Notes: a model not told the origin generated them from the letters alone. Counted from the first letter of the stretch, positions 1-64,000 are shown. The stretch is DNA of 64,000 nucleotides from Chthonomonas calidirosea T49 (GCF_000427095.1 NC_021487.1:434001-498000), one strand, 5' to 3'. A program made the numbers and translations.

Positions 1-18
1 GTAGATTGGTAGAACCAT
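1..18 (-). CDS. 5' end of a gene controlled by a TPP riboswitch (cut by window edge)
   Basis: Only six codons are visible on the minus strand (ATG at 18-16, reading MVLPIY) before the window ends. The start is supported by an AAGGAG Shine-Dalgarno at 30-25, six bases upstream. The TPP riboswitch and terminator just upstream imply a thiamine synthesis, salvage or transport gene. The six residues are too few to say which one. Confidence 0.6.
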
Positions 19-72
19 TACTTTCTCCTTGTGGTCCAACGCGGTGTCGTTCCAAAAGTCAAATCGTGGGCG

Positions 73-113
73 AAAAGCAGAAAGCCACCGCTCCGAGCTT
101 TGGGAGCGATGGC
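73..113 (-). terminator. Intrinsic terminator forming the riboswitch expression platform
   Basis: On the minus strand an 11-bp stem (GCCATCGCTCC with GGAGCGGTGGC, one G-U pair; + strand 84-113) is followed by a broken U-rich run (TTTCTGCTTTT). It lies between the TPP aptamer and the start codon of the downstream gene. It is therefore best read as the ligand-dependent terminator of that riboswitch, although the SD is also close enough for translational effects. Confidence 0.7.
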
Positions 114-132
114 TGCATAAATGAGTCATTGC

Positions 133-210
133 TTCCCTCCGTCGGCATTACCCGAATCAGGTTCATAGGGTTGGGCTAGGTAGCCCTCTCAGCTTTACAG
201 CACCCCTAGC
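133..210 (-). promoter_or_regulatory. TPP riboswitch (THI element)
   Basis: The minus strand carries the classic THI-box signatures in order: a GGGGTGC start, GCTGAGA, ACCC, then TGAACCTGATTCGGGTAATG, and a closing CGGAGGGA. These are the pyrimidine- and pyrophosphate-sensing helices of the thiamine pyrophosphate aptamer. Binding of TPP normally shuts off the downstream thiamine gene, here through the hairpin at 84-113. The spacing promoter, aptamer, terminator, SD, ATG is complete. Confidence 0.95.
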
Positions 211-231
211 ATAGAATGAGGATATAGTCAG

Positions 232-261
232 ACTCTACCTGCATTTGGAAGCATTTGTCAA
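232..261 (-). promoter_or_regulatory. Sigma-70-type promoter for the TPP-controlled transcript
   Basis: On the minus strand a perfect -35 TTGACA (261-256) is followed after 18 bases by TAGAGT (237-232), four of six matches to the -10 consensus. The predicted start, near 225, sits just before the riboswitch aptamer, which supports the assignment. Confidence 0.6.
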
Positions 262-294
262 CTTACTTACGTTAGAGTTCATGACAACATGGCT

Positions 295-1653
295 TTACTC
301 AGCCATGACATAGGCAGACTCGCCGTGCTGGGTAAGGTCGAGACCTATGTTTTCATCTTCCACGTTGACGCGCAGGCCCATGGTGGCGCTAAGAATTTTC
401 GTAAGTATCCAAGTGCCTATAGCTGCATATGCAACAGCGCTGGCAACGGCAATAGTCTGTTTGATGAACAGAGTAAGGCCGCCACCGTAGAAAAGGCCGT
501 TACTTCCGGAGCCGTTCACGAGGACGGAAGCGAAGAGGCCTGTTGCGAGCGCTCCCCATATCCCTCCCATACCGTGCACTCCAAACACGTCGAGAGCGTC
601 ATCGTAGTGAAATCGGTGTTTAAGTTTGATAGCATAGAAGGAGATGAAGGCCACTCCAACGCCGATGAGCAAAGCCGGAATGGGGCCGACATAGCCTGAG
701 GCCGGTGTAATGGCTACAAGACCTGCGACCGCACCCGTGGCAAAGCCTAGCGCTGTAGGTTTTTTGTAGATACTCCATTCAATGAGTATCCATGTAAGTC
801 CGGCGATAGACGCAGCTATGTGGGTGGCGACGAAGGCGGAGGAGGCAAGTCCGCCTGAGGCCAAGGCACTGCCGGCATTAAAGCCGAACCATCCGAACCA
901 CAGTAATGCGGTTCCTACCAGGGTCATAGTGAGGTTATGGGGACGCATCTCTTCTCCGGTATGTAGCGTATCTGTGTAGCGTCTGCCAAGTGCGATAGCG
1001 AGGACCAGCGCCGAAACCCCGCTGCTGATGTGCACAACAGTACCACCTGCAAAATCCAGTGCTCCGAGGCTATTGAGCCAACCGTTGTGTCCCCAAACCC
1101 AGTGGGCAAGTGGACAGTAGATGAAGGTGCTCCAGAGGGTAATAAAGACCACATAGGTCGAAAATTTCATGCGTTCGGCGATCGCCCCGCTGATGAGCGC
1201 TGGGGTGATGATGGCGAACATCAGTTGGTAGATCATGTAAACCTGGTGCGGGACGGTAGGAGCGTAGTAAGGGGAAGGGGTTTCACCTACATGGTTAAGT
1301 CCAAACCATTGCAGACTACCTATGAAAGGGTTCCCTGGCGCAAAAGCGAGGGAGTAGCCCCAGAGAAGCCATACAAAGGTCACGATGCCGAGCGCCACGA
1401 AGCTTTGCATAAGCATATTAAGTACATTTTTAGAACGCACCATACCGCCGTAGAAGAAAGCGAGGCCTGGCGTCATTAGCATCACGAAGGCAGCAGCGAC
1501 GAGCATCCAGGCGGTGTCACCCGTGTTAATAGCAGGAGAAGAGGGTGTGGGGGGCTGGGCACAGGCGTTTGCATTGGCAAGCAGAATGATAAGAAGCGTT
1601 GTTGCTGCGGTTAGAGCTATTTGGGTGTTCGATTTGATAAATTTGTGAAACAT
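295..1653 (-). CDS. amtB: Ammonium transporter (Amt/MEP/Rh family)
   Basis: A 452-residue inner-membrane ammonia channel. The N-terminus (about 1-33) is a cleavable-signal-like hydrophobic segment ending near NACAQ, followed by about eleven hydrophobic spans. Family motifs are present: TPGLAFFYGGMVRSKN after the first span, GGTVVHISSG holding the first pore histidine, and FGVHGMGGIWGALATG holding the second. The length is typical for AmtB. The start ATG has GGAGG 13 bases upstream. No glnK/PII gene lies next to it, unlike many amtB loci, so any PII partner must be elsewhere. The roughly 240-nt region upstream folds into a structured leader whose 3' hairpin arm complements the SD, suggesting translational control (see separate entry). 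Confidence 0.96.
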   Translation of the reverse strand: MFHKFIKSNTQIALTAATTLLIILLANANACAQPPTPSSPAINTGDTAWMLVAAAFVMLMTPGLAFFYGGMVRSKNVLNMLMQSFVALGIVTFVWLLWGYSLAFAPGNPFIGSLQWFGLNHVGETPSPYYAPTVPHQVYMIYQLMFAIITPALISGAIAERMKFSTYVVFITLWSTFIYCPLAHWVWGHNGWLNSLGALDFAGGTVVHISSGVSALVLAIALGRRYTDTLHTGEEMRPHNLTMTLVGTALLWFGWFGFNAGSALASGGLASSAFVATHIAASIAGLTWILIEWSIYKKPTALGFATGAVAGLVAITPASGYVGPIPALLIGVGVAFISFYAIKLKHRFHYDDALDVFGVHGMGGIWGALATGLFASVLVNGSGSNGLFYGGGLTLFIKQTIAVASAVAYAAIGTWILTKILSATMGLRVNVEDENIGLDLTQHGESAYVMAE

Positions 1654-1661
1654 GCTTTGTT

Positions 1662-1889
1662 AGGTTCCTCCTGTGGTAGATAGGCTGCATTGCGGATAGA
1701 TTCAAACACTGAGTGAACGTAAAAGAACGCCACCGCCTGAAGGAGGAACCTCGTTCCTCAGACAGACGGCTAGCCGAGACACATCCTTGTCGTGGGCAGC
1801 CTGCCCTCTTGTGATAAGGTTTGATGGTCCTTATGACTAGGACTGCTCGGCCACTAGGCGGCTCTAATGCCGACTGCGCCGTCGGTCTG
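1662..1889 (-). promoter_or_regulatory. Structured amtB leader, candidate riboswitch or attenuator of unknown class
   Basis: Read on the minus strand, 1889-1878 pairs with 1770-1759 (11 bp, one mismatch) and encloses nested helices: 1851-1846 with 1778-1773, ATAAGG/CCTTAT (1834-1829 with 1819-1814), which excludes an alternative AGGAC/GTCCT hairpin, and a GGGCA-GCC-TGCCC hairpin (1806-1794). Immediately 3' of this domain is the perfect hairpin GAGGAAC-GAG-GTTCCTC (1759-1743). Its 3' arm AGGTTCCTCC (1751-1742) is an exact 10-nt complement of the amtB ribosome-binding region GGAGGAACCT (1671-1662). Two exclusive states, SD free or SD masked, follow. It does not match the signatures of glnA, TPP, SAM, glycine, cobalamin or ydaO riboswitches that I know. 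The stems could also be read on the plus strand. The rest of the 1654-2150 gap shows no gene. Confidence 0.5.
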
Positions 1890-2150
1890 ATAAGAGGATC
1901 ATGAGACGCTCACAGCTGTGTGAGCGTGATAATTCCATTTTGGCACGCGTTGCGGTCGCGAGTCAATATCAAAGAATGAGTGAGGTCAGAGGAATAGAGG
2001 AGATATTATCATCTGCTTTCGCCTCTTTTTATTTCCTTGCTACTTTGCGTCTTCTCTACCATACCTGTAGGAGGGGCCTCGCACCGCAATTTTTTACGAG
2101 ATAGAGGGTAAGATAGGCAGAGAAAAATATTTAGCGAGAAAGGAGCGCCT

Positions 2151-2876
2151 ATGCCGCGATTTGATGGACGTGGGAGTGCTCAGTTGCGCCCGACAAAGAT
2201 CACACGAGGATTTATGCCCAATGCAGAAGGTTCGTGCCTTATTGAAATGGGGAATACGAAAGTAATCTGTACGGCGTCTGTAGAGGATAAGCTACCACCT
2301 TTTAGGAAGCTAGAAGGGGAGCTGGGGTGGGTTACCGCGGAGTATGGGATGCTGCCACGTTCAACCAACGTTCGTACGCCTCGGGAAGGTCGAAACGGGC
2401 CCTCGGGTAGAACGGTTGAGATTCAACGATTGATCGGAAGGAGTCTAAGGGCTGTTGTTGAGATGCCGGTTTTGGAAGAGCGGACGATTTTGATAGACTG
2501 TGATGTGCTGCAAGCGGATGGCGGAACGCGCTGTGCTGCCATTACAGGCTCTTTTGTGGCGCTTGCGGAGGCCTGCAGAAAATTAGTGGATGAGGGTGCT
2601 ATTACAAGAATGCCTCTGACGGGCATGGTGGCCGCAGTAAGTGTAGGTGTCGTTGGCAGTGACGAGTTGCTCGATCTTTGCTATGAAGAGGATCATCGTT
2701 GTGCCGTGGACATGAACGTAGTCATGACCGACAAAGGTCGTTACGTTGAAATACAGGGGACTGCCGAGATGACTCCGTTTGACCGAAATCGGCTTTTACG
2801 TCTTCTTGATCTCGCCCAGGTTGGCCTGGAACAGCTGTTCAAGATGCAGCGTGCCGCTCTGGAGGGGATTCTGTAG
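2151..2876 (+). CDS. rph: Ribonuclease PH
   Basis: Phosphate-dependent 3'-to-5' exoribonuclease that trims tRNA 3' ends; acts as a cytosolic hexameric ring. The 241 residues match the family length. Typical motifs are the N-terminal [40 protein letters not shown], the phosphate-site [17 protein letters not shown], and [24 protein letters not shown] lies five bases before the ATG. It opens a tight three-gene operon with rdgB three bases downstream, a pairing seen in many bacteria. Confidence 0.97.
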
Positions 2877-2879
2877 GCT

Positions 2880-3503
2880 ATGAATAGAGAGTTGCTTGTT
2901 GCGACCACGAATCCCAAGAAGGGGCGCGAAATGCTTCAGATTCTTGGAAGCTATTGCCCTGAGTTAACATTATTGACTTTAAATGATGTAGAACCCATGC
3001 CTATTGTGGAAGAGGCGGGGGAGACGTTTTATGAGAACGCCCATTTAAAGGCGGTATCCGCTGCAAAGCACACAGGTAGGATTGCCATCGCTGATGATGG
3101 GGGATTGGTAATAGATGCATTAAATGGAGCACCTGGCGTGCATTCCCATCGTTTTTTAGGTGTGGATGCCTCCTTTGATGAAAAGATGGACAAAATTCTC
3201 GAGCTCATGAGGCATGTTCCAGATGCAGAGCGCACCTGTCGATTTCAATGTGTTGTCGTGGTTGCAACTCCGGATGGACAAGAGTTCGTTAGTGAGGGTG
3301 TATGTGAGGGTTTAGTCGCCTATGAAAAACGTGGTCACTATGGTTTTGGATACGATCCTATCTTTTATTTACCCCAGCTTCAACGACATATGGCGGAGCT
3401 AACCCCCGACGAGAAGCATCGCATAAGTCATCGTGGAATGGCTTTACAGGGAGTAATTCCAATTCTAAGAAGCCTATTTCGACTCGATGAAAGAGAACGC
3501 TAA
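2880..3503 (+). CDS. rdgB: XTP/dITP diphosphatase (RdgB/HAM1 family)
   Basis: Cleans the nucleotide pool by hydrolysing deaminated purine triphosphates (XTP, dITP, ITP) to monophosphates. 207 residues, normal for the family. Motifs: VATTNPKKGREM at the N-terminus, EAGETFYENAHLKA, ADDGGLVIDALNGAPGVHS with catalytic acidic residues, GYGFGYDPIF-like HYGFGYDPIFYLP, and the C-terminal ELTPDEKHRISHRGMAL. It starts three bases after rph and its stop TAATG overlaps the next start by one base, so the three genes are probably translated from one message. Confidence 0.96.
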   Translation: MNRELLVATTNPKKGREMLQILGSYCPELTLLTLNDVEPMPIVEEAGETFYENAHLKAVSAAKHTGRIAIADDGGLVIDALNGAPGVHSHRFLGVDASFDEKMDKILELMRHVPDAERTCRFQCVVVVATPDGQEFVSEGVCEGLVAYEKRGHYGFGYDPIFYLPQLQRHMAELTPDEKHRISHRGMALQGVIPILRSLFRLDERER

Positions 3504-5233
3504 TGGATAAGTTGGAACGGTACCGTAGGGTTTTAGGAACTATTCCTACGAAGATGTTACGATGGAATTTGTATGGAGCTGGTCTAGAGAACTTTGGACG
3601 TAGCGGCGCTCCTGAAGTGGAGGAGATACCCCAATGCGGCCCTCATGAACTGTTGGTGCGCCATGATGCGTGTGGTCTATGCTATTCCGACACGAAGGTG
3701 GTCTCGCTTGGCTCGCAACATCCGCGACTAATAGGACGTGACCTTACGAGAGAGCCTGTGACGCTAGGTCATGAGGTTTGTTGCACCGTGGTGGATGTAG
3801 GGAGCGAGTTAGAGGGACACTTCGAACGCGGAGAACGCTACGTTATTCAGGCCGACGTATTCCATAACGGCAAATCTATGGCATATGGCTACGTGTTTCG
3901 GGGAGGTCTATCCGAGTACGGCATCATTCCGCGAGAGATGATCGAGGGGGATGAGGGCTGCTATCTATTGCCGATTCAAGCAGCAATAGGCTATGCAGAG
4001 GCTGCGTTGGTAGAGCCGTGGGCCTGCGTGGTTGCCTCTTACGCAATCGCCCACCGCTCACACCCTAAGCCTGGGGGCAGCTTCTTGCTTGTGGTAGGAA
4101 AAGATGGCGAGAATATTGAGATCGGGGACGTGATTGGGGCGACGCTCACGTCGCCCGTGCCGCGAGAAGTAGTTCTCATAACGGCTGAAGGACTTGATGT
4201 TACTCCTATTATAAGGCAGATCGAGGCAACAAATGTAAAGATGACTCGTCGCTCTGTAAGCGATCTCATGGAAGGCCGCATCGGAAATTTTGATGATATT
4301 ATTATTGCCGGTTGTTGGGATGCGGAGCTTGTAGAGAAAGTCTGTGATATGCCGGCCGATGATGGGGTCGTGGTACTTGCCTTAACTGAGCCTCTTCCGC
4401 CGAAGATTGCCCTTGACATCGGACGAGTCCATTATAACCGTCGTTTTTATATGGGGGCTAAAGGAAATAGGGTGGCAGATGCCTATAAAGAGCCGCGTAC
4501 CGCAGAATTGCGTGCTGGAGGATGTGCATGGTTCATTGGCGCGGCTGGGCCTATGGGACAGATGCATGTGCAGCGAGCCTTGCAGTTGCCAGAACCTCCC
4601 GAGCTTATTGTTGTAACTGACAGACATGATGATAGGTTGGAGAGCTTAAATAAGCGCTTTGGAGGATTAGCGAGACAGCGTCAAATAGAGCTGATTACGC
4701 GCAACGTGCGTGGGATGGATACTGACCAGCAGGCAGAAATGCTGATGGAGCTCACGCGTGGCAGAGCATTTGATGATATCGTTAGTATGGTGGCTGATGC
4801 AGCTGCGATCGAAGCGGCAGTAGAGCTTCTAGCAAATGGAGGTTGGTTTAATATCTTTGCTGGGGTTGCTAGAGGAACAAAAATCGGCGTACCTTGCACG
4901 CGTATCGTGCGGGATGGTTGTCGGTTTATTGGCAGCAGTGGCTCTTCCCTGGCCGCCATGAGGGAAACTTTGGCGCGTGTAGAGCAGGCCACGCTCAATA
5001 CAAATGCCTCTCTAGCAGCAATTGGTGGGATGGAAGCTGCCCGTGACGGCCTTCAGGCCGTGAAGGAAGGGAGATTTCCAGGAAAGACTCTTATTTTCCC
5101 TCACCTTCACCAGCTGCCACTAACTGCTTTACCCGATTTGAAAGATGTCCTGCCTTCTGTATATGGACTGCTAGAAGATGGCCAGTTTTGGACAAGAGCG
5201 GCCGAGGAAGAACTTTTTCGGCTATTGCTTTAA
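3503..5233 (+). CDS. Oversized zinc-type alcohol dehydrogenase (MDR superfamily) with a tandem cofactor domain
   Basis: Medium-chain dehydrogenase of 576 residues, against roughly 340-380 for the family. The N-terminal catalytic domain is recognisable: CGLCYSDTK (zinc Cys) and LGHEVCCTVVDVG around residues 60-105, and the EPWACVVASY segment near 175. A second, complete nucleotide-binding domain starts at CAWFIGAAGPMGQMHV near 336 and runs to a typical MDR end. Between them (about 190-330) lies an extra Rossmann-like half ending in DIGRVHYNRRFYMG, which resembles the usual end of an MDR cofactor domain but lacks a GxGxxG motif. The substrate is unknown; polyol or sugar oxidation is a family-level guess. 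The start overlaps the rdgB stop by one base. Confidence 0.75.
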   Translation: MDKLERYRRVLGTIPTKMLRWNLYGAGLENFGRSGAPEVEEIPQCGPHELLVRHDACGLCYSDTKVVSLGSQHPRLIGRDLTREPVTLGHEVCCTVVDVGSELEGHFERGERYVIQADVFHNGKSMAYGYVFRGGLSEYGIIPREMIEGDEGCYLLPIQAAIGYAEAALVEPWACVVASYAIAHRSHPKPGGSFLLVVGKDGENIEIGDVIGATLTSPVPREVVLITAEGLDVTPIIRQIEATNVKMTRRSVSDLMEGRIGNFDDIIIAGCWDAELVEKVCDMPADDGVVVLALTEPLPPKIALDIGRVHYNRRFYMGAKGNRVADAYKEPRTAELRAGGCAWFIGAAGPMGQMHVQRALQLPEPPELIVVTDRHDDRLESLNKRFGGLARQRQIELITRNVRGMDTDQQAEMLMELTRGRAFDDIVSMVADAAAIEAAVELLANGGWFNIFAGVARGTKIGVPCTRIVRDGCRFIGSSGSSLAAMRETLARVEQATLNTNASLAAIGGMEAARDGLQAVKEGRFPGKTLIFPHLHQLPLTALPDLKDVLPSVYGLLEDGQFWTRAAEEELFRLLL

Positions 5234-5241
5234 AGGTGATC

Positions 5242-6297
5242 TTAGTGATCTGTTTTAAATTGATAAATTGTTGTTTGCCGATAAACGCTGTTGGGTGTAA
5301 GCAGAATCGAAGGAAAGTGCGCTTGGTGAAGCGAGTCAGGAAAATGCTGGGCTTCTAGGCAGAGCGCTGCATGGGGTGAATAGGGTTTACCATCACGACT
5401 ATACAGGTTATCGGGAATCCGATTCATTGTATAGAGTTGTATCCCAGGCTCTGTTGTGTAGACCTCCATAATGCGCCCTGTTTTGGGTGCATATACCCGT
5501 GCCGCGAAAGTGAGCGCTACGGCTGCTTCATTTGATTTGTGAAGGACAAAGTTGTGATCATACCCTCCGATCACCGCAGGCAGTTCATGAAGATGGGCTC
5601 CGATCCTCGTTGGTTGAGTAAAGTCGAGTGGGGTATTCTTAACGCTCCAAATTTCTCCTGTAGGGATAAGCTCGTCGTCTGTAGGTGTATACAGATAGGC
5701 GTTGAGCGTAAGCTCATGGTCAAGGATATCTCCTTCTCCCGATAGGTAAAATAGGCATGGTTTGTAAGATTGATAGGAGTATCCATGTCGGTGGTTGCCA
5801 AATAGTCGAGGCGGAGGGCATTGTCTTCAGTGAGGGTGAAAGTGACTTCTACACGAAGATTCCCTGGGAACCCTTCTTCCCCATCGGGGCTGAGGCGAGA
5901 GAAGGTAACGGCATTGTTTTCGCTTTGCGGCGTTGCTTGCCAAAGCTGCTTGTCAAACCCCATTTTGCCGCCATGAAGTGTATGTGTGCCATGGTTGGCC
6001 GCTAGGACATACTGTTTCCCATGGAGAGTGAACTCCGCGTTGGCGATACGATTGGCAACTCGGCCAATCGTGGCACCGAAGTGAGGGTGTGGATTAAGAT
6101 AGTCTTCAAGCCGATCAAAACCAAGGGTGACCTCACCGATATTCCCATTGCGATCGGGTACGGCCAAGGAGGTGAGAATAGCTCCATAGTTAGTGACGCG
6201 TGCCGTGGAGCCGTGAGAGTTAGTTAGCGTAAAAATCGAAACAGGCTCTTCATTGGGCAGCTTTCCAAATATCTCTTGTTTAATCAACTTACACTCC
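5242..6297 (-). pseudogene. galM: Aldose 1-epimerase (mutarotase), broken by a one-base frameshift
   Basis: The reading frame from TTG at 6297 (GGGAG six bases upstream) gives mutarotase sequence through NYGAILTSLAVPDR, HTLHGG and the catalytic-site NLTNHAYF. The frame then drifts to nonsense and stops at 5571. The +1 frame resumes exactly there with LSGEGDILDHELTL and continues through PAVIGGYDHNF and LCLEAQHFPDS, carrying the catalytic Glu, to a stop at 5242. Restoring one A near 5745 (TTTTACC to TTTTAACC) rebuilds the family motif HAYFNLSGEG. All conserved residues survive on both sides, so the break is either very recent or a sequencing error. The normal role is interconversion of alpha and beta sugar anomers. 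Confidence 0.85.
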
Positions 6298-6615
6298 CTA
6301 TTGTGTCCGACTTTGGCGGACAATTATTTAAAGTATTGATGATGGCAATGTTTTGAGTGTGATGCTTGCTTGGGGCGAGTCCTGCTGAGGTTGCTAGGAT
6401 AATATAAGTGAGGCCGGAATGTTCACCGGTACTATGAGAAGTGATAGGTGTCTCCTCCTCAAGGCCGGCACCCTCCCCTCAATCCTAGAGGATCCACGAT
6501 TCCTCCGAAGTTTAGGTGGCGCGCATGTGATATGATAATAAAGCCGAATTAGAGTTCGACGCTATGAAAGGTAGTTCCTGCTAAGTGTACAAATCTATTC
6601 AGGAGCGATGAGAGA

Positions 6616-7407
6616 ATGGAACGTTTGAAAGGCCAGGTGGCTATTGTTACCGGTGGTGCACAGGGTCTAGGCGAGGCAATAGCTCATCGTCTAGCCCGAG
6701 AGGGATGTCGTGCCATTACTATCGCTGACATTAAAGTTGAGAAGGCGCGTGAGACAGCAGAGGAGATAACGCGAGCTACTGGGGCCGAGACGCTTGCCGT
6801 ACAGGTAGATGTAACCAACGAGGAGCAGGTAGAGGAGATGACACGGGAAACCGTGCGTAGATTCGGGGCGCTTGATCTCCTCGTGGCCAACGCCGGCATC
6901 TTGATTGCTTATGACATCACCGAATTTCCCGCTGAGGCTTGGCGAAGGGTTATAGATGTGAACCTGTTTGGCTATTTTTTGTGTGCTCGCGCAGCGGCAA
7001 GGGTAATGGTAAATCAGCGGAAAGGGAATATCATTCAAATCAATTCAAAATCGGGGAAGAAAGGGAGTTTTCGAAACAGTGCTTATTCAGCAAGCAAGTT
7101 TGGAGGAATAGGGCTTACCCAGTCTATTGCTCTTGATCTGGCACCTTATGGGATCCGTGTAAATGCCGTGTGCCCAGGTAATCTTTTAGATGGCACTCTG
7201 TGGCAGGAAAGCCTTTATGAGCAATATGCCCGCACGCAAGGACTTACCAAGGAGGAAGTTCGTCTCAAGTATGAAGCCCAGGTACCTTTAGGTCGTGGAT
7301 GTACTTATGAGGATGTATGTAATGTGGTGGTGTTTTTAGCCTCTGATGAAGCTAGTTATATGACGGGACAGGCAATCAACGTTACTGGCGGCCAGGAGAT
7401 GCGCTAG
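6616..7407 (+). CDS. SDR oxidoreductase, sorbitol-6-phosphate 2-dehydrogenase-like
   Basis: Classical short-chain dehydrogenase of 263 residues. [16 protein letters not shown] near residue 12 is the NAD-binding glycine motif, LVANAG near 96 is the NNAG-type motif, and [19 protein letters not shown] (about 140-160) holds the catalytic Ser, Tyr and Lys. The stretch from NSKSGKKGS through [20 protein letters not shown] and the C-terminal [14 protein letters not shown] is very close to SrlD/GutD enzymes that oxidise sorbitol-6-phosphate to fructose-6-phosphate. No PTS sorbitol genes are nearby, so the substrate assignment is tentative. An AGGAG is 10 bases upstream of the start. A weak promoter (TTTAGG, 17 bases, GATAAT) may lie near 6510-6540 in the gap, which holds nothing else recognisable. 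Confidence 0.85.
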
Positions 7408-7409
7408 CA

Positions 7410-8168
7410 TTGTCAAAAGTACGGAAAATGACGGAGGATTCTCCTACAAATGGGGTAGATGAAGAGGAGTGGCCCCCTCTTGTATTGGTGGCCACTCCTA
7501 TTGGGAATTTAGAGGATATAAGCTTACGTGCCCTCAGGATATTGAAAAGTGTAGATATTATCGCAAGTGAAGATACTCGAAAGACCGGTCTTTTGCTGAA
7601 GCGCTACGCTATCGAAAAGCGTCAAATTTCCCTTCACGAGCACAATGAGGAACGAGCTATTCAGCAGATACTGGCATTTATTCGGCAAGGGAAGCATGTG
7701 GCGGTAGTGACGGATGCGGGAACTCCGGGAATTGCAGATCCTGGCTATCTCCTTGTTAGAAAGGCTCTTGAAGAGAACATTCCACTTACGATGGTGCCCG
7801 GCCCAGCTGCTTTTGTCATGGCGCTAGTCTTGTCGGGATTACCGAGTCATAGCTTCACGTTTCGTGGTTTTCCTCCACGTAAAGCAGGGCCTCGACGGCG
7901 TTTTTTTGAAATGGATAGAGACTCGCCCCATACACTTATCTACTATGAAAGCCCTTATCGCCTTATTGAGAGTCTAGAAATGGCCTTGGAAGTCTTTGGG
8001 GATAGACCGGCGGCACTTGCCAACGACTTGACTAAGAGATTTGAAAGGGTAGATCGAGGTCTGCTATCGGAAATTCTAGCGGTTGTTCGGGGGCTGACTC
8101 TGCGGGGTGAATTTGTGTTGCTAATAGCCGGTTGTGAACGATCTGATAGATCTGAAGGAAAAAAATAG
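7410..8168 (+). CDS. rsmI: 16S rRNA (cytidine-1402-2'-O)-methyltransferase
   Basis: S-adenosylmethionine-dependent methylation of C1402 in the ribosomal decoding centre. The 252 residues hold the family signatures [58 protein letters not shown] and FRGFPPRK. The TTG at 7410 is chosen, with AGGAG at 7393-7397; an in-frame ATG at 7428 is an alternative, since the first about 23 residues are poorly conserved and acidic. It follows the SDR gene by two bases. A strong stem at 8171-8206 ends the unit. Confidence 0.95.
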
Positions 8169-8170
8169 AC

Positions 8171-8206
8171 AGGCTTTCGTCGCTCTACATAGAGCGACGA
8201 AAGCCT
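8171..8206. terminator. Bidirectional hairpin terminator between convergent genes
   Basis: A perfect 16-bp inverted repeat (AGGCTTTCGTCGCTCT and its complement) with a four-base loop. On the minus strand it is followed by GTCTATTTTTTT, a good U-run for the aldo/keto reductase gene. On the plus strand only CTTTG follows, so termination of rsmI is less certain. Confidence 0.8.
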
Positions 8207-8223
8207 TTGAGGGAGCGTATCGG

Positions 8224-9192
8224 TTAGAGATCGTATTGGCGAAGCAGGTGCTCAATTTCCGTTATTTCTTGTTCTGAAAGTCGAAAAGTAAGAGCACCGA
8301 GCATTTCGTGAACCTGATCGGGGCGTCGGAAGCCAACAATGGCGCCGGTGACCGCGGGGTGATGAAGTGTCCAGGCAATAGCGACGACCCCGGGGGGTTG
8401 ATGGTGACGCGCCCCGATCTGTCGTAATCGCTCTACGAAGCTAAGGATACGTGAAAGGCGTGGCTCTTGAAAATCTGGACTTCGCTTTCGCCAGTCGTCA
8501 TCTGGAAGGGATGCGACGCGTTCAGGAGTCATCTTCCCACTAAGAAGTCCCGACTGAAGGGGAGAGTAGACAATCACACCAATATTATGTTGCTGGCAAT
8601 AGGGAAGGATTTCTGCTTCGATATCACGTCGTACGAGCGAGTAGGGAGGTTGTAAAGAGGTTATGGGGGCGATAGGCCGTATGCGTTCCATTTGGGAGAC
8701 GTTAAAATTGGATACACCAATATAACGAACTTTTCCTTCCTCTTTAAGTTGCGCTAGGGTACTCCATCCCTCTTCGATATCTTCATCTGGAATCGGCCAG
8801 TGAATTTGATAAAGATCGATAACGTCGGTCTGAAGACGGCGCAAGCTGTCTTCAACCTCCTTACGGATCGATTGAGATTTAAGATTGTGGTAAACCTTTC
8901 CCTTTTCGTCCCATAGAAGGGAGCACTTGGTGAAGACGTAGGGACGGTGGGAGCTCGTGCGGATCGCTTTTGCAACAATCTCTTCCGAGTGCCCCATGCC
9001 GTAGACGGCTGCCGTATCAATCCAGTTGATGCCGGCATCGAGTGCGGCATGAATGGCGGCAATGGAATCGCGATCGTCTTGATATCCCCATCCGAACTCC
9101 CATCCTGCTCCTCCAATGGCCCATGCACCAAAACCGATAGGGGTGATTTCGAGATCGCTATTCCCTAGTCGGCGTTTTTCCAGTGTTGTCAT
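8224..9192 (-). CDS. Aldo/keto reductase
   Basis: NADPH-dependent reductase of the AKR superfamily, 322 residues from the ATG at 9192, which has AAGGAG nine bases upstream; a longer in-frame extension to 9387 is unsupported and lacks homology-like sequence. The tetrad is visible: Asp and Tyr in WIDTAAVYG, Lys in YVFTKCSL and His in YQIHWPIPDEDIEEGW. VRYIGVSNFN and YSPLQSGLLSGK are further AKR marks, and GAIVGFRRPDQVHE is the C-terminal cofactor segment. It resembles the YajO/general stress protein 69 type with a broad carbonyl substrate range. It is divergently arranged with tgt. Confidence 0.93.
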   Translation of the reverse strand: MTTLEKRRLGNSDLEITPIGFGAWAIGGAGWEFGWGYQDDRDSIAAIHAALDAGINWIDTAAVYGMGHSEEIVAKAIRTSSHRPYVFTKCSLLWDEKGKVYHNLKSQSIRKEVEDSLRRLQTDVIDLYQIHWPIPDEDIEEGWSTLAQLKEEGKVRYIGVSNFNVSQMERIRPIAPITSLQPPYSLVRRDIEAEILPYCQQHNIGVIVYSPLQSGLLSGKMTPERVASLPDDDWRKRSPDFQEPRLSRILSFVERLRQIGARHHQPPGVVAIAWTLHHPAVTGAIVGFRRPDQVHEMLGALTFRLSEQEITEIEHLLRQYDL

Positions 9193-9312
9193 CTCTGTTA
9201 TCTCCTTTCTGGTGGTTGGTTCGAAATCAGCGCCTAACATCCTCCTTTTGTACGAATCGGTGTCGCTGAAAGTCTTCAAAGATACTGCTCTCTGGACTTG
9301 AGGGAGCGACGG

Positions 9313-9318
9313 TATAAT
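9313..9318 (+). promoter_or_regulatory. Possible -10 element upstream of tgt
   Basis: A perfect TATAAT lies 60 bases before the tgt start in the divergent gap 9193-9378. No convincing -35 sits at the right distance; TTGAGG is only nine bases away. The assignment is therefore weak. Confidence 0.3.
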
Positions 9319-9333
9319 AGTATTTCGAGCTAG

Positions 9334-11344
<2,011 letters not shown>

Positions 11345-11383
11345 GCGTTGCTTTCAAAAACATACACATCAAGGAGTATGATG

Positions 11384-12736
11384 ATGGCTTCGGTGAAGAA
11401 AAGTTCATGGTTGTTCGCTCTCTTGGCGTTCGTTCTCGTCGGGATGGGAGTAGCTATATCTCCGTCCTCCTGCTGGGCAGAGCCTCGGTTCGAGCCGCTA
11501 TTCGATGGGAAGGATTTAAATGGGTGGGTTTATGTTGGACAGGCCCCCGGCTATGAGGTTCGTGATGGGACGATCATCTGTCCAGCCGGGTGCTCTGGGA
11601 ATCTCTTTACCGAGAAAGAGTATTCCGATTTTGTGTTGGATGTTGATTTCCGTCTATCTCAAAATGCTAACAATGGTATCGGTATACGTGCTCCCTTACA
11701 AGGAGATGCTGCCTATATGGGCATGGAGATACAGATACTCGACGACAGCGGCCCCATGTACCAACATCTCCAACCGTGGCAGTATTGTGGTTCTATTTAT
11801 AATGTTGTTCCTGCGAAGAGAGGGGCGTTGAAACCGGTTGGAGAGTGGAACCACGAAGAGATCACGGCGATCGGACGACATATCAGGGTAGTGATCAATG
11901 GTAGGATGGTGGTTGATGCCGATCTGAACAAAATTGTTGATCCGACCATACTGATGCATCATCCTGGAATGTTGCGAGACACAGGTCATATCGGGTTGTT
12001 GGGGCATGAGCCCACGGAGGTAGATTTCAAAAATATCTACATCAAGGACCTAAGTCATCCGCGACCTGACAACGTTCCTCCGCATGGCTTTAAAGCGCTG
12101 TTTGATGGTAAGGACTTGAGAGGTTGGCGTGGATGGGCTGGTGACCCACCTACGCGAGCCAAAATGACTGAAGCCGAGTGGGCTGCCGCGGTAAAACGTG
12201 CCACCGCAGAGGCTCTTAAGCACTGGAAAGTGGTAGATGGAGTTATAACCTATGATGGTAAGAATAATAATCTATGTACAGTGAGAGACTATGGAAATTT
12301 CGAGCTGCTTGTAGACTGGAAAATTCCGCCGCATGGGGATAGTGGAATCTATTTACGCGGCAGTCCGCAGGTACAGATATGGGATAATCCAATCGGCTCT
12401 GGTGGATTGTACAACAATCAAAAGAATCCAAGCAACCCCATCGTATTCGCGGATAATCCCATTGGAGAATGGAACCGTTTTCGAATCCTGATGATCGGCG
12501 ACAAAGTGACCGTCTACCTGAATAACAAGCTGGTTGTATGGAATGTAACCTTAGAAAACTATTGGGAGCGAGACAAGCCCATCTATCCTATCGGCCCTAT
12601 TGAGCTGCAGCACCACTGGACACCCCTATGGTTTAAAAACATCTATATTCGCGAACTACCACTGCTACCAGAGCAGCGGGCGGCTATCCAACAGCTGCAT
12701 TGGCCAGGATTACCACATGATTTGGCTAAACGATAG
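11384..12736 (+). CDS. Exported protein with two DUF1080 (3-keto-disaccharide hydrolase-type) domains
   Basis: About 450 residues. The ATG at 11384 is chosen because AAGGAG ends seven bases upstream; two preceding in-frame ATGs are too close to it. Residues 1-33 form a signal peptide ending near CWAEP. Two concanavalin-like DUF1080 units follow, each opening with the hallmark LFDGKDLxGW: FEPLFDGKDLNGWVYVG near 36 and FKALFDGKDLRGWRGW near 236. Each ends with a beta-strand closing FKNIYIK/FKNIYIREL. DUF1080 proteins include 3-keto-glycoside hydrolases and many uncharacterised secreted proteins. The role is probably extracytoplasmic glycan breakdown. It sits in a co-directional run but is functionally unrelated to its neighbours. 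Confidence 0.88.
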   Translation: MASVKKSSWLFALLAFVLVGMGVAISPSSCWAEPRFEPLFDGKDLNGWVYVGQAPGYEVRDGTIICPAGCSGNLFTEKEYSDFVLDVDFRLSQNANNGIGIRAPLQGDAAYMGMEIQILDDSGPMYQHLQPWQYCGSIYNVVPAKRGALKPVGEWNHEEITAIGRHIRVVINGRMVVDADLNKIVDPTILMHHPGMLRDTGHIGLLGHEPTEVDFKNIYIKDLSHPRPDNVPPHGFKALFDGKDLRGWRGWAGDPPTRAKMTEAEWAAAVKRATAEALKHWKVVDGVITYDGKNNNLCTVRDYGNFELLVDWKIPPHGDSGIYLRGSPQVQIWDNPIGSGGLYNNQKNPSNPIVFADNPIGEWNRFRILMIGDKVTVYLNNKLVVWNVTLENYWERDKPIYPIGPIELQHHWTPLWFKNIYIRELPLLPEQRAAIQQLHWPGLPHDLAKR

Positions 12737-12791
12737 GGTATAGAGTAGAATATAGGCGCACAATTTTCTAGTAAGTAGGAAGGGCGCCATT

Positions 12792-13847
12792 TTGTACTCG
12801 GGGGTGATCGCACGATATAGAGAGTGGCTGCCGGTAAGTGCAGCCACTCCTATTGTGACGCTAATGGAGGGGGATACGCCTCTTGTTCCTTTGCCACGTC
12901 TTGCAGCAGCCATAAGTCCGTATATTACTCTCTACGCCAAATGTGAAGGCCTCAATCCAACAGGCTCTTTCAAAGATCGAGGTATGACAGTGGCAGTAAG
13001 CAAGGCTGTGGAGGCTGGGCAGAATATTGTGATGTGCGCCTCGACTGGCAATACTTCTGCCTCGGCGGCAGCCTATGCGGCTCGCGCTGGGCTTGAATGC
13101 GCTGTGCTTATTCCCGGAGGGAAGATCGCGTTGGGGAAGCTTTCGCAGGCGCTGATGCATGGAGCAAAAGTGTTAGCCATAGACGGCAATTTCGATGAGG
13201 CCCTCGCTCTTGTCCGTTCCATTTGTGAGGAGTATCCCATTGCGCTCGTCAATTCGGTTAATCCGTATCGTTTACAGGGACAGAAGACCGTGGCCTTTGA
13301 GATTGTGGACGCCTTAGGAGATGCTCCAGATTATCATGCTATGCCGGTGGGTAATGCGGGCAATATCACGGCGGCATGGATGGGTTACTGCGAGTATCAT
13401 CATTCAGGGCGAAGTAAGAAACTACCGAAAATGCTCGGTTTTCAGGCGGCGGGGGCGGCACCATTGGTGGAGGGCAGGCCGATTACCAAACCAGAGACGG
13501 TGGCGACTGCCATTCGAATAGGCAACCCGGCAAGTTGGAACGGAGCGATCGCGGCGAAAGAAGAGTCAGGGGGTGTGATCGAGGCCGTTACCGATGAGGA
13601 GATTTTGGAAGCTTATCGTCTATTGCCTACGCTTGAGGGCATTTTTGCCGAGCCTGCAAGTGTCGCCCCTATAGCGGGGCTTAAGAAACTAGCCACGAGT
13701 GGGTTTTTCTCTGAGCCATCTACGGTTGTGGTTACTCTAACTGGTCACGGATTAAAGGATCCCGATACAGCCATGCATCTTGCTTCTCAGCAGATCGTTT
13801 GCATTCCGCCCAAACGGGAGGCTGTGTTACAGGCTTTAGGTGTATAG
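12792..13847 (+). CDS. thrC: Threonine synthase
   Basis: PLP enzyme converting O-phosphohomoserine to threonine, last step of threonine synthesis. 351 residues, the short class. [11 protein letters not shown] near 55-65 holds the PLP lysine; [34 protein letters not shown] (phosphate-binding glycine loop) and [11 protein letters not shown] are conserved. The TTG at 12792 follows AGGAAGGG by about nine bases; the next methionine would cut into the conserved [13 protein letters not shown] region. The dprA-like gene begins two bases after its stop. Confidence 0.94.
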
Positions 13848-13849
13848 CC

Positions 13850-14803
13850 ATGAGCGATCAGATTCGCCAATTCGTTCCAAATTTTAGCTATTTGAAGCTA
13901 GCCTTATTGCTCCATCACGTGCCCTACATTGGAGCAAAGCAGCTCGAACACGCTCTCAGTCGCCTCCTCGTAGAGCAAGTGACGCTAGGAGAATTTCTAA
14001 ACTTTTCTTCGGTGGAACTTAAAGAACGCTTTGGTTTGGCTTCTCGTGCTATTGCATATCTTATGGGCAAAAAGGAGCCCTTGATGGAAAAGGCGGAGGC
14101 TCTTGTACGTGTAGTTCGCTTTTACAATTTGCATTGTGTAACACGTACCCAGCTAACCTATCCAAGTCGGTTGGAGACCTATGATCCCTCTCCACCGCCC
14201 ATTCTCTATGGGTTAGGACGCTATCAATTGCTAGATGACTCTACAGAAGGCTTTACGTTTACTATTTTGGTTTCGAATGGTGCTACTGAAGAGACTTATA
14301 CGAATTTGGAGAAGATCGCTTCAGAGCTTATAGCCTGTAAGGGCATTCCAGTAACAGGACATGATCGGCTTCCTTATCAAAGGCTAGCACTAACCGCGCA
14401 GCGCAGCATTCACCCCGTGATCTATGTTCTGGATAGAGGGCTTCGTGAGGCTATGGGAGAGCGTTTTGATCAAGCTCTCTTCCCTGCTGCCCGCATTCAC
14501 GCAATAGATTTCTGTGGTGATCGGGACCTTGTGCTCTCTCCGTTCCGTTTAGACGATCACTGTTTAGGGCAGAACAATCGTCGCCGTGATCAGCTAATTA
14601 TCGCTCTCTCTGACATCATTGTTGCACTTGATATACGCGAAAATGGGATTCTACATCAGGAGTGCCTGCGGGCGATCCAGCGGGGCCAACATGTTTTCAT
14701 CACGGAGACAGGTCGGGAGGGTAATCGGCGGCTTCATGAGGCCGGTGCTGAGCTTATATCGTCCGATTTTCGCTCATGGCTGCAATCAAGCCAGGAGGAG
14801 TAG
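13850..14803 (+). CDS. Divergent DprA/Smf-like protein
   Basis: 317 residues from ATG at 13850. The N-terminal part (LKLALLLHHVPYIGAKQLEHAL) looks like the helix-hairpin-helix region of DprA, YPSRLETYDPSPPPILYGLG like its YPxxLxxIxDPPxxLYxxG motif, and LSPFRLDDHCLGQNNRRRDQLIIALSDIIVAL like the conserved FxxRNRIIAGLS segment. The central glycine motif GSRxxSxYG and the SGxAxGID motif that contact ssDNA and RecA are not recognisable (the region reads VSNGATEETYTNLEK and VTGHDRLPYQRLALTAQ). Canonical DprA loads RecA on incoming ssDNA. This copy may have lost that or do something else. It sits between thrC and a kinase gene, without topA or other DNA uptake genes. Confidence 0.65.
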   Translation: MSDQIRQFVPNFSYLKLALLLHHVPYIGAKQLEHALSRLLVEQVTLGEFLNFSSVELKERFGLASRAIAYLMGKKEPLMEKAEALVRVVRFYNLHCVTRTQLTYPSRLETYDPSPPPILYGLGRYQLLDDSTEGFTFTILVSNGATEETYTNLEKIASELIACKGIPVTGHDRLPYQRLALTAQRSIHPVIYVLDRGLREAMGERFDQALFPAARIHAIDFCGDRDLVLSPFRLDDHCLGQNNRRRDQLIIALSDIIVALDIRENGILHQECLRAIQRGQHVFITETGREGNRRLHEAGAELISSDFRSWLQSSQEE

Positions 14804-14815
14804 TGAAGAACAGAG

Positions 14816-17215
14816 ATGATGGACGTAGGGTCTGACAACCAAGCCAATACTTATGGCTATAGTGGGCTATCCGCTGTTTCGGGCGTGCCACTCGAGCCAG
14901 ACGAGTTACACAAAATCGTACGGCATACCGTGGAAGATGCGGCCAAAATGCTGGAGTGTAGCCATATGGCAGCCCTATCGCATGTACCAGCTGAGGGACG
15001 GGTTTGTGGGGTGCTAACAGTAGGTTATACTGATGAGAACTTTCGGCTATGGGGAGTCTCATTGGAGGAGGCTGGAGCCATTGCTACAGTCGTTCGGACG
15101 GGAGAATATCAGCTCATAGAAGACTCGGAGTTGTTACCATATCCGTTATCAGAGCGTTTTTGTGAACGAATTTTGATAGTGCCTCTTTCTTTTGAAAAGC
15201 ATGTCTTGTCGGTGCTTGTTGGACAGGTAGACCCAAGGGCAGATGTCGAATCGCCGGAATGGCATGAACGAGTGCGTGCTGTCGCCCAAAGAGTAGGGCT
15301 TTTTGTGGAACTACAACGCCTTGCAAACGCTTATCAGGAAGAAGTCCAGCGACGTCAATATTTACGTGACGTGATCGCGGCTATTCTTGAAGAGCGATCG
15401 CTGCAAGATATTGGCCAGATGCTTCTAGAGATGGTGGCCAGTCGGTTTCGTGCCGAGATAGTAGGGCTGTTCTTGAAGGACGGGGAGGAGATTAAGCCCA
15501 TAGCTCTAAGAAACATTTCGGCGGAGTTTGGGAGAGACATTGCACGCATTGCAAGTAAAAGTATCAGGCCTCGCGCTTTCGCCTCTACGATGCCGATCTA
15601 CCGAACTGTGAATGATCGTTCTGTTTTGACCAAGGAGATGCGAGAGCGCTTAGCGCGAGAGGGCATCCGTGCTGTTTGGATGGCGATGTTACAGCTGCAC
15701 GATCAGATCGGTGGTGCACTTGTGATCTATTTGAAAGATGAACGCGTGTTTGCTCCTGCAGACGTTGCAGCCTTTCAGGGATTAGCCGACATCGCCACCC
15801 TAGGTATTGCGATGTCGCGGCTTCTTGAAGATCAGCGAAGATACGCCACCATTCAAGAGCGCACTAGGTTAGGTAGAGAGATGCACGATACGGTGGCAAG
15901 ATCGCTAGGAGCTTTGGTTTTAACGTTAGAAACAGCACAGAGTTTCTTACGGCAAGAGAATACTATAGAGACAGAGAAGCTTTTGAACGCCGCGCTAGAG
16001 TTAACGCGAGAAGCGCTTAATGATACACGACGTGCCATTGAAGCTCTCTCACCGCCTGAACTAGAGACGATGACGCCTGCGCAAGTGATCGCCCAAGAAC
16101 TCCAAGCGCTTGAACGAGCAGGGATCGCGACTCAGTTTGTAATCTCAGGCAATGAGATACCTTTATCAAAAGAGCAAAGTCTTGCGCTTTTGAGAATCGC
16201 ACAAGAAGCTCTCAACAATGCCCTACGCCATTCTCAAGCAAGTCGAGTACGTGTTGGATTGCTTTATGAGTCGGAAGCCATAATCATGCGAATTGAAGAC
16301 GATGGCGTAGGGTTTGACCCTACTCTGCCGATGGCGCCAAATCGGCAAGGCGGCTATGGGATTTTTGGTATGAAAGAGAGAGCGCGCGCTTTAGGGGGAG
16401 AAGTGGAGATTGAGAGTACTCCAGGTTGGGGCACACAGATCTCCGTTCGGTTGCCTTATGAAATGCCGTCGGGCTTGCCGCCAAGTCAGGTGCTCCCTGA
16501 GAGAGCTAGCAACATAAGCGCAGAGGCATTACCCCCAAAGCAGGATATTGCTGGTGAGGCGTTACCCCTAGAGAAACCACTACAGCAGCTTCGTCTGCTC
16601 ATTGTAGACGATCATCCCTTAACAAGGCAGGGTATGCGTGCGGTGCTTGAACAGACGGGGCCTTTTCTTGTGGTAGGTGAGGCAGGAGACGTAGATGAGG
16701 CCATTATAAAAGCACAGCAACTTCGCCCAGATGTTGTTTTGCTCGATCTACAGATGCCTGGAGGGGGAGGCATCGCTGCGCTCAAGCAGCTCGCAAGTTT
16801 GGAGCCACGCCCAACTGCGATCTTAATTGCAAGCATCCCTACTGAAGACTCTGTGACCGCAGCACTACGTTTAGGTGCCAGAGGATTTCTTCTGAAGGAT
16901 GCCACCCCATCGGAGCTTGTATCCTCCATTGAAGCGGCACATCGTGGTGAGATCGTGTTGTCACCTGGGGTAAGTGCGTGGCTTACCGAGTTGAATGCTC
17001 ATCGGCGCGATAGTAGGGAGGATGTTGAACTCAATGAAAGGGAGTTGGAAGTCCTCCGGTTAGTTGCCAAAGGAGCGCGTAACAAGGATATAGCCCAAGA
17101 GCTTTTCATCGCACCAAAAACCGTAGAACATCATCTGTCGAACATCTTTGCAAAGCTGGGTGCTGCTAACCGAACGGAAGCCGTTCGACTGGCTATTGAA
17201 AAAGGGCTTATTTAA
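14816..17215 (+). CDS. Sensor histidine kinase fused to a NarL-type response regulator
   Basis: 799 residues with a whole two-component pathway in one chain. Residues about 25-165 and 185-340 look like two GAF sensor domains; no transmembrane span, so it is cytosolic. HisKA_3 dimerisation/phosphoacceptor domain with GREMHDTVARSLGALV at about 352-367; HATPase with LLRIAQEALNNALRHS, EDDGVGFDP and GGYGIFGMKERARALGG at about 460-550; a Pro/Glu-rich linker; REC domain from LRLLIVDDHPLTRQGMRAV (about 594) with phosphoacceptor Asp in VVLLDLQMPG (about 642); LuxR-type HTH with LNERELEVLRLVAKGARN and TVEHHLSNIFAKLGAANR at about 730-795. NarX/NarL pairs are normally two proteins. Unlike classic hybrids, the receiver here carries the DNA-binding output itself. 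Targets are unknown. Confidence 0.9.
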   Translation: MMDVGSDNQANTYGYSGLSAVSGVPLEPDELHKIVRHTVEDAAKMLECSHMAALSHVPAEGRVCGVLTVGYTDENFRLWGVSLEEAGAIATVVRTGEYQLIEDSELLPYPLSERFCERILIVPLSFEKHVLSVLVGQVDPRADVESPEWHERVRAVAQRVGLFVELQRLANAYQEEVQRRQYLRDVIAAILEERSLQDIGQMLLEMVASRFRAEIVGLFLKDGEEIKPIALRNISAEFGRDIARIASKSIRPRAFASTMPIYRTVNDRSVLTKEMRERLAREGIRAVWMAMLQLHDQIGGALVIYLKDERVFAPADVAAFQGLADIATLGIAMSRLLEDQRRYATIQERTRLGREMHDTVARSLGALVLTLETAQSFLRQENTIETEKLLNAALELTREALNDTRRAIEALSPPELETMTPAQVIAQELQALERAGIATQFVISGNEIPLSKEQSLALLRIAQEALNNALRHSQASRVRVGLLYESEAIIMRIEDDGVGFDPTLPMAPNRQGGYGIFGMKERARALGGEVEIESTPGWGTQISVRLPYEMPSGLPPSQVLPERASNISAEALPPKQDIAGEALPLEKPLQQLRLLIVDDHPLTRQGMRAVLEQTGPFLVVGEAGDVDEAIIKAQQLRPDVVLLDLQMPGGGGIAALKQLASLEPRPTAILIASIPTEDSVTAALRLGARGFLLKDATPSELVSSIEAAHRGEIVLSPGVSAWLTELNAHRRDSREDVELNERELEVLRLVAKGARNKDIAQELFIAPKTVEHHLSNIFAKLGAANRTEAVRLAIEKGLI

Positions 17216-17218
17216 GGA

Positions 17219-18193
17219 TTACGGAGAGAGCGCCGCCCAAAAAGATCGTTCCTCGCCGATGCCTTGATGAAGTGCTTTTTTATAGATATGTGTGGCCACA
17301 GCAACATCTTCTAACGCAATGCCAAGCGATTTGAAGAGAGTGATCTGGTCTGGATGTGTTCGGCCGGGGTGCTGCCCACTAACAATTTGCGCTAACTCCA
17401 CGGCCTGTTCCCATCGGAAATAGCCTCTCTCAAAAGCCGGTAATAGGTCGCCCGCTTCGAGGCGCGCCTGCTCGATGGAGTCGACGACGATAAGGTCGGC
17501 TCGGCGTATGGCCTCTACATCCAACTCCTGACGTATGAGCATATTGCTGCCGATAGCGTTGATATGTGTGCCGGGGGAGAGCCATTCCCCTTGTAGCACG
17601 GGACTTATCGAGTTGGTGGCAGTAATGATTACATTGCTGTTGCGTACGACTTCTTCTGGAGATTCTGCAGGGCTTATATCCAGAGACAGGAGAGCGTTGA
17701 TCTTTTTACAAAAGGTCTCTCGTCGTTCAGGGCTACGGCTATAAACACGCACTTGTTGGGTTGTACAGGCTGTGCAGACAGCTTCTATTTGGGTTTCAGC
17801 CTGCCAACCAGCCCCGAATACGCCAACACGTAGTGGCTCGGAATGATTGGCGAGGAGCTTTGTGGCGATGCCCGAGGCAGCTCCGGTACGCACTTGACCA
17901 AGTTTATCGGCTTCTATAATGGCCAGCAGATCCCCATTTTGCGATGAGTAGAGCAGAAACAGGAAACGCGTACGAGGAGGGAAAGAGGTATAAAGCTTGA
18001 TTCCAAACGTTTCCGTTCGCAGATCGGCTGCAGACATCACATGATAGATTCCCCGCGGCATGATGAGCCGGCGTCGTGGATGTTGCAGCACCTCTCCGTC
18101 GGCGGCATGCCGAAAGGCCTCTTCAAGGACCTGGAGAGCATCCGACATAGTTAGCAGTTCAGAAACCTGTTTTTCGGAAAGGAAAAGCGCCAT
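17219..18193 (-). CDS. Ornithine cyclodeaminase / mu-crystallin family protein
   Basis: 324 residues, usual length. The Rossmann nucleotide-binding motif is VGVFGAGWQAETQIEAV near 124, preceded by the substrate-side GIKLYTSFPP and QVRTGAASGIATKLLA. The family includes ornithine cyclodeaminase, alanine dehydrogenase (archaeal), pyrroline-carboxylate and ketimine reductases; the active-site residues visible do not separate these. It converges on the kinase-regulator gene three bases away, with no terminator between. Confidence 0.88.
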   Translation of the reverse strand: MALFLSEKQVSELLTMSDALQVLEEAFRHAADGEVLQHPRRRLIMPRGIYHVMSAADLRTETFGIKLYTSFPPRTRFLFLLYSSQNGDLLAIIEADKLGQVRTGAASGIATKLLANHSEPLRVGVFGAGWQAETQIEAVCTACTTQQVRVYSRSPERRETFCKKINALLSLDISPAESPEEVVRNSNVIITATNSISPVLQGEWLSPGTHINAIGSNMLIRQELDVEAIRRADLIVVDSIEQARLEAGDLLPAFERGYFRWEQAVELAQIVSGQHPGRTHPDQITLFKSLGIALEDVAVATHIYKKALHQGIGEERSFWAALSP

Positions 18194-18269
18194 TTTACTA
18201 GCTCCGTAGTAGCCTCTAGCGAATCATATTGTATCTTAATTTTTAAGTAGCGCGTTAAAGCGGCAGACG

Positions 18270-18299
18270 TTGACAGAATCGGTCTTGTTATGAGAAAAT
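18270..18299 (+). promoter_or_regulatory. tRNA operon promoter
   Basis: A perfect -35 TTGACA (18270-18275) followed after 18 bases by GAAAAT (18294-18299), four of six -10 matches. It lies 12 bases ahead of the first tRNA, so the start would be just upstream of the mature 5' end. Confidence 0.55.
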
Positions 18300-18311
18300 A
18301 AAATCGAATCT

Positions 18312-18384
18312 GCCGTCGTAGCTCAGTGGATAGAGCGCCTCCGTCCTAAGGAGGGCGTCGGGGGTTCGATTCCCTCCGACGGCG
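18312..18384 (+). tRNA. tRNA-Arg (anticodon CCT)
   Basis: Cloverleaf read directly: acceptor stem GCCGTCG/CGACGGC, D stem GCTC/GAGC, anticodon stem CCTCC/GGAGG with loop GTCCTAA (anticodon CCT, reading AGG), T arm with TTCGATT loop. The 3' CCA is not encoded (GCT follows), so it must be added afterwards. Confidence 0.96.
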
Positions 18385-18418
18385 CTACTGCTCTCTTTTG
18401 AGACGGCAGGATATACTA

Positions 18419-18504
18419 GGAGAGATGTCCGAGTGGTTTAAGGTGCGGCTCTCGAAAAGCCGTGGGCCTAAACAGCCCCGTGGGTTCGAATCCCACTCTC
18501 TCCG
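18419..18504 (+). tRNA. tRNA-Ser (anticodon CGA)
   Basis: Class II tRNA with long variable arm: acceptor GGAGAGA/TCTCTCC, anticodon stem CGGCT/AGCCG with loop CTCGAAA (anticodon CGA, reading TCG), variable arm GGGCCTAAACAGCCC, T loop TTCGAAT. CCA is not encoded. It is 34 bases behind tRNA-Arg and probably co-transcribed. Confidence 0.96.
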
Positions 18505-18532
18505 CTAGGTTGAGGAGTAAGTCACTGATCTT

Positions 18533-18573
18533 AAACGGCGCCTGCTTATGATGATGGCAGGCGCCGTTTTATT
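18533..18573 (+). terminator. tRNA operon terminator
   Basis: A 13-bp stem AAACGGCGCCTGC/GCAGGCGCCGTTT with an 11-base loop followed by TTTTATT. It ends the tRNA transcript and its right arm overlaps the 3' end of the convergent hypothetical gene. Confidence 0.88.
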
Positions 18574-19166
18574 AAATTCAGCAGGTAGCCACCACGCTTT
18601 GCAATCGTGAGGCTGACGCGGAATGAGGACTGATGTGGACTATGGACGATCCAAACCGTCTCCCATACGTTGCCTCCCCAAAGGAGATAAGGTGCTATGG
18701 CGAGACGAAGGGAGGCACCTCGCGGAATGAGATGTAACGTCTCAAGGATATTAGCGCTTGCAAAAGCAGCTTGCGTCTTGTTTGGGACGGTAACAGGCAC
18801 TGTTGAATCCTCTACCACCTGACAGTTTTCGCGATTGAAGTAGGTCAGATCGTTGGAGTGAGCGTCGAAGATCATTTGAACAGGGCCGGAATCGGTAATG
18901 CCTGTTGTTTCCCATACGTCGTAAGGTTGGCTACGGGGGCCTGCCCAGTAGTACTTGGAGTGATAGATAGGCTGGGTTAGCGCTGTGCAGTGAAGGAAAC
19001 TTTCTGAGCAGATTTCATCGGCCTGGCGTACGATTGTTGCAGCTCCATTGGCCGCATGCAGTTGCTTGAGAGAGTGACTTGGGGCAAGTAGGAGAATAAG
19101 CCCTACTCCCAAGATGGTTCCTAGAGCAACATAGATGGTCGTATATTTTTCTACACACTTGCCCAT
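18546..19166 (-). CDS. Membrane-anchored or exported protein of unknown function
   Basis: 206 residues, not recognised. Residues about 10-30 (YVALGTILGVGLILLLAP) form a single hydrophobic anchor or uncleaved signal. The remainder is extracytoplasmic in character, with repeated Trp/Tyr and a VPVTVPNKTQAAFASANILE segment. The C-terminus is basic (IKRRLPSS). Its last codons lie inside the tRNA terminator stem, so that hairpin could also slow minus-strand transcription. The ATG at 19166 has AAGGA about 13 bases upstream, a weak spacing. The 19167-19434 gap to the right contains no further gene. Confidence 0.6.
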   Translation of the reverse strand: MGKCVEKYTTIYVALGTILGVGLILLLAPSHSLKQLHAANGAATIVRQADEICSESFLHCTALTQPIYHSKYYWAGPRSQPYDVWETTGITDSGPVQMIFDAHSNDLTYFNRENCQVVEDSTVPVTVPNKTQAAFASANILETLHLIPRGASLRLAIAPYLLWGGNVWETVWIVHSPHQSSFRVSLTIAKRGGYLLNLIKRRLPSS

Positions 19167-19434
19167 GAGGTGTCTCTATCCTTTCCTGAAGGGTTCTATT
19201 CATAAGTGCAGTCCACCTCATTGTGTACGGGCGAGTCGCAGATGCTGCTCTATTCTGCAGGTACTAACATAGTACGAGAGCAGATGCATCTATATACTTT
19301 AACAAGCGAACTCTGAAAAAAGTTTCACTATAAGTCATCTCCTGTCACTATCTTAGTCGCTCAGAACGAGCAAAAGTTGCAGGATCGCCTCTTTCTAGGG
19401 TATGTTCCGCTTAGGAGGAATCAGGAGGAGAGAT

Positions 19435-20457
19435 TTGGAAAAGAGGGTGTACACTATCCTCAAAGAGGATGTTGGAGAACGACTTGATAGGTTCGTTGCA
19501 CGGATGGTCCCTCAGACTTCTCGTTCCTCAGTTACCCGCTGGATTGAACAGACATCGTTAGGCTGGGGAGGTGTTTGGGTAAATGGCCAGGCATCGCGCC
19601 CTAGCTATCGTTTACGGGAAGGGGATGAAGTTGCTGTTCAAATTCCACCACCTCAACCTATCACGCTCCTTCCGGAGGCGCTACCTTTAACGATCCTCTA
19701 TGAGGATGAAGACCTACTTGTCGTCAACAAAGCACAGGGAATGGTGGTGCATCCAGCTCCTGGCTCTCCACATGGAACACTCGTTAACGCGGTATTAGCT
19801 CATACCGAGAAGGTTTCAGAGGTTGGTGAAGACGAGCGTCCTGGTATCGTACATCGTCTTGATAAAGATACAAGTGGTCTTCTCGTAGTTGCAAAAACCG
19901 ATTACGCCCTTCGCCAATTACAGTTGCAGTTACAGGCGAGGCAGATGGAACGACGGTATCTTGCGCTGGTGTGGGGAGCGCCTCGATTTAATGAGGCTGT
20001 TATTGATGCGCCCATAGGGCGGCATCCTGTAGATCGTAAGAAGATGGCTGTCATTGAAGACACACGGCATAAGGCGCGGGAGGCAAGGACCGAGCTAAAG
20101 GTTCAAAAGCGGTTCGGCTCTCTATTTACCCTGCTCGAAGCGAAGTTGCACACAGGAAGAACTCATCAAATTCGCGTTCACTGTGCTTACATTCATCATC
20201 CTGTTGTGGGAGACCCTGTGTATGGGGGCGACCGAAACTTGCCGCAGACGAAACTCGCCTTCGAGGTGCGCAAGAAACTAGAGGAGTTGCTGGATAGACT
20301 GCCAGGTCAGGCTTTGCACGCCTATTTCTTAGCGTTTCTTCATCCGGTTACTGGAGAGCGGCTGTATTTTCACACCGAACCACCCGAACCCATGCAAGCG
20401 TTGATCTCGGCTCTAGAAGAGATATGTGTGAATGGAGACGAGACGGCACCATGCTGA
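19435..20457 (+). CDS. RluA/RluD-family 23S rRNA pseudouridine synthase
   Basis: 340 residues from a TTG at 19435 that is preceded by AGGAGGAG at ideal spacing; the longer ATG start at 19402 has no SD. N-terminal S4 RNA-binding domain (ERLDRFVARMVPQTSRSSV, VWVNGQASRPSYRLREGD), then the synthase domain with HRLDKDTSGLLVVAK carrying the catalytic Asp near 150, TGRTHQIRVHC and HPVVGDPVYGG. Organisation matches RluD, which modifies helix 69 of 23S rRNA, but RluA/C relatives cannot be excluded. The rsmG start overlaps its stop. Confidence 0.93.
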   Translation: MEKRVYTILKEDVGERLDRFVARMVPQTSRSSVTRWIEQTSLGWGGVWVNGQASRPSYRLREGDEVAVQIPPPQPITLLPEALPLTILYEDEDLLVVNKAQGMVVHPAPGSPHGTLVNAVLAHTEKVSEVGEDERPGIVHRLDKDTSGLLVVAKTDYALRQLQLQLQARQMERRYLALVWGAPRFNEAVIDAPIGRHPVDRKKMAVIEDTRHKAREARTELKVQKRFGSLFTLLEAKLHTGRTHQIRVHCAYIHHPVVGDPVYGGDRNLPQTKLAFEVRKKLEELLDRLPGQALHAYFLAFLHPVTGERLYFHTEPPEPMQALISALEEICVNGDETAPC

Positions 20458-21125
20458 CGATGGAACAGCGCAGACGACTCGTAGAAGGAGCCAAACAGTT
20501 TGGCATATCTCTGGAAGAGTGGCATTGTGATCAGTTTGCGACTTTTGGAGCTCTTCTATATGAGACAAACAAATTTGTAAATCTTACCCGTATACCTGTG
20601 GATCAGATGGTTGAACTTCATTTCTTGGATTCTCTGGCAATTTCCAAGGTCTTGCAGTTGTCTGCTGGATCGAGCCTACTTGACGTAGGAACTGGTGCTG
20701 GATTTCCAGGTATTCCGCTAGCCATCGCCTTTCCGCGTGTCCACTTTGTGCTGATCGATGGGACGCGTAAAAAAGTTGAGTTCGTGCGCATGGTCATTGA
20801 AAGTCTCGCTCTCAGAAATGTGAGTGTTTTTCACTACAGGGCCGAAGATTTTGCTAAAATTCCTTCTAATCGCAGTGTATTTGACTTTGCCGTTGCCAGG
20901 GCGGTTGCTCCTATGGAACGCCTGCTGCCGTGGCTTCTACCGTTTGTCAAGGCCGGGGGATATGCTGTTGCCTATAAGGGGAGCAGTGTAGATGCAGAGC
21001 TAGATAAGTTGAGAATAGCGATTAAGACCTTTAACGGCTCTATAGAACGTGTCGTCTCTGTTGCGCTACCATTCATCGAAATTGAAAGGAAGTTTGTCCT
21101 TGTGCGAAAGCAGAGTAGCTCTTAA
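20451..21125 (+). CDS. rsmG: 16S rRNA (guanine-527-N7)-methyltransferase
   Basis: SAM-dependent methylation of G527; loss causes low-level streptomycin resistance in other bacteria. About 224 residues. The SAM motif LLDVGTGAGFPGIPLAI, ETNKFVNLTRI and VELHFLDSLA before it, and the late VARAVAPMERLLPWLLPFVKAGG are diagnostic. The ATG at 20451 overlaps the pseudouridine synthase stop by seven bases; ATG at 20460 is an alternative. Both neighbours act on rRNA. Confidence 0.95.
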   Translation: MLTMEQRRRLVEGAKQFGISLEEWHCDQFATFGALLYETNKFVNLTRIPVDQMVELHFLDSLAISKVLQLSAGSSLLDVGTGAGFPGIPLAIAFPRVHFVLIDGTRKKVEFVRMVIESLALRNVSVFHYRAEDFAKIPSNRSVFDFAVARAVAPMERLLPWLLPFVKAGGYAVAYKGSSVDAELDKLRIAIKTFNGSIERVVSVALPFIEIERKFVLVRKQSSS

Positions 21126-21200
21126 GCAGGAAAGCTGCGCGGCTGTGTGGAACAAGCAGATGAACAACTTCTCTGTAGAGCCCTGAACTCGGAGGTAAGT

Positions 21201-21725
21201 ATGCGTAGAAAGCGTCTGACATTTTTTCTGATAGTAGCTATCGGTTTTAGTGGACTTTTCACTGTGTTGGGGCATCGAGAGGCTTTCGCCCGCGCCGAAC
21301 ATTTCGGTATACTGCTTGCTGTATCCTCTGGGGGGCAGAGTGTTCAGGCGTTCACTGACGAAACGCCGCCAGAGGGGGGCCTGAATAAGCGGCCCGTTCT
21401 CACGGTAATGGCAGGAAGCGAAATACAGGTTCACTGGCGCATGGAGTGCGAATATCCCCATGGTGTGCTTAAGAATGTAGGCGTTCACTTTTTTGTAGTG
21501 CACGAACAAAAGGCTGGCCAGAAGCCGGTGCCCGATCCGAGTGGATCCGCTGGGGTTGTGGATAACAGTTTCACCATGGATTTTAAGCCTCATACCGTGG
21601 CCACTGGTATGATTCGTTTCCGGATTACGGACCCCGGCACCTACCTAATTCGCATCCAGAGCGAAAATACCTATCAGATAGCCGGCCATGAGCACTTTTC
21701 TGCCGTTGACCTCGTAGTGCAATAG
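21201..21725 (+). CDS. Secreted protein of unknown function
   Basis: 174 residues. ATG at 21201 has GGAGG five bases upstream and begins a clear signal peptide (MRRKRLTFFLIVAIGF, cleavage near AFARA). The mature part looks like a small beta-sandwich: SEIQVHWRMEC, VGVHFFVVHEQKAGQ, GMIRFRITDPGTYLIRIQSENT. No family is recognised. It follows rsmG by 75 bases in the same direction and may share its transcript. Confidence 0.7.
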   Translation: MRRKRLTFFLIVAIGFSGLFTVLGHREAFARAEHFGILLAVSSGGQSVQAFTDETPPEGGLNKRPVLTVMAGSEIQVHWRMECEYPHGVLKNVGVHFFVVHEQKAGQKPVPDPSGSAGVVDNSFTMDFKPHTVATGMIRFRITDPGTYLIRIQSENTYQIAGHEHFSAVDLVVQ

Positions 21726-21739
21726 ATGCGTGTGTTGAG

Positions 21740-22048
21740 TTATACCGCGGGGTCCGTATACTCACCACGTTGTTGTGCACGCATCTCTTTCAAGATGCTG
21801 TTACCAGCTAAAATAAACAGGATCGCCGACGGTAGTAGCTTAATGGGGAGTAGCAACGGTTCGAGGAAGCCTGGGAAAAAGGGGATAAGCCGACCTAGAG
21901 GCAGTGCCCAAAGCAGAAGTAGCCAAAAGCCCCAGCCCAGGTAGCGGAAAGCTTGCTGAGCGTTCCTGCCACGGCATTTACTTGATACCCATTGTGCTCC
22001 GATGCCAAGCAAAATGGGCAGTACCCACAGAAGAAAGAAGCTAAGCAT
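21740..22048 (-). CDS. Small integral membrane protein of unknown function
   Basis: 102 residues with three hydrophobic spans (about 1-18, 37-60, 64-85) and a short charged tail. AAGGAG seven bases before the ATG supports translation. It converges on the secreted-protein gene. No family is recognised. Confidence 0.6.
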   Translation of the reverse strand: MLSFFLLWVLPILLGIGAQWVSSKCRGRNAQQAFRYLGWGFWLLLLWALPLGRLIPFFPGFLEPLLLPIKLLPSAILFILAGNSILKEMRAQQRGEYTDPAV

Positions 22049-22093
22049 AGAAAGTCTCCTTCAGCAAAGCGAACTTTTGAGTGTCTGTCAACC

Positions 22094-22121
22094 TTGACGT
22101 ACCGCTATTTACTCATATACT
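22094..22121 (+). promoter_or_regulatory. Promoter of the sugar ABC transporter operon
   Basis: TTGACG (22094-22099), 16-base spacer, TATACT (22116-22121): five of six matches in each box. The predicted start near 22128 leaves a leader of about 135 bases before the gene at 22264; I see no strong hairpin or known riboswitch in it. Confidence 0.65.
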
Positions 22122-22263
22122 ACTACGTAAAGGATGAGCTTAGGTTGCAGCATCTTGATGGATGTATTCTCTGCGTGAGGATGGGCTTGCTTCTGTGATT
22201 GGAGCCTTTTGACCGGATTAGCGGGTAAGCTGAAACAGAGCCGTTTTAAGAGAGGGAATACAG

Positions 22264-24744
22264 ATGTTTCGGAGGCCACTGAGAATATCAAAGGTTATCT
22301 GCATTGGAATAGCTATTGTCGCACTATGTGCTTTGGAAGGGTGTTTTGCGCCCGAAGTGCCGCCTGGCAAGATAAAGTTGGTTGTGTGGGGTATGCAGCT
22401 TGGAGAAGAGACGGCCGGGCTGGAGGCACGTATCGCTGCATTTGAAAAGATGCATCCCAACATCGTTGTGAGCGTGCTCGGTATGGGGGCAGGAAACATG
22501 GACCCTCAGAAGCTGATGACCTCCATCGTTGGCAATGTGCCCCCAGATGTTATTCACCAAGACAGGTTTACCATAGGGGATTGGGCTTCAAGGGATACTT
22601 TTCTCCCTTTAGACAATCTCATTGCGCGGGACAGAAACAAGCCCTTTGGGGTTAGGCCGGAAGATTACTATCCAGCTTGTTGGCGAGAGGCAACCTATAC
22701 AAATCCCAAGACCGGGGAGAAACATGTGTTCGCAATACCGGATTCCACGGACGATAGAGCTTTATTTTACAACAAAGCGCTGTTTCGTGAAGCGGGGATA
22801 GTAGATGCGAAAGGGAATCCTATGCCGCCGCGCACTTGGGATGAGCTTCTACAAGACGCTGTTAAGCTCACAAAGTACAATCCCGACGGTACTATCAACC
22901 GTATTGGTTTTATTCCGAATTATGGAAACTCTTGGCTCTATCTTTACGCTTGGCAGAACGATGGCGAGTTTATGTCTCCAGATGGAAAGCATTGCACAAT
23001 GAATGCCAAACCCAACGTCGAGGCGCTGGCCTACATGGTGAAAGTCTATGACGCCTTGGGCGGGATTAACAAGATCAGTGCATTCCAATCGGGATTTCAG
23101 CCTAATGAGCTTGATCCCTTTCTGACAGGCAAAGTCGCGATGAAGATAGACGGTTCGTGGGTACCCGCATCTATTGCGCGGTACAAACCAGACCTTGATT
23201 TCGGCGTTGCCCCAGCTCCGGTGCCCGCAGATCGGTACTATCATCGTGGCCGTTTTGCACACGATAAGGATACTTTCGTAACTTGGGCAGGAGGCTTCTC
23301 CTACGCTATTCCTCGAGGGGCTCGTCATGTCGAGGCTGCTTGGGAGTTCATTAAATGGATGACTAGCCCTCAGGCCGCTTTAATTGATGCAGAAGCTACC
23401 AAAGCTTACGATGCATCTAAAGGACGTCCCTTTGTACCGAGTCTTTCGGCAAATCGCATGACGAATCGGGTTGTGTTTGCTAAATACGGTCCTAAAGATC
23501 CGAAGTTTAAAAAAGCCATGGAACTTTTTATCTCCATGATGGATCACGCGAGGTTTCGGCCGGTGACCTTTGTGGGACAGAGGCTGTGGGACGAGCAAGT
23601 AAGAGCCATGGATGTTGCGACACATCATCAAAAATCACCACAAGCGGCTCTAGATGAAGCGACACGTGTTGTCCAACACGAGCTTGATAAGGTTTTTGAG
23701 GAGGACACCTATCCTTTGATTCCACCTGTCGTGCCTATCGTCTTAAGTGTCATAGCAGGATGCGTTGTGCTCGGCATAGCCCTATGGCGAGTATTCCAGA
23801 TTCTACGTATGCGTCAGCTGGGCAGAGCGGAGGCAATTGCGGGGTATGTCTTCATCGCACCTTGGCTTGTAGGCTTTTTGATATTTACAGCAGGACCTAT
23901 GATCGCCTCTCTCTACTTTAGCTTTTGCGACTACGATGTGCTTCATCCGGCTCGATGGGTTGGTTTGCATAATTATGTCGAGATGTTTGGTCGTGACGAT
24001 GGGTACTATCTGCGTGTTTCTCTATTTAATGCAATGTATGTAGCTGTTATAGGCATCCCTCTTGGAATCGTTACGAGCCTTTCGGTGGCCCTGCTGCTCA
24101 ACGCGAAGGTAAAGGGCATGAGCTTCTACCGAACTGCATTTTACTTACCCTCTATTGTGCCCGTGGTCGCTAGTGCTGTCTTATGGATATGGCTCCTCAA
24201 TGGCGACCCAAATCGAGGTCTAATTGATGCCGCATGGAAGGCGACGCTCGATCGGTGGTTTGGATGGGCACCTCCGGGATGGTTAGCTGACGCTGCGTGG
24301 GCGAAACCTGCCCTTATTTTACAAGGATTATGGGGAGCAGGTTCTGGCATGATCCTGTGGCTTGCTGGTTTGCAGGGTATCCCGCAACATCTCTATGAGG
24401 CCGCTGAAATAGACGGCGCTGGTTGGTGGGCAAAATTTCGCAACGTCACCGTGCCCATGCTTTCACCCTACATTTTCTTCAACGTGATTATGGGCATCAT
24501 AGGCACCCTACAACAGTTTGACAGTGTTTATGTATTATCCGGGGGAGATTTGAGCCAGCCGGCCGGTCCGCTGGACAGTCTTCTTATGCCTGTACTCTAT
24601 CTCTTTAAGAACGCCTTTCAGTACTTCAAGATGGGCTTTGCCTCTGCGCTTGCCTGGTTTTTATTTGTGATCATCCTTCTGCTCACGCTCATTCAACTGA
24701 AGCTAGCACCTAGATGGGTCTACTACGAGGCAGAGAAACGATGA
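22264..24744 (+). CDS. Sugar ABC transporter: binding lipoprotein fused to permease
   Basis: 826 residues joining two normally separate subunits. Residues 1-27 are a lipoprotein signal ending at CALEGC. Residues about 35-460 are a family 1 (MalE/UgpB-like) solute-binding protein (IKLVVWGMQLGEE, FITWAGG-like FVTWAGGFSYAIPRGA, WEFIKWMTSPQAAL). One span near 485 leads to a MalF/UgpA-type permease (AGYVFIAPWLVGFLIF near 525; EAA loop YEAAEIDGAGWWAKFRNVTVP near 710). The binding protein is tethered to its own membrane subunit, probably raising local concentration. The matching second permease is 1.6 kb downstream. No ATPase gene is in the operon, so a shared MsiK/UgpC-type ATPase elsewhere is likely. 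Substrate is probably an oligosaccharide or glycerol phosphate. Confidence 0.9.
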   Translation: MFRRPLRISKVICIGIAIVALCALEGCFAPEVPPGKIKLVVWGMQLGEETAGLEARIAAFEKMHPNIVVSVLGMGAGNMDPQKLMTSIVGNVPPDVIHQDRFTIGDWASRDTFLPLDNLIARDRNKPFGVRPEDYYPACWREATYTNPKTGEKHVFAIPDSTDDRALFYNKALFREAGIVDAKGNPMPPRTWDELLQDAVKLTKYNPDGTINRIGFIPNYGNSWLYLYAWQNDGEFMSPDGKHCTMNAKPNVEALAYMVKVYDALGGINKISAFQSGFQPNELDPFLTGKVAMKIDGSWVPASIARYKPDLDFGVAPAPVPADRYYHRGRFAHDKDTFVTWAGGFSYAIPRGARHVEAAWEFIKWMTSPQAALIDAEATKAYDASKGRPFVPSLSANRMTNRVVFAKYGPKDPKFKKAMELFISMMDHARFRPVTFVGQRLWDEQVRAMDVATHHQKSPQAALDEATRVVQHELDKVFEEDTYPLIPPVVPIVLSVIAGCVVLGIALWRVFQILRMRQLGRAEAIAGYVFIAPWLVGFLIFTAGPMIASLYFSFCDYDVLHPARWVGLHNYVEMFGRDDGYYLRVSLFNAMYVAVIGIPLGIVTSLSVALLLNAKVKGMSFYRTAFYLPSIVPVVASAVLWIWLLNGDPNRGLIDAAWKATLDRWFGWAPPGWLADAAWAKPALILQGLWGAGSGMILWLAGLQGIPQHLYEAAEIDGAGWWAKFRNVTVPMLSPYIFFNVIMGIIGTLQQFDSVYVLSGGDLSQPAGPLDSLLMPVLYLFKNAFQYFKMGFASALAWFLFVIILLLTLIQLKLAPRWVYYEAEKR

Positions 24745-25757
24745 ATGATCGTTCGGATTCCCTTGATCTACCAGAAAAGAGCGACACCGACCTCTTGAAG
24801 ACCCGGCAGTTCATTCAAGATGACATCGTGGGCCTGCTGCTTGCTGACCGCAGAAGTGAAAATACGCGGCGCGCTTATGCAGCCGATCTCAACGATTTCT
24901 TTCGATTTGCCTTTCGAGTTCTTCCGACGCCAGAGGGCGTAAGGCGGTTTTTAAGCCTGACAGCAGCTGAAATGACTGCGCTGTTGTTCCGTTATAAAGC
25001 CCACCTCATGGAGCGAGGGCTGGCAGAGGCGACCGTAAATCGGAGATTAGCGGCGATAAAAAGCCTCGTCCGCTTTGCAAGACGCTTAGGCCTTACCGAT
25101 GTAGTTTTAGAGGGACGCATTGTTGGGGAGCGAGTGAGACCTTATCGTGACACCACAGGGGTTGATGGTGTAACGGCTCGTGAACTAGTAAGTTCCATAG
25201 ATACGACAACCCTTGTCGGGAAGCGCGATACCGTATTAATGTTGCTCCTTCTAGAGAATGCGTTGCGTCGCGCCGAAATTGTGGCTTTGCGTGTTGGAGA
25301 CTATGATGCGGTCTCGGGGACGCTTTCAATAACAGGTAAAGGACGGGGGACACAAAAAGAGTGCATCCGCCTCTCTGCCCGATTGCAAGAGGCATTGCGG
25401 ACTTATCTAGAAGCTAGTGGACATGGGGGTAGCGATTCTGCACCTCTATTGATCAGCCTCAGTAACTGTCGCCGGGGGCAGGCTCTTACGGCAGATGGTG
25501 TTTACAAGATTGTGCGCACGCGTGCGAAAGCATGCGGTATTGGCAAGCCCGTCAGTCCTCACCGTTTACGACACACCGCTATCACTTTGGCTCTCGATCT
25601 TTCCAAAGGCGATATTCGCCGGGTTCAGCGTCTTTCACGACACGCACGTTTAGAGACGCTTCAAGTATATGACGATAACCGTCAGGACTTACAGGGTGAG
25701 ATAAGCGACATGCTCTCCAGATATCTGTCTGATGAGGCCTCATCGAAGTCTGTATAA
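24741..25757 (+). CDS. Tyrosine recombinase (integrase / XerC-D superfamily)
   Basis: 338 residues from the ATG at 24741, whose ATGA overlaps the stop of the transporter gene. N-terminal SAM-like core-binding domain (about 25-120: ENTRRAYAADLNDFFRFA, AEATVNRRLAAIKSLVRFA). Catalytic domain with a full residue set: Arg in ENALRRAEIVALRVGDY, Lys in ITGKGRGTQKE, HRLRH in SPHRLRHTAITLAL, His in LSRHARLETLQ and nucleophile Tyr in QVYDDN. All appear intact, so it should cut and rejoin DNA. Length is XerC/D-like, but its place inside a sugar-transport operon with a HTH protein behind it is not that of a housekeeping Xer. No att repeats were identified by eye. Confidence 0.9.
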   Translation: MNDRSDSLDLPEKSDTDLLKTRQFIQDDIVGLLLADRRSENTRRAYAADLNDFFRFAFRVLPTPEGVRRFLSLTAAEMTALLFRYKAHLMERGLAEATVNRRLAAIKSLVRFARRLGLTDVVLEGRIVGERVRPYRDTTGVDGVTARELVSSIDTTTLVGKRDTVLMLLLLENALRRAEIVALRVGDYDAVSGTLSITGKGRGTQKECIRLSARLQEALRTYLEASGHGGSDSAPLLISLSNCRRGQALTADGVYKIVRTRAKACGIGKPVSPHRLRHTAITLALDLSKGDIRRVQRLSRHARLETLQVYDDNRQDLQGEISDMLSRYLSDEASSKSV

Positions 25758-25803
25758 TACTCATTATCAAGCCTAAGTTGGACACCATATCAAGGACGCT
25801 CAA

Positions 25804-26295
25804 ATGGATACGACTGAGCAACACATAGAGAACACCGTTCGTGGGGTAACCATTTCTGAGGCAGCTCGTCGGCTAGGTGTATCAGAACGAACGATCTATC
25901 GGTATGTCAAAAATGGCAGACTAAAGACAGACAACACATCGGGTAAAATTCGAGTATTACTCCAGAATATAATCTCGGATGAAGAGGGTTTGTCTAAAGA
26001 AGTCAGACAATTATCTGAAAGATTCAGACAATACGACGAACGATTTAATCGCGTTATTGCCTTGCTGGATGGGCTGCGTCATGAGCAGGGGCGTCTACAA
26101 CACGAAATAGATAGAATTTACCTACTGCTTAAGGATGCCCTCCAGTCTAATGAGAGACTTCAGCAAGCTCTCGTGGACTTGCTGAAAGCAAAGGAGGAGA
26201 ACAAACTTGATCGGGCAAACGCCCGCAATGGAGACGGTCACAGCTTTCCGGCGTTACTAGGGCGAATTCTAAAACGTAAGGGTGACAGTGAGTAA
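25804..26295 (+). CDS. Excisionase/MerR-type HTH protein with long coiled coil
   Basis: 163 residues. TISEAARRLGVSERTIYRYV at about 16-35, followed by KNGRLKTD, is the winged HTH of the excisionase/MerR (HTH_17) class. Residues about 55-135 form a long amphipathic coiled coil (LSKEVRQLSERFRQYDERF, RLQHEIDRIYLLLKDAL), followed by a basic tail (LLGRILKRKG). The order HTH-coiled coil recalls DNA-bridging or chromosome-anchoring proteins as well as recombination directionality factors. An AAGGA lies before the ATG. It sits between the recombinase and the second permease, all in the same direction. Confidence 0.75.
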   Translation: MDTTEQHIENTVRGVTISEAARRLGVSERTIYRYVKNGRLKTDNTSGKIRVLLQNIISDEEGLSKEVRQLSERFRQYDERFNRVIALLDGLRHEQGRLQHEIDRIYLLLKDALQSNERLQQALVDLLKAKEENKLDRANARNGDGHSFPALLGRILKRKGDSE

Positions 26296-26316
26296 GAATA
26301 GCTAAGGGGAGAGGAT

Positions 26317-27639
26317 ATGAATAGTTCTGTATTGGCACCCATATGGGTTGTATTAGCCGTCTTTTGCGCGGTTGTATTTGTGGGAGCGTGGATTCCTCTT
26401 GTGTTGGGAGCGTTTCACGCACGCGCAAAGTCCATCGTATTTATTCTAGCTTGTCTACTACCTCTTTGGGTACTGATAATGGCCATACTACCTTTTACTC
26501 CTGTGTGGAAGACTCTAGTGAGTTCGATCCCCTGTCTTGGAGTGGAAGTATGGCTCTACCGATTTTTCATTCGGCGCACTTTCCCTTGGCAAAGCTTGAA
26601 GTACATCAGGGAATCGGCTCGTCAAACGACTTTACATATGATTCTTATCGCCGGCTCAATCCTTTTTCTGGTTCCTTTTGCATGGCTCGTTTCCACATCA
26701 TTGAAAGATGATTCTCAGATGAGTCGATTTCCGCCGGTTTGGATACCTACTCAGCAAGATCATGTACGTCTACATGGCGTAGATTATCCGGTCTACTGGA
26801 CCGAATATCGGGGGAATAAACTCCTTGTTGCAGCTCTCGGTGATGTTACCCATGGCATGCGGCCTGTGGAGGTAATTTCGAAGGGGATTTATCGTGGACA
26901 GCGGTTATGGATTTCGGGCGCTGCGATGCATGAGGTAAGGCATTTTGCACCAAAATGGCAGAACTATGTGGATGCCTTACGTTTTCTTCCACCTGAAACC
27001 CATTACGGGCTGGTTTTTCTCATCAATACAGTAGAGATAACAGTGCTATCTATTTTAGGAGCTCTATTTTCTGCATCAACCGTTGCCTATGGTTTTGCTC
27101 GTCTGAGGTTTCCCGGTCGTGACGCTCTTTTTATGCTGGTGCTTGCGACGATGATGTTACCTTCAGCGGTCACGATGATGCCGGTTTTCCTGATCTTTCG
27201 TTGGCTTGGCTGGATCGATACTCTTAAACCTTTGTGGGTGCCCGCCTTTTTCGGCTCGGCCTTCTATATCTTTATGTTGCGACAGTTCTTTCTTAGTATC
27301 CCCAACGAGTTAGAAGATGCGGCGAAGATAGATGGTTGTTCGTTTTACATGACCTATTGGCGCATTATGCTGCCGCAGATTAAGCCTGCTTTGGCTGCAG
27401 TTACCATTATGACGTTTATGGGAGCCTGGAACGACTTTCGAGGGCCGCTGATATACATCAGTTCTCCTGCCCATGAAACGTTAGCCTATGCTTTACAGCT
27501 TTTTCAGAATGCGCACGGTGGAGAGCCGGGGATGATGATGGCCGCCTCCACCATGGTGATGCTGCCAGTATTAGTGATATTCTTCTTCACACAACGTTAC
27601 TTTATTGAAGGAGTGACACTCACGGGTATCAAAGGATGA
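26317..27639 (+). CDS. Sugar ABC transporter permease (MalG-like)
   Basis: 440 residues, much longer than the usual 270-300. The first three hydrophobic spans (about 1-85) precede a second start-like region where MalG-type sequence begins (HMILIAGSILFLVPFAWLVSTSLKDD near 108). A periplasmic insert of about 100 residues (QQDHVRLHGVDYPVYWTEYR onward) separates the first permease span from the core. Core: STVAYGFARLRFPGRDALF, MLRQFFLSIPNELEDAAKIDG with EAA-type motif, and C-terminal RYFIEGVTLTGIKG, typical of MalG/UgpE. It pairs with the fused protein at 22264. GGGGAGAGG is just upstream of the ATG. Confidence 0.9.
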   Translation: MNSSVLAPIWVVLAVFCAVVFVGAWIPLVLGAFHARAKSIVFILACLLPLWVLIMAILPFTPVWKTLVSSIPCLGVEVWLYRFFIRRTFPWQSLKYIRESARQTTLHMILIAGSILFLVPFAWLVSTSLKDDSQMSRFPPVWIPTQQDHVRLHGVDYPVYWTEYRGNKLLVAALGDVTHGMRPVEVISKGIYRGQRLWISGAAMHEVRHFAPKWQNYVDALRFLPPETHYGLVFLINTVEITVLSILGALFSASTVAYGFARLRFPGRDALFMLVLATMMLPSAVTMMPVFLIFRWLGWIDTLKPLWVPAFFGSAFYIFMLRQFFLSIPNELEDAAKIDGCSFYMTYWRIMLPQIKPALAAVTIMTFMGAWNDFRGPLIYISSPAHETLAYALQLFQNAHGGEPGMMMAASTMVMLPVLVIFFFTQRYFIEGVTLTGIKG

Positions 27640-27684
27640 AGATCGGCTATAATGGCAGTGAACGTTTTAGGGAGACGAAGTGAG

Positions 27685-28581
27685 ATGCCGTTTCAGCTGT
27701 TTCAAAAGATACGGAATACCATAGAGCAGGTTGTCGGTGGAGGTAGGGGGGTTGATGAGGAGCTTTATGAGGAGCTTGAGGCTTCCCTCATTCAGGCAGA
27801 TATTAACGTGCAGACGACGCAGCGTCTGATAGGTGCTCTCCGAAGAGCCGTAGAAGAAGAGGGAATACGCTCTATTCAACAGGCTGTGGAAGCTTTAAAG
27901 CGAGAGATGGTGGCTATCTTAGAGGTTGGCGATCCTTCTACAATGGGTCTCAAGGAGGCCTCTTTGCCTCCAACGCTTTATCTAGTCGTTGGGGTAAATG
28001 GAGTAGGGAAGACGACCACGATCGCGAAGATCGCGCATATGCTGCAGAGCCGCGGTAAGCGTGTGATACTAGCAGCCGGAGATACCTTTCGCGCGGCAGC
28101 CATTGACCAGCTAGCGGAGTGGGCGCAGCGTACAGGAACCGATTTGGTTCGTCATCGGGAGGGGGCCGATCCCTCTGCTGTTATTTACGACGCGATTCGG
28201 GCGGCTCGAGCGAGGAGCGTTGATTATGTTATTGCTGATACGGCCGGTCGTCTACACACTCGCTCGAACTTGATGGAGGAGTTAAGGAAAATCCACCGAG
28301 TTGCGGAGCGGGAGCTCGAGCGTGTTCCGGACGAGGTGCTTTTAGTTCTCGATGCGACTACGGGGCAGAACGCAATAAGTCAAGCAAAACTGTTCATGAA
28401 GTATATCCCTATCACAGGGATAGTTTTGACGAAGTTAGATGGGACGGCGCGAGGGGGTATTGTCCTTAGCATAGCGGATGATTTGAAGTTGCCGATAAAG
28501 TTAGTAGGGACTGGAGAGCGATTAGAAGCGTTAGAGGAGTTTAACGCTCGTCGTTTTGTGGATAGGTTGTTAGAGGTTTAG
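27685..28581 (+). CDS. ftsY: Signal recognition particle receptor FtsY
   Basis: SRP GTPase receptor for co-translational membrane insertion. About 298 residues: short N domain (FQKIRNTIEQVVGG, LIQADINVQTTQRLI) without the acidic A domain of E. coli, then the G domain: GVNGVGKTTTIAKIA (G1), GDTFRAAAIDQL, ADTAGRLHTRSNLMEEL (G3), LTKLDGTARGG (G4), and C-terminal GTGERLEALEEFNARRFVDRLL. A TATAAT at 27647-27652 overlaps an upstream in-frame ATG at 27652, so the ATG at 27685 is preferred; the longer form adds 11 residues. Confidence 0.95.
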   Translation: MPFQLFQKIRNTIEQVVGGGRGVDEELYEELEASLIQADINVQTTQRLIGALRRAVEEEGIRSIQQAVEALKREMVAILEVGDPSTMGLKEASLPPTLYLVVGVNGVGKTTTIAKIAHMLQSRGKRVILAAGDTFRAAAIDQLAEWAQRTGTDLVRHREGADPSAVIYDAIRAARARSVDYVIADTAGRLHTRSNLMEELRKIHRVAERELERVPDEVLLVLDATTGQNAISQAKLFMKYIPITGIVLTKLDGTARGGIVLSIADDLKLPIKLVGTGERLEALEEFNARRFVDRLLEV

Positions 28582-28586
28582 AGGGT

Positions 28587-28620
28587 GGGCGGCGCCGTTG
28601 GCGCCGCCCGCGTGTTTTTT
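28587..28620 (+). terminator. ftsY intrinsic terminator
   Basis: A perfect 10-bp GC stem GGGCGGCGCC/GGCGCCGCCC with a three-base loop, followed by GCGTG and six Ts, directly after the ftsY stop. Confidence 0.92.
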
Positions 28621-28644
28621 GATGCCCCATGGGGCATCAAAAAA
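28615..28644. terminator. Symmetric bidirectional terminator
   Basis: A perfect palindrome: six Ts, GATGCCCC, AT, GGGGCATC, six As. It gives a hairpin followed by a U-run on both strands and can end both ftsY and the convergent RidA gene. It shares its Ts with the ftsY terminator. Confidence 0.85.
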
Positions 28645-28709
28645 CATATTTAACATTATCGGACATTGCGATTCCATTCCGAACACCTGTACTTTCTGAA
28701 CAGATTCCA

Positions 28710-29093
28710 TCAATCAGGAACCACCGCGATGGCCTCGATCTCTACATCTACATCCAGCGGCAAACCAGCAGCCTGAATACAGGTGCGAGCCGGTTTGACA
28801 AGCCCAAAATACTCTACGTATACTTTGTTAAGCCTCTCGAAGTTGTTCATGTCTTTCAGGAAGACCGTTACTTTCACGCAGTGTTCCAATCCTGTACCAG
28901 CATGGGAGAGAACACGCTGTACGTTCTCGATACATTGGCGCACCGCCCGCTCGAAATCGTCGCGCACGATCTGTTGCGTGGAGGGATCAAGAGGTATCTG
29001 TCCAGACACAAAGACCAGGTTACCTACGCGTATTCCCGGAGTATAGGGCGCCGTTAGCTGAATTGCCCCAGTATAGACTGGAATTTTCTCCAT
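28710..29093 (-). CDS. RidA family protein (YjgF/YER057c/UK114)
   Basis: 127 residues from ATG at 29093, with GAGGTGG just upstream. RidA enzymes are cytosolic trimers that hydrolyse reactive enamine/imine intermediates made by PLP enzymes. Family marks: VFVSGQIPLDP, VRQCIENVQRVLSHAG, KVTVFLKDMNNFERLN and the active-site Arg in KPARTCIQAAGLPLDVDVEIEAIA. The Cys-Ile after PAR replaces the more common Ser-Thr/Val, but the Arg and Glu are kept. It is downstream of the phosphorylase gene in the same direction. Confidence 0.92.
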   Translation of the reverse strand: MEKIPVYTGAIQLTAPYTPGIRVGNLVFVSGQIPLDPSTQQIVRDDFERAVRQCIENVQRVLSHAGTGLEHCVKVTVFLKDMNNFERLNKVYVEYFGLVKPARTCIQAAGLPLDVDVEIEAIAVVPD

Positions 29094-29165
29094 TACCACC
29101 TCACTACAGCCTATGAAATTACCTCAACAGAATACCCTCTAGATGGTCTTTCCTTCAAACTATTT

Positions 29166-29906
29166 TTAGCAGAGGAGGTGTGCTGCCTGAAAGAGCATCT
29201 CTCGAATCGTAGGGATATGATCTCGCATCATTTTAGAAACCGCCTCATGATCGATGGGCTCCAAACTTAAACCGGCTGCATAGTTTGTCACAAGACATAC
29301 TGTGCCATATTCGAGCCCAGCCTCACGCGAGAGTATGGCCTCTTGAACGCCTGTCATCCCCACAACGTCACCGCCTAAAAGTGCAAACATACGCACTTCC
29401 GCAGGCGTTTCAAACCGAGGGCCATCCACAGCGACGTAGATCCCTCGTGATACGACAGGTACATCAAGCTCTTCCGCTGCACGCAGTAGGGCGTTCCTGA
29501 TAACAGGACTATATGGCTCGGAAAAATCGGTATGTCGCCATTCTGAACCAACAAAGTAAGTCAACGGTCGTTTGCGAGTAAAGTCTATGAAGTCATGGGG
29601 AATGAGCAGCGTGCCAGGAGTAAGATCGCCTCGCAGGCTGCCAACGGCATTAGTTGCTAAAATCTTTTTCACCCCTAGCTTGACCAAGGCCTCGATGTTT
29701 GCTCGATAGTCTATCTGATGAGGTGCCAGATGATGACCACGCCCATGGCGCGAAAGAAAGTAGATAGACCGTGGTTCGATATAGTTATCCGCAATACTCA
29801 TGACCTCTACTTCCGTATTGGCAACATCTACCGATATCGTCTCTCCAAAGAATTCGGGCGGCAGCTTTTCAAATCCGGTGCCTCCTATGATCGCTAAATT
29901 GCCCAT
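29166..29906 (-). CDS. Purine nucleoside / 5'-methylthioadenosine-type phosphorylase
   Basis: 246-residue member of the PNP/MTAP family 2 trimeric phosphorylases: IIGGTGFEKLP, SRHGRGHHLAPHQIDYRANI (phosphate and ribose contacts), LTPGTLLIPHDFIDFT, VDGPRFETPAEVRMF and VGMTGVQEAILSREAGL. The base-contact segment reads VTNYAAGLS: an Asn where MTA phosphorylases carry Asp (TDYD). This is the pattern of enzymes favouring 6-oxopurines (methylthioinosine phosphorylase or PNP). It therefore belongs to methionine salvage or purine recycling; the exact substrate is inferred. Good local context with RidA downstream. Confidence 0.88.
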   Translation of the reverse strand: MGNLAIIGGTGFEKLPPEFFGETISVDVANTEVEVMSIADNYIEPRSIYFLSRHGRGHHLAPHQIDYRANIEALVKLGVKKILATNAVGSLRGDLTPGTLLIPHDFIDFTRKRPLTYFVGSEWRHTDFSEPYSPVIRNALLRAAEELDVPVVSRGIYVAVDGPRFETPAEVRMFALLGGDVVGMTGVQEAILSREAGLEYGTVCLVTNYAAGLSLEPIDHEAVSKMMRDHIPTIREMLFQAAHLLC

Positions 29907-29943
29907 ACTCCTTCTCCGCTCATTTCATTACAAGTAGAGTCTG

Positions 29944-29973
29944 TTGACGCAATGTTCGGATCCGTGCTAAACT
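29944..29973 (+). promoter_or_regulatory. Promoter for the YfhO-type gene
   Basis: TTGACG (29944-29949), 18-base spacer, TAAACT (29968-29973). The start would be near 29980, very close to the coding region, so the 5' leader is short or absent. Confidence 0.5.
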
Positions 29974-30003
29974 CCCTACATTACACACGTGCCATTAGGG
30001 ATA

Positions 30004-32235
30004 ATGTTCTTCAGCTCTCCTTCAGAACGTCGAAAACTATGGTTTCCCCAGTACAGTAGAATACCTCAGTGCTTCCGAAGATTGACCGTTCCCATCATGC
30101 TGCTCGCCTATACTCTGCTGCTTTATCGCGAGTTTTTTGAAGGCAAAACGCTCTATTGGGGAGATATTCTCTACTATTTTCAACCCATGGCCCTTTTTGC
30201 TGCAAAGGAGATACAACGGGGACGCTTGCCTCTTTGGAACCCTTTTTTGCTATGTGGACAGCCTTATGTAGGAAACCCGCAGATTGGCCTATTTTATCCT
30301 TTTTCCGCACTATTGCTTTGGCTTTCGGCTTGGCAATACATCACGTTAGCTGCGCTGATTCACACTTACCTTGCTGCTCTGTTTTGTTACGGTTTTTTAA
30401 AGCTGAGAACACAAAGTACCTCCGCAGCTCTCCTCGGAGCAATCGTCTTTAGTGGAAGCGGCGCCTTCTTGGGAAAAGCCCAATTCCCGCCGATGCTCTT
30501 TAGCCTGTGCTACCTTCCCTGTGTGTTCTATAGCGTAGAGAATGCGATCCAGAGGGGCTCCTTTATAAGTAAAATCCAAATTGCGATCGCTGTTTGTCTC
30601 TTAATTTTAGCCGCACATCCCCAGGTTGCTTATCTTACTTTCCTGTTACTGTTCGCCTATCTTCCTTTTCGCCTGCATAGTCTTAGACGTCCAACAAGAA
30701 CAGTGCAAAAGAAGTCATCAGGTCCTCTCAAGGCGTTTTACGGCTGCGTTGCCGGAATCATTTGGGGGATATTCCTTAGCAGTTGTCAGCTATTTCCTGT
30801 TCTACAACTGGCGCTGGATAGCTCACGTGAACATCTCACTCCATGGCAAGCCAATCGTTTTGTGCTTCATCCTCTTGATCTGCTAGGCCTCCTATTCCCT
30901 CATTTCTTCGGGAGCCCCGCCTATGCGAACTACTGGGGTGCAGGTAACGCTTGGGAGATTGCCGTTTTTATTGGTTGGATACCTCTAATATTTATAGGAT
31001 ATGCGCTCTTGTCGTGGAGGTACTCGCCGGATGTTCGCTTCTGGTGTACAGTTTTGCTTTTCGCACTGTGGCTGAGCTTCGGCATTTCTATGGGGCTCTA
31101 TTGGATCGCTTTCTACGTACTGCCCGGGATCGCGCTCTTCCATGATCCGGCTCGATTTTTGATTGTTTTCCATTTCGCCGCATGTGTCCTAGCCGCTCAC
31201 GGCTATGGCATCTTTAGAAAACAGCTACCGCAAAGAGGAGCAATCTACGTAACCTGCTCTGCTGTGATACTTACAGCACTTCCTCTCGTATATTACACAA
31301 CGGATTGGTTGCCTATGGTTTCTCCAGATCGCCTAACACTTACCCAGACACCGATTCGGCTGTCTTTCGCTTCCCGAATATACACGCCAGAACACTCGAC
31401 CTACTGGAGTCGCTTCGTGACCGAGGGCTATGCTGACTATGGTGAGAGCTCGCGGCGATTCCTGCAACTGCGGCTACATACACTTCTTCCGAACCTCAAT
31501 ATGAACGCAGACCTGCCCTCCGCCTCTGCCTACGAGCCTGTCCCTATTGCTGCCGCAGCCCGGGTTGATGGCATGACTCGCCTAGCGATCTCCCTGGGCG
31601 AACCTAATGCCATCCGCCTTATATCGCTGATGAATGTTTCCGCTTTGCTATTGCCACGCATATATCATTTTTCCAATCCGTGGCTTAACGAAATACGAAG
31701 TACGTATGGGCCCTTGAGAACCTACTTGAACTTCTACCCACACGCACAGGTTTGGACAGTGGAGCAGCTCATTGCCGTCGACAATCTCATGCGACAAGAA
31801 GACATTATGGCTTCCCCACATTTCGACCCGTTAAAGCAGGCCGTCCTAAAAAGACTACCTCCTCATTCTCATTGGGTCTATAACCCTTTGATGCCTGCAA
31901 AGTCGGTTGTCGCTAAGGCCGTATGGAAGTCGCCAGATACCCTGTCGATATTTGTACAGACATCGCACCCTACATTCGTTGTCTGTTCTGTAACTGCACA
32001 ACCCGGATGGCATGCCAGAGAAAACGGACATGATATACCCCTCTATTCCACGGACATGGCATTTATGGGGTTTCCGCTCAGTCCAGGAACACACCGCCTG
32101 TCTCTCTTCTACTGCCCGGCCGCTTTTGCCATTGGAAGCTACATGTCTTTATCAACCCTATCTGTATTGATCGGTATGCTTCTCTCTCAATACATGTGCA
32201 AGTGGAGGTGCCATTTTCGTGCAGCAAGGAACTAA
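30004..32235 (+). CDS. YfhO-like polytopic membrane protein
   Basis: About 743 residues with roughly 12-13 hydrophobic spans and a C-terminal extracytoplasmic domain. YfhO/GT-C-like proteins help transfer lipid-linked sugars. Family features: FEGKTLYWGDILYYFQPMA and GRLPLWNPFLLCGQPYVGNP in the first loop, YPFSALLLWL, and FPHFFGSPAYANYWG. The C-terminal VVCSVTAQPGWHARENG and MGFPLSPGTHRLSLFYCPA is the typical beta end. A GTG at 29989 would add five residues; ATG at 30004 has AGGG just before it. It overlaps the next gene by 17 bases, so the two were probably an envelope glycosylation operon. Confidence 0.85.
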   Translation: MFFSSPSERRKLWFPQYSRIPQCFRRLTVPIMLLAYTLLLYREFFEGKTLYWGDILYYFQPMALFAAKEIQRGRLPLWNPFLLCGQPYVGNPQIGLFYPFSALLLWLSAWQYITLAALIHTYLAALFCYGFLKLRTQSTSAALLGAIVFSGSGAFLGKAQFPPMLFSLCYLPCVFYSVENAIQRGSFISKIQIAIAVCLLILAAHPQVAYLTFLLLFAYLPFRLHSLRRPTRTVQKKSSGPLKAFYGCVAGIIWGIFLSSCQLFPVLQLALDSSREHLTPWQANRFVLHPLDLLGLLFPHFFGSPAYANYWGAGNAWEIAVFIGWIPLIFIGYALLSWRYSPDVRFWCTVLLFALWLSFGISMGLYWIAFYVLPGIALFHDPARFLIVFHFAACVLAAHGYGIFRKQLPQRGAIYVTCSAVILTALPLVYYTTDWLPMVSPDRLTLTQTPIRLSFASRIYTPEHSTYWSRFVTEGYADYGESSRRFLQLRLHTLLPNLNMNADLPSASAYEPVPIAAAARVDGMTRLAISLGEPNAIRLISLMNVSALLLPRIYHFSNPWLNEIRSTYGPLRTYLNFYPHAQVWTVEQLIAVDNLMRQEDIMASPHFDPLKQAVLKRLPPHSHWVYNPLMPAKSVVAKAVWKSPDTLSIFVQTSHPTFVVCSVTAQPGWHARENGHDIPLYSTDMAFMGFPLSPGTHRLSLFYCPAAFAIGSYMSLSTLSVLIGMLLSQYMCKWRCHFRAARN

Positions 32236-33803
32236 CCACTGGAAAAAGCCTCTGTTCTTCCTTTTGGTACTTGTAGCCCTTGGACTTATGATTTTCTTTC
32301 GTGTCTACGCTTTAGACAGCGATGCATATCCTCGCCTCTCCTGGAGCAGCGCCCTCCTCACCGATGAAGGCTTCTACCTCCATAACGCCAGAAACCAACT
32401 CCTCTTCCATCACCCCATCACCGATGACTTCAATAATGAGCTCATCATGCCCTACCTCCACTACGCCCAAATCGCTACCTTCCACCTCCTCGGTACCGGC
32501 CTCCTCCAAGACCGCCTCCTCAGCGTCCTTTTCTCCCTCCTGACCCTCCCCCTCCTCTTCTTCCCAACCCAACGCCTCTTCGATACCCCTACCGCCCTCC
32601 TCGCTACCCTCCTGTGGGGACTGAGCCATGCCAACTTCCTCTACAACCGCCTCGCCCTCATGGACACTCCCGGAGCTTTCTTCCTTAGCTTAGGGTGGGC
32701 GTTGTGGGTGGAAGGACTGCTCGCGGCAGAGAGAGGTCGAGGCGGGGTGTGGATGGGGCTGAGTGGGTCCGGTGTTGGGAGCGGTGTATGGGGTTCGAGG
32801 GCTTGGGGCGCTGGTGTGGGGGGGTGCCGTTGGGGGGTGTTGGGATGGACAAGACGATGGGCGCTTGTTGGGCTGGTGGAGTGGAGGGCTCCTCGCTTCC
32901 CTCCTCTTCTATCTCCTCTGGTGGTATCTCCCACATGCCGCCCAAATTGAGCACATGGATCACTACTATATCGCGGTACAACTTGAGCCTCATAGCATAA
33001 CTCAGCTCTGGCACAATGTGAGGGAAGCTTTCTTTAGCTGGGGTAGGGGACTTTGGCCATATCTCATAAAACATATGCCAATCGAGGTTCTCATGACCAT
33101 CTATCTACTTGCAACTACGTTAAGACCAATAGTGAGACATTTACAAAAGAGATATCTCAACATACAAGAAATGAGTATCCTCTACCTAGTCGGATGGATT
33201 TGTGTCTTTACGCTTTTTCTATGCGTCGTAAACTATGCGCCATCTCGCTATTATGTGCTTTTCTATCCGGCACTGTCCATACTTGCGGCTGTAGGACTAA
33301 AGCAGATAACAGAGAACTTACGTCGTGGCAAAGCAGTGCTTGCGGGCCTACTTCTTCTATGGGGGCTGGTCAATACCTACTGGGTTAGTGATTGGCTTAC
33401 CCACCTCACTTATCGCCAAGAGGCGGCCGACAGATGGCTCGGTGAACATCTTCCACAAAATGCGGTTGTGTTTGGCGCGGTAGCGCCAGGATTGTGCATC
33501 AACAACCACCTTCTCCCCATTTGCATGATCGCTGGTCTGTGCAATGATCATCATCCTGTAGAACGGTTTGCAGGAAGACCAAGATATATTCTCATCCTTG
33601 ATAATAACGGCAAAGACCATCGCTGGAGAGAACGATGGTGGGTTCAACACTACCCTGATCTTGTTGACCCGAAACGGCGCATTCATGCATTTAGACATAT
33701 ACTACGCCCGTTTTTTACTATTGGTCTTTATGAGGTTCCACCGAATTGGCCAGGAGAAAGCAGTTCTCCTAAAACGAAACCGCTGCACTCCCAAAGAGGG
33801 TAA
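32219..33803 (+). pseudogene. GT39-type membrane glycosyltransferase, frameshifted
   Basis: From a GTG at 32219 (GGAGGTG upstream) the frame encodes an ArnT/PMT-like protein: LLTDEGFYLHNARNQ holds the conserved acidic loop residues, then FFPTQRLFDTPTALLATLLWG and LYNRLALMDTPGAFFLSLGWAL. The frame loses sense between about 32745 and 32775 inside a G-rich stretch. The other frame (phase of 32763) continues with AVYGVRGLGALVWGGA, LLASLLFYLLWWYLPH and a normal C-terminal half to 33803. A shift equivalent to one extra base explains it. Runs of seven and six Gs lie at 32818-32824 and 32832-32837. Codon choice also flips from C-ending to G-ending near 32690. It may be a pseudogene, a phase-variable gene or an assembly error. 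Confidence 0.75.
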
Positions 33804-33819
33804 AACGCCTTAAAACGTC

Positions 33820-33848
33820 TTAACAAAAAAGGAGTTTTGTGCTATGCT
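33820..33848 (+). promoter_or_regulatory. Promoter of the CBS-hmt-liv operon
   Basis: TTAACA (33820-33825), 17-base spacer, TATGCT (33843-33848). The expected start falls at about 33855-33857, on the ATG of the CBS gene, suggesting a leaderless message; no SD is present. Confidence 0.5.
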
Positions 33849-33856
33849 GATAGGGT

Positions 33857-34255
33857 ATGTACGTGCGCGAACTCATACGAACTCATATCCCAACCGCTAG
33901 TCCAGAGATGAGTCTGCAAGAGGTTCTGGACATAATGGATATACACCAACTCGTCCTGGTTCCAATTGTGCGCCACGATGGTACCTTACTCGGAACCTTC
34001 GGGGAAGAGAACATCGAGCGACTACTTAAAGAGCCATCCGATACTTCTGCCCAGCAAAATGATATTGCTTTGCTAATAAACCGTGACATTCCTGTTTTAA
34101 AAGAGGAGAGCAGTGTCGAGGAAGCGATCGGCTACGTGCAACGTCATGGTTGTCATCGCCTTGTCGTAGTAGATGACAAAGGAAAAGTAGTAGGTCTCGT
34201 ATCTATAGTGGATATCTACCGCGCCAAGCTAGGAGAGAAGAATGCTCGTGAGTAG
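33857..34255 (+). CDS. Two-CBS-domain protein
   Basis: 132 residues made only of a Bateman pair: first CBS about 8-65 (TASPEMSLQEVLDIMDIHQL, VPIVRHDGTLLGTF), second about 75-125 (DIPVLKEESSVEEAIGYV, HRLVVVDDKGKVVGLVSIVDIYRA). CBS pairs bind adenosyl ligands such as AMP, ATP or S-adenosylmethionine. Next to a homocysteine methyltransferase, a SAM or adenosine sensor role is plausible but unproven. It overlaps the next gene by 14 bases. Confidence 0.88.
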   Translation: MYVRELIRTHIPTASPEMSLQEVLDIMDIHQLVLVPIVRHDGTLLGTFGEENIERLLKEPSDTSAQQNDIALLINRDIPVLKEESSVEEAIGYVQRHGCHRLVVVDDKGKVVGLVSIVDIYRAKLGEKNARE

Positions 34256-35081
34256 TGCCACTCTTCGCCAAAGATTGCTTGAAGGCAGGAAGCTGCTGGG
34301 CGATGGCGCAATAGGCACAGAACTTATTGCCCTCAATGTTTCACCAGATGAGATACTTTTGCAAAACTGCGTGGCGCCCGACCGGGTACGCTTCCTCCAC
34401 CAAAGATATCTCCATGCAGGAGTGGATCTCATCACAACGAATACGTTTGGATTGCGACAGGATGGATACTGGCACAAAGCCGTAGAAGCTGGGGTAAGCC
34501 ATGCTCTCCAGTGTGCCCAACTGACGGAGCGGCCGGTAGGTGTGATGCTTTCCTTGATATCGAGCCTAGTGCCCTTGGAGATCGATTTTATTGGAGAGCT
34601 CATCGAGCGTCACAAAAGCGACATTGCCATTATTCTTCTAGAGACCAATACCGATATCACTCAGGCTGTGAGAGCGGTAAGCAAACTTCGCAGCCTATGG
34701 AATGGTCTTATCGCTGTTACTTCTCATTTTGACGTAAGACTGCGAATGCTCGATGGAACTTCTGTGGAGGAGGCAGTGACGATCCTGAACGCAAACGATG
34801 TAGATATTTTAGGTGCAAATTGCGGTGACGCTTTAGATCTATTTCCTGAGATTGCTAGCTTGATGCGGCAACGCACAAGAAAATGGCTCCTCTTCCAGCC
34901 AGGAACAGGTATAAAACGACAGGATAGGACACCGGAAAGCGTGGCGCCACAAGACTTCGTAAGAGTAGGAATACAGCTTTATGAGAATGGAGCTGATATC
35001 GTAGGGGGGTGCTGTGGTATCGGCCCAAGACATATCGAACTTCTTTATCAAACCTATTTTTACTCTAAAGGAGGACGCTAG
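34242..35081 (+). CDS. Homocysteine S-methyltransferase family protein
   Basis: 279 residues, slightly short for the family. N-terminal LLGDGAIGTELIALN and LITTNTFGLRQDGY match the MetH N-terminal/MHT barrel; zinc Cys ligands are in LGANCG (near 188) and GGCCGIGPRHI (near 262). It should transfer a methyl group from S-methylmethionine, SAM or betaine to homocysteine, but the methyl donor is unknown. It lies between a CBS protein and a Liv-type transporter in one operon, and is separate from metH at the right end of the window. Confidence 0.85.
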   Translation: MLVSSATLRQRLLEGRKLLGDGAIGTELIALNVSPDEILLQNCVAPDRVRFLHQRYLHAGVDLITTNTFGLRQDGYWHKAVEAGVSHALQCAQLTERPVGVMLSLISSLVPLEIDFIGELIERHKSDIAIILLETNTDITQAVRAVSKLRSLWNGLIAVTSHFDVRLRMLDGTSVEEAVTILNANDVDILGANCGDALDLFPEIASLMRQRTRKWLLFQPGTGIKRQDRTPESVAPQDFVRVGIQLYENGADIVGGCCGIGPRHIELLYQTYFYSKGGR

Positions 35082-35082
35082 C

Positions 35083-36282
35083 TTGTCAAAAGTAAAGCTC
35101 GGGAGACTGGTTCTGGCGTTTGGGCTCACTGCAGCCACACTGATACCGATAGGATGTAAGAATAACTCAACCGCAACGAACGGTGCCACAGGTAGTACTA
35201 TACTGGTTGGTGAGTATGGCTCCCTGACGGGTGCCCAGGCATCGTTCGGTATCTCTACTAACGATGCTATCCAGTTAGCTACAGATCAGATCAATGCAAA
35301 GGGAGGCATTAAGGGAAAGAAAGTCGTTGTTAAAGTTGAGGATGATATGGGACAGCCGGCTCAGGCGGCAACAGATGTCAATCATCTGATAGATGATGGT
35401 GCTATCGCCATCCTCGGGGAAGTCGCTAGTAGCTGCAGTCTCGCAGGTGGCCGAGTTTGCCAGCAGCGCCATATCCCGATGATCTCCCCGTCGTCTACGA
35501 ACACCGCCGTTACCGAGCTAGGGGACTATATCTTTCGCGTCTGCTTCATTGATCCATTCCAAGCTGCTGTTGTTGCTCGCTTCGCACACGATGGCCTTCA
35601 TGCGACGCGAGTGGCCATTTTCACGAATAAGGATCAAGCATACAGCACAGGGTTTAGTGAGAACTTTAAAAAAGCATTCACAGCAATGGGTGGGCAGATC
35701 GTCATTGAAAAATCTTATAGTTCTACCGATACAGACTTCCGCGGCGCATTGACAGCAATAAAGCAAGCTAACCCTCAGGCCATCTTAATCCCAGGCTACT
35801 ACAACGATGCGGGCAGTATTGCACGACAAGCCCGCGCACTTGGCATCACGTGCCCTCTTTTAGGAGGCGACGGGTGGGATTCCCAAGATCTCTTTAAGAC
35901 GGGCGGCAGCGCGGTGAACGGCTGCTACTTCTCTGACCATCTTTCCATAGACGATCCAAGCCCAAGGGTTCGGGCATTTGTGACTGCTTTTGAGGCGAAG
36001 TATCATCATAAGCCAGACGCTCTTGCGGCGCTAGGCTACGATGCGGCCAATCTGCTCTTTAATGCAATGGAGCGCGCTCCTTCGCTTAAACCAGAAGATA
36101 TTCGAAACGCCATCGCAGCCACAAAGAACTTTCCGGGCGTTACCGGCAACATCACGATCAACGCGCAAAGAAATGCGGATAAACCGGCGGTGATCATTAA
36201 AGTGGAAAACGGCAAATTTCGTTTAGCGGCAACGATAACGAACCCATATGCACCTCTGCCACCCGGCAGCGTAAAGCTTTGA
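35083..36282 (+). CDS. Branched-chain-type amino acid ABC transporter, substrate-binding lipoprotein
   Basis: About 399 residues from the TTG at 35083, which has AAGGAGG eight bases upstream; a longer in-frame ATG (35014) lies within the preceding gene. Lipobox LIPIGC puts the lipid on Cys25. The mature protein is a Leu/Ile/Val-binding (LivJ, ANF receptor-like) fold: VGEYGSLTGAQASFGIS, GGIKGKKVVVKVEDD, QAATDVNHLIDDGAIAILG, SSTNTAVTELGDYIFRVCF and GGDGWDS. The ligand may be any amino acid, amide or short-chain compound. Confidence 0.92.
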   Translation: MSKVKLGRLVLAFGLTAATLIPIGCKNNSTATNGATGSTILVGEYGSLTGAQASFGISTNDAIQLATDQINAKGGIKGKKVVVKVEDDMGQPAQAATDVNHLIDDGAIAILGEVASSCSLAGGRVCQQRHIPMISPSSTNTAVTELGDYIFRVCFIDPFQAAVVARFAHDGLHATRVAIFTNKDQAYSTGFSENFKKAFTAMGGQIVIEKSYSSTDTDFRGALTAIKQANPQAILIPGYYNDAGSIARQARALGITCPLLGGDGWDSQDLFKTGGSAVNGCYFSDHLSIDDPSPRVRAFVTAFEAKYHHKPDALAALGYDAANLLFNAMERAPSLKPEDIRNAIAATKNFPGVTGNITINAQRNADKPAVIIKVENGKFRLAATITNPYAPLPPGSVKL

Positions 36283-36295
36283 GGAGCAAACACCG

Positions 36296-37441
36296 TTGAG
36301 CGCTGTCCAAGGGTTTCTCCAACAACTCATCAATGGCATCCAGATAGGAAGCGTCTACGCTCTCATTGCCGTGGGCTATACCATGGTCTATGGGGTGCTC
36401 AAATTTATTAACTTCGCCCATGGCGACGTCTACATGGTGGGCGCTTACATAGGATTCTTCGCAGCGAGTGTGTTGCTTGTACACACCTCGCCGGTTGTGC
36501 AGGGGGGTATATCGCTGTTGCTAAGCATGCTAGGGTGTGCCCTCCTTGGCGTCTTTATCGAGCGTCTTGCTTACCGTCCTTTGCGTAATGGGCTTAGCGA
36601 CAAAGATGCAGTGCCGTGGGCGCTGTTCTGGAGCCTTTATGTGGCTCTCTTCGGCAGTATAGCCATTCGGAAACATGCTCCGCAGATACCTTCGTGGGCT
36701 GACTTTGTGATTCTTACATTAATTGCTTTCCTTATTCTCATTCCAATTCTTCGCAGGCTGCTCTCAAGTATTAGCCCTTTCATTAAACCGGCGAAAGGGC
36801 GCTTGGCGGCGCTGATAACGGCCATTGGCGTGTCACTATTGCTAGAAAATCAGGGACTCGCCATTTTTGGAGCCGATCCTAGAGCCTATCAGATACGCGG
36901 CGTTTCCGGAGAGACGCGCATCGTTTTGTGGAAAGGGACTACACCTGCAAATCGGCTTACTCTTCATATTAGTGAGGGGGAGCTGCTCGTACTGCTCGCT
37001 GCCGTTTTGCTGACAATCCTTCTGGTATATCTCATTCATGAGACGCGCTTAGGGCGCGCCATCCGAGCGGTCTCCTACGATCCAGATGCTGCAGCTCTTA
37101 TGGGTATCCCTACCGATCGCACCATCGCAATAACCTTTCTTATTGGATCGGCCCTAGCCGGCGCGGCTGGTTTTTTGAATCATCTGCTTACGCATCTTAC
37201 GTTTGATACAAACGTTGGCATTGAGCTAGGCCTTAAAGCTTTCATTGCGGCCGTACTTGGTGGGATCGGCAATATAGAGGGGGCCGTATTAGGAGCGCTC
37301 TTAATGGGCATTGCGGAGACTTTTACTGGAGGTTCTGTGCTCTCGTCTTTTCGTGATGCTGTCGCTTTCTCTATCTTGATTATCGTACTGCTGTTTCGAC
37401 CGACTGGCCTTTTAGGCAAGGGATACATAGAGAAGGTCTGA
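36296..37441 (+). CDS. livH: Branched-chain-type ABC transporter permease (LivH)
   Basis: 381 residues, longer than E. coli LivH (about 308). Starts with TTG 10 bases after GAGGAG. Core motifs: IGSVYALIAVGYTMVYGVLKFINFAHGDVYMVGAY at the N-terminus, RPLRN, ALITAIGVSLLLEN and RAIRAVSYDPDAAALMGI, with AFIAAVLGGIGNIEGAVLGA near the C-terminus. An extra about 50-residue hydrophobic stretch (DKDAVPWALFWSLYVALFG to LLSSISPF) is inserted after RPLRN and adds about two spans. Confidence 0.92.
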   Translation: MSAVQGFLQQLINGIQIGSVYALIAVGYTMVYGVLKFINFAHGDVYMVGAYIGFFAASVLLVHTSPVVQGGISLLLSMLGCALLGVFIERLAYRPLRNGLSDKDAVPWALFWSLYVALFGSIAIRKHAPQIPSWADFVILTLIAFLILIPILRRLLSSISPFIKPAKGRLAALITAIGVSLLLENQGLAIFGADPRAYQIRGVSGETRIVLWKGTTPANRLTLHISEGELLVLLAAVLLTILLVYLIHETRLGRAIRAVSYDPDAAALMGIPTDRTIAITFLIGSALAGAAGFLNHLLTHLTFDTNVGIELGLKAFIAAVLGGIGNIEGAVLGALLMGIAETFTGGSVLSSFRDAVAFSILIIVLLFRPTGLLGKGYIEKV

Positions 37442-37443
37442 GA

Positions 37444-39672
37444 ATGAGAAGAGAAGGAGTCATCATTCGCCCAGTATATAGAGCGCTCGCGAGAGTCGGG
37501 ATCGTCCTTCTGATCTTAATAACCGCTTATTGCTTTAATCTCGTGGTTAGCAATACCATCAATGATTATGTGACAGAGATCATTAAGCAGTGCGGTATTG
37601 CCATTATTCTAGCCGTCAGCCTCAACATCGTTAACGGACTTACTGGGCAGTTCTCGATTGGACATGCTGGATTCATGTCCGTAGGCGCTTATACGGGGGC
37701 GAGCATTACCTATTGGGTAGAAATGGCCTATTTTCATGGCCAAAACCAAAATCTAGGACTTCAATGGCTTCTCGTTGCGATGTTGGGCGGAGGCATCGCA
37801 GCGGGTATCTGCGGCTACTTGGTTGGAGTACCTAGCCTTCGCTTGCGAGGAGATTATCTCGCTATTGTAACTCTTGGGTTTGGTGAGATTATTCGAGTGC
37901 TTATTGAAAACTCTGCGGAGATCAGCCCATCCCTCAAGTTTTTAGGAGGCGCGGTTGGGTTTGTAGGCGCTAGTGGTTATTACCAGGTTCCTCTCATATC
38001 GAACGTGTTCATCATCTATGCTACGGCAGCCTTTGTCATTTTGCTGTGCTGGAACCTCAAATTCACTGCCCATGGGCTTGCGTTTATGGCAATTCGAGAG
38101 GATGAGGTGGCTGCCGAGGCCATGGGTATTCCAACTACCTACACCAAAGTCATCGCCTTTGTGCTCAGTTCCTTTTTTGCAGGTGTTGGTGGCGCTCTCT
38201 ATGCACATGCTGAGTTCTTTCAGCCGATTACATTTAACTTTATTCTTTCAATGAACTACGTCATCATGGTTGTCTTAGGAGGTTCTGGAAGCATTACCGG
38301 CACCACCCTAGCAGCGATCTTCCTTGTTGTTCTACCAGAGTTTCTGAAGCCAGTGCAGCATCGTTTTGGGCTGCCCGATGCCTATCGGGTTGTGATTTAT
38401 GCGCTTTTGCTGATTTTAACAATGCTCCTACGTCCCCAGGGCGCCTTTGGGATGGGAGAGTTAAGCCTTAAGCCGTTGGTGGAACGTTTAAAAAGCAGGA
38501 GAGGCCGAACTCCAACCTCTTCCTCCGTCCAACAGACTACCTCCGTATCATGGGCCCAAGATCAGGAGGTTGGGAATGCTGTCGCAGAGAGGGAGGGCGT
38601 CCGTCCCACCGAACAGGTGCTAGTCGTGGAGAATCTCTCCAAGAAGTTTGCAGGTTTGTCCGCTCTATCGGAGGTGAATCTTTACCTACGCAAAGGCGAA
38701 CTCGTGGGATTAATCGGCCCTAATGGTGCCGGCAAGACAACCGTCTTCAATATTCTTACCGGCGTCTACGAGCCCACAGAGGGACATATTCTCTTCTGCG
38801 GAAAAACGATTGCAGGGAAACGACCCACTCCCTTCGCTCCGCATCTCGTTCGTGCGCTACGTGACACGCTTTTTGGGGGCGCTGGAGGTTGGATTCTGGG
38901 CACAATTTTGGCTACCTCGATTTTACCATCTTCACACCGCAATGTTCACACGTTGGAAGTGGAACACGTTCTGGAATGGATTATTACACTGAGTTTTGCA
39001 GCTTATGCGTTCATAGTAAGCTGGCGTGCCAACCGCTACTTGCCCGGTCTGCAACCTCACCAAATGGCAGAGTTAGGAATTTCCAGAACGTTTCAGAACA
39101 TTCGTCTATTTGCTAACCTTTCGGTGCTCGATAACGTGCGGCTAGGCGCCTACCTGCGAAGGAGCACGAACCTGTTTGATGCACTGTTTCGCTCGGAGCG
39201 ATTGCAGAAGGAGGAGCAAGAAAGCGTTCGAAAAGCGAGAGAGCTGTTAAATCGGTTCAACCTGCTACGCTTTGAAAAGGAACTTGCCTGCAATCTGCCT
39301 TACGGTGACCAACGCCGCCTCGAAATCGTGCGGGCGCTGGCCACTCAACCAAAGTTGCTGTTGCTCGATGAGCCCGCTGCAGGAATGAACCCGCAAGAGA
39401 AGATGCAGCTAATGGAACTGATTCGACGTATCCGTGAGGAATTTGAGTTGACGGTTCTTTTGATCGAACACGATATGAAACTTGTTATGGGCATTTGCGA
39501 GCGGATTTACGTCTTGGATTATGGGCGTATCATTGCAGAAGGTAAGCCAGAAGAGATTCGAAACAATCCAGAGGTGATAGCGGCTTATTTAGGTGAGGAG
39601 CATCTCAGCAAGCCGACGGCAGATGACAGTTGGAATCGTGTAAGCATTCAAGACGCCGAGGAGGCTTTGTAA
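37444..39672 (+). CDS. Fused LivM permease and LivG ATPase with a membrane-like insertion
   Basis: 742 residues. Residues about 1-345 are LivM (SLNIVNGLTGQFSIGHAGFM, LRGDYLAIVTLGFGEI, AIREDEVAAEAMGI). A Ser/Thr-rich linker follows to about 390. Residues about 395-742 are LivG: GLIGPNGAGKTTVFNILTG (Walker A near 423), LPYGDQRRLEIVRAL (signature), LLLLDEPAAGMNPQEK (Walker B near 640) and LIEHDMKLVM. Between Walker A and the Q-loop (GISRTFQNIRLF) sit about 75 extra residues (about 459-536) with two hydrophobic segments, GGWILGTILATSIL and IITLSFAAYAFIVSW. Fusion and insertion would pin the ATPase at the membrane. Reading frame is continuous, so this is not a sequencing join. Confidence 0.92.
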   Translation: MRREGVIIRPVYRALARVGIVLLILITAYCFNLVVSNTINDYVTEIIKQCGIAIILAVSLNIVNGLTGQFSIGHAGFMSVGAYTGASITYWVEMAYFHGQNQNLGLQWLLVAMLGGGIAAGICGYLVGVPSLRLRGDYLAIVTLGFGEIIRVLIENSAEISPSLKFLGGAVGFVGASGYYQVPLISNVFIIYATAAFVILLCWNLKFTAHGLAFMAIREDEVAAEAMGIPTTYTKVIAFVLSSFFAGVGGALYAHAEFFQPITFNFILSMNYVIMVVLGGSGSITGTTLAAIFLVVLPEFLKPVQHRFGLPDAYRVVIYALLLILTMLLRPQGAFGMGELSLKPLVERLKSRRGRTPTSSSVQQTTSVSWAQDQEVGNAVAEREGVRPTEQVLVVENLSKKFAGLSALSEVNLYLRKGELVGLIGPNGAGKTTVFNILTGVYEPTEGHILFCGKTIAGKRPTPFAPHLVRALRDTLFGGAGGWILGTILATSILPSSHRNVHTLEVEHVLEWIITLSFAAYAFIVSWRANRYLPGLQPHQMAELGISRTFQNIRLFANLSVLDNVRLGAYLRRSTNLFDALFRSERLQKEEQESVRKARELLNRFNLLRFEKELACNLPYGDQRRLEIVRALATQPKLLLLDEPAAGMNPQEKMQLMELIRRIREEFELTVLLIEHDMKLVMGICERIYVLDYGRIIAEGKPEEIRNNPEVIAAYLGEEHLSKPTADDSWNRVSIQDAEEAL

Positions 39673-39673
39673 A

Positions 39674-40387
39674 ATGCTGACCGTTTCAAATCTCTCGGTT
39701 TATTACGGGGCGGTGCGCGCGCTCGATGGAGTGTCCCTCGAGGTTATGCCCGGCGAAATCGTTGCGATGATAGGGGCTAACGGAGCAGGGAAAAGCACAA
39801 CCATGCGCTCCATCTCTGGTTTGGTAAAGCCTCGATCAGGGGAAATAACCTTCCTAGGTAAAGCCATACACCGTTTGGCCCCCCATGAGATCGTACAATT
39901 AGGCATATCCCACGCCCCAGAGGGCAGGCGCGTTTTTGCTGAAATGACCGTCATGGAGAATCTGCGCTTAGGAGCCTATGTTCGTGAGCATAGTAAAGCC
40001 TCCGTGCGAGAGGATTTAGAACGGATGTTTACCATCTTTCCGCGCCTGAAGGAACGCCAAACTCAGCTGGCAGGCACGTTGTCGGGCGGCGAGCAACAGA
40101 TGCTGGCCATCGCACGGGCATTGATGGCTCGGCCACAACTGCTTCTGCTTGATGAACCTTCCTTGGGGCTAGCCCCCAATCTGGTGCAAACGATTTTTCG
40201 AGTTATCCAGGAGATCAATGCAAGCGGGGTCACCATCCTTCTGGTGGAGCAAAATGCAAATCAGGCTCTTCGTATCGCACATCGTGGCTATGTTATCGAA
40301 ACCGGCCGTATCGTGCTAGAAGACAAGGCTGCCAATCTATTGAATAACCCTATGGTACGAAGCGCCTATCTAGGAGAGACATCGTAG
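39674..40387 (+). CDS. livF: Branched-chain-type ABC transporter ATPase (LivF)
   Basis: 237 residues, normal length. Walker A GANGAGKSTTMRSI, Q-loop ISHAPEGRRVFAEMTVMENL (typical of LivF), signature LSGGEQQMLAIARAL, Walker B LLLLDEPSLGLAP and switch His replaced by the LVEQNA of LivF. It begins two bases after the LivMG gene and completes the importer (binding protein, LivH, LivMG, LivF). Confidence 0.95.
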   Translation: MLTVSNLSVYYGAVRALDGVSLEVMPGEIVAMIGANGAGKSTTMRSISGLVKPRSGEITFLGKAIHRLAPHEIVQLGISHAPEGRRVFAEMTVMENLRLGAYVREHSKASVREDLERMFTIFPRLKERQTQLAGTLSGGEQQMLAIARALMARPQLLLLDEPSLGLAPNLVQTIFRVIQEINASGVTILLVEQNANQALRIAHRGYVIETGRIVLEDKAANLLNNPMVRSAYLGETS

Positions 40388-40440
40388 CGCAGACCTAGGA
40401 ACACAGGAATAGCGAGGAGAAGGCGTTGGTCTTGAAGCAA

Positions 40441-40462
40441 AGAAAGGAGTGCGCTCCTTTCT
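40441..40462. other. Perfect hairpin after the liv operon
   Basis: A nine-bp perfect inverted repeat AGAAAGGAG/CTCCTTTCT with a TGCG loop, 54 bases after livF. No U-run follows on either strand, so it is not a standard intrinsic terminator. It may protect a 3' end or aid Rho-dependent termination. Confidence 0.5.
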
Positions 40463-40497
40463 AAATCGTTATAAGAGGGGATGCGCGCTGTATCTCT

Positions 40498-41322
40498 ATG
40501 AACGATACCTTCTTAGATATTAGCATGGTGCTCATTGCTCTGGCAATGATTCATATCGGTCTGGGACGTCAGGCCTATATGAATGTTCAACGACAGGCTG
40601 CGCTGCTTTTTAACGGTAGTGCCCCAATTCATGTAGATATTGAGCCACGAGGCTTCTTTGGGTTTGAGGTCAACGATCTCGAATCCATCTCTATAGAAAC
40701 CTCACACGTCGTGCTAAATCGTCCACCACTGTACCGCTTTCCTAAATCGGGATGGAAAGGCTCGATCCATCACCTTATCGTAAAGTTACATGACCTAACG
40801 GTTTCCGGCTATCCGGTCAAAGAGTTCGCTGCAGATATTCCTTCACTGACCTATGATCTAGGATATGCCTACTACCAGGGGCGACTCGTGGTGCGAGATG
40901 CCGGATGCGGAACTGGAGAGATCGTTCTCTCTTCAGCCGATCTCCACGATTTTATTGCCAAGAAATATCGAGGGCTCTTCTCAGATTTTTCTGTTACCAT
41001 TCTGCCTAATCAAGAGATTCACCTAAGAGGCCAACTAAATTTTCTTGGTGAGCAACTGCCTGTGGATATTCGCTCGAAACTTACCATCGTCACACCTACT
41101 GCGATTGGTCTTACTGGGGCAGTTGTCAGACTTAATGGACGCCTCCTCGATCCATCACAAACGGCCCTACTTCTCACACGGATAAATCCGGTGGTAGATC
41201 TAGCCTCTGATCTAGGAGTAGGGGATTTTTTCATGATAGATGATCTACAGTGTCGAAGTGAAATGTTGATAGTTAGAGGAAGCTGCTTGCTGCCGGAGGC
41301 GTCGGCAGGCCAGCGCCCTTAG
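40498..41322 (+). CDS. DUF2993 (LmeA-like) membrane-associated lipid-binding protein
   Basis: 274 residues. An N-terminal hydrophobic segment (about 8-24) anchors or exports it. DIEPRGFFGFEVNDLESISIE, SGYPVKEFAADIPSLTYDL, GTGEIVLSSADLHDFIAKKY and the late GRLLDPSQTALLLTRINPV give the alternating beta pattern and conserved GxxxxSxADL motif of DUF2993/LmeA proteins, which bind phospholipids in actinobacteria. The role here is unknown. It precedes gcvT by 16 bases and may be co-transcribed. Confidence 0.7.
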   Translation: MNDTFLDISMVLIALAMIHIGLGRQAYMNVQRQAALLFNGSAPIHVDIEPRGFFGFEVNDLESISIETSHVVLNRPPLYRFPKSGWKGSIHHLIVKLHDLTVSGYPVKEFAADIPSLTYDLGYAYYQGRLVVRDAGCGTGEIVLSSADLHDFIAKKYRGLFSDFSVTILPNQEIHLRGQLNFLGEQLPVDIRSKLTIVTPTAIGLTGAVVRLNGRLLDPSQTALLLTRINPVVDLASDLGVGDFFMIDDLQCRSEMLIVRGSCLLPEASAGQRP

Positions 41323-41338
41323 AAAGGCGGTACCCCCA

Positions 41339-42481
41339 ATGAACCAAATGCTTTATAGGACTCCTCTCCACGAAGCTCATGTGAGACTAGGAGCTCGGCT
41401 TACCCCGTTTGCGGGATGGGAGATGCCCTTATCTTATAGGTCGATTCTCGAGGAAGCACGGAGTGTACGTCATCATGTGGGTATTTTCGATATATCGCAC
41501 ATGGGACGCCTTAAAATTGTAGGTCGAGATGCTGCCTCTCTTCTACAGTTTTTGACCACGAACGATGTTAAGGCTCTGTCCAGCGGTATGGCGCATTACT
41601 CTCTATTGGCTAATCAACAGGGAGGGATCAAAGACGATATCATTGTTTATAAAATGAATGAGGATGAATTTTTGGTTGTAGTCAACGCCTCTAATACCGC
41701 TAAAGATATCGCATGGATAGAATCTTTCTCACTGCAAACGGAGGGGGAGGGCGTCGGCGAAGAGCTCCACATAGAGAACATAACGCCGCACACAGCCATG
41801 ATCGCCGTGCAAGGTCCCAAGGCGGAAACTGTTCTCGCAACGGCACTTGACACCTCAGAATTAAAAGAGATAGAACGATTTGCGCATCGGACTATTGTGG
41901 TTAAAAAGGGGGGAGTCAGTACGGAACTTTTATGTTGCCGTACTGGCTATACAGGTGAGGATGGCTTCGAATTGATCGTTCCTAACGCGTACGCGCAGGT
42001 TATATGGGAGAGCTTGCTGGCTGTAGGAGCGATTCCGTGCGGGTTAGGAGCACGCGACACGTTACGTATTGAGGCCGGCTATCCGCTCTATGGGCACGAG
42101 ATTGATGAAGATATTTCGCCCGTGGAAGCGGGGCTTATGTGGGTTGTTAAGCTAGAAAAGGGCGATTTTATTGGCCGTGAAGCTATTATCGAGGTGAAGC
42201 GGTTAGGCCCTCGGCGCCGGCTAATGGGGCTTCTTGTACAGGGGAGGGCGCTCCCTCGGCAGGGGTATACTATATACCACGAGGATCAAGAAGTAGGAGT
42301 TGTGACGAGCGGTACGTTCTCTCCACACCGAGAGGCTAGCATCGCTCTAGGCTTTCTCAATGCCGAAGTGGCGCGTCCCCACCTAACCGTGGAGATAGAT
42401 ATTCGTGGTCAAAGACACACGGCTACGGTTGTGCCCAAGAAAGAGCTGCTTCAGAAACCGCACATGGAGGAAAAAAGTTGA
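41339..42481 (+). CDS. gcvT: Glycine cleavage system T protein (aminomethyltransferase)
   Basis: Transfers the methylene of glycine to tetrahydrofolate, releasing ammonia. 380 residues. Motifs: FAGWEMPLSYRSILEEARSV, GIFDISHMGRLKI, CCRTGYTGEDGFEL, CGLGARDTLRIEAGYPLYGHEIDE and VTSGTFSPHREASIALGFL. An AAAGGCGGT precedes the ATG. It heads an unbroken gcvT-H-PA-PB operon with overlapping stops and starts. No glycine riboswitch is present in the 16-base gap before it. Confidence 0.96.
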   Translation: MNQMLYRTPLHEAHVRLGARLTPFAGWEMPLSYRSILEEARSVRHHVGIFDISHMGRLKIVGRDAASLLQFLTTNDVKALSSGMAHYSLLANQQGGIKDDIIVYKMNEDEFLVVVNASNTAKDIAWIESFSLQTEGEGVGEELHIENITPHTAMIAVQGPKAETVLATALDTSELKEIERFAHRTIVVKKGGVSTELLCCRTGYTGEDGFELIVPNAYAQVIWESLLAVGAIPCGLGARDTLRIEAGYPLYGHEIDEDISPVEAGLMWVVKLEKGDFIGREAIIEVKRLGPRRRLMGLLVQGRALPRQGYTIYHEDQEVGVVTSGTFSPHREASIALGFLNAEVARPHLTVEIDIRGQRHTATVVPKKELLQKPHMEEKS

Positions 42482-42864
42482 GCCTTATTCCTGAAGACCT
42501 AAAGTATAGCAAAACGCACGAGTGGGTGCGTGTGGAAAACGGCATCGCGGTGATTGGTATCACCGATCACGCGCAGTCGGAACTTGGCGATGTGGTCTAT
42601 CTAAGTTTGCCCGAAGTGGGGCGCATTCTCAAATACGATGAACCCTTTGGCGAGGTAGAGTCGGTTAAAGCGGTTTCGGAGCTCTACTCGCCCGTGAGTG
42701 GTGAAGTTGTTGAAGTGAACACAGCTATTATAGATAGCACTGAAGTCATTAACGAGGATCCATTTGGGCGAGGATGGCTGATAAAGGTGGAGATGAGCGA
42801 CCCAAGCGAGCTTGATAGATTGATGGATGCCAGCGCCTACGCAAAGTATTGCGAGGAGAGCTAG
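42478..42864 (+). CDS. gcvH: Glycine cleavage system H protein (lipoyl carrier)
   Basis: 128-residue lipoylated carrier shuttling the aminomethyl group between P and T proteins. The lipoyl lysine is Lys64 in GEVESVKAVSELYSPVSGEV; LKYSKTHEWVRVENG, GITDHAQSELGDVVYL and INEDPFGRGWLIKVE are standard. The TTG start lies within TTGA, overlapping the gcvT stop by four bases with GGAGG upstream. Confidence 0.97.
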   Translation: MSLIPEDLKYSKTHEWVRVENGIAVIGITDHAQSELGDVVYLSLPEVGRILKYDEPFGEVESVKAVSELYSPVSGEVVEVNTAIIDSTEVINEDPFGRGWLIKVEMSDPSELDRLMDASAYAKYCEES

Positions 42865-44220
42865 ATGAGCTATATTAGCAATACCGATAATGAGCGCAAG
42901 GAGATGCTCGCCGCCATCGGAGTGGACCGTATAGAAGATCTGTTTGCTCCGGTACCCGAGGCAGTCCGACTCAAACGTCTGCTTAATCTCCCCGGCCCCA
43001 GTGACGAGCTAGCACTTCTGCGCCATTGCGAGAAGATGGCTGCACTTAACAAGGATATCTCCTCGTCGCTTTCATTCTTAGGGGCAGGCATCTATGATCA
43101 CTTTCGACCGGCGATCATTGAAGTGCTCGTAGAACGTGGGGAGTTTCTGACATCCTATACGCCGTATCAGCCGGAGATGAGCCAGGGTATGCTGCAGGTT
43201 CTCTATGAGTACCAGACGCTCATCTGTGCACTGACCGGTATGGATATCGCGAACGCCTCGATGTACGATGGTGCCACGGCGCTTGCCGAGGCCGCCATGA
43301 TGACAACGGATATTACCAATCGCGATGAGGTTGTCGTTTTATCCACAGTGCATCCTCACTATCGGCAGGTCTTGCAAACGTATCTTCACTGGGCGCAATT
43401 CGTTTACAAGGAGGTTGCGCCCAACTTGGAAGCCATCTCTGCAGCGCTTTCAGAGAGAACCGCTTGTGTTGTCCTGCAACAACCAGACTTTTTAGGGTAT
43501 GTAGCGTCCGACATTGCAAATACGATTGAGATCGTTCACGCCGTAGGAGCTTTGGCAGTCACCATTGTGGACCCCATCTCTTTAGGGATTCTATGCACAC
43601 CGGCAGATGTGGGGGCGGATATCGCCGTAGGAGAAGGGCAGGGACTTGGTATCTCTCCTGGGTATGGGGGCCCGCTGCTAGGTTTCTTCGCCTGCCGGAA
43701 GGAGTATACGAGGTACCTTCCCGGACGGATCGTTGGAGCGACAACGGATCAGCTAGGACGGCGAGGGTATACCATGACCCTTCGTACTCGTGAGCAGGAT
43801 ATCCGCAGGGAAAAGGCGACGAGCAATATCTGCACCAACCAAACGCTTCTGGCTTTGGCTGCAACGATATACCTCTGCGCTTTGGGTAAGAACGGCCTTC
43901 GGAAAGTCGCTGAACTCGTTATCCGCAAGGCGCACTATGCACGAGAGGCGCTTTGCAGCATTCCAGATATCACCGATCCCTTCCCTGGAAGGCCTTTCTT
44001 CAAAGAGTTTGTCATTCAACTCCCTATTCCCGCCCAAGACGTTTGTGACAAGCTGCTTGAGAAAGGCATTATGGGAGGGCTTCCTCTACAGCCCTATTAT
44101 CCAGAACTCGGTAATGCGTTGCTGGTATGCGTTACGGAGACAAAGACACGAGAGCAGATCGATCGTTATGCTGAGACACTGCAGAGTGTAGTTACGGAAA
44201 TGACTGCCTATGCTAAATAA
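42865..44220 (+). CDS. gcvPA: Glycine dehydrogenase (decarboxylating) subunit 1
   Basis: N-terminal half of P protein in organisms with a split enzyme. 451 residues: [60 protein letters not shown], then [20 protein letters not shown] and [20 protein letters not shown] with [19 protein letters not shown]. It lacks the PLP lysine, which is in subunit 2. Starts directly after the gcvH stop. Confidence 0.97.
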
Positions 44221-45739
44221 CAATCTCCAAACGAGTAATCCAACCCCTTTAGATAGTCATGAGCCGCTCATCTTTGAGCTTAGCCGTCCAGGAAAGATCG
44301 GTGCCAACCTGCCCGAGGAAGACGTACCGCACTACGAGCTGCAGGAGATGCTGCCAGCCCATCTGATTCGAGACGATTTGCCGCTTCCGGAGGTCTCCGA
44401 GCTAGATGTCGTCCGTCACTTTACCCGTCTCTCTCAGCGCAACTACGGTATAGATGTCGGCTTTTATCCTTTGGGCTCTTGTACCATGAAATACAACCCA
44501 AAGGTACACGAAAAGATCGCTAGCATGCCGGGGTTCGCGCTGTTGCATCCTCTTCAACCGGAGAAAACAGTGCAGGGTGCGCTCTCCATCATATGGAGGC
44601 TGCAAAACTTTCTAACCGAAATCAGCGGTATGGATGCAACGACCCTACAGCCAGCAGCAGGTGCCCACGGGGAACTGCTCGCCATGATGATGACACGGGC
44701 TTACCATTTAGAGAGGGGAGACTATCAGAGGAATGAGATCGTCATTCCCGACTCGGCCCATGGCACGAATCCAGCGAGCGCAGCGCGCTGTGGGTTTACC
44801 GTGCGTTCTATTCCATCCGGTAGTGACGGCTGTGTCGCGCTGGAAGAGCTAAAGAAGGTGCTTAGCGAGCGCACGGCAGCTCTTATGCTGACCAATCCGA
44901 ATACACTTGGGCTATTTGAAACGGAGGTCGTCGAGATATGTGCTCTGGTGCATGAGGTAGGAGGGCTCGTCTACTGTGATGGAGCAAACATGAACGCCTT
45001 ACTTGGCATCGCTCGGCCAGGAGATATGGGTTTTGATATCATGCATTTTAACTTGCACAAGACTTTTAGTACGCCTCACGGGGGTGGTGGCCCTGGGGGT
45101 GGGGCAGTCAGCGTAAAGAAGCATCTAGATCCCTTCCTGCCAGTGCCCGTGGTCGAGCGACAAACGGAGGGAGAGAGGGAAATCTATCGGCTGAACTACG
45201 AGCGTCCGCGTTCCATTGGGCGTATACACTCGTTTTACGGTGCCTTTCTTGTCGCGTTGAGAGCTTACGCTTACATCCTTACTTTAGGCCCGAAAGGACT
45301 GCGTGAGGTCGCCGAAAACGCCATACTCAACGCCAATTACGTGCGTGCACTGCTGAAAGAACACTACGACGTAGCCTACAACTCACCTGTATGTATGCAT
45401 GAGGTGGTGCTATCGGCAAAACGCCAGAAGCAGGAGTCAGGTGTACGCGCGCTCGATATCTCGAAAAGGTTGATGGATTACGGTTTCCATCCCCCGACAA
45501 ACTACTTTCCTCTGATCGTACCGGAGGCTCTAATGATCGAGCCGACGGAGACGGAGAGTAAACAGACTCTAGATAGGTTCATAGCGGCCATGATCCAAAT
45601 TGCCGAGGAGGCAAAGGAAAACCCTGAACTCGTGAAATCGGCTCCGCATGGAACTCCGGTATCTCGCCTTGATGAAGCGAAAGCGGTAAAGCAACTGGAC
45701 GTGAGGTACGAACCTCTGTTCGCGAAGAAGGGTACCTGA
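44210..45739 (+). CDS. gcvPB: Glycine dehydrogenase (decarboxylating) subunit 2
   Basis: PLP-carrying C-terminal half of the P protein, 509 residues. [18 protein letters not shown] (near 280-297) contains the PLP lysine; [38 protein letters not shown] and [18 protein letters not shown] are typical. It overlaps gcvPA by 11 bases. With gcvT, gcvH and gcvPA the set converts glycine to CO2, ammonia and methylene-THF; the dihydrolipoyl dehydrogenase (L protein) is not in this window. Confidence 0.97.
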
Positions 45740-45770
45740 CTTAGTACCGTTTCTAATTCTAAAGGGGTTC

Positions 45771-45799
45771 TTGACTTGAAGCGGTTTCTGAGATATAAT
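45771..45799 (+). promoter_or_regulatory. Near-consensus sigma-70 promoter
   Basis: TTGACT (45771-45776), 17-base spacer, perfect TATAAT (45794-45799). It is the strongest promoter seen in the window and serves the receiver-domain gene, with a start near 45806 and a 48-base leader. Confidence 0.85.
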
Positions 45800-45853
45800 G
45801 AAGCCAAATGAAGCGCTGCTAGATAGCGGCGTTGAGATGAGGAAGTTGAGGAT

Positions 45854-46261
45854 ATGCCCAAGAAGATACTAGCGGTAGATGATGAGCGGGCCATTGTGCG
45901 CCTTGTACAGATTAATCTTGAACGGCAGGGTTACCAGGTGGTAACGGCTTACGATGGTAAAGAGGCACTTGAAAAGGTGGCTTCGGAAAAGCCAGACCTC
46001 GTTGTTCTTGACGTAATGATGCCCTACATGGACGGTTTTGAGGTATTGCAACAGTTGAGGAAGAACCCGGAAACACGCGATCTGCCGGTCATCATGCTAA
46101 CCGCCAAAGCACAAGATACGGACGTGTTCCGCGGGTACACCAGTGGAGTTGACCTCTATCTTACCAAACCCTTTAACCCCATGGAGCTTGTTTCTTTCGT
46201 GAAGCGTATTTTTAGCTCTATGGAGTCGAATGAGGGTGGTAATGTGCTTGATCTCGGTTAG
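45854..46261 (+). CDS. Single-domain response regulator (CheY-like receiver)
   Basis: 135 residues with only a receiver domain: acidic pair in AVDDERAI, phosphoacceptor Asp in DLVVLDVMMPYMDGFEVL (near 54), Thr in IMLTAK and switch Lys in LTKPFNP. The short tail after 120 (SMESNEGGNVLDLG) has no output domain. Its partner kinase is not adjacent. The dedicated strong promoter suggests high expression. Confidence 0.93.
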   Translation: MPKKILAVDDERAIVRLVQINLERQGYQVVTAYDGKEALEKVASEKPDLVVLDVMMPYMDGFEVLQQLRKNPETRDLPVIMLTAKAQDTDVFRGYTSGVDLYLTKPFNPMELVSFVKRIFSSMESNEGGNVLDLG

Positions 46262-46285
46262 TTAGTTGTTGGGAGTTAGATAACG

Positions 46286-46588
46286 TTGAGTGAGACAAGC
46301 TTGAGCCGGCGAAATACCGCGATCCTTCTCGCCAGCACCGCTGCTTCTATCGGCGGTGCTATAACGATTTACGCGATCTGGCGCTGGCGTATGCGCCAAC
46401 AAGCTGCACACGATGTGGCGCATCATTTGCGCGATGCGAATTCAATTCTTCAGGCTTGCTATGAGAAAATCCGTGAGATCGAATCGCAGTTACCGGAAAT
46501 TGGAGTTGTTTTAAACGAAAAGCCGTCACGTGAGAAAAGAGGTCGCGGTCGGCGTCGTACTTCGTCGCGCGTTAAGGACGATGTATAA
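46286..46588 (+). CDS. Small membrane-anchored protein with coiled coil and basic tail
   Basis: 100 residues from a TTG at 46286 with GGGAG 10 bases upstream. One transmembrane span (NTAILLASTAASIGGAITIYA, about 10-30), a short helix (AHHLRDANSILQACYEKIREI), and a very basic C-terminus (KRGRGRRRTSSRVK) that could bind nucleic acid or phospholipid. No family is recognised. It probably shares the receiver-gene transcript. The 46589-46697 gap after it has a seven-bp GGACATT/AATGTCC hairpin without a clear U-run. Confidence 0.6.
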   Translation: MSETSLSRRNTAILLASTAASIGGAITIYAIWRWRMRQQAAHDVAHHLRDANSILQACYEKIREIESQLPEIGVVLNEKPSREKRGRGRRRTSSRVKDDV

Positions 46589-46697
46589 GGACATTTTGTG
46601 TTAAAAACGAATGTCCGATAAGACAAGGTATGTAAAAAAAATTAGATCTTGCAGCCACAACGGCCACGAAAACATAACCCAGAACACGAAACGCCGA

Positions 46698-47297
46698 CTA
46701 ATCCGACTGCACTGCCTCTAGCACCGACTCGGCCACATAAATCGGCGCATCAAAACGCAAAGCCAGCGCGATCGCATCGCTTGAACGCGAATCGATCTCA
46801 ATCAGCTTTCCCTCATGAGATAGCACGATCTTGGCATAAAAGATCGATTGATAGAGATCGTCAATGATCACGTGATCAAGCGTGGCCCCTAAACGCTCGA
46901 TGACTACTTTCAGCAGATCATGCGTGCCAGGCCGATCGGGGGTAGCCCCCTGCAGAGCAAAGGCAATGGCAAATGCAACCCCTTTTTCGATATGAATGCG
47001 GAGACGCCTTCCAAGATTGTCTTTTAGGAGAACAAAGATCGAATCCGACCCAACATCGGGAAACATACTGTGGGTCTCTTGAAATACATTGACAACCTGT
47101 ACCTGACGAGCTTCAAGGGGCCGATCGGGGGAACGAGCGGGAAGCTCTGCGCTCTCATCATCGAGATTCCACTTGCGAAAAAGCTCCCGCATAGCTTCCT
47201 CAATGGACTCCTTATCGGGCTCCGATGAAGGCTCGGATTGCTCCTTTCCTTCTTGAGGCTCATCACCATATCGATCTCTGTAATCGCTCTCTCCCAT
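46698..47297 (-). CDS. Bifunctional nuclease (BFN/DUF151) domain protein
   Basis: 199 residues. The first about 55 are very acidic and probably flexible. The BFN domain follows: VFVLLKDNLGRRLRIHI-like region, IEKGVAFAIAFALQGATPDRPGTHDLLK, IERLGATLDHVIIDDL and the C-terminal EIDSRSSDAIALALRFDAPIYV, which is the DUF151 hallmark. Homologues have nuclease activity in plants or unknown roles in bacteria. It is downstream of rho in the same direction with a 27-base gap. Confidence 0.88.
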   Translation of the reverse strand: MGESDYRDRYGDEPQEGKEQSEPSSEPDKESIEEAMRELFRKWNLDDESAELPARSPDRPLEARQVQVVNVFQETHSMFPDVGSDSIFVLLKDNLGRRLRIHIEKGVAFAIAFALQGATPDRPGTHDLLKVVIERLGATLDHVIIDDLYQSIFYAKIVLSHEGKLIEIDSRSSDAIALALRFDAPIYVAESVLEAVQSD

Positions 47298-47324
47298 ACG
47301 ATCGCCTCCTAACGCCCTAAAGCG

Positions 47325-48614
47325 CTAGTCCACATCCTTCTTCAAAGTGCGCTCCACCATCGCCAGAAACTCTTTATTTGACTTTGTATGTTGCAAACGA
47401 TCTCGCAGTAACTCAAGAGCCTCTGCCGGATCGAGGCTGTAGAGCAGCCGACGCAGTTTTGTAATCTGGCGATAGGTCTCTTCGTCGTAGAGGAGTTCAT
47501 CGTGTCGCGTACCTGATTTAACGATGGAGATAGCTGGAAAGATCCGGCGGTCTGCTAGGCTTCTGTCAAGCTCAACTTCCATGTTGCCGGTTCCCTTGTA
47601 CTCCTCGAAAATCAGGTCGTCCATGCGGCTACCGGTATCTACCAAAGCGGTAGCCAATATGGTTAAGCTACCTCCCTCTTCTATGTTACGTGCTGCTCCA
47701 AAAAATCGTTTCGGCCTGTAGAGAGCTGCGGGGTCAAGTCCACCCGCTAACGTGCGTCCACTTGGGTTCACCGTAAGATTCGATGCCCGTGTGTAGCGCG
47801 TCAAGCTGTCCATAAGGACAACCACATCCCGCTTACCCTCTGCCAGTCGCTTGGCCTGCTCAAGCACCATATCGGCCACGCGCATATGGTTTTCCGGTGT
47901 TTCATCAAACGTGGAGCTAATAACCTCACCCCGAACGCTACGCCGAATATCCGTTACCTCCTCAGGGCGTTCATCGATCAGCAACACGATCAGAACGCAC
48001 TCAGGATGGTTCGTGGTGATGGCATTGGCAATGGTTTTCAGGAGGGTTGTTTTTCCGGCCTTCGGTTGGGCGACGATAAGACCGCGCTGTCCCTTCCCTA
48101 TCGGGCAAATGAGGTCCATAATTCGCCCGGTCATTTCGGTACGGCTCGTTTCAAGCACTAACCGCTCATTGGGATAGATCGGGGTAAGGTCATCGAAGTT
48201 AACGCGATTACGAGCGACTTCCGGGTCTACGCCGTTCACCGTCTCTACGCGTAAAAGCCCATAGTACTTCTCCGTGTCCTTAGGTGGGCGGATCATACCC
48301 GCCACCTCGTCGCCGGTTTTTAGGCCAAAACGCTTGATCTGCGCTTGGGCCACATAGATGTCCTCAGCGTTCGGGGAGAAGTTGCTGCGGCGTAAAAACC
48401 CCCACCCCTCCGGCATGATCTCGAGGATGCCTTTCGCGAAGATCATGATATTTCTTTCAGACTGAACCTGAAGTATCTTGCTGATCAGCTCGTCCTTGCG
48501 AACGCCGTTTGAGCTAGGCGGAATGCCGAGTTCCTTAGCTAGCTCCTGAAGCTCAGCAAGGCTCTTATTTTCGAGCATGGATAGGTCGAAGCTGGTGGTT
48601 GTTGTGTCTTCCAT
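47325..48614 (-). CDS. rho: Transcription termination factor Rho
   Basis: Hexameric RNA helicase, 429 residues. N-terminal Rho_N helix-extension-helix ([18 protein letters not shown]), CSD-type primary RNA site ([39 protein letters not shown]), then the RecA-like ATPase: [18 protein letters not shown] (Walker A), [51 protein letters not shown] (Q-loop) and [13 protein letters not shown]. No long N-terminal insertion, unlike actinobacterial Rho. A palindrome lies in its leader. Confidence 0.97.
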
Positions 48615-48695
48615 AGATACTAAATCACCTCGTTACTAAAAGAAGATAAGTCATGGATTTGATTTTTTGAAAAACGCTGGTTGATATAGGTGTTT

Positions 48696-48720
48696 ATCAT
48701 TGTGCTGCAAGCACAATGAT
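48696..48720. repeat. Perfect palindromic hairpin in the rho leader region
   Basis: ATCATTGTGCT, three-base GCA spacer, AGCACAATGAT: 11 perfect pairs, 82 bases upstream of the rho start. No U-run follows on either strand. It could be an operator for a dimeric repressor, an RNA element in rho autoregulation, or the end of the hpt message. The rest of the 48615-49001 gap shows no gene or recognised RNA. Confidence 0.5.
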
Positions 48721-49001
48721 GCAACAGTTCTTGCAATAGACGCATGGATGAGAGTATTGTTCTATCACTCCATCGGGGTGCCGAAAGTACTTATGGAAAT
48801 TTTGGGAGAAATTCGGTAGCTTCGAGAATAACCGACCGAGGAGCTTACGAAAGTATTGTCTGTTGAGTGTGGGTAGACTTTAACTGCTTGGCGCAAACTT
48901 ATCGCCAAAAGAGTTTACCTTGTACCGTTCCTAATACTATTATATCATACCTTCATATTTTTTCGCTCTCCACCGAGCGTGTCTCTGCTATCTCTCGTAT
49001 G

Positions 49002-49574
49002 TTATTCACTTATTTCTACGATTCCTATGTAAGGAAGGTTTCTGTACTGCTCGGCATAGTCCATGCCGTAACCTACCACAAAATGGTTATCAATTCGAAA
49101 CCCGCAATAGCGCACCTCAATCGGAACTCGCCTCCTTGAGGGTTTGTCAAGCAGTACACATACGGATACGCTGGCAGCATGCCGATTGCGTATGTTCTCC
49201 ATCAGATAGCTAAACCTCAGAGTTAACCCCGTGTCTAGAATATCCTCTACAATGATCACATCCTTGCCCGCTACTGAGGCGTCAAGATCTTTCAGAATAC
49301 GCACCTCGCCGGAAGTGTGAGTTGCTTTTCCATAAGATGAGATGGCTACAAAGTCGAATTCCACAGGGCGTGAGATGCTGCGTACAAGGTCCGCCAAAAA
49401 GATGGCAGCGCCTTTTAAGACCCCTACCAACAGCAATGGGCGATGGACATCTCGATAGTCCTCGGTGATCTGCTTGCCCAACTGTTGTAACCGATGCTGT
49501 ATCTGCTCCTCGGTGATAAAGGGCACCACTCGATGAGGTGGTAGAGCTTCGGTAATGTCAGACATACGGTTCAT
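49002..49574 (-). CDS. hpt: Hypoxanthine phosphoribosyltransferase
   Basis: Purine salvage: hypoxanthine or guanine plus PRPP to IMP or GMP. About 190 residues. PRPP loop [31 protein letters not shown] and RISSYG-like [17 protein letters not shown], and C-terminal [23 protein letters not shown]. The ATG at 49574 overlaps the guaA stop as ATGA, consistent with translational coupling; ATG at 49565 is the alternative. guaA and hpt both produce GMP, a sensible pairing. Confidence 0.95.
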
Positions 49575-51121
49575 TCCCACTCGATAGTTGCCGGCGGCTT
49601 GGTGCTGATGTCATAAACGACACGATTGACTCCGACGACCTCGTTGACGATACGACGACTCACTTTTTCGAGAAATTCATAGGGCAGACGTGCCCACTGG
49701 GCTGTCATAAAGTCCTCCGTTGTCACCGCTCTGAGCACAATAGGATAGGCGTAAGTTCGCTGATCACCCATCACCCCTACGCTGTAGATAGAGGTAAGAA
49801 CAGCAAACGCTTGACTGAGCGTACGATACAGGCCGGCCTTCTGCAGCTCCTCAACAAAGATGGCGTCAGCCTCGCGAAGAATGTGCAGCTTCTCAGGGGT
49901 CACTTCGCCAATAATGCGAATCGCTAGGCCGGGACCAGGAAACGGATGACGCCACACAATGCTTTCCGGCAGACCCATGGAGAGAGCTAAGGCACGCACT
50001 TCATCTTTGAATAGCATGCGCAAGGGCTCGATGACCTCAAGCTGCATGTCCTTAGGGAGTCCGCCGACGTTGTGATGGGTCTTGATAACATGGGCTTTGC
50101 TGCTAGCGCCACTCTCAATAACGTCGGGATAAAGCGTACCCTGTGCAAGAAACCTGGCCCCTCCAACTTCTGAGGCACATTCCTCAAAAACTCGCACGAA
50201 CTCCTCCCCAACGATCTTCCGCTTCTGCTCCGGGTCCGTTACGCCTTTAAGTCGTGCCAGGAAGCGATCTTGTGCGTCTACATATATCAAATGGATGCCG
50301 GAGGCCTCTGCGAAATCCCTACGTACCTGCTCGGCCTCCCCCTTGCGCAGAAGACCATGATCCACAAAAATACAGGTCAACTGCTTTCCAATAGCCCGAT
50401 GAAGCAAGGCAGCCACACAGCAGCTATCCACACCGCCCGACACACCACACACGACACGGCCGTCACCAACGCGTTCACATATTTCACGAATTGCTTGATC
50501 CAGAATGGATTGCGTGTTCCACCCACCCCTGCACCGACAGATCTCATACAGAAACGTGCGAATTAGCTCCTTCCCGAAGGGAGTGTGCTCAACCTCTGGA
50601 TGGAACTGAACCCCATAAAAGTGCCGACGTCTGTCGGCCATCGCGGCCACAGGGGTAGCCGATGTCATAGCCAGCAGTTCGAAGCCGGCGGGTGGGCTAA
50701 GCACTTTATCTCCATGGCTCATCCAGCAGGAGAGACGAGAGCCTTCCTGACCGATCGCCTGAAACAAAGGACTTGCCTTCAACAGTGTTATCTCCGCAGG
50801 CCCGAACTCCCGATGCGAAGCAGGCTCTACTTGCCCTCCAAGTTGATAAGCCATCAGCTGCAGCCCGTAGCAGATGCCGAGAATCGGCACACCGAGGGCA
50901 TATATTCCCGTGTCGGCCTTAGGAGCTTGCGGCTCATAGACACTGCTCGGGCCGCCAGACAAAATAAGCCCTTTTGGGTGGCGGGCCGCGAGACGTTCCG
51001 CCGAAATGTCACCAGGAACGATCTCACAATAAACCCCACACTCGCGCACTCGACGCGCGATAAGCTGGGTATACTGAGCCCCAAAATCAAGGACTAAAAC
51101 CAGCTCATTGGCGCTACTCAT
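49571..51121 (-). CDS. guaA: GMP synthase (glutamine-hydrolysing)
   Basis: XMP to GMP. About 516 residues from ATG at 51121 (GGAAGAGG upstream), overlapping the previous gene by eight bases; a 19-residue longer reading frame has no support. Glutaminase domain: [17 protein letters not shown] with nucleophile Cys, [14 protein letters not shown] with catalytic His and Glu. Synthetase domain: [16 protein letters not shown] (PP-loop), [29 protein letters not shown] and C-terminal ATIEWE. Both domains are complete. Confidence 0.97.
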
Positions 51122-51944
51122 CCTCTTCCACTTCCTCCAAGCCATCCTCACCCTGCATGAGCCCGGCCCGCTCATCACGCTCCGCTAAAATGACCTCGAT
51201 GGGAGACTGGTTCTCTAGTCGTTCCTGCGGTGTTCGAACCCAGTTCGTGTAGGCCGAGAGAAGTGCCTCACGAACATCAGATTCGCTTAGGGTTGCATCG
51301 GCTAACAACTCCTCACGCAGTCGAAGCCATAGCCTCGAGGCTTGCCGATACAAAGCCGCCTCACGCCAGCCGGCCGGTTCGTTCCACAAAACCCCTTCCA
51401 CAAGCTCTTTCGGAAGCAGAAGGAGACGATTATCCAAATCTTCCAAAAGTTCTTGATTCCAGCGTACATAGGCCAATTCGGCGGCTTCGAGATCGAGAGC
51501 AGAGAGCTTTCGATAATCTATCAACCGTTTCTCAAACCAAGCCTGATTTCGGAGCGCATCCAGTATCCATTGCGGCGTCTTCCATCCCCTCTCCTCATCA
51601 AGAAACTGAAAAAAGAGCCCTAACGAAGCTGGGAGGATATGCGCGGCCGCTTCTTCCACGTAACTACTATCATGACGAATGTAGTAGTGGAACAAAAACC
51701 ATCTCAGGTCGAATTCATTCAGGTTGAACACTGTCGTCTGAGCGACGGTGGAGAGATATTCTAGAAAGGCCTCCACGTTCGCATAATGCCATGTTACTTG
51801 AGTTGATGTATGGTCTGTCAAATCTGTCATCCAGTTAAGAAACGCTTCAAGCACGAGATCGTTCTGCTCAATAACGTCCTCTGTACTGTCCAACGATTCC
51901 TCATCAACAAAGGAATAGTGGACTGCATGCCGCTCGTCCGTCAT
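51114..51944 (-). CDS. Acidic protein of unknown function upstream of guaA
   Basis: 276 residues, soluble, strongly acidic, mostly helical and Trp/Leu-rich, with no motif that I recognise. It has an N-terminal helical region ([17 protein letters not shown]), a middle part ([34 protein letters not shown]) and a late [17 protein letters not shown] with [20 protein letters not shown], followed by an acidic tail ([11 protein letters not shown]). The latter echoes the W-xxx-TPxxxL-x-SPIE pattern seen near the end of some antitoxin- or DNA-repair-associated orphan proteins, but this is weak. It overlaps guaA by eight bases, so co-expression is certain in design. Confidence 0.65.
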
Positions 51945-51955
51945 CTCATGAAGTA

Positions 51956-52020
51956 GCGTGGAACCTCCTGCGCATAAACGCAGGGAGGAAGCACGGCTTA
52001 GCGCTGGCTTCCTTCCACGC
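51956..52020 (-). promoter_or_regulatory. Candidate structured RNA: compact three-way junction
   Basis: On the minus strand 65 bases fold as a three-way junction: P1 GCGTGGAA/TTCCACGC (52020-52013 with 51963-51956), P2 GGAAGC/GCTTCC (52012-52007 with 51992-51987, 14-base loop), P3 CCTGCG/CGCAGG (51984-51979 with 51972-51967, loop TTTATG). The junction strands are 0, 2 and 3 bases. An AGGAGG (51969-51964) is partly inside P3. It begins 12 bases upstream of the acidic gene that leads the guaA-hpt operon. I match it to no known riboswitch family; a leader element or an intergenic repeat are both possible. Confidence 0.45.
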
Positions 52021-52094
52021 CTCCCTCCTTTCTAGTTTTTTGCGATTTTCGATGAACGGAATCGTTCTTACCCTTTATGCTACCCGATAAGTCC

Positions 52095-53402
52095 TTAAAA
52101 TGTCGGCGCGTTTGCCGACTGAATGGCGCCAAGGAGAATGAGAGAAAGCGCACCTAGTAGCGCTAAGAGAAGATAGCACGCTACTTTCAAGTAACGCTCC
52201 GGAAGGATGTCTCTCCAAATCCCCCACCAGCCTAGGCTCATCAGAATCCCCAAGGGCAGTATCACCGGATACATGTATCGTCCTTGAACTTGAAAATAGT
52301 GAGACAGAAAGACAATAAACGCGATACCGACAATCCCCACGGACGCCATTAGCAGCCAAATACCGTGAATCTGGTAGGTCGCAAATCCCTTGCGCTGTCG
52401 ATGAACCCTTGCTAGTCCAACGGCCATCATTAGGCTAATAAGCGCCGTCAGCAGGTAGACGGTTCCGGGCAGGTAGGCGGGTATACCCTGTGCAGCAAGC
52501 TTAGGGGTGCCAAAAACAGCCCAGAAACTCATAAAGCTCCATAACAGGCTGTGCCACCAGTAGCTGCCCCATCCTCCAAGATGCTGTGCCACTACAGACG
52601 CCTGTGCTGTTCCAGCAAAAGTCTGCGAAAACTCCTTGAGCGGAAACAGCTCGCCATACACAATGACGTTCCTTATATACCACCAACCTGCCACCAAAAG
52701 GCTCATACAGCTAACCACTGCCGCTGAGATCACCAGTTTTCTCGTTTGCTGACCAGAAAGATACATAAGCCATAAGAAGAAGAGAAAAACTGGGATGAGG
52801 AGGATAGCAGTTACTTTTGTTATGAGCCCCAGCCCTAGGCTCAAACCTATCCAGCAACTACGAGAGAGAGTAAGCCCCTCTCTCAAGCTGACCACCATCG
52901 CGAGGAAAGCGGCAGCAAACCAAACCTCAAGGAGCGCATCGTTGTTGATGACGGAGGTCAGCATGATGTGACCTGGGAGCAAAGCCACAATGCCCGCCCC
53001 CAGAAAAGCGAGTAAGTCCCTGTCGGGAAACAGGTTTCTGCCAACGAGATAGGTCAGCACAATCACGATTGCGCCACAAAAGATGGAGAGGAGCCGAACG
53101 GCTCTATACCCCATGCGATAAAATGGCAGCGCTAGAAGGTAGTAAAGCGGTGGCTGGTGCCACTCATAATTTTGTTTTGTGGCATCGTTCTGCCAGTCGC
53201 GGAACGAGGGCAGATGCCCTAGTGACAAGGTGCGAACATACTGGGCGTGAGCGTTTTCATCGGGGGCGTCCTGATAGCCCGTCTGGCCTATCGGAACGAG
53301 CCAAGCGTGGATCAAAGCCCCACAGAGGTAGATAAAAAGCAAGATCAACAAGGGCAGATGCAACGCAACGCGATGACTTAACAGAGGACGACTAGTGGTC
53401 AT
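52095..53402 (-). CDS. GT39/ArnT-type membrane glycosyltransferase
   Basis: About 435 residues with roughly 11 spans. The first extracytoplasmic loop holds YQDAPDENAHAQYVRTLSLG, with the conserved acidic pair (DE) of dolichyl- or polyprenyl-phosphate sugar transferases, then YEWHQPPLYYLLALPFYRMG (the HPPLYY motif) and LTSVINNDALLEVWF. GLITKVTAILLIPVF is typical. It would move sugar from a lipid carrier to a protein or glycan on the outer face. ATG at 53402 is chosen (GAGG seven bases upstream), overlapping the next gene upstream by 11 bases. Confidence 0.88.
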   Translation of the reverse strand: MTTSRPLLSHRVALHLPLLILLFIYLCGALIHAWLVPIGQTGYQDAPDENAHAQYVRTLSLGHLPSFRDWQNDATKQNYEWHQPPLYYLLALPFYRMGYRAVRLLSIFCGAIVIVLTYLVGRNLFPDRDLLAFLGAGIVALLPGHIMLTSVINNDALLEVWFAAAFLAMVVSLREGLTLSRSCWIGLSLGLGLITKVTAILLIPVFLFFLWLMYLSGQQTRKLVISAAVVSCMSLLVAGWWYIRNVIVYGELFPLKEFSQTFAGTAQASVVAQHLGGWGSYWWHSLLWSFMSFWAVFGTPKLAAQGIPAYLPGTVYLLTALISLMMAVGLARVHRQRKGFATYQIHGIWLLMASVGIVGIAFIVFLSHYFQVQGRYMYPVILPLGILMSLGWWGIWRDILPERYLKVACYLLLALLGALSLILLGAIQSANAPTF

Positions 53403-55464
53403 TTCCAAGCCTCAGCACCACGCATCCATGGCTGACATAGACGGGAACCCAGAAGTGTTGACTGATCGCAAGCCCAATGAGCTTTCTCCAGTACGTCAAA
53501 CTATCCGAAGGAGATGTATACCACTGAAAAAGCAGCGACAGCGCACTATCGGAAGGAATAGGGACGTGTTGGGTATTCATTGGAGACCAGTTGAGATTGA
53601 TGATTGCATAATGATACCCGTGCATCAGGAACCACGAGGTCAGTTGAGCGGCATTCGAAAACCGACTATACGGAATATACGCGGAGTGCTCTGCATCACC
53701 CCACAGGTAAGGCCTGTTGAGATAGTACCCCCTGTCTTCCTCATAGAGCAGAACGCCATCCCGTGGCTTTGTGTGATGATTCACCCAATCCTCACAATTG
53801 TAGACATCTATCGTATCTTCCAAAAACTTCTGCTCATTCGCCTTACTCGACAGGACATGGAGCACTTGTAAAACATTCAGATCGCTGGCCGGCAAGCCGG
53901 TCTGCTGCATAAAAGCAACCGCGCTCTGGCCGCCATAAGGAAACAGAGTCAATCCACAGAGCAAGTAGACCACCTGACCGGCGATCAGCAAAGCTACCAC
54001 GACCTTAATGAGGATATCCAGTCTTGCCCTTGATGATCGACGCAAAAGCTGCCATGCCCCATACCCGCCTCCGATAGCAAAGAGAGGCATCATCTGAATG
54101 AGATAGCGACCTATCTGAGCTAGAAAAAACCAAATGACCAGTTGGCAGATGCCCAGGAGAAGCACGATTTTCACAGTACGGGGTAGGCGCCGAACAAGAA
54201 GGAGGGGGAAACAGAACGCCTGGTACAAGCCACCTATCAAAGCACCAAAGTTATACTCCCCCCCATTGAAATATCTTGGCACGCTTACCAGCAGTTGCCA
54301 GGGCGCTAGCAGCAGATTGATCAAAGCCTCATGAGGATCGCGCAGCAGCGCGTGGGGAAATCCGAACCGATTCTGTTCGGAGTTATAGGCCTTCTCCCGT
54401 GCAAGACTCCAGTACAAACTGTGCGGAAATAGCCGAAAGTAGAAAGGATAGACAGGGTTATGCAACAGGATCGCGTTCTTGATGTACCATGGGGAACCGA
54501 CCAGGAGCGCAGCGATAAAATAGATCAGAGCATATCGCAGCAACGCTTTCCGCATGAGCAGCAAGCCGCCGAGCAGCCCGAAAGGAATGAGCCCCAAATA
54601 TTTGATTCCCAGGTTGAACCCCATGAGTATCCCTGCAAGCAAGCAACACTGAAAACAACTTCGTGGGGCGAAGAGCCTATTATCTAAAACAGGCAGCAGA
54701 ACAAGCACTGCCAACGTGGAATAGCAGGCGCCGGCTATGTCCACATAGGCCGTCGTCGCCTCCCATACGATAAGAGGTGTAGTAGCAAGGATGAGAGCCG
54801 CAATAAACCCAACCGGCGCCTCATAGTGCCGGGAACAGGCAGCGATAATCCCTAAAACAAGCAAGAGGAGGGTCATCCAATGAAAATAGTTCGCCAAAGT
54901 AGAGCCGCCAAACAGTAGACCTATTACATAGAGCATCTCCATAAGCATCGGAAAGTTGCTATGATGATCGGTCGGCAGAGGGACCACACGATGGTTGGCA
55001 ATAAAAACTTTGGGATCAGCAAGATGATATGCCAGCACGTCCCACTCCATCGCCGAAGGAGGACGCATGGCCAAAACAGCGCTCACAATGGCAATTAAGC
55101 CCAATGAGAGCAGACAAAACCGGATGACGATCGTGTCCACGGAGAAGTTGTTCGTACGAACAGGGCGCCATGTGGTCAGCCATCGCCTGAGCTCTCCACT
55201 TTGGAGGATAGTCCCCGGCAGCCCCACGATGGCCAATACAAGCAACCAAGCGACCACAAAGTGCACATAGAGAAAACCGGCAAGACCAAGGAAGAAGACT
55301 CCGTAGCCGATAATGCCCAGGCCAAGAGCGGTGGCGTAGACAAAACGCTCCAAGGGGTAGGGCTTCAGCGCATCAAACCATTGTAAGAGTGTCTGGCCAA
55401 CTCCTGAGGCGATAACGAACAACAGCAGAGCCAGAAGGAGAGACAGGAGTTGCTGCGCTATCAT
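53392..55464 (-). CDS. Large polytopic membrane protein, GT-C glycosyltransferase-like
   Basis: 690 residues, about 13 spans, then an extracytoplasmic C-terminal part. Loop segment MRPPSAMEWDVLAYHLADPKVFIANHRVVPLPTD carries the acidic and His residues typical of the RgtA/PMT-like first loop; NLGIKYLGLIPFGLLGG and GSPWYIKNAILLHNPVYPFYF are later GT-C marks. The donor and acceptor are unknown. The ATG at 55464 overlaps the metallophosphatase stop as ATGA. It is part of the tight TPR-phosphatase-GT-GT operon. Confidence 0.85.
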   Translation of the reverse strand: MIAQQLLSLLLALLLFVIASGVGQTLLQWFDALKPYPLERFVYATALGLGIIGYGVFFLGLAGFLYVHFVVAWLLVLAIVGLPGTILQSGELRRWLTTWRPVRTNNFSVDTIVIRFCLLSLGLIAIVSAVLAMRPPSAMEWDVLAYHLADPKVFIANHRVVPLPTDHHSNFPMLMEMLYVIGLLFGGSTLANYFHWMTLLLLVLGIIAACSRHYEAPVGFIAALILATTPLIVWEATTAYVDIAGACYSTLAVLVLLPVLDNRLFAPRSCFQCCLLAGILMGFNLGIKYLGLIPFGLLGGLLLMRKALLRYALIYFIAALLVGSPWYIKNAILLHNPVYPFYFRLFPHSLYWSLAREKAYNSEQNRFGFPHALLRDPHEALINLLLAPWQLLVSVPRYFNGGEYNFGALIGGLYQAFCFPLLLVRRLPRTVKIVLLLGICQLVIWFFLAQIGRYLIQMMPLFAIGGGYGAWQLLRRSSRARLDILIKVVVALLIAGQVVYLLCGLTLFPYGGQSAVAFMQQTGLPASDLNVLQVLHVLSSKANEQKFLEDTIDVYNCEDWVNHHTKPRDGVLLYEEDRGYYLNRPYLWGDAEHSAYIPYSRFSNAAQLTSWFLMHGYHYAIINLNWSPMNTQHVPIPSDSALSLLFQWYTSPSDSLTYWRKLIGLAISQHFWVPVYVSHGCVVLRLGNDH

Positions 55465-56255
55465 AAAGCCTCAACCCTGGCGGTGAGACGCCCCTTCTCC
55501 CCTCTACCCCGCTGAAAATCCCACTCGACATACCCAATGTGCCTCGCATAGCAGCCCGCCTGAACGATGAGCGTGTCCCCTACCCACTCTCCCTGCGGGA
55601 GCAGCTCGTGAGTATGCCCTCCAATGATAAGATCGAGGGTGGGCACCGACTCCGCCAACCTCCTATCCATTGCAACGCCGATATGAGTTAATGCAATGGT
55701 GAGATCGGGCTGAACCCACGCTTGAAGACGCGGGATCATCTCTGTGGCAACTTTGAGGGGATTTTCAAACAGATAGGCGGAGATGGAACGGCTCGCCATA
55801 CGGGCGGTGATCATCGGAACCGTGAGGCCAACCACCAGAACTTTCTGCTGGAGTGGCGCTGTTCGGATGAAGGCGGGCTGCAGAGGCAAGCTTGGCGATG
55901 AAGCGAAATAGGTGTCCATCGGTCGGGAATATGTGAAAGAGCTGTCCTTCTCATATAGATTAGCACAAAGGATAGGAAACGTCGCACGACCAATTTTACA
56001 GCGTAGCCCCACCTTCGTAAAATGAAACTCGCGGTTCCCCAGGGTCATCGCGTCGTAGCCGCAGGCATTCATTAGATCGAGGATCGGCTCGCCCCGAAGA
56101 TGGTAGTTAAGATTACCTGCAGAGATGGCATCCCCGGCATCTAAAAGCAGCAAGCAACGATCTCCCAGCGATTGCTTCAGTTCCCGGATCCGCTCGGCCT
56201 TTTCGGAAGTCAGTTTGTTATGGAAGTCGTTGGTATGTAAAATAAAAAAACTCAT
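55461..56255 (-). CDS. Metallophosphatase of the 5'-nucleotidase (UshA-like) type
   Basis: 264 residues, only the catalytic domain; the C-terminal nucleotide-recognition domain of UshA is missing. Metal ligands: TNDFHN (Asp, His), LDAGDAIS, ALTHIG and GGHTHE. The block normally reading GNHE is GNRE (TLGNREFHF), so the catalytic-loop His is replaced by Arg, which may lower or change activity. No signal peptide. Both ends overlap neighbours by four bases (ATGA). Substrates could be nucleotides or phosphorylated sugars of the neighbouring glycan pathway. Confidence 0.88.
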   Translation of the reverse strand: MSFFILHTNDFHNKLTSEKAERIRELKQSLGDRCLLLLDAGDAISAGNLNYHLRGEPILDLMNACGYDAMTLGNREFHFTKVGLRCKIGRATFPILCANLYEKDSSFTYSRPMDTYFASSPSLPLQPAFIRTAPLQQKVLVVGLTVPMITARMASRSISAYLFENPLKVATEMIPRLQAWVQPDLTIALTHIGVAMDRRLAESVPTLDLIIGGHTHELLPQGEWVGDTLIVQAGCYARHIGYVEWDFQRGRGEKGRLTARVEAL

Positions 56256-57472
56256 GATCCGATAAGGTTTGATTCGGATGAAAAAGTTCGAAAGTAGGCG
56301 TTCTCTAAGTAACTATAGGCCTCACGCAACGAAACGCTCTTCGAATCGCGCGACATAGCATGGTAAATATCCGACAAGGCCGAGGTTATATCCGTTCGGG
56401 AGGCCACAGCTAAACCAGCATCGTAAGCGCGTTTCGCACGCGCCCAATCTCCCTTTACCGCGTAGATAAGCCCAAGGTTGAACTGTACATACGCCAGCGT
56501 CTTGTCGAGCTGAAGCGCTTTCTCACTGGAAGCGATCGCGGCATCATAATCGCCCGCATTGTACTGCGCCCAACCTAAATTGCCCCACAAAATCGCGTCC
56601 TTTGGGTTGAGAGCCAAAGCTTGCTGGTACGTCTCAATCGCTTGCTGATGCTTCCCTTCCGTGTCGTACACCTCTGCAAGAGTCGCGAGAGCGTCCGCAT
56701 TTTTGGGGTCTTGCGCGATAAGCTGCTTTACGAGGTTCTCAGCCTGCAGATAACGCCCTGTCCCTGCCAGCGCGTTCGCCAGCCCCATCTGTATCTGTCG
56801 GCCAAGCTGCTGGCCGGGCTGCGTTTTCGCTAGTGGGCTTTGATTCAGTAAATGGAGGGCCGCCTCATACTCCAACACGGCTCGATCATGCTCATTTAAC
56901 TGCTCGTACACATCCCCTAAGGCCGCATGGGCCTCCAAACTATCCGGCGATAACCCAAGGGCATCTAAGTAAGCCTGCGCCGCCTCATGATAGTTCTTCG
57001 TCTGTACGTAGGTATTGCCAAGCTGTAGCCATAGAGAGGCATCCGAAGGCTCAAGAGCGATCGCCCTTCGCAGCGCCTGCTCGGCGGCTGCGTACTTCTT
57101 TTGACCCGACAAGGCCTCTGCCAACAGCTCATAGGGAGCGGGCTGATTCTCCGCTAATGTAATGGCCTTCTGCGCTTCCGTCTCCGCCTCTGTGTAGTTC
57201 TTGAGTTGCAAATCGATAGAAGCTAATAGTTCATGCGGAGGCAGCTGATCGGGATAAAGTTGCGTAGCTTGTCGTAGCACATTCGCTGCATCCTGCAGCT
57301 TGTTTTGGGAATACGCCTGACGCGCCGCGTTCATTAGGGACTCAAAAGAAGGCTTAACAGGAGCCATGGGTGGAGATGGCTTCGTTACGGTCCCCTGAGA
57401 TTGGCAAAAGCCCCGCAACCCTACCAACAGAAGAGCGCTCACAATGGTTGCTGTCAAGAAAAAGGAACGCAT
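56252..57472 (-). CDS. Exported TPR-repeat protein
   Basis: 406 residues. Signal peptide (MRSFFLTATIVSALLLVGLRG, cleavage near CQSQG), then a Pro-rich linker and about nine tetratricopeptide repeats (for example AAEQALRRAIALEPSDASLW, AIETYQQALALNPKDAILWG). Such proteins are scaffolds. Position as first gene of the phosphatase and glycosyltransferase operon suggests an envelope assembly role. AAGGAG lies seven bases before the ATG. Confidence 0.9.
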   Translation of the reverse strand: MRSFFLTATIVSALLLVGLRGFCQSQGTVTKPSPPMAPVKPSFESLMNAARQAYSQNKLQDAANVLRQATQLYPDQLPPHELLASIDLQLKNYTEAETEAQKAITLAENQPAPYELLAEALSGQKKYAAAEQALRRAIALEPSDASLWLQLGNTYVQTKNYHEAAQAYLDALGLSPDSLEAHAALGDVYEQLNEHDRAVLEYEAALHLLNQSPLAKTQPGQQLGRQIQMGLANALAGTGRYLQAENLVKQLIAQDPKNADALATLAEVYDTEGKHQQAIETYQQALALNPKDAILWGNLGWAQYNAGDYDAAIASSEKALQLDKTLAYVQFNLGLIYAVKGDWARAKRAYDAGLAVASRTDITSALSDIYHAMSRDSKSVSLREAYSYLENAYFRTFSSESNLIGS

Positions 57473-57501
57473 TAAATACTCCTTCTGTTTATTTTGTGGC
57501 T

Positions 57502-57531
57502 AATCTACATAAGTACGAGCCGCTTTGTCAA
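57502..57531 (-). promoter_or_regulatory. Promoter of the TPR-phosphatase-glycosyltransferase operon
   Basis: On the minus strand TTGACA (57531-57526), 18-base spacer, TAGATT (57507-57502), four of six -10 matches. It sits in the 106-base divergent gap to dacB. I could not place a convincing promoter for dacB in the same gap. Confidence 0.6.
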
Positions 57532-57578
57532 GATTTGAGAAGTAGGATTTTTTCGACTCATTGGTGAATAGATAGATT

Positions 57579-59096
57579 ATGAAAGAAAAAAGCGGTTTTC
57601 ATGCTGCCCGCCGTTGCAACGTCTGCCTTCTCGTTCTAGCCTGCCTCAGCCTGTCCACGGTCTTTGGATATGCACAGAATAGCGACAACTCCGACATACC
57701 CCTAGCCAAGACCATAGATTCCATTCTTGATGCCCCTGCTTTTCATACGGCGTTCGAGGGAGTATTTATTCAACGGCTTAGAGACCGGCGTGTGCTCTAT
57801 GAACGTAATGCCGACAGGGTCTTTCTGCCCGCCTCGAATAACAAGATTTTGACATCCCTCGCCGCTCTCGTAGAGCTCGGACCCACCTATACCTATCATA
57901 CAACCCTGCTCGCTGCCGGACACCTTACCCGCGACGGTGTGCTGCACGGAAACCTCATCATTAAAGGATCGGGAGACCCCACTCTGACCGATGCAGACCT
58001 GCAGAAGATGGCAGAGGAAGCGCGGAAACAGGGTTTAAGGCGGGTGCTCGGCACGCTCCTCTATGACGATAGCCTCTTTGATCGGCAATGGCTCGGAGAC
58101 GTCTGGGCGTGGGACGATGAACCCTACTACTACTCTGCAGAGATCAGTGCATTGAATGTGGATGGTAATCTTATTACCGTGCATCTAATGCCCGGGAAAA
58201 AGGTCGGTGCTCCTGTACGCGTTGAAATAAGCCCGATAGCGAACTATGTGCGCGTTGAGAACCTCGGTGTAACAGGCCCATCGAAATCTCAAAACACTCT
58301 TTTTTGCACCCGATTAGAAGGACGCAACGTCCTCCTGATCACCGGTCAGCTACCACGAGACATCAAATCGAGTGATGAACCCACCGTTCGACTCACTATA
58401 GTAGACCCAGCACGATATACAGCGACTATCCTATTGAATGACCTACAAAAAGAGGGAATCCACTTTGACCATACGCGCCTAGTTGACATCTCTCAGGAGC
58501 CAAATGACGCCGTGACTCTCGCCGACCATACCTCTGCACCCCTCTCAACCATTCTCCGCCTCATGAACAAACCAAGCAATAACCTCATTGCCGAGTGCCT
58601 TCTAAAGACGGTAGGTGCTAAAGCCACCGGTAAAGGAACCGGTGGCATAGACGGCAGCGCCGTGCAAACGGCACGGCATATCTTCCAACAGGCAGGGCTT
58701 ATTATGGATGAGATACGCCAAGCCGACGGTTCGGGCCTCTCGCGCATCAACTTCGTCTCACCTCACGATCTTGTCCTTGCGCTCTCCTATCTTGCGGAAC
58801 AACCCTATTTCGACGTGTTCTACGACTCGCTTCCTATCGCTGGCGTAGATGGTAGTCTCTATTATCGCATGAAGGGAACGGCGGCTGCCGAGAACTGTCA
58901 TGCCAAAACAGGCTATGTCTCTCAAGTCAATACCCTAAGCGGCTATGTCACGGATAAAGACGGGGATCGCATCGTATTCTCGATCATGTTCAATAACTGC
59001 CTAGCCCCCTACTCAACTTGCACCGCCGCTCAAGACCAGATCGTGGAGACACTAGCCAACTGGTCGGATACAAAAACGGCTCTCAAGAGGCCTTAA
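57579..59096 (+). CDS. dacB: D-alanyl-D-alanine carboxypeptidase/endopeptidase (PBP4, DacB family)
   Basis: Class C low-molecular-weight PBP, 505 residues, trims peptidoglycan in the periplasm. Signal peptide up to about residue 32. Active-site triad motifs are intact: SxxK in LPASNNKILTSLAALVELG (Ser near 87), SxN in MNKPSNNLIAECLLK, and KTG in NCHAKTGYVSQVN. LIIKGSGDPTLTDADL and AEISALNVDGN are DacB hallmarks. It stops five bases before the dehydrogenase gene. Confidence 0.95.
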   Translation: MKEKSGFHAARRCNVCLLVLACLSLSTVFGYAQNSDNSDIPLAKTIDSILDAPAFHTAFEGVFIQRLRDRRVLYERNADRVFLPASNNKILTSLAALVELGPTYTYHTTLLAAGHLTRDGVLHGNLIIKGSGDPTLTDADLQKMAEEARKQGLRRVLGTLLYDDSLFDRQWLGDVWAWDDEPYYYSAEISALNVDGNLITVHLMPGKKVGAPVRVEISPIANYVRVENLGVTGPSKSQNTLFCTRLEGRNVLLITGQLPRDIKSSDEPTVRLTIVDPARYTATILLNDLQKEGIHFDHTRLVDISQEPNDAVTLADHTSAPLSTILRLMNKPSNNLIAECLLKTVGAKATGKGTGGIDGSAVQTARHIFQQAGLIMDEIRQADGSGLSRINFVSPHDLVLALSYLAEQPYFDVFYDSLPIAGVDGSLYYRMKGTAAAENCHAKTGYVSQVNTLSGYVTDKDGDRIVFSIMFNNCLAPYSTCTAAQDQIVETLANWSDTKTALKRP

Positions 59097-59100
59097 ACCG

Positions 59101-60211
59101 ATGTCACGACGATACGCACGCGCCCTTGTTTACCCAGCGCCCAATCATCCTCCTGAAATAAGGCGCTACCCTATTCCCGATTTGGAGCCTGGCGCCGTTC
59201 TTTTACGTGTGCTTGCATCGGAGATATGTGGAACGGACGTCCATCTGTTTCATGGACGCTTGCAAGGAGTCCCCTACCCGCTTATTCCTGGACATGTCTC
59301 CGTTGGCATTGTGGAAGAAAAAAACGGGGCTGTGTATGATGTAGAAGGTCGCCCGATCAATCTAGGCGATCGGGTAACCTTTCTAGATGTGCACGCAACG
59401 TGCAACAACTGCTGGTACTGTCTTGTTGCCAAGGCCACCACCCGTTGCCCTCATCGCAGGGTCTATGGGATCACCTATGGGGCAGAAGATCCCCCCGGTC
59501 TTGCGGGCGGTTGGTCGGAATATCTATATCTTCGCCCCAACACGAAGCTCCTTCATCTGCCCACGGAAGTCTCCGCAGCCACATGGATGGGCGGTGGGTG
59601 CGGCTTGCCGACGGCCACGCATGCCATCGAACTAGCCCAGATTCGCCTCGCCGATCGCGTTCTCATCCAAGGGAGCGGCCCTGTCGGCCTCTCCTGTGCC
59701 GCTTTGGCGCTGCTCTCCGGCGCTGGGTGGGTTGGAGTCGTCGGCGCGCCCGAGTTGCGGCTTCAGCTCGCGCGCCGTTTCGGGGTAGATGCGACCTTCA
59801 ACATCCAAACAACAACGTTACAAGAGCGCCAGAACGCTATCAAAAGCCTGACCGGTAATCGCGGGCCCGATGTCGTTATTGAGGCTAGCGGCAACCCACA
59901 AGCTATTCTTGAGGGCTGCGAGCTTGTACGCGATGGTGGGCGGTACGTTATCGTGGGGCAGTACACCGACAACGGCGATGTATTGATCAATCCGCATCTT
60001 CACATCAACCGCAAACATCTCGAGATAAGGGGATGCTGGGGCTCGGATTTCTCGCACTTTTATCGCGCCATTGAGATATTAAAGCGCTTTGAAAGCCGAA
60101 TTCACTGGTCGCACTTCATCTCCAGATCCTACCAACTCGACGAAGTGCCAAACGCCCTCGAGGATGTGGAGCAGCAGCGCGTGATCAAAGCCCTCATCAC
60201 CCCTAACGGTC

Positions 60212-60225
<14 letters not shown>
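59101..60225 (+). CDS. Zinc-containing alcohol/polyol dehydrogenase (MDR family)
   Basis: 374 residues. The structural-zinc loop [16 protein letters not shown] is present. The catalytic zinc site starts with CGTDVH, followed by GHVSVG where the family usually has GHE; the Glu is replaced by Val. [15 protein letters not shown] is the nucleotide-binding motif, and [25 protein letters not shown] complete the fold. Likely a sorbitol/threonine-dehydrogenase-like enzyme of unknown substrate. Its 3' end overlaps metH on the other strand by 14 bases. Confidence 0.88.
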
Positions 60226-63934
<3,709 letters not shown>

Positions 63935-64000
63935 ATCGATGTCCTCTGCTCCTACAACAAAGATCGCCTCTAAAGCCCTACCTGAGTCACACGCCCGCCC

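Follow-up and report, generated by a model that had tools for sequence, protein, structure and literature searches.

A sugar transport operon of Chthonomonas calidirosea T49 contains a tyrosine recombinase (REC) and an HTH coiled-coil protein (HTHcc), with a candidate 28-bp dif-like site where the two genes meet. The present work interprets these three parts as one old, domesticated single-recombinase/single-site module, a reading for which we judge the chances to be even. The pair keeps the same neighbors in several relatives, REC and HTHcc occur together, REC belongs to a plasmid/phage-type recombinase family, and a conserved site accompanies both that family and the cassettes of relatives. 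Such a module may contribute to terminus resolution or segregation in its host.

Results

The window, i.e., the whole stretch of 64,000 nucleotides that was analyzed (G000:C1:434001-498000), comes from a genome consisting of one contig of 3.44 Mb. Five genes follow one another on its + strand in the order SBP-MalF, REC, HTHcc, MalG, and FtsY. SBP-MalF, the upstream gene of the operon, is a fused sugar-binding protein and MalF/UgpA-type permease (22264-24744, + strand; Pfam SBP_bac_1 4.9e-38 and BPD_transp_1 1e-12), and this fusion is syntenic in relatives. REC, a tyrosine recombinase of 338 aa (24741-25757, + strand; PF00589 4.6e-19, PF02899 1.3e-9), is followed by HTHcc, which has a HTH_17/MerR-like HTH, a coiled coil, and a short basic C-terminal tail (25804-26295, + strand; HTH_17 3.6e-9). 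The downstream operon gene is a MalG/UgpE-type permease (26317-27639, + strand; BPD_transp_1 6.6e-18), and the operon ends with FtsY, the SRP receptor (27652-28581, + strand; TIGR00064 1.5e-103), after which the terminator scan placed a terminator-like hairpin (28585-28611). As an earlier note on this DNA had described, the start of REC at 24741 lies within the stop of SBP-MalF, which ends at 24744 (ATGA overlap), and the HTH coiled-coil gene precedes the second permease, all in the same direction. The open frame of REC could begin at 24714; the ATG at 24741 was taken as the start. No tRNA was found at the MalF/MalG junction, no other element genes besides REC and HTHcc were found between MalF and MalG, and the composition of the locus is unremarkable.

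REC has the C-terminal catalytic R, K, HxxR, H, and Y and the N-terminal SAM-like domain of the tyrosine recombinase superfamily (PF00589). The residues R176, K200, H274, R277, H301, and Y310 (numbering starts at the Met encoded at 24741) do not vary among eight relatives, in agreement with the complete active site recognized previously. It is the third of three PF00589 genes in the genome and is distinct from XerC/XerD. Its best NCBIfam match is TIGR02224 (XerC) at 117 bits, followed by TIGR02225 (XerD) at 101 bits, far below the equivalog cut-offs of 335 and 330 bits, respectively. The two other Xer-type genes match PF00589 far better than REC; one of them scores 320 and 304 bits against NCBIfam, the second was judged from its ORF, and both look like XerC/XerD-type proteins.

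Relatives of REC, ~45 to 53% identical over most of the protein, are common in cyanobacteria, where many are plasmid-borne. The family also occurs on cyanobacterial chromosomes and in temperate phages, and the IMG/VR contigs with related RECs include phage genes, e.g., terminase and endolysin. REC shares with this cyanobacterial plasmid/phage recombinase family both the level of identity (~45 to 55%) and a nearby dif-like site with an AA-NNNNNN-TT..C core. By these sequence comparisons, REC is a member of the plasmid/phage-type family and not the XerC or XerD of the genome. Some cyanobacterial relatives adjoin ParA/ParB, e.g., on Synechococcus elongatus plasmids; a general ParAB linkage of the family was rejected, as ParAB lies within 3 kb of REC at 12 of 96 loci. 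In the REC tree, the recombinases of Armatimonadota and related phages split from those of cyanobacteria at 100/100. The tree leaves the five HTHcc-associated RECs unresolved as a clade and does not reject a single clade (AU p 0.57), and the transporter tree is consistent with grouping them. The GC3 of REC tracks the GC3 of the genes of each host.

A 28-bp inverted repeat, built of two 11-bp arms around a 6-bp center, e.g., GGTTACGGAAA-CACTCA-TTATCGTAACC, recurs in the flanks of REC family genes and usually lies 30 to 110 bp upstream of REC; in IMG/VR phage-type contigs, a similar site lies 55 to 79 bp upstream. Under a fixed rule, a site was found within 400 nt at 60 of 105 REC loci vs 35 of 1260 control blocks, and covariance-model matches were almost always one per searched locus, beside REC. 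Palindromy was one of the grounds on which sites were picked; pair counts are therefore biased, and the fair tests are the control blocks and the held-out model. The cassettes have the site downstream of REC, ahead of HTHcc. A covariance model built without any cassette site and run over 259 kb ranked G027 first (27.4 bits, E 1.5e-4) and G008 second (22.7 bits), and both matches fall exactly in the REC-HTHcc spacer. The same model gave 12.5 bits for G009 and 13.9 bits for a site-like sequence upstream of HTHcc in G010, although REC sits elsewhere in that genome.

In the window, the candidate 28-bp dif-like site AGTCTGTATAA-TACTCA-TTATCAAGCCT (25747-25774, + strand) overlaps the REC stop and has a position homologous to those of the sites in G009, G027, and G008. 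Its right half is conserved and its left half is degenerate, a reading supported by this position and by the 9-mer CATTATCAA, which is common to the window, G009, G027, and G010 (four of five loci) and was reproduced in 0 of 2000 shuffles. In a model excluding it, the window site scored 9.3 bits, the best match in 3 kb and not significant genome-wide; with its degenerate left arm, it may be decayed. A model that included it gave 25.8 bits there and 17.8 bits for the next best match in the whole genome. Linkage between the recombinase gene and a dif-like site of its own, the arrangement of XerS, XerH, and XerL, is found here as well, strong for the family, G027, and G008, and weak for the window copy. 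The genome-wide model search found no second site in the window genome, and neither attL/attR copies nor convincing repeats were found flanking the insert. In G017, two matches taken as a candidate att pair come from overlapping contig ends (145-bp overlap) and represent a single site. An exact 19-mer of the window core has ten matches in IMG/VR, mostly in AT-rich contigs, and no REC relative was found in the stretches examined around them; these phages therefore probably share the core by chance.

The REC family is present in 8 of the 31 genomes of the order that were compared. Four genera, which belong to two families, have REC-HTHcc between SBP-MalF and MalG (the window genome, G008, and G009 in one family, and G027 in the other). 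In at least ten genomes (G004, G007, G011, G017, G018, G019, G023, G024, G026, and G029), and also in G035 and G042 from other groups, MalF and MalG are direct neighbors and the junction is empty. This comparison of relatives, which the earlier note had proposed, supports its suggestion that an element landed exactly between two genes and was taken into the operon, as do the plasmid/phage-type family of REC and the agreement of its GC3 with the host. In G010, REC follows a GlnD-like gene, HTHcc is on a different contig, and only distant paralogues of the transporter genes occur. A search of 61 genomes with an HTHcc profile recovered the protein from five genomes alone, namely those that carry the operonic REC clade (G010 included), plus one further match to a generic HTH; since the profile was trained on the five, their scores are inflated, and no other genome approaches them. 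Other branches of REC, in G013, G017, G023, and G034, are without HTHcc, and no HTHcc partner was found beside REC in cyanobacteria. Old entry with vertical inheritance and repeated loss would be the simplest account of this distribution, and it seems less likely that the cassette reached this junction several times independently, each time with the same partner.

HTHcc matches TIGR01764 ('excise') above its cut-off and PHROG phage excisionase families, in both cases over the HTH only. The previous description of the protein as excisionase-like therefore holds for this short domain and not beyond it; an excisionase (RDF) proper is a short HTH protein that drives excision by binding next to the att site. 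The five HTHcc proteins share the HTH_17/MerR-like HTH and the coiled coil and little else, and four of them end in a short tail that is basic and has hydrophobic or aromatic residues. HTHcc is putatively an accessory or partition-type DNA-binding protein. Inside its gene lies a cluster of TGTC/GACA half-sites (25905-26031, + strand), a candidate binding array with tandem 21-mers at 25990-26031. Such half-sites are ~2.3 to 3.9 times denser in HTHcc genes than around them. When the synonymous codons of the five HTHcc genes were shuffled, the total TGTC/GACA count was reached in 2 of 2000 cases, for a motif chosen after looking, with the window alone not significant and the relatives stronger. 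The array is a lead to HTHcc binding sites, as a candidate only.

Outside the module, a candidate canonical XerCD dif, ATGTCCGATAA-GACAAG-GTATGTAAAAA (46611-46638, + strand), lies 34 bp from the cumulative GC-skew maximum, and canonical-dif-like single copies were found in 11 other genomes. With this dif candidate at hand, the REC site was set aside as the main chromosomal dif. The GC skew, sampled from regions of the genome, is positive before ~0.48 Mb and negative after it, with the opposite switch near 2.3 Mb; local GC is low near the ~0.48 Mb switch. The cassette site is 20.9 kb from the dif and the skew maximum, a proximity that a random position would match ~1.2% of the time. The distance from cassette to dif in G008 is ~11.7 kb, provided that contigs C83 and C51 are neighbors, as the gene order implies. 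In G011, the operon lies ~11 kb from dif without the cassette, and terminus proximity may therefore belong to the operon.

Discussion

How could a plasmid-type recombinase come to reside in a transport operon? The module would derive from single-recombinase/single-site resolution systems of plasmids and phages. An ancestor of Chthonomonadales would have acquired it between SBP-MalF and MalG, in an operon close to ter; from then on, its inheritance would have been mostly vertical, with repeated loss. We envisage that REC binds the site as a dimer per site, pairs two copies of the site (on sister chromosomes, or on the chromosome and an incoming circle), and exchanges strands. HTHcc would bind beside the site, partly at the TGTC/GACA repeats in its own gene, and would act as an accessory or tethering protein controlling synapsis. 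The same cassette order in four genera, with an empty junction in at least ten genomes, and the retention of both REC and HTHcc in G010 though unlinked argue for domestication. The restriction of HTHcc to genomes with this REC clade, the family-wide dif-like site, the single site in the window genome, its closeness to dif, and the TubY-like layout of HTHcc point the same way. The weakness of the window site (9.3 bits in the model leaving it out) argues against it. Besides, a second resolution system is not needed, since XerCD and dif are present.

In the strongest competing account, REC-HTHcc is what is left, latent or in decay, of a phage or plasmid that once integrated, i.e., an integrase, an excisionase-type protein, and an old attachment half-site. 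It would persist in the operon as a passenger of little use to the host, or offer elements with a matching core a place to land. This is possible, though we consider it rather unlikely. The degenerate window site, the absence of the cassette from several genera, and the match of HTHcc to phage excisionase families are what a remnant would leave, and related RECs in IMG/VR contigs with terminase and endolysin have the same site type 55 to 79 bp upstream. However, the catalytic residues of REC are intact across very long divergence, and the cassette and its partner have been kept at one junction in four genera, the pair being kept even where unlinked. Furthermore, a second att-like site was not found in the genome, and the MalF-MalG interval is without other element genes.

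Regulation of the transport operon by REC and HTHcc, via site-specific inversion or excision or by binding as a transcriptional switch, appears improbable. Tight spacing of the genes, together with the ATGA overlap, is suggestive of a common transcript and of coupling, and an HTH protein could bind inside the operon. Nevertheless, with one site per chromosome, the recombinase cannot invert or excise a segment; its substrates could be the two sister copies, or the chromosome and an incoming circle that has a matching site. Supporting inverted repeats were not seen, and in G010 neither REC nor HTHcc is located near an operon of this kind. An invertible or excisable segment was thus rejected, and, with no second site found in the genome, excision or inversion at the locus is unlikely. 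The phase-switch or excision idea of the earlier note, which had suggested a search for repeats near the ends of the gene pair, finds no backing in the single candidate site and the lack of convincing direct or inverted repeats there.

An identity of REC with the ordinary XerC or XerD of this genome, located here by chance, is refuted and can be left aside almost entirely: its best NCBIfam match is XerC, of the same fold family, but 117 bits is far under the cut-off of 335, two Xer-type genes that match PF00589 far better and a canonical dif candidate exist elsewhere, and the REC family occurs in just 8 of 31 genomes of the order. The outcome that the earlier note had named as refuting its reading, REC as the only Xer gene with the same neighbors in all relatives, is thus not what the genomes show.

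The domesticated module can be compared with known systems. XerS/difSL of streptococci and XerH/difH of Helicobacter and Campylobacter are each one module of a single recombinase and a ~28- to 31-bp imperfect inverted-repeat site beside the gene (PMC5357621, PMC5241119). REC resembles them in having 11-6-11 sites beside the gene. In contrast, XerS/difSL and XerH/difH are the only chromosome-resolution system of their hosts, at ter, whereas REC coexists with XerC, XerD, and dif, belongs to a different sequence group, and has an HTH coiled-coil partner. XerL/dif of Legionellales is also a single Xer-type recombinase and can be plasmid-borne, as in Coxiella (PMC9765430); XerL is the sole Xer of its hosts, whereas the host of REC also has XerCD. 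REC is therefore not a sole chromosomal resolution system in the manner of XerS, XerH, or XerL, XerC/XerD-type genes and a dif candidate being present. In such systems, the site also lies at the replication terminus under FtsK control; the REC site is 20.9 kb from dif and the skew maximum. We read the cassette as similar in its working to the single-recombinase systems, but not as one of the chromosomal ones, given that XerCD and dif are retained.

Cyanobacterial plasmid recombinases, e.g., that of pANL from Synechococcus elongatus PCC 7942, are ~45 to 53% identical to REC, and many have the same dif-like site type nearby. Their loci differ in being without HTHcc and in having the site upstream of REC, whereas the cassette has it downstream and resides in a chromosomal operon. 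In cer/psi plasmid resolution, a core site is combined with an accessory DNA-binding protein on flanking DNA (PMC5357621). There, XerCD works with host regulators (ArgR, PepA, and ArcA) as accessories; the same logic is proposed for the cassette, in which HTHcc would take the accessory role. TubY, a MerR-like plasmid partition protein, has an N-terminal MerR-type HTH, a coiled coil, and a basic/hydrophobic membrane-binding tail (PMC7762940). HTHcc is similar in layout, with an HTH, a coiled coil, and, in most members, a basic C-terminal tail. TubY-like partition proteins further have a tetrameric coiled coil, an amphipathic tail, and TubRZ as neighbors. TubZ/TubR were not seen in the operon of HTHcc, and no sequence homology to TubY was seen beyond the HTH type.

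To our knowledge, only a few lineages are known to have resolution modules with a single recombinase. With considerable doubt, we venture that some Armatimonadota may have a second ter-proximal resolution/segregation module beside XerCD/dif, made of a plasmid-type single recombinase, its private site of 28 bp, and an HTH coiled-coil protein that serves as a dedicated tether and has binding sites inside its own gene; the site type would be the undescribed dif-like site of a widespread recombinase family of cyanobacterial plasmids, chromosomes, and phages. Prediction of dif failed in Cyanobacteria (PMC3025954). With the predicted 28-bp target, there is a concrete site to test for a large family of cyanobacterial plasmid/phage recombinases. 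The REC-HTHcc cassette itself looks like a second, private chromosome-handling module, and would be an example of a chromosome capturing such a module, adding a partner protein, and letting it persist beside a seemingly intact XerCD/dif.

REC-associated sites and gene partners

At cyanobacterial loci encoding recombinases of the REC family, a 28-bp dif-like inverted repeat recurs upstream of the plasmid and chromosomal recombinase genes, as exemplified by L122:6907-6934, L169:6908-6935, and L181:6870-6897. Cyanobacteria have been described as a case in which dif prediction failed (PMC3025954). In the relative G017 (L075:95-1580, contig G017:C41), a solitary REC gene (217-1218) has a site immediately upstream (95-122), and the next gene downstream, overlapping it by 4 bp, encodes a small protein. 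This protein is ribbon-helix-helix-like in appearance and is another candidate DNA-binding partner. In another genome, G034, the same SBP-MalF/MalG junction is occupied by two unrelated genes (L100:4907-6133, contig G034:C40): one encodes a methyltransferase and the other a member of the PD-(D/E)XK family.

Other features of the window

A TPP riboswitch scoring above the gathering threshold lies on the minus strand at window positions 117-217. A membrane protein gene (32219-33803) is apparently broken into two reading frames, with a G-rich tract (about 32730-32880) at the break, possibly reflecting a frameshift or a hypervariable insert.

Replication terminus

A candidate canonical XerCD dif was found on the plus strand at window positions 46611-46638. 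The cumulative GC skew peaks 34 bp away from it, and 11 relatives each carry a similar single copy. This candidate site marks the replication terminus inside the window. The dnaA gene (G000:C1:1352441-1352925) is distant from the two positions at which GC skew switches, near 0.48 Mb and 2.3 Mb. The HMM match to this gene consists of two overlapping pieces, possibly owing to a frameshift or domain split. The genes from w47325 to w55461 (window 47-56 kb; L083 in G011, L265/L072 in G008) are located on one side of dif in the window and on the other side in G008. Therefore, the terminus region is rearranged, with the ftsY operon remaining near dif.
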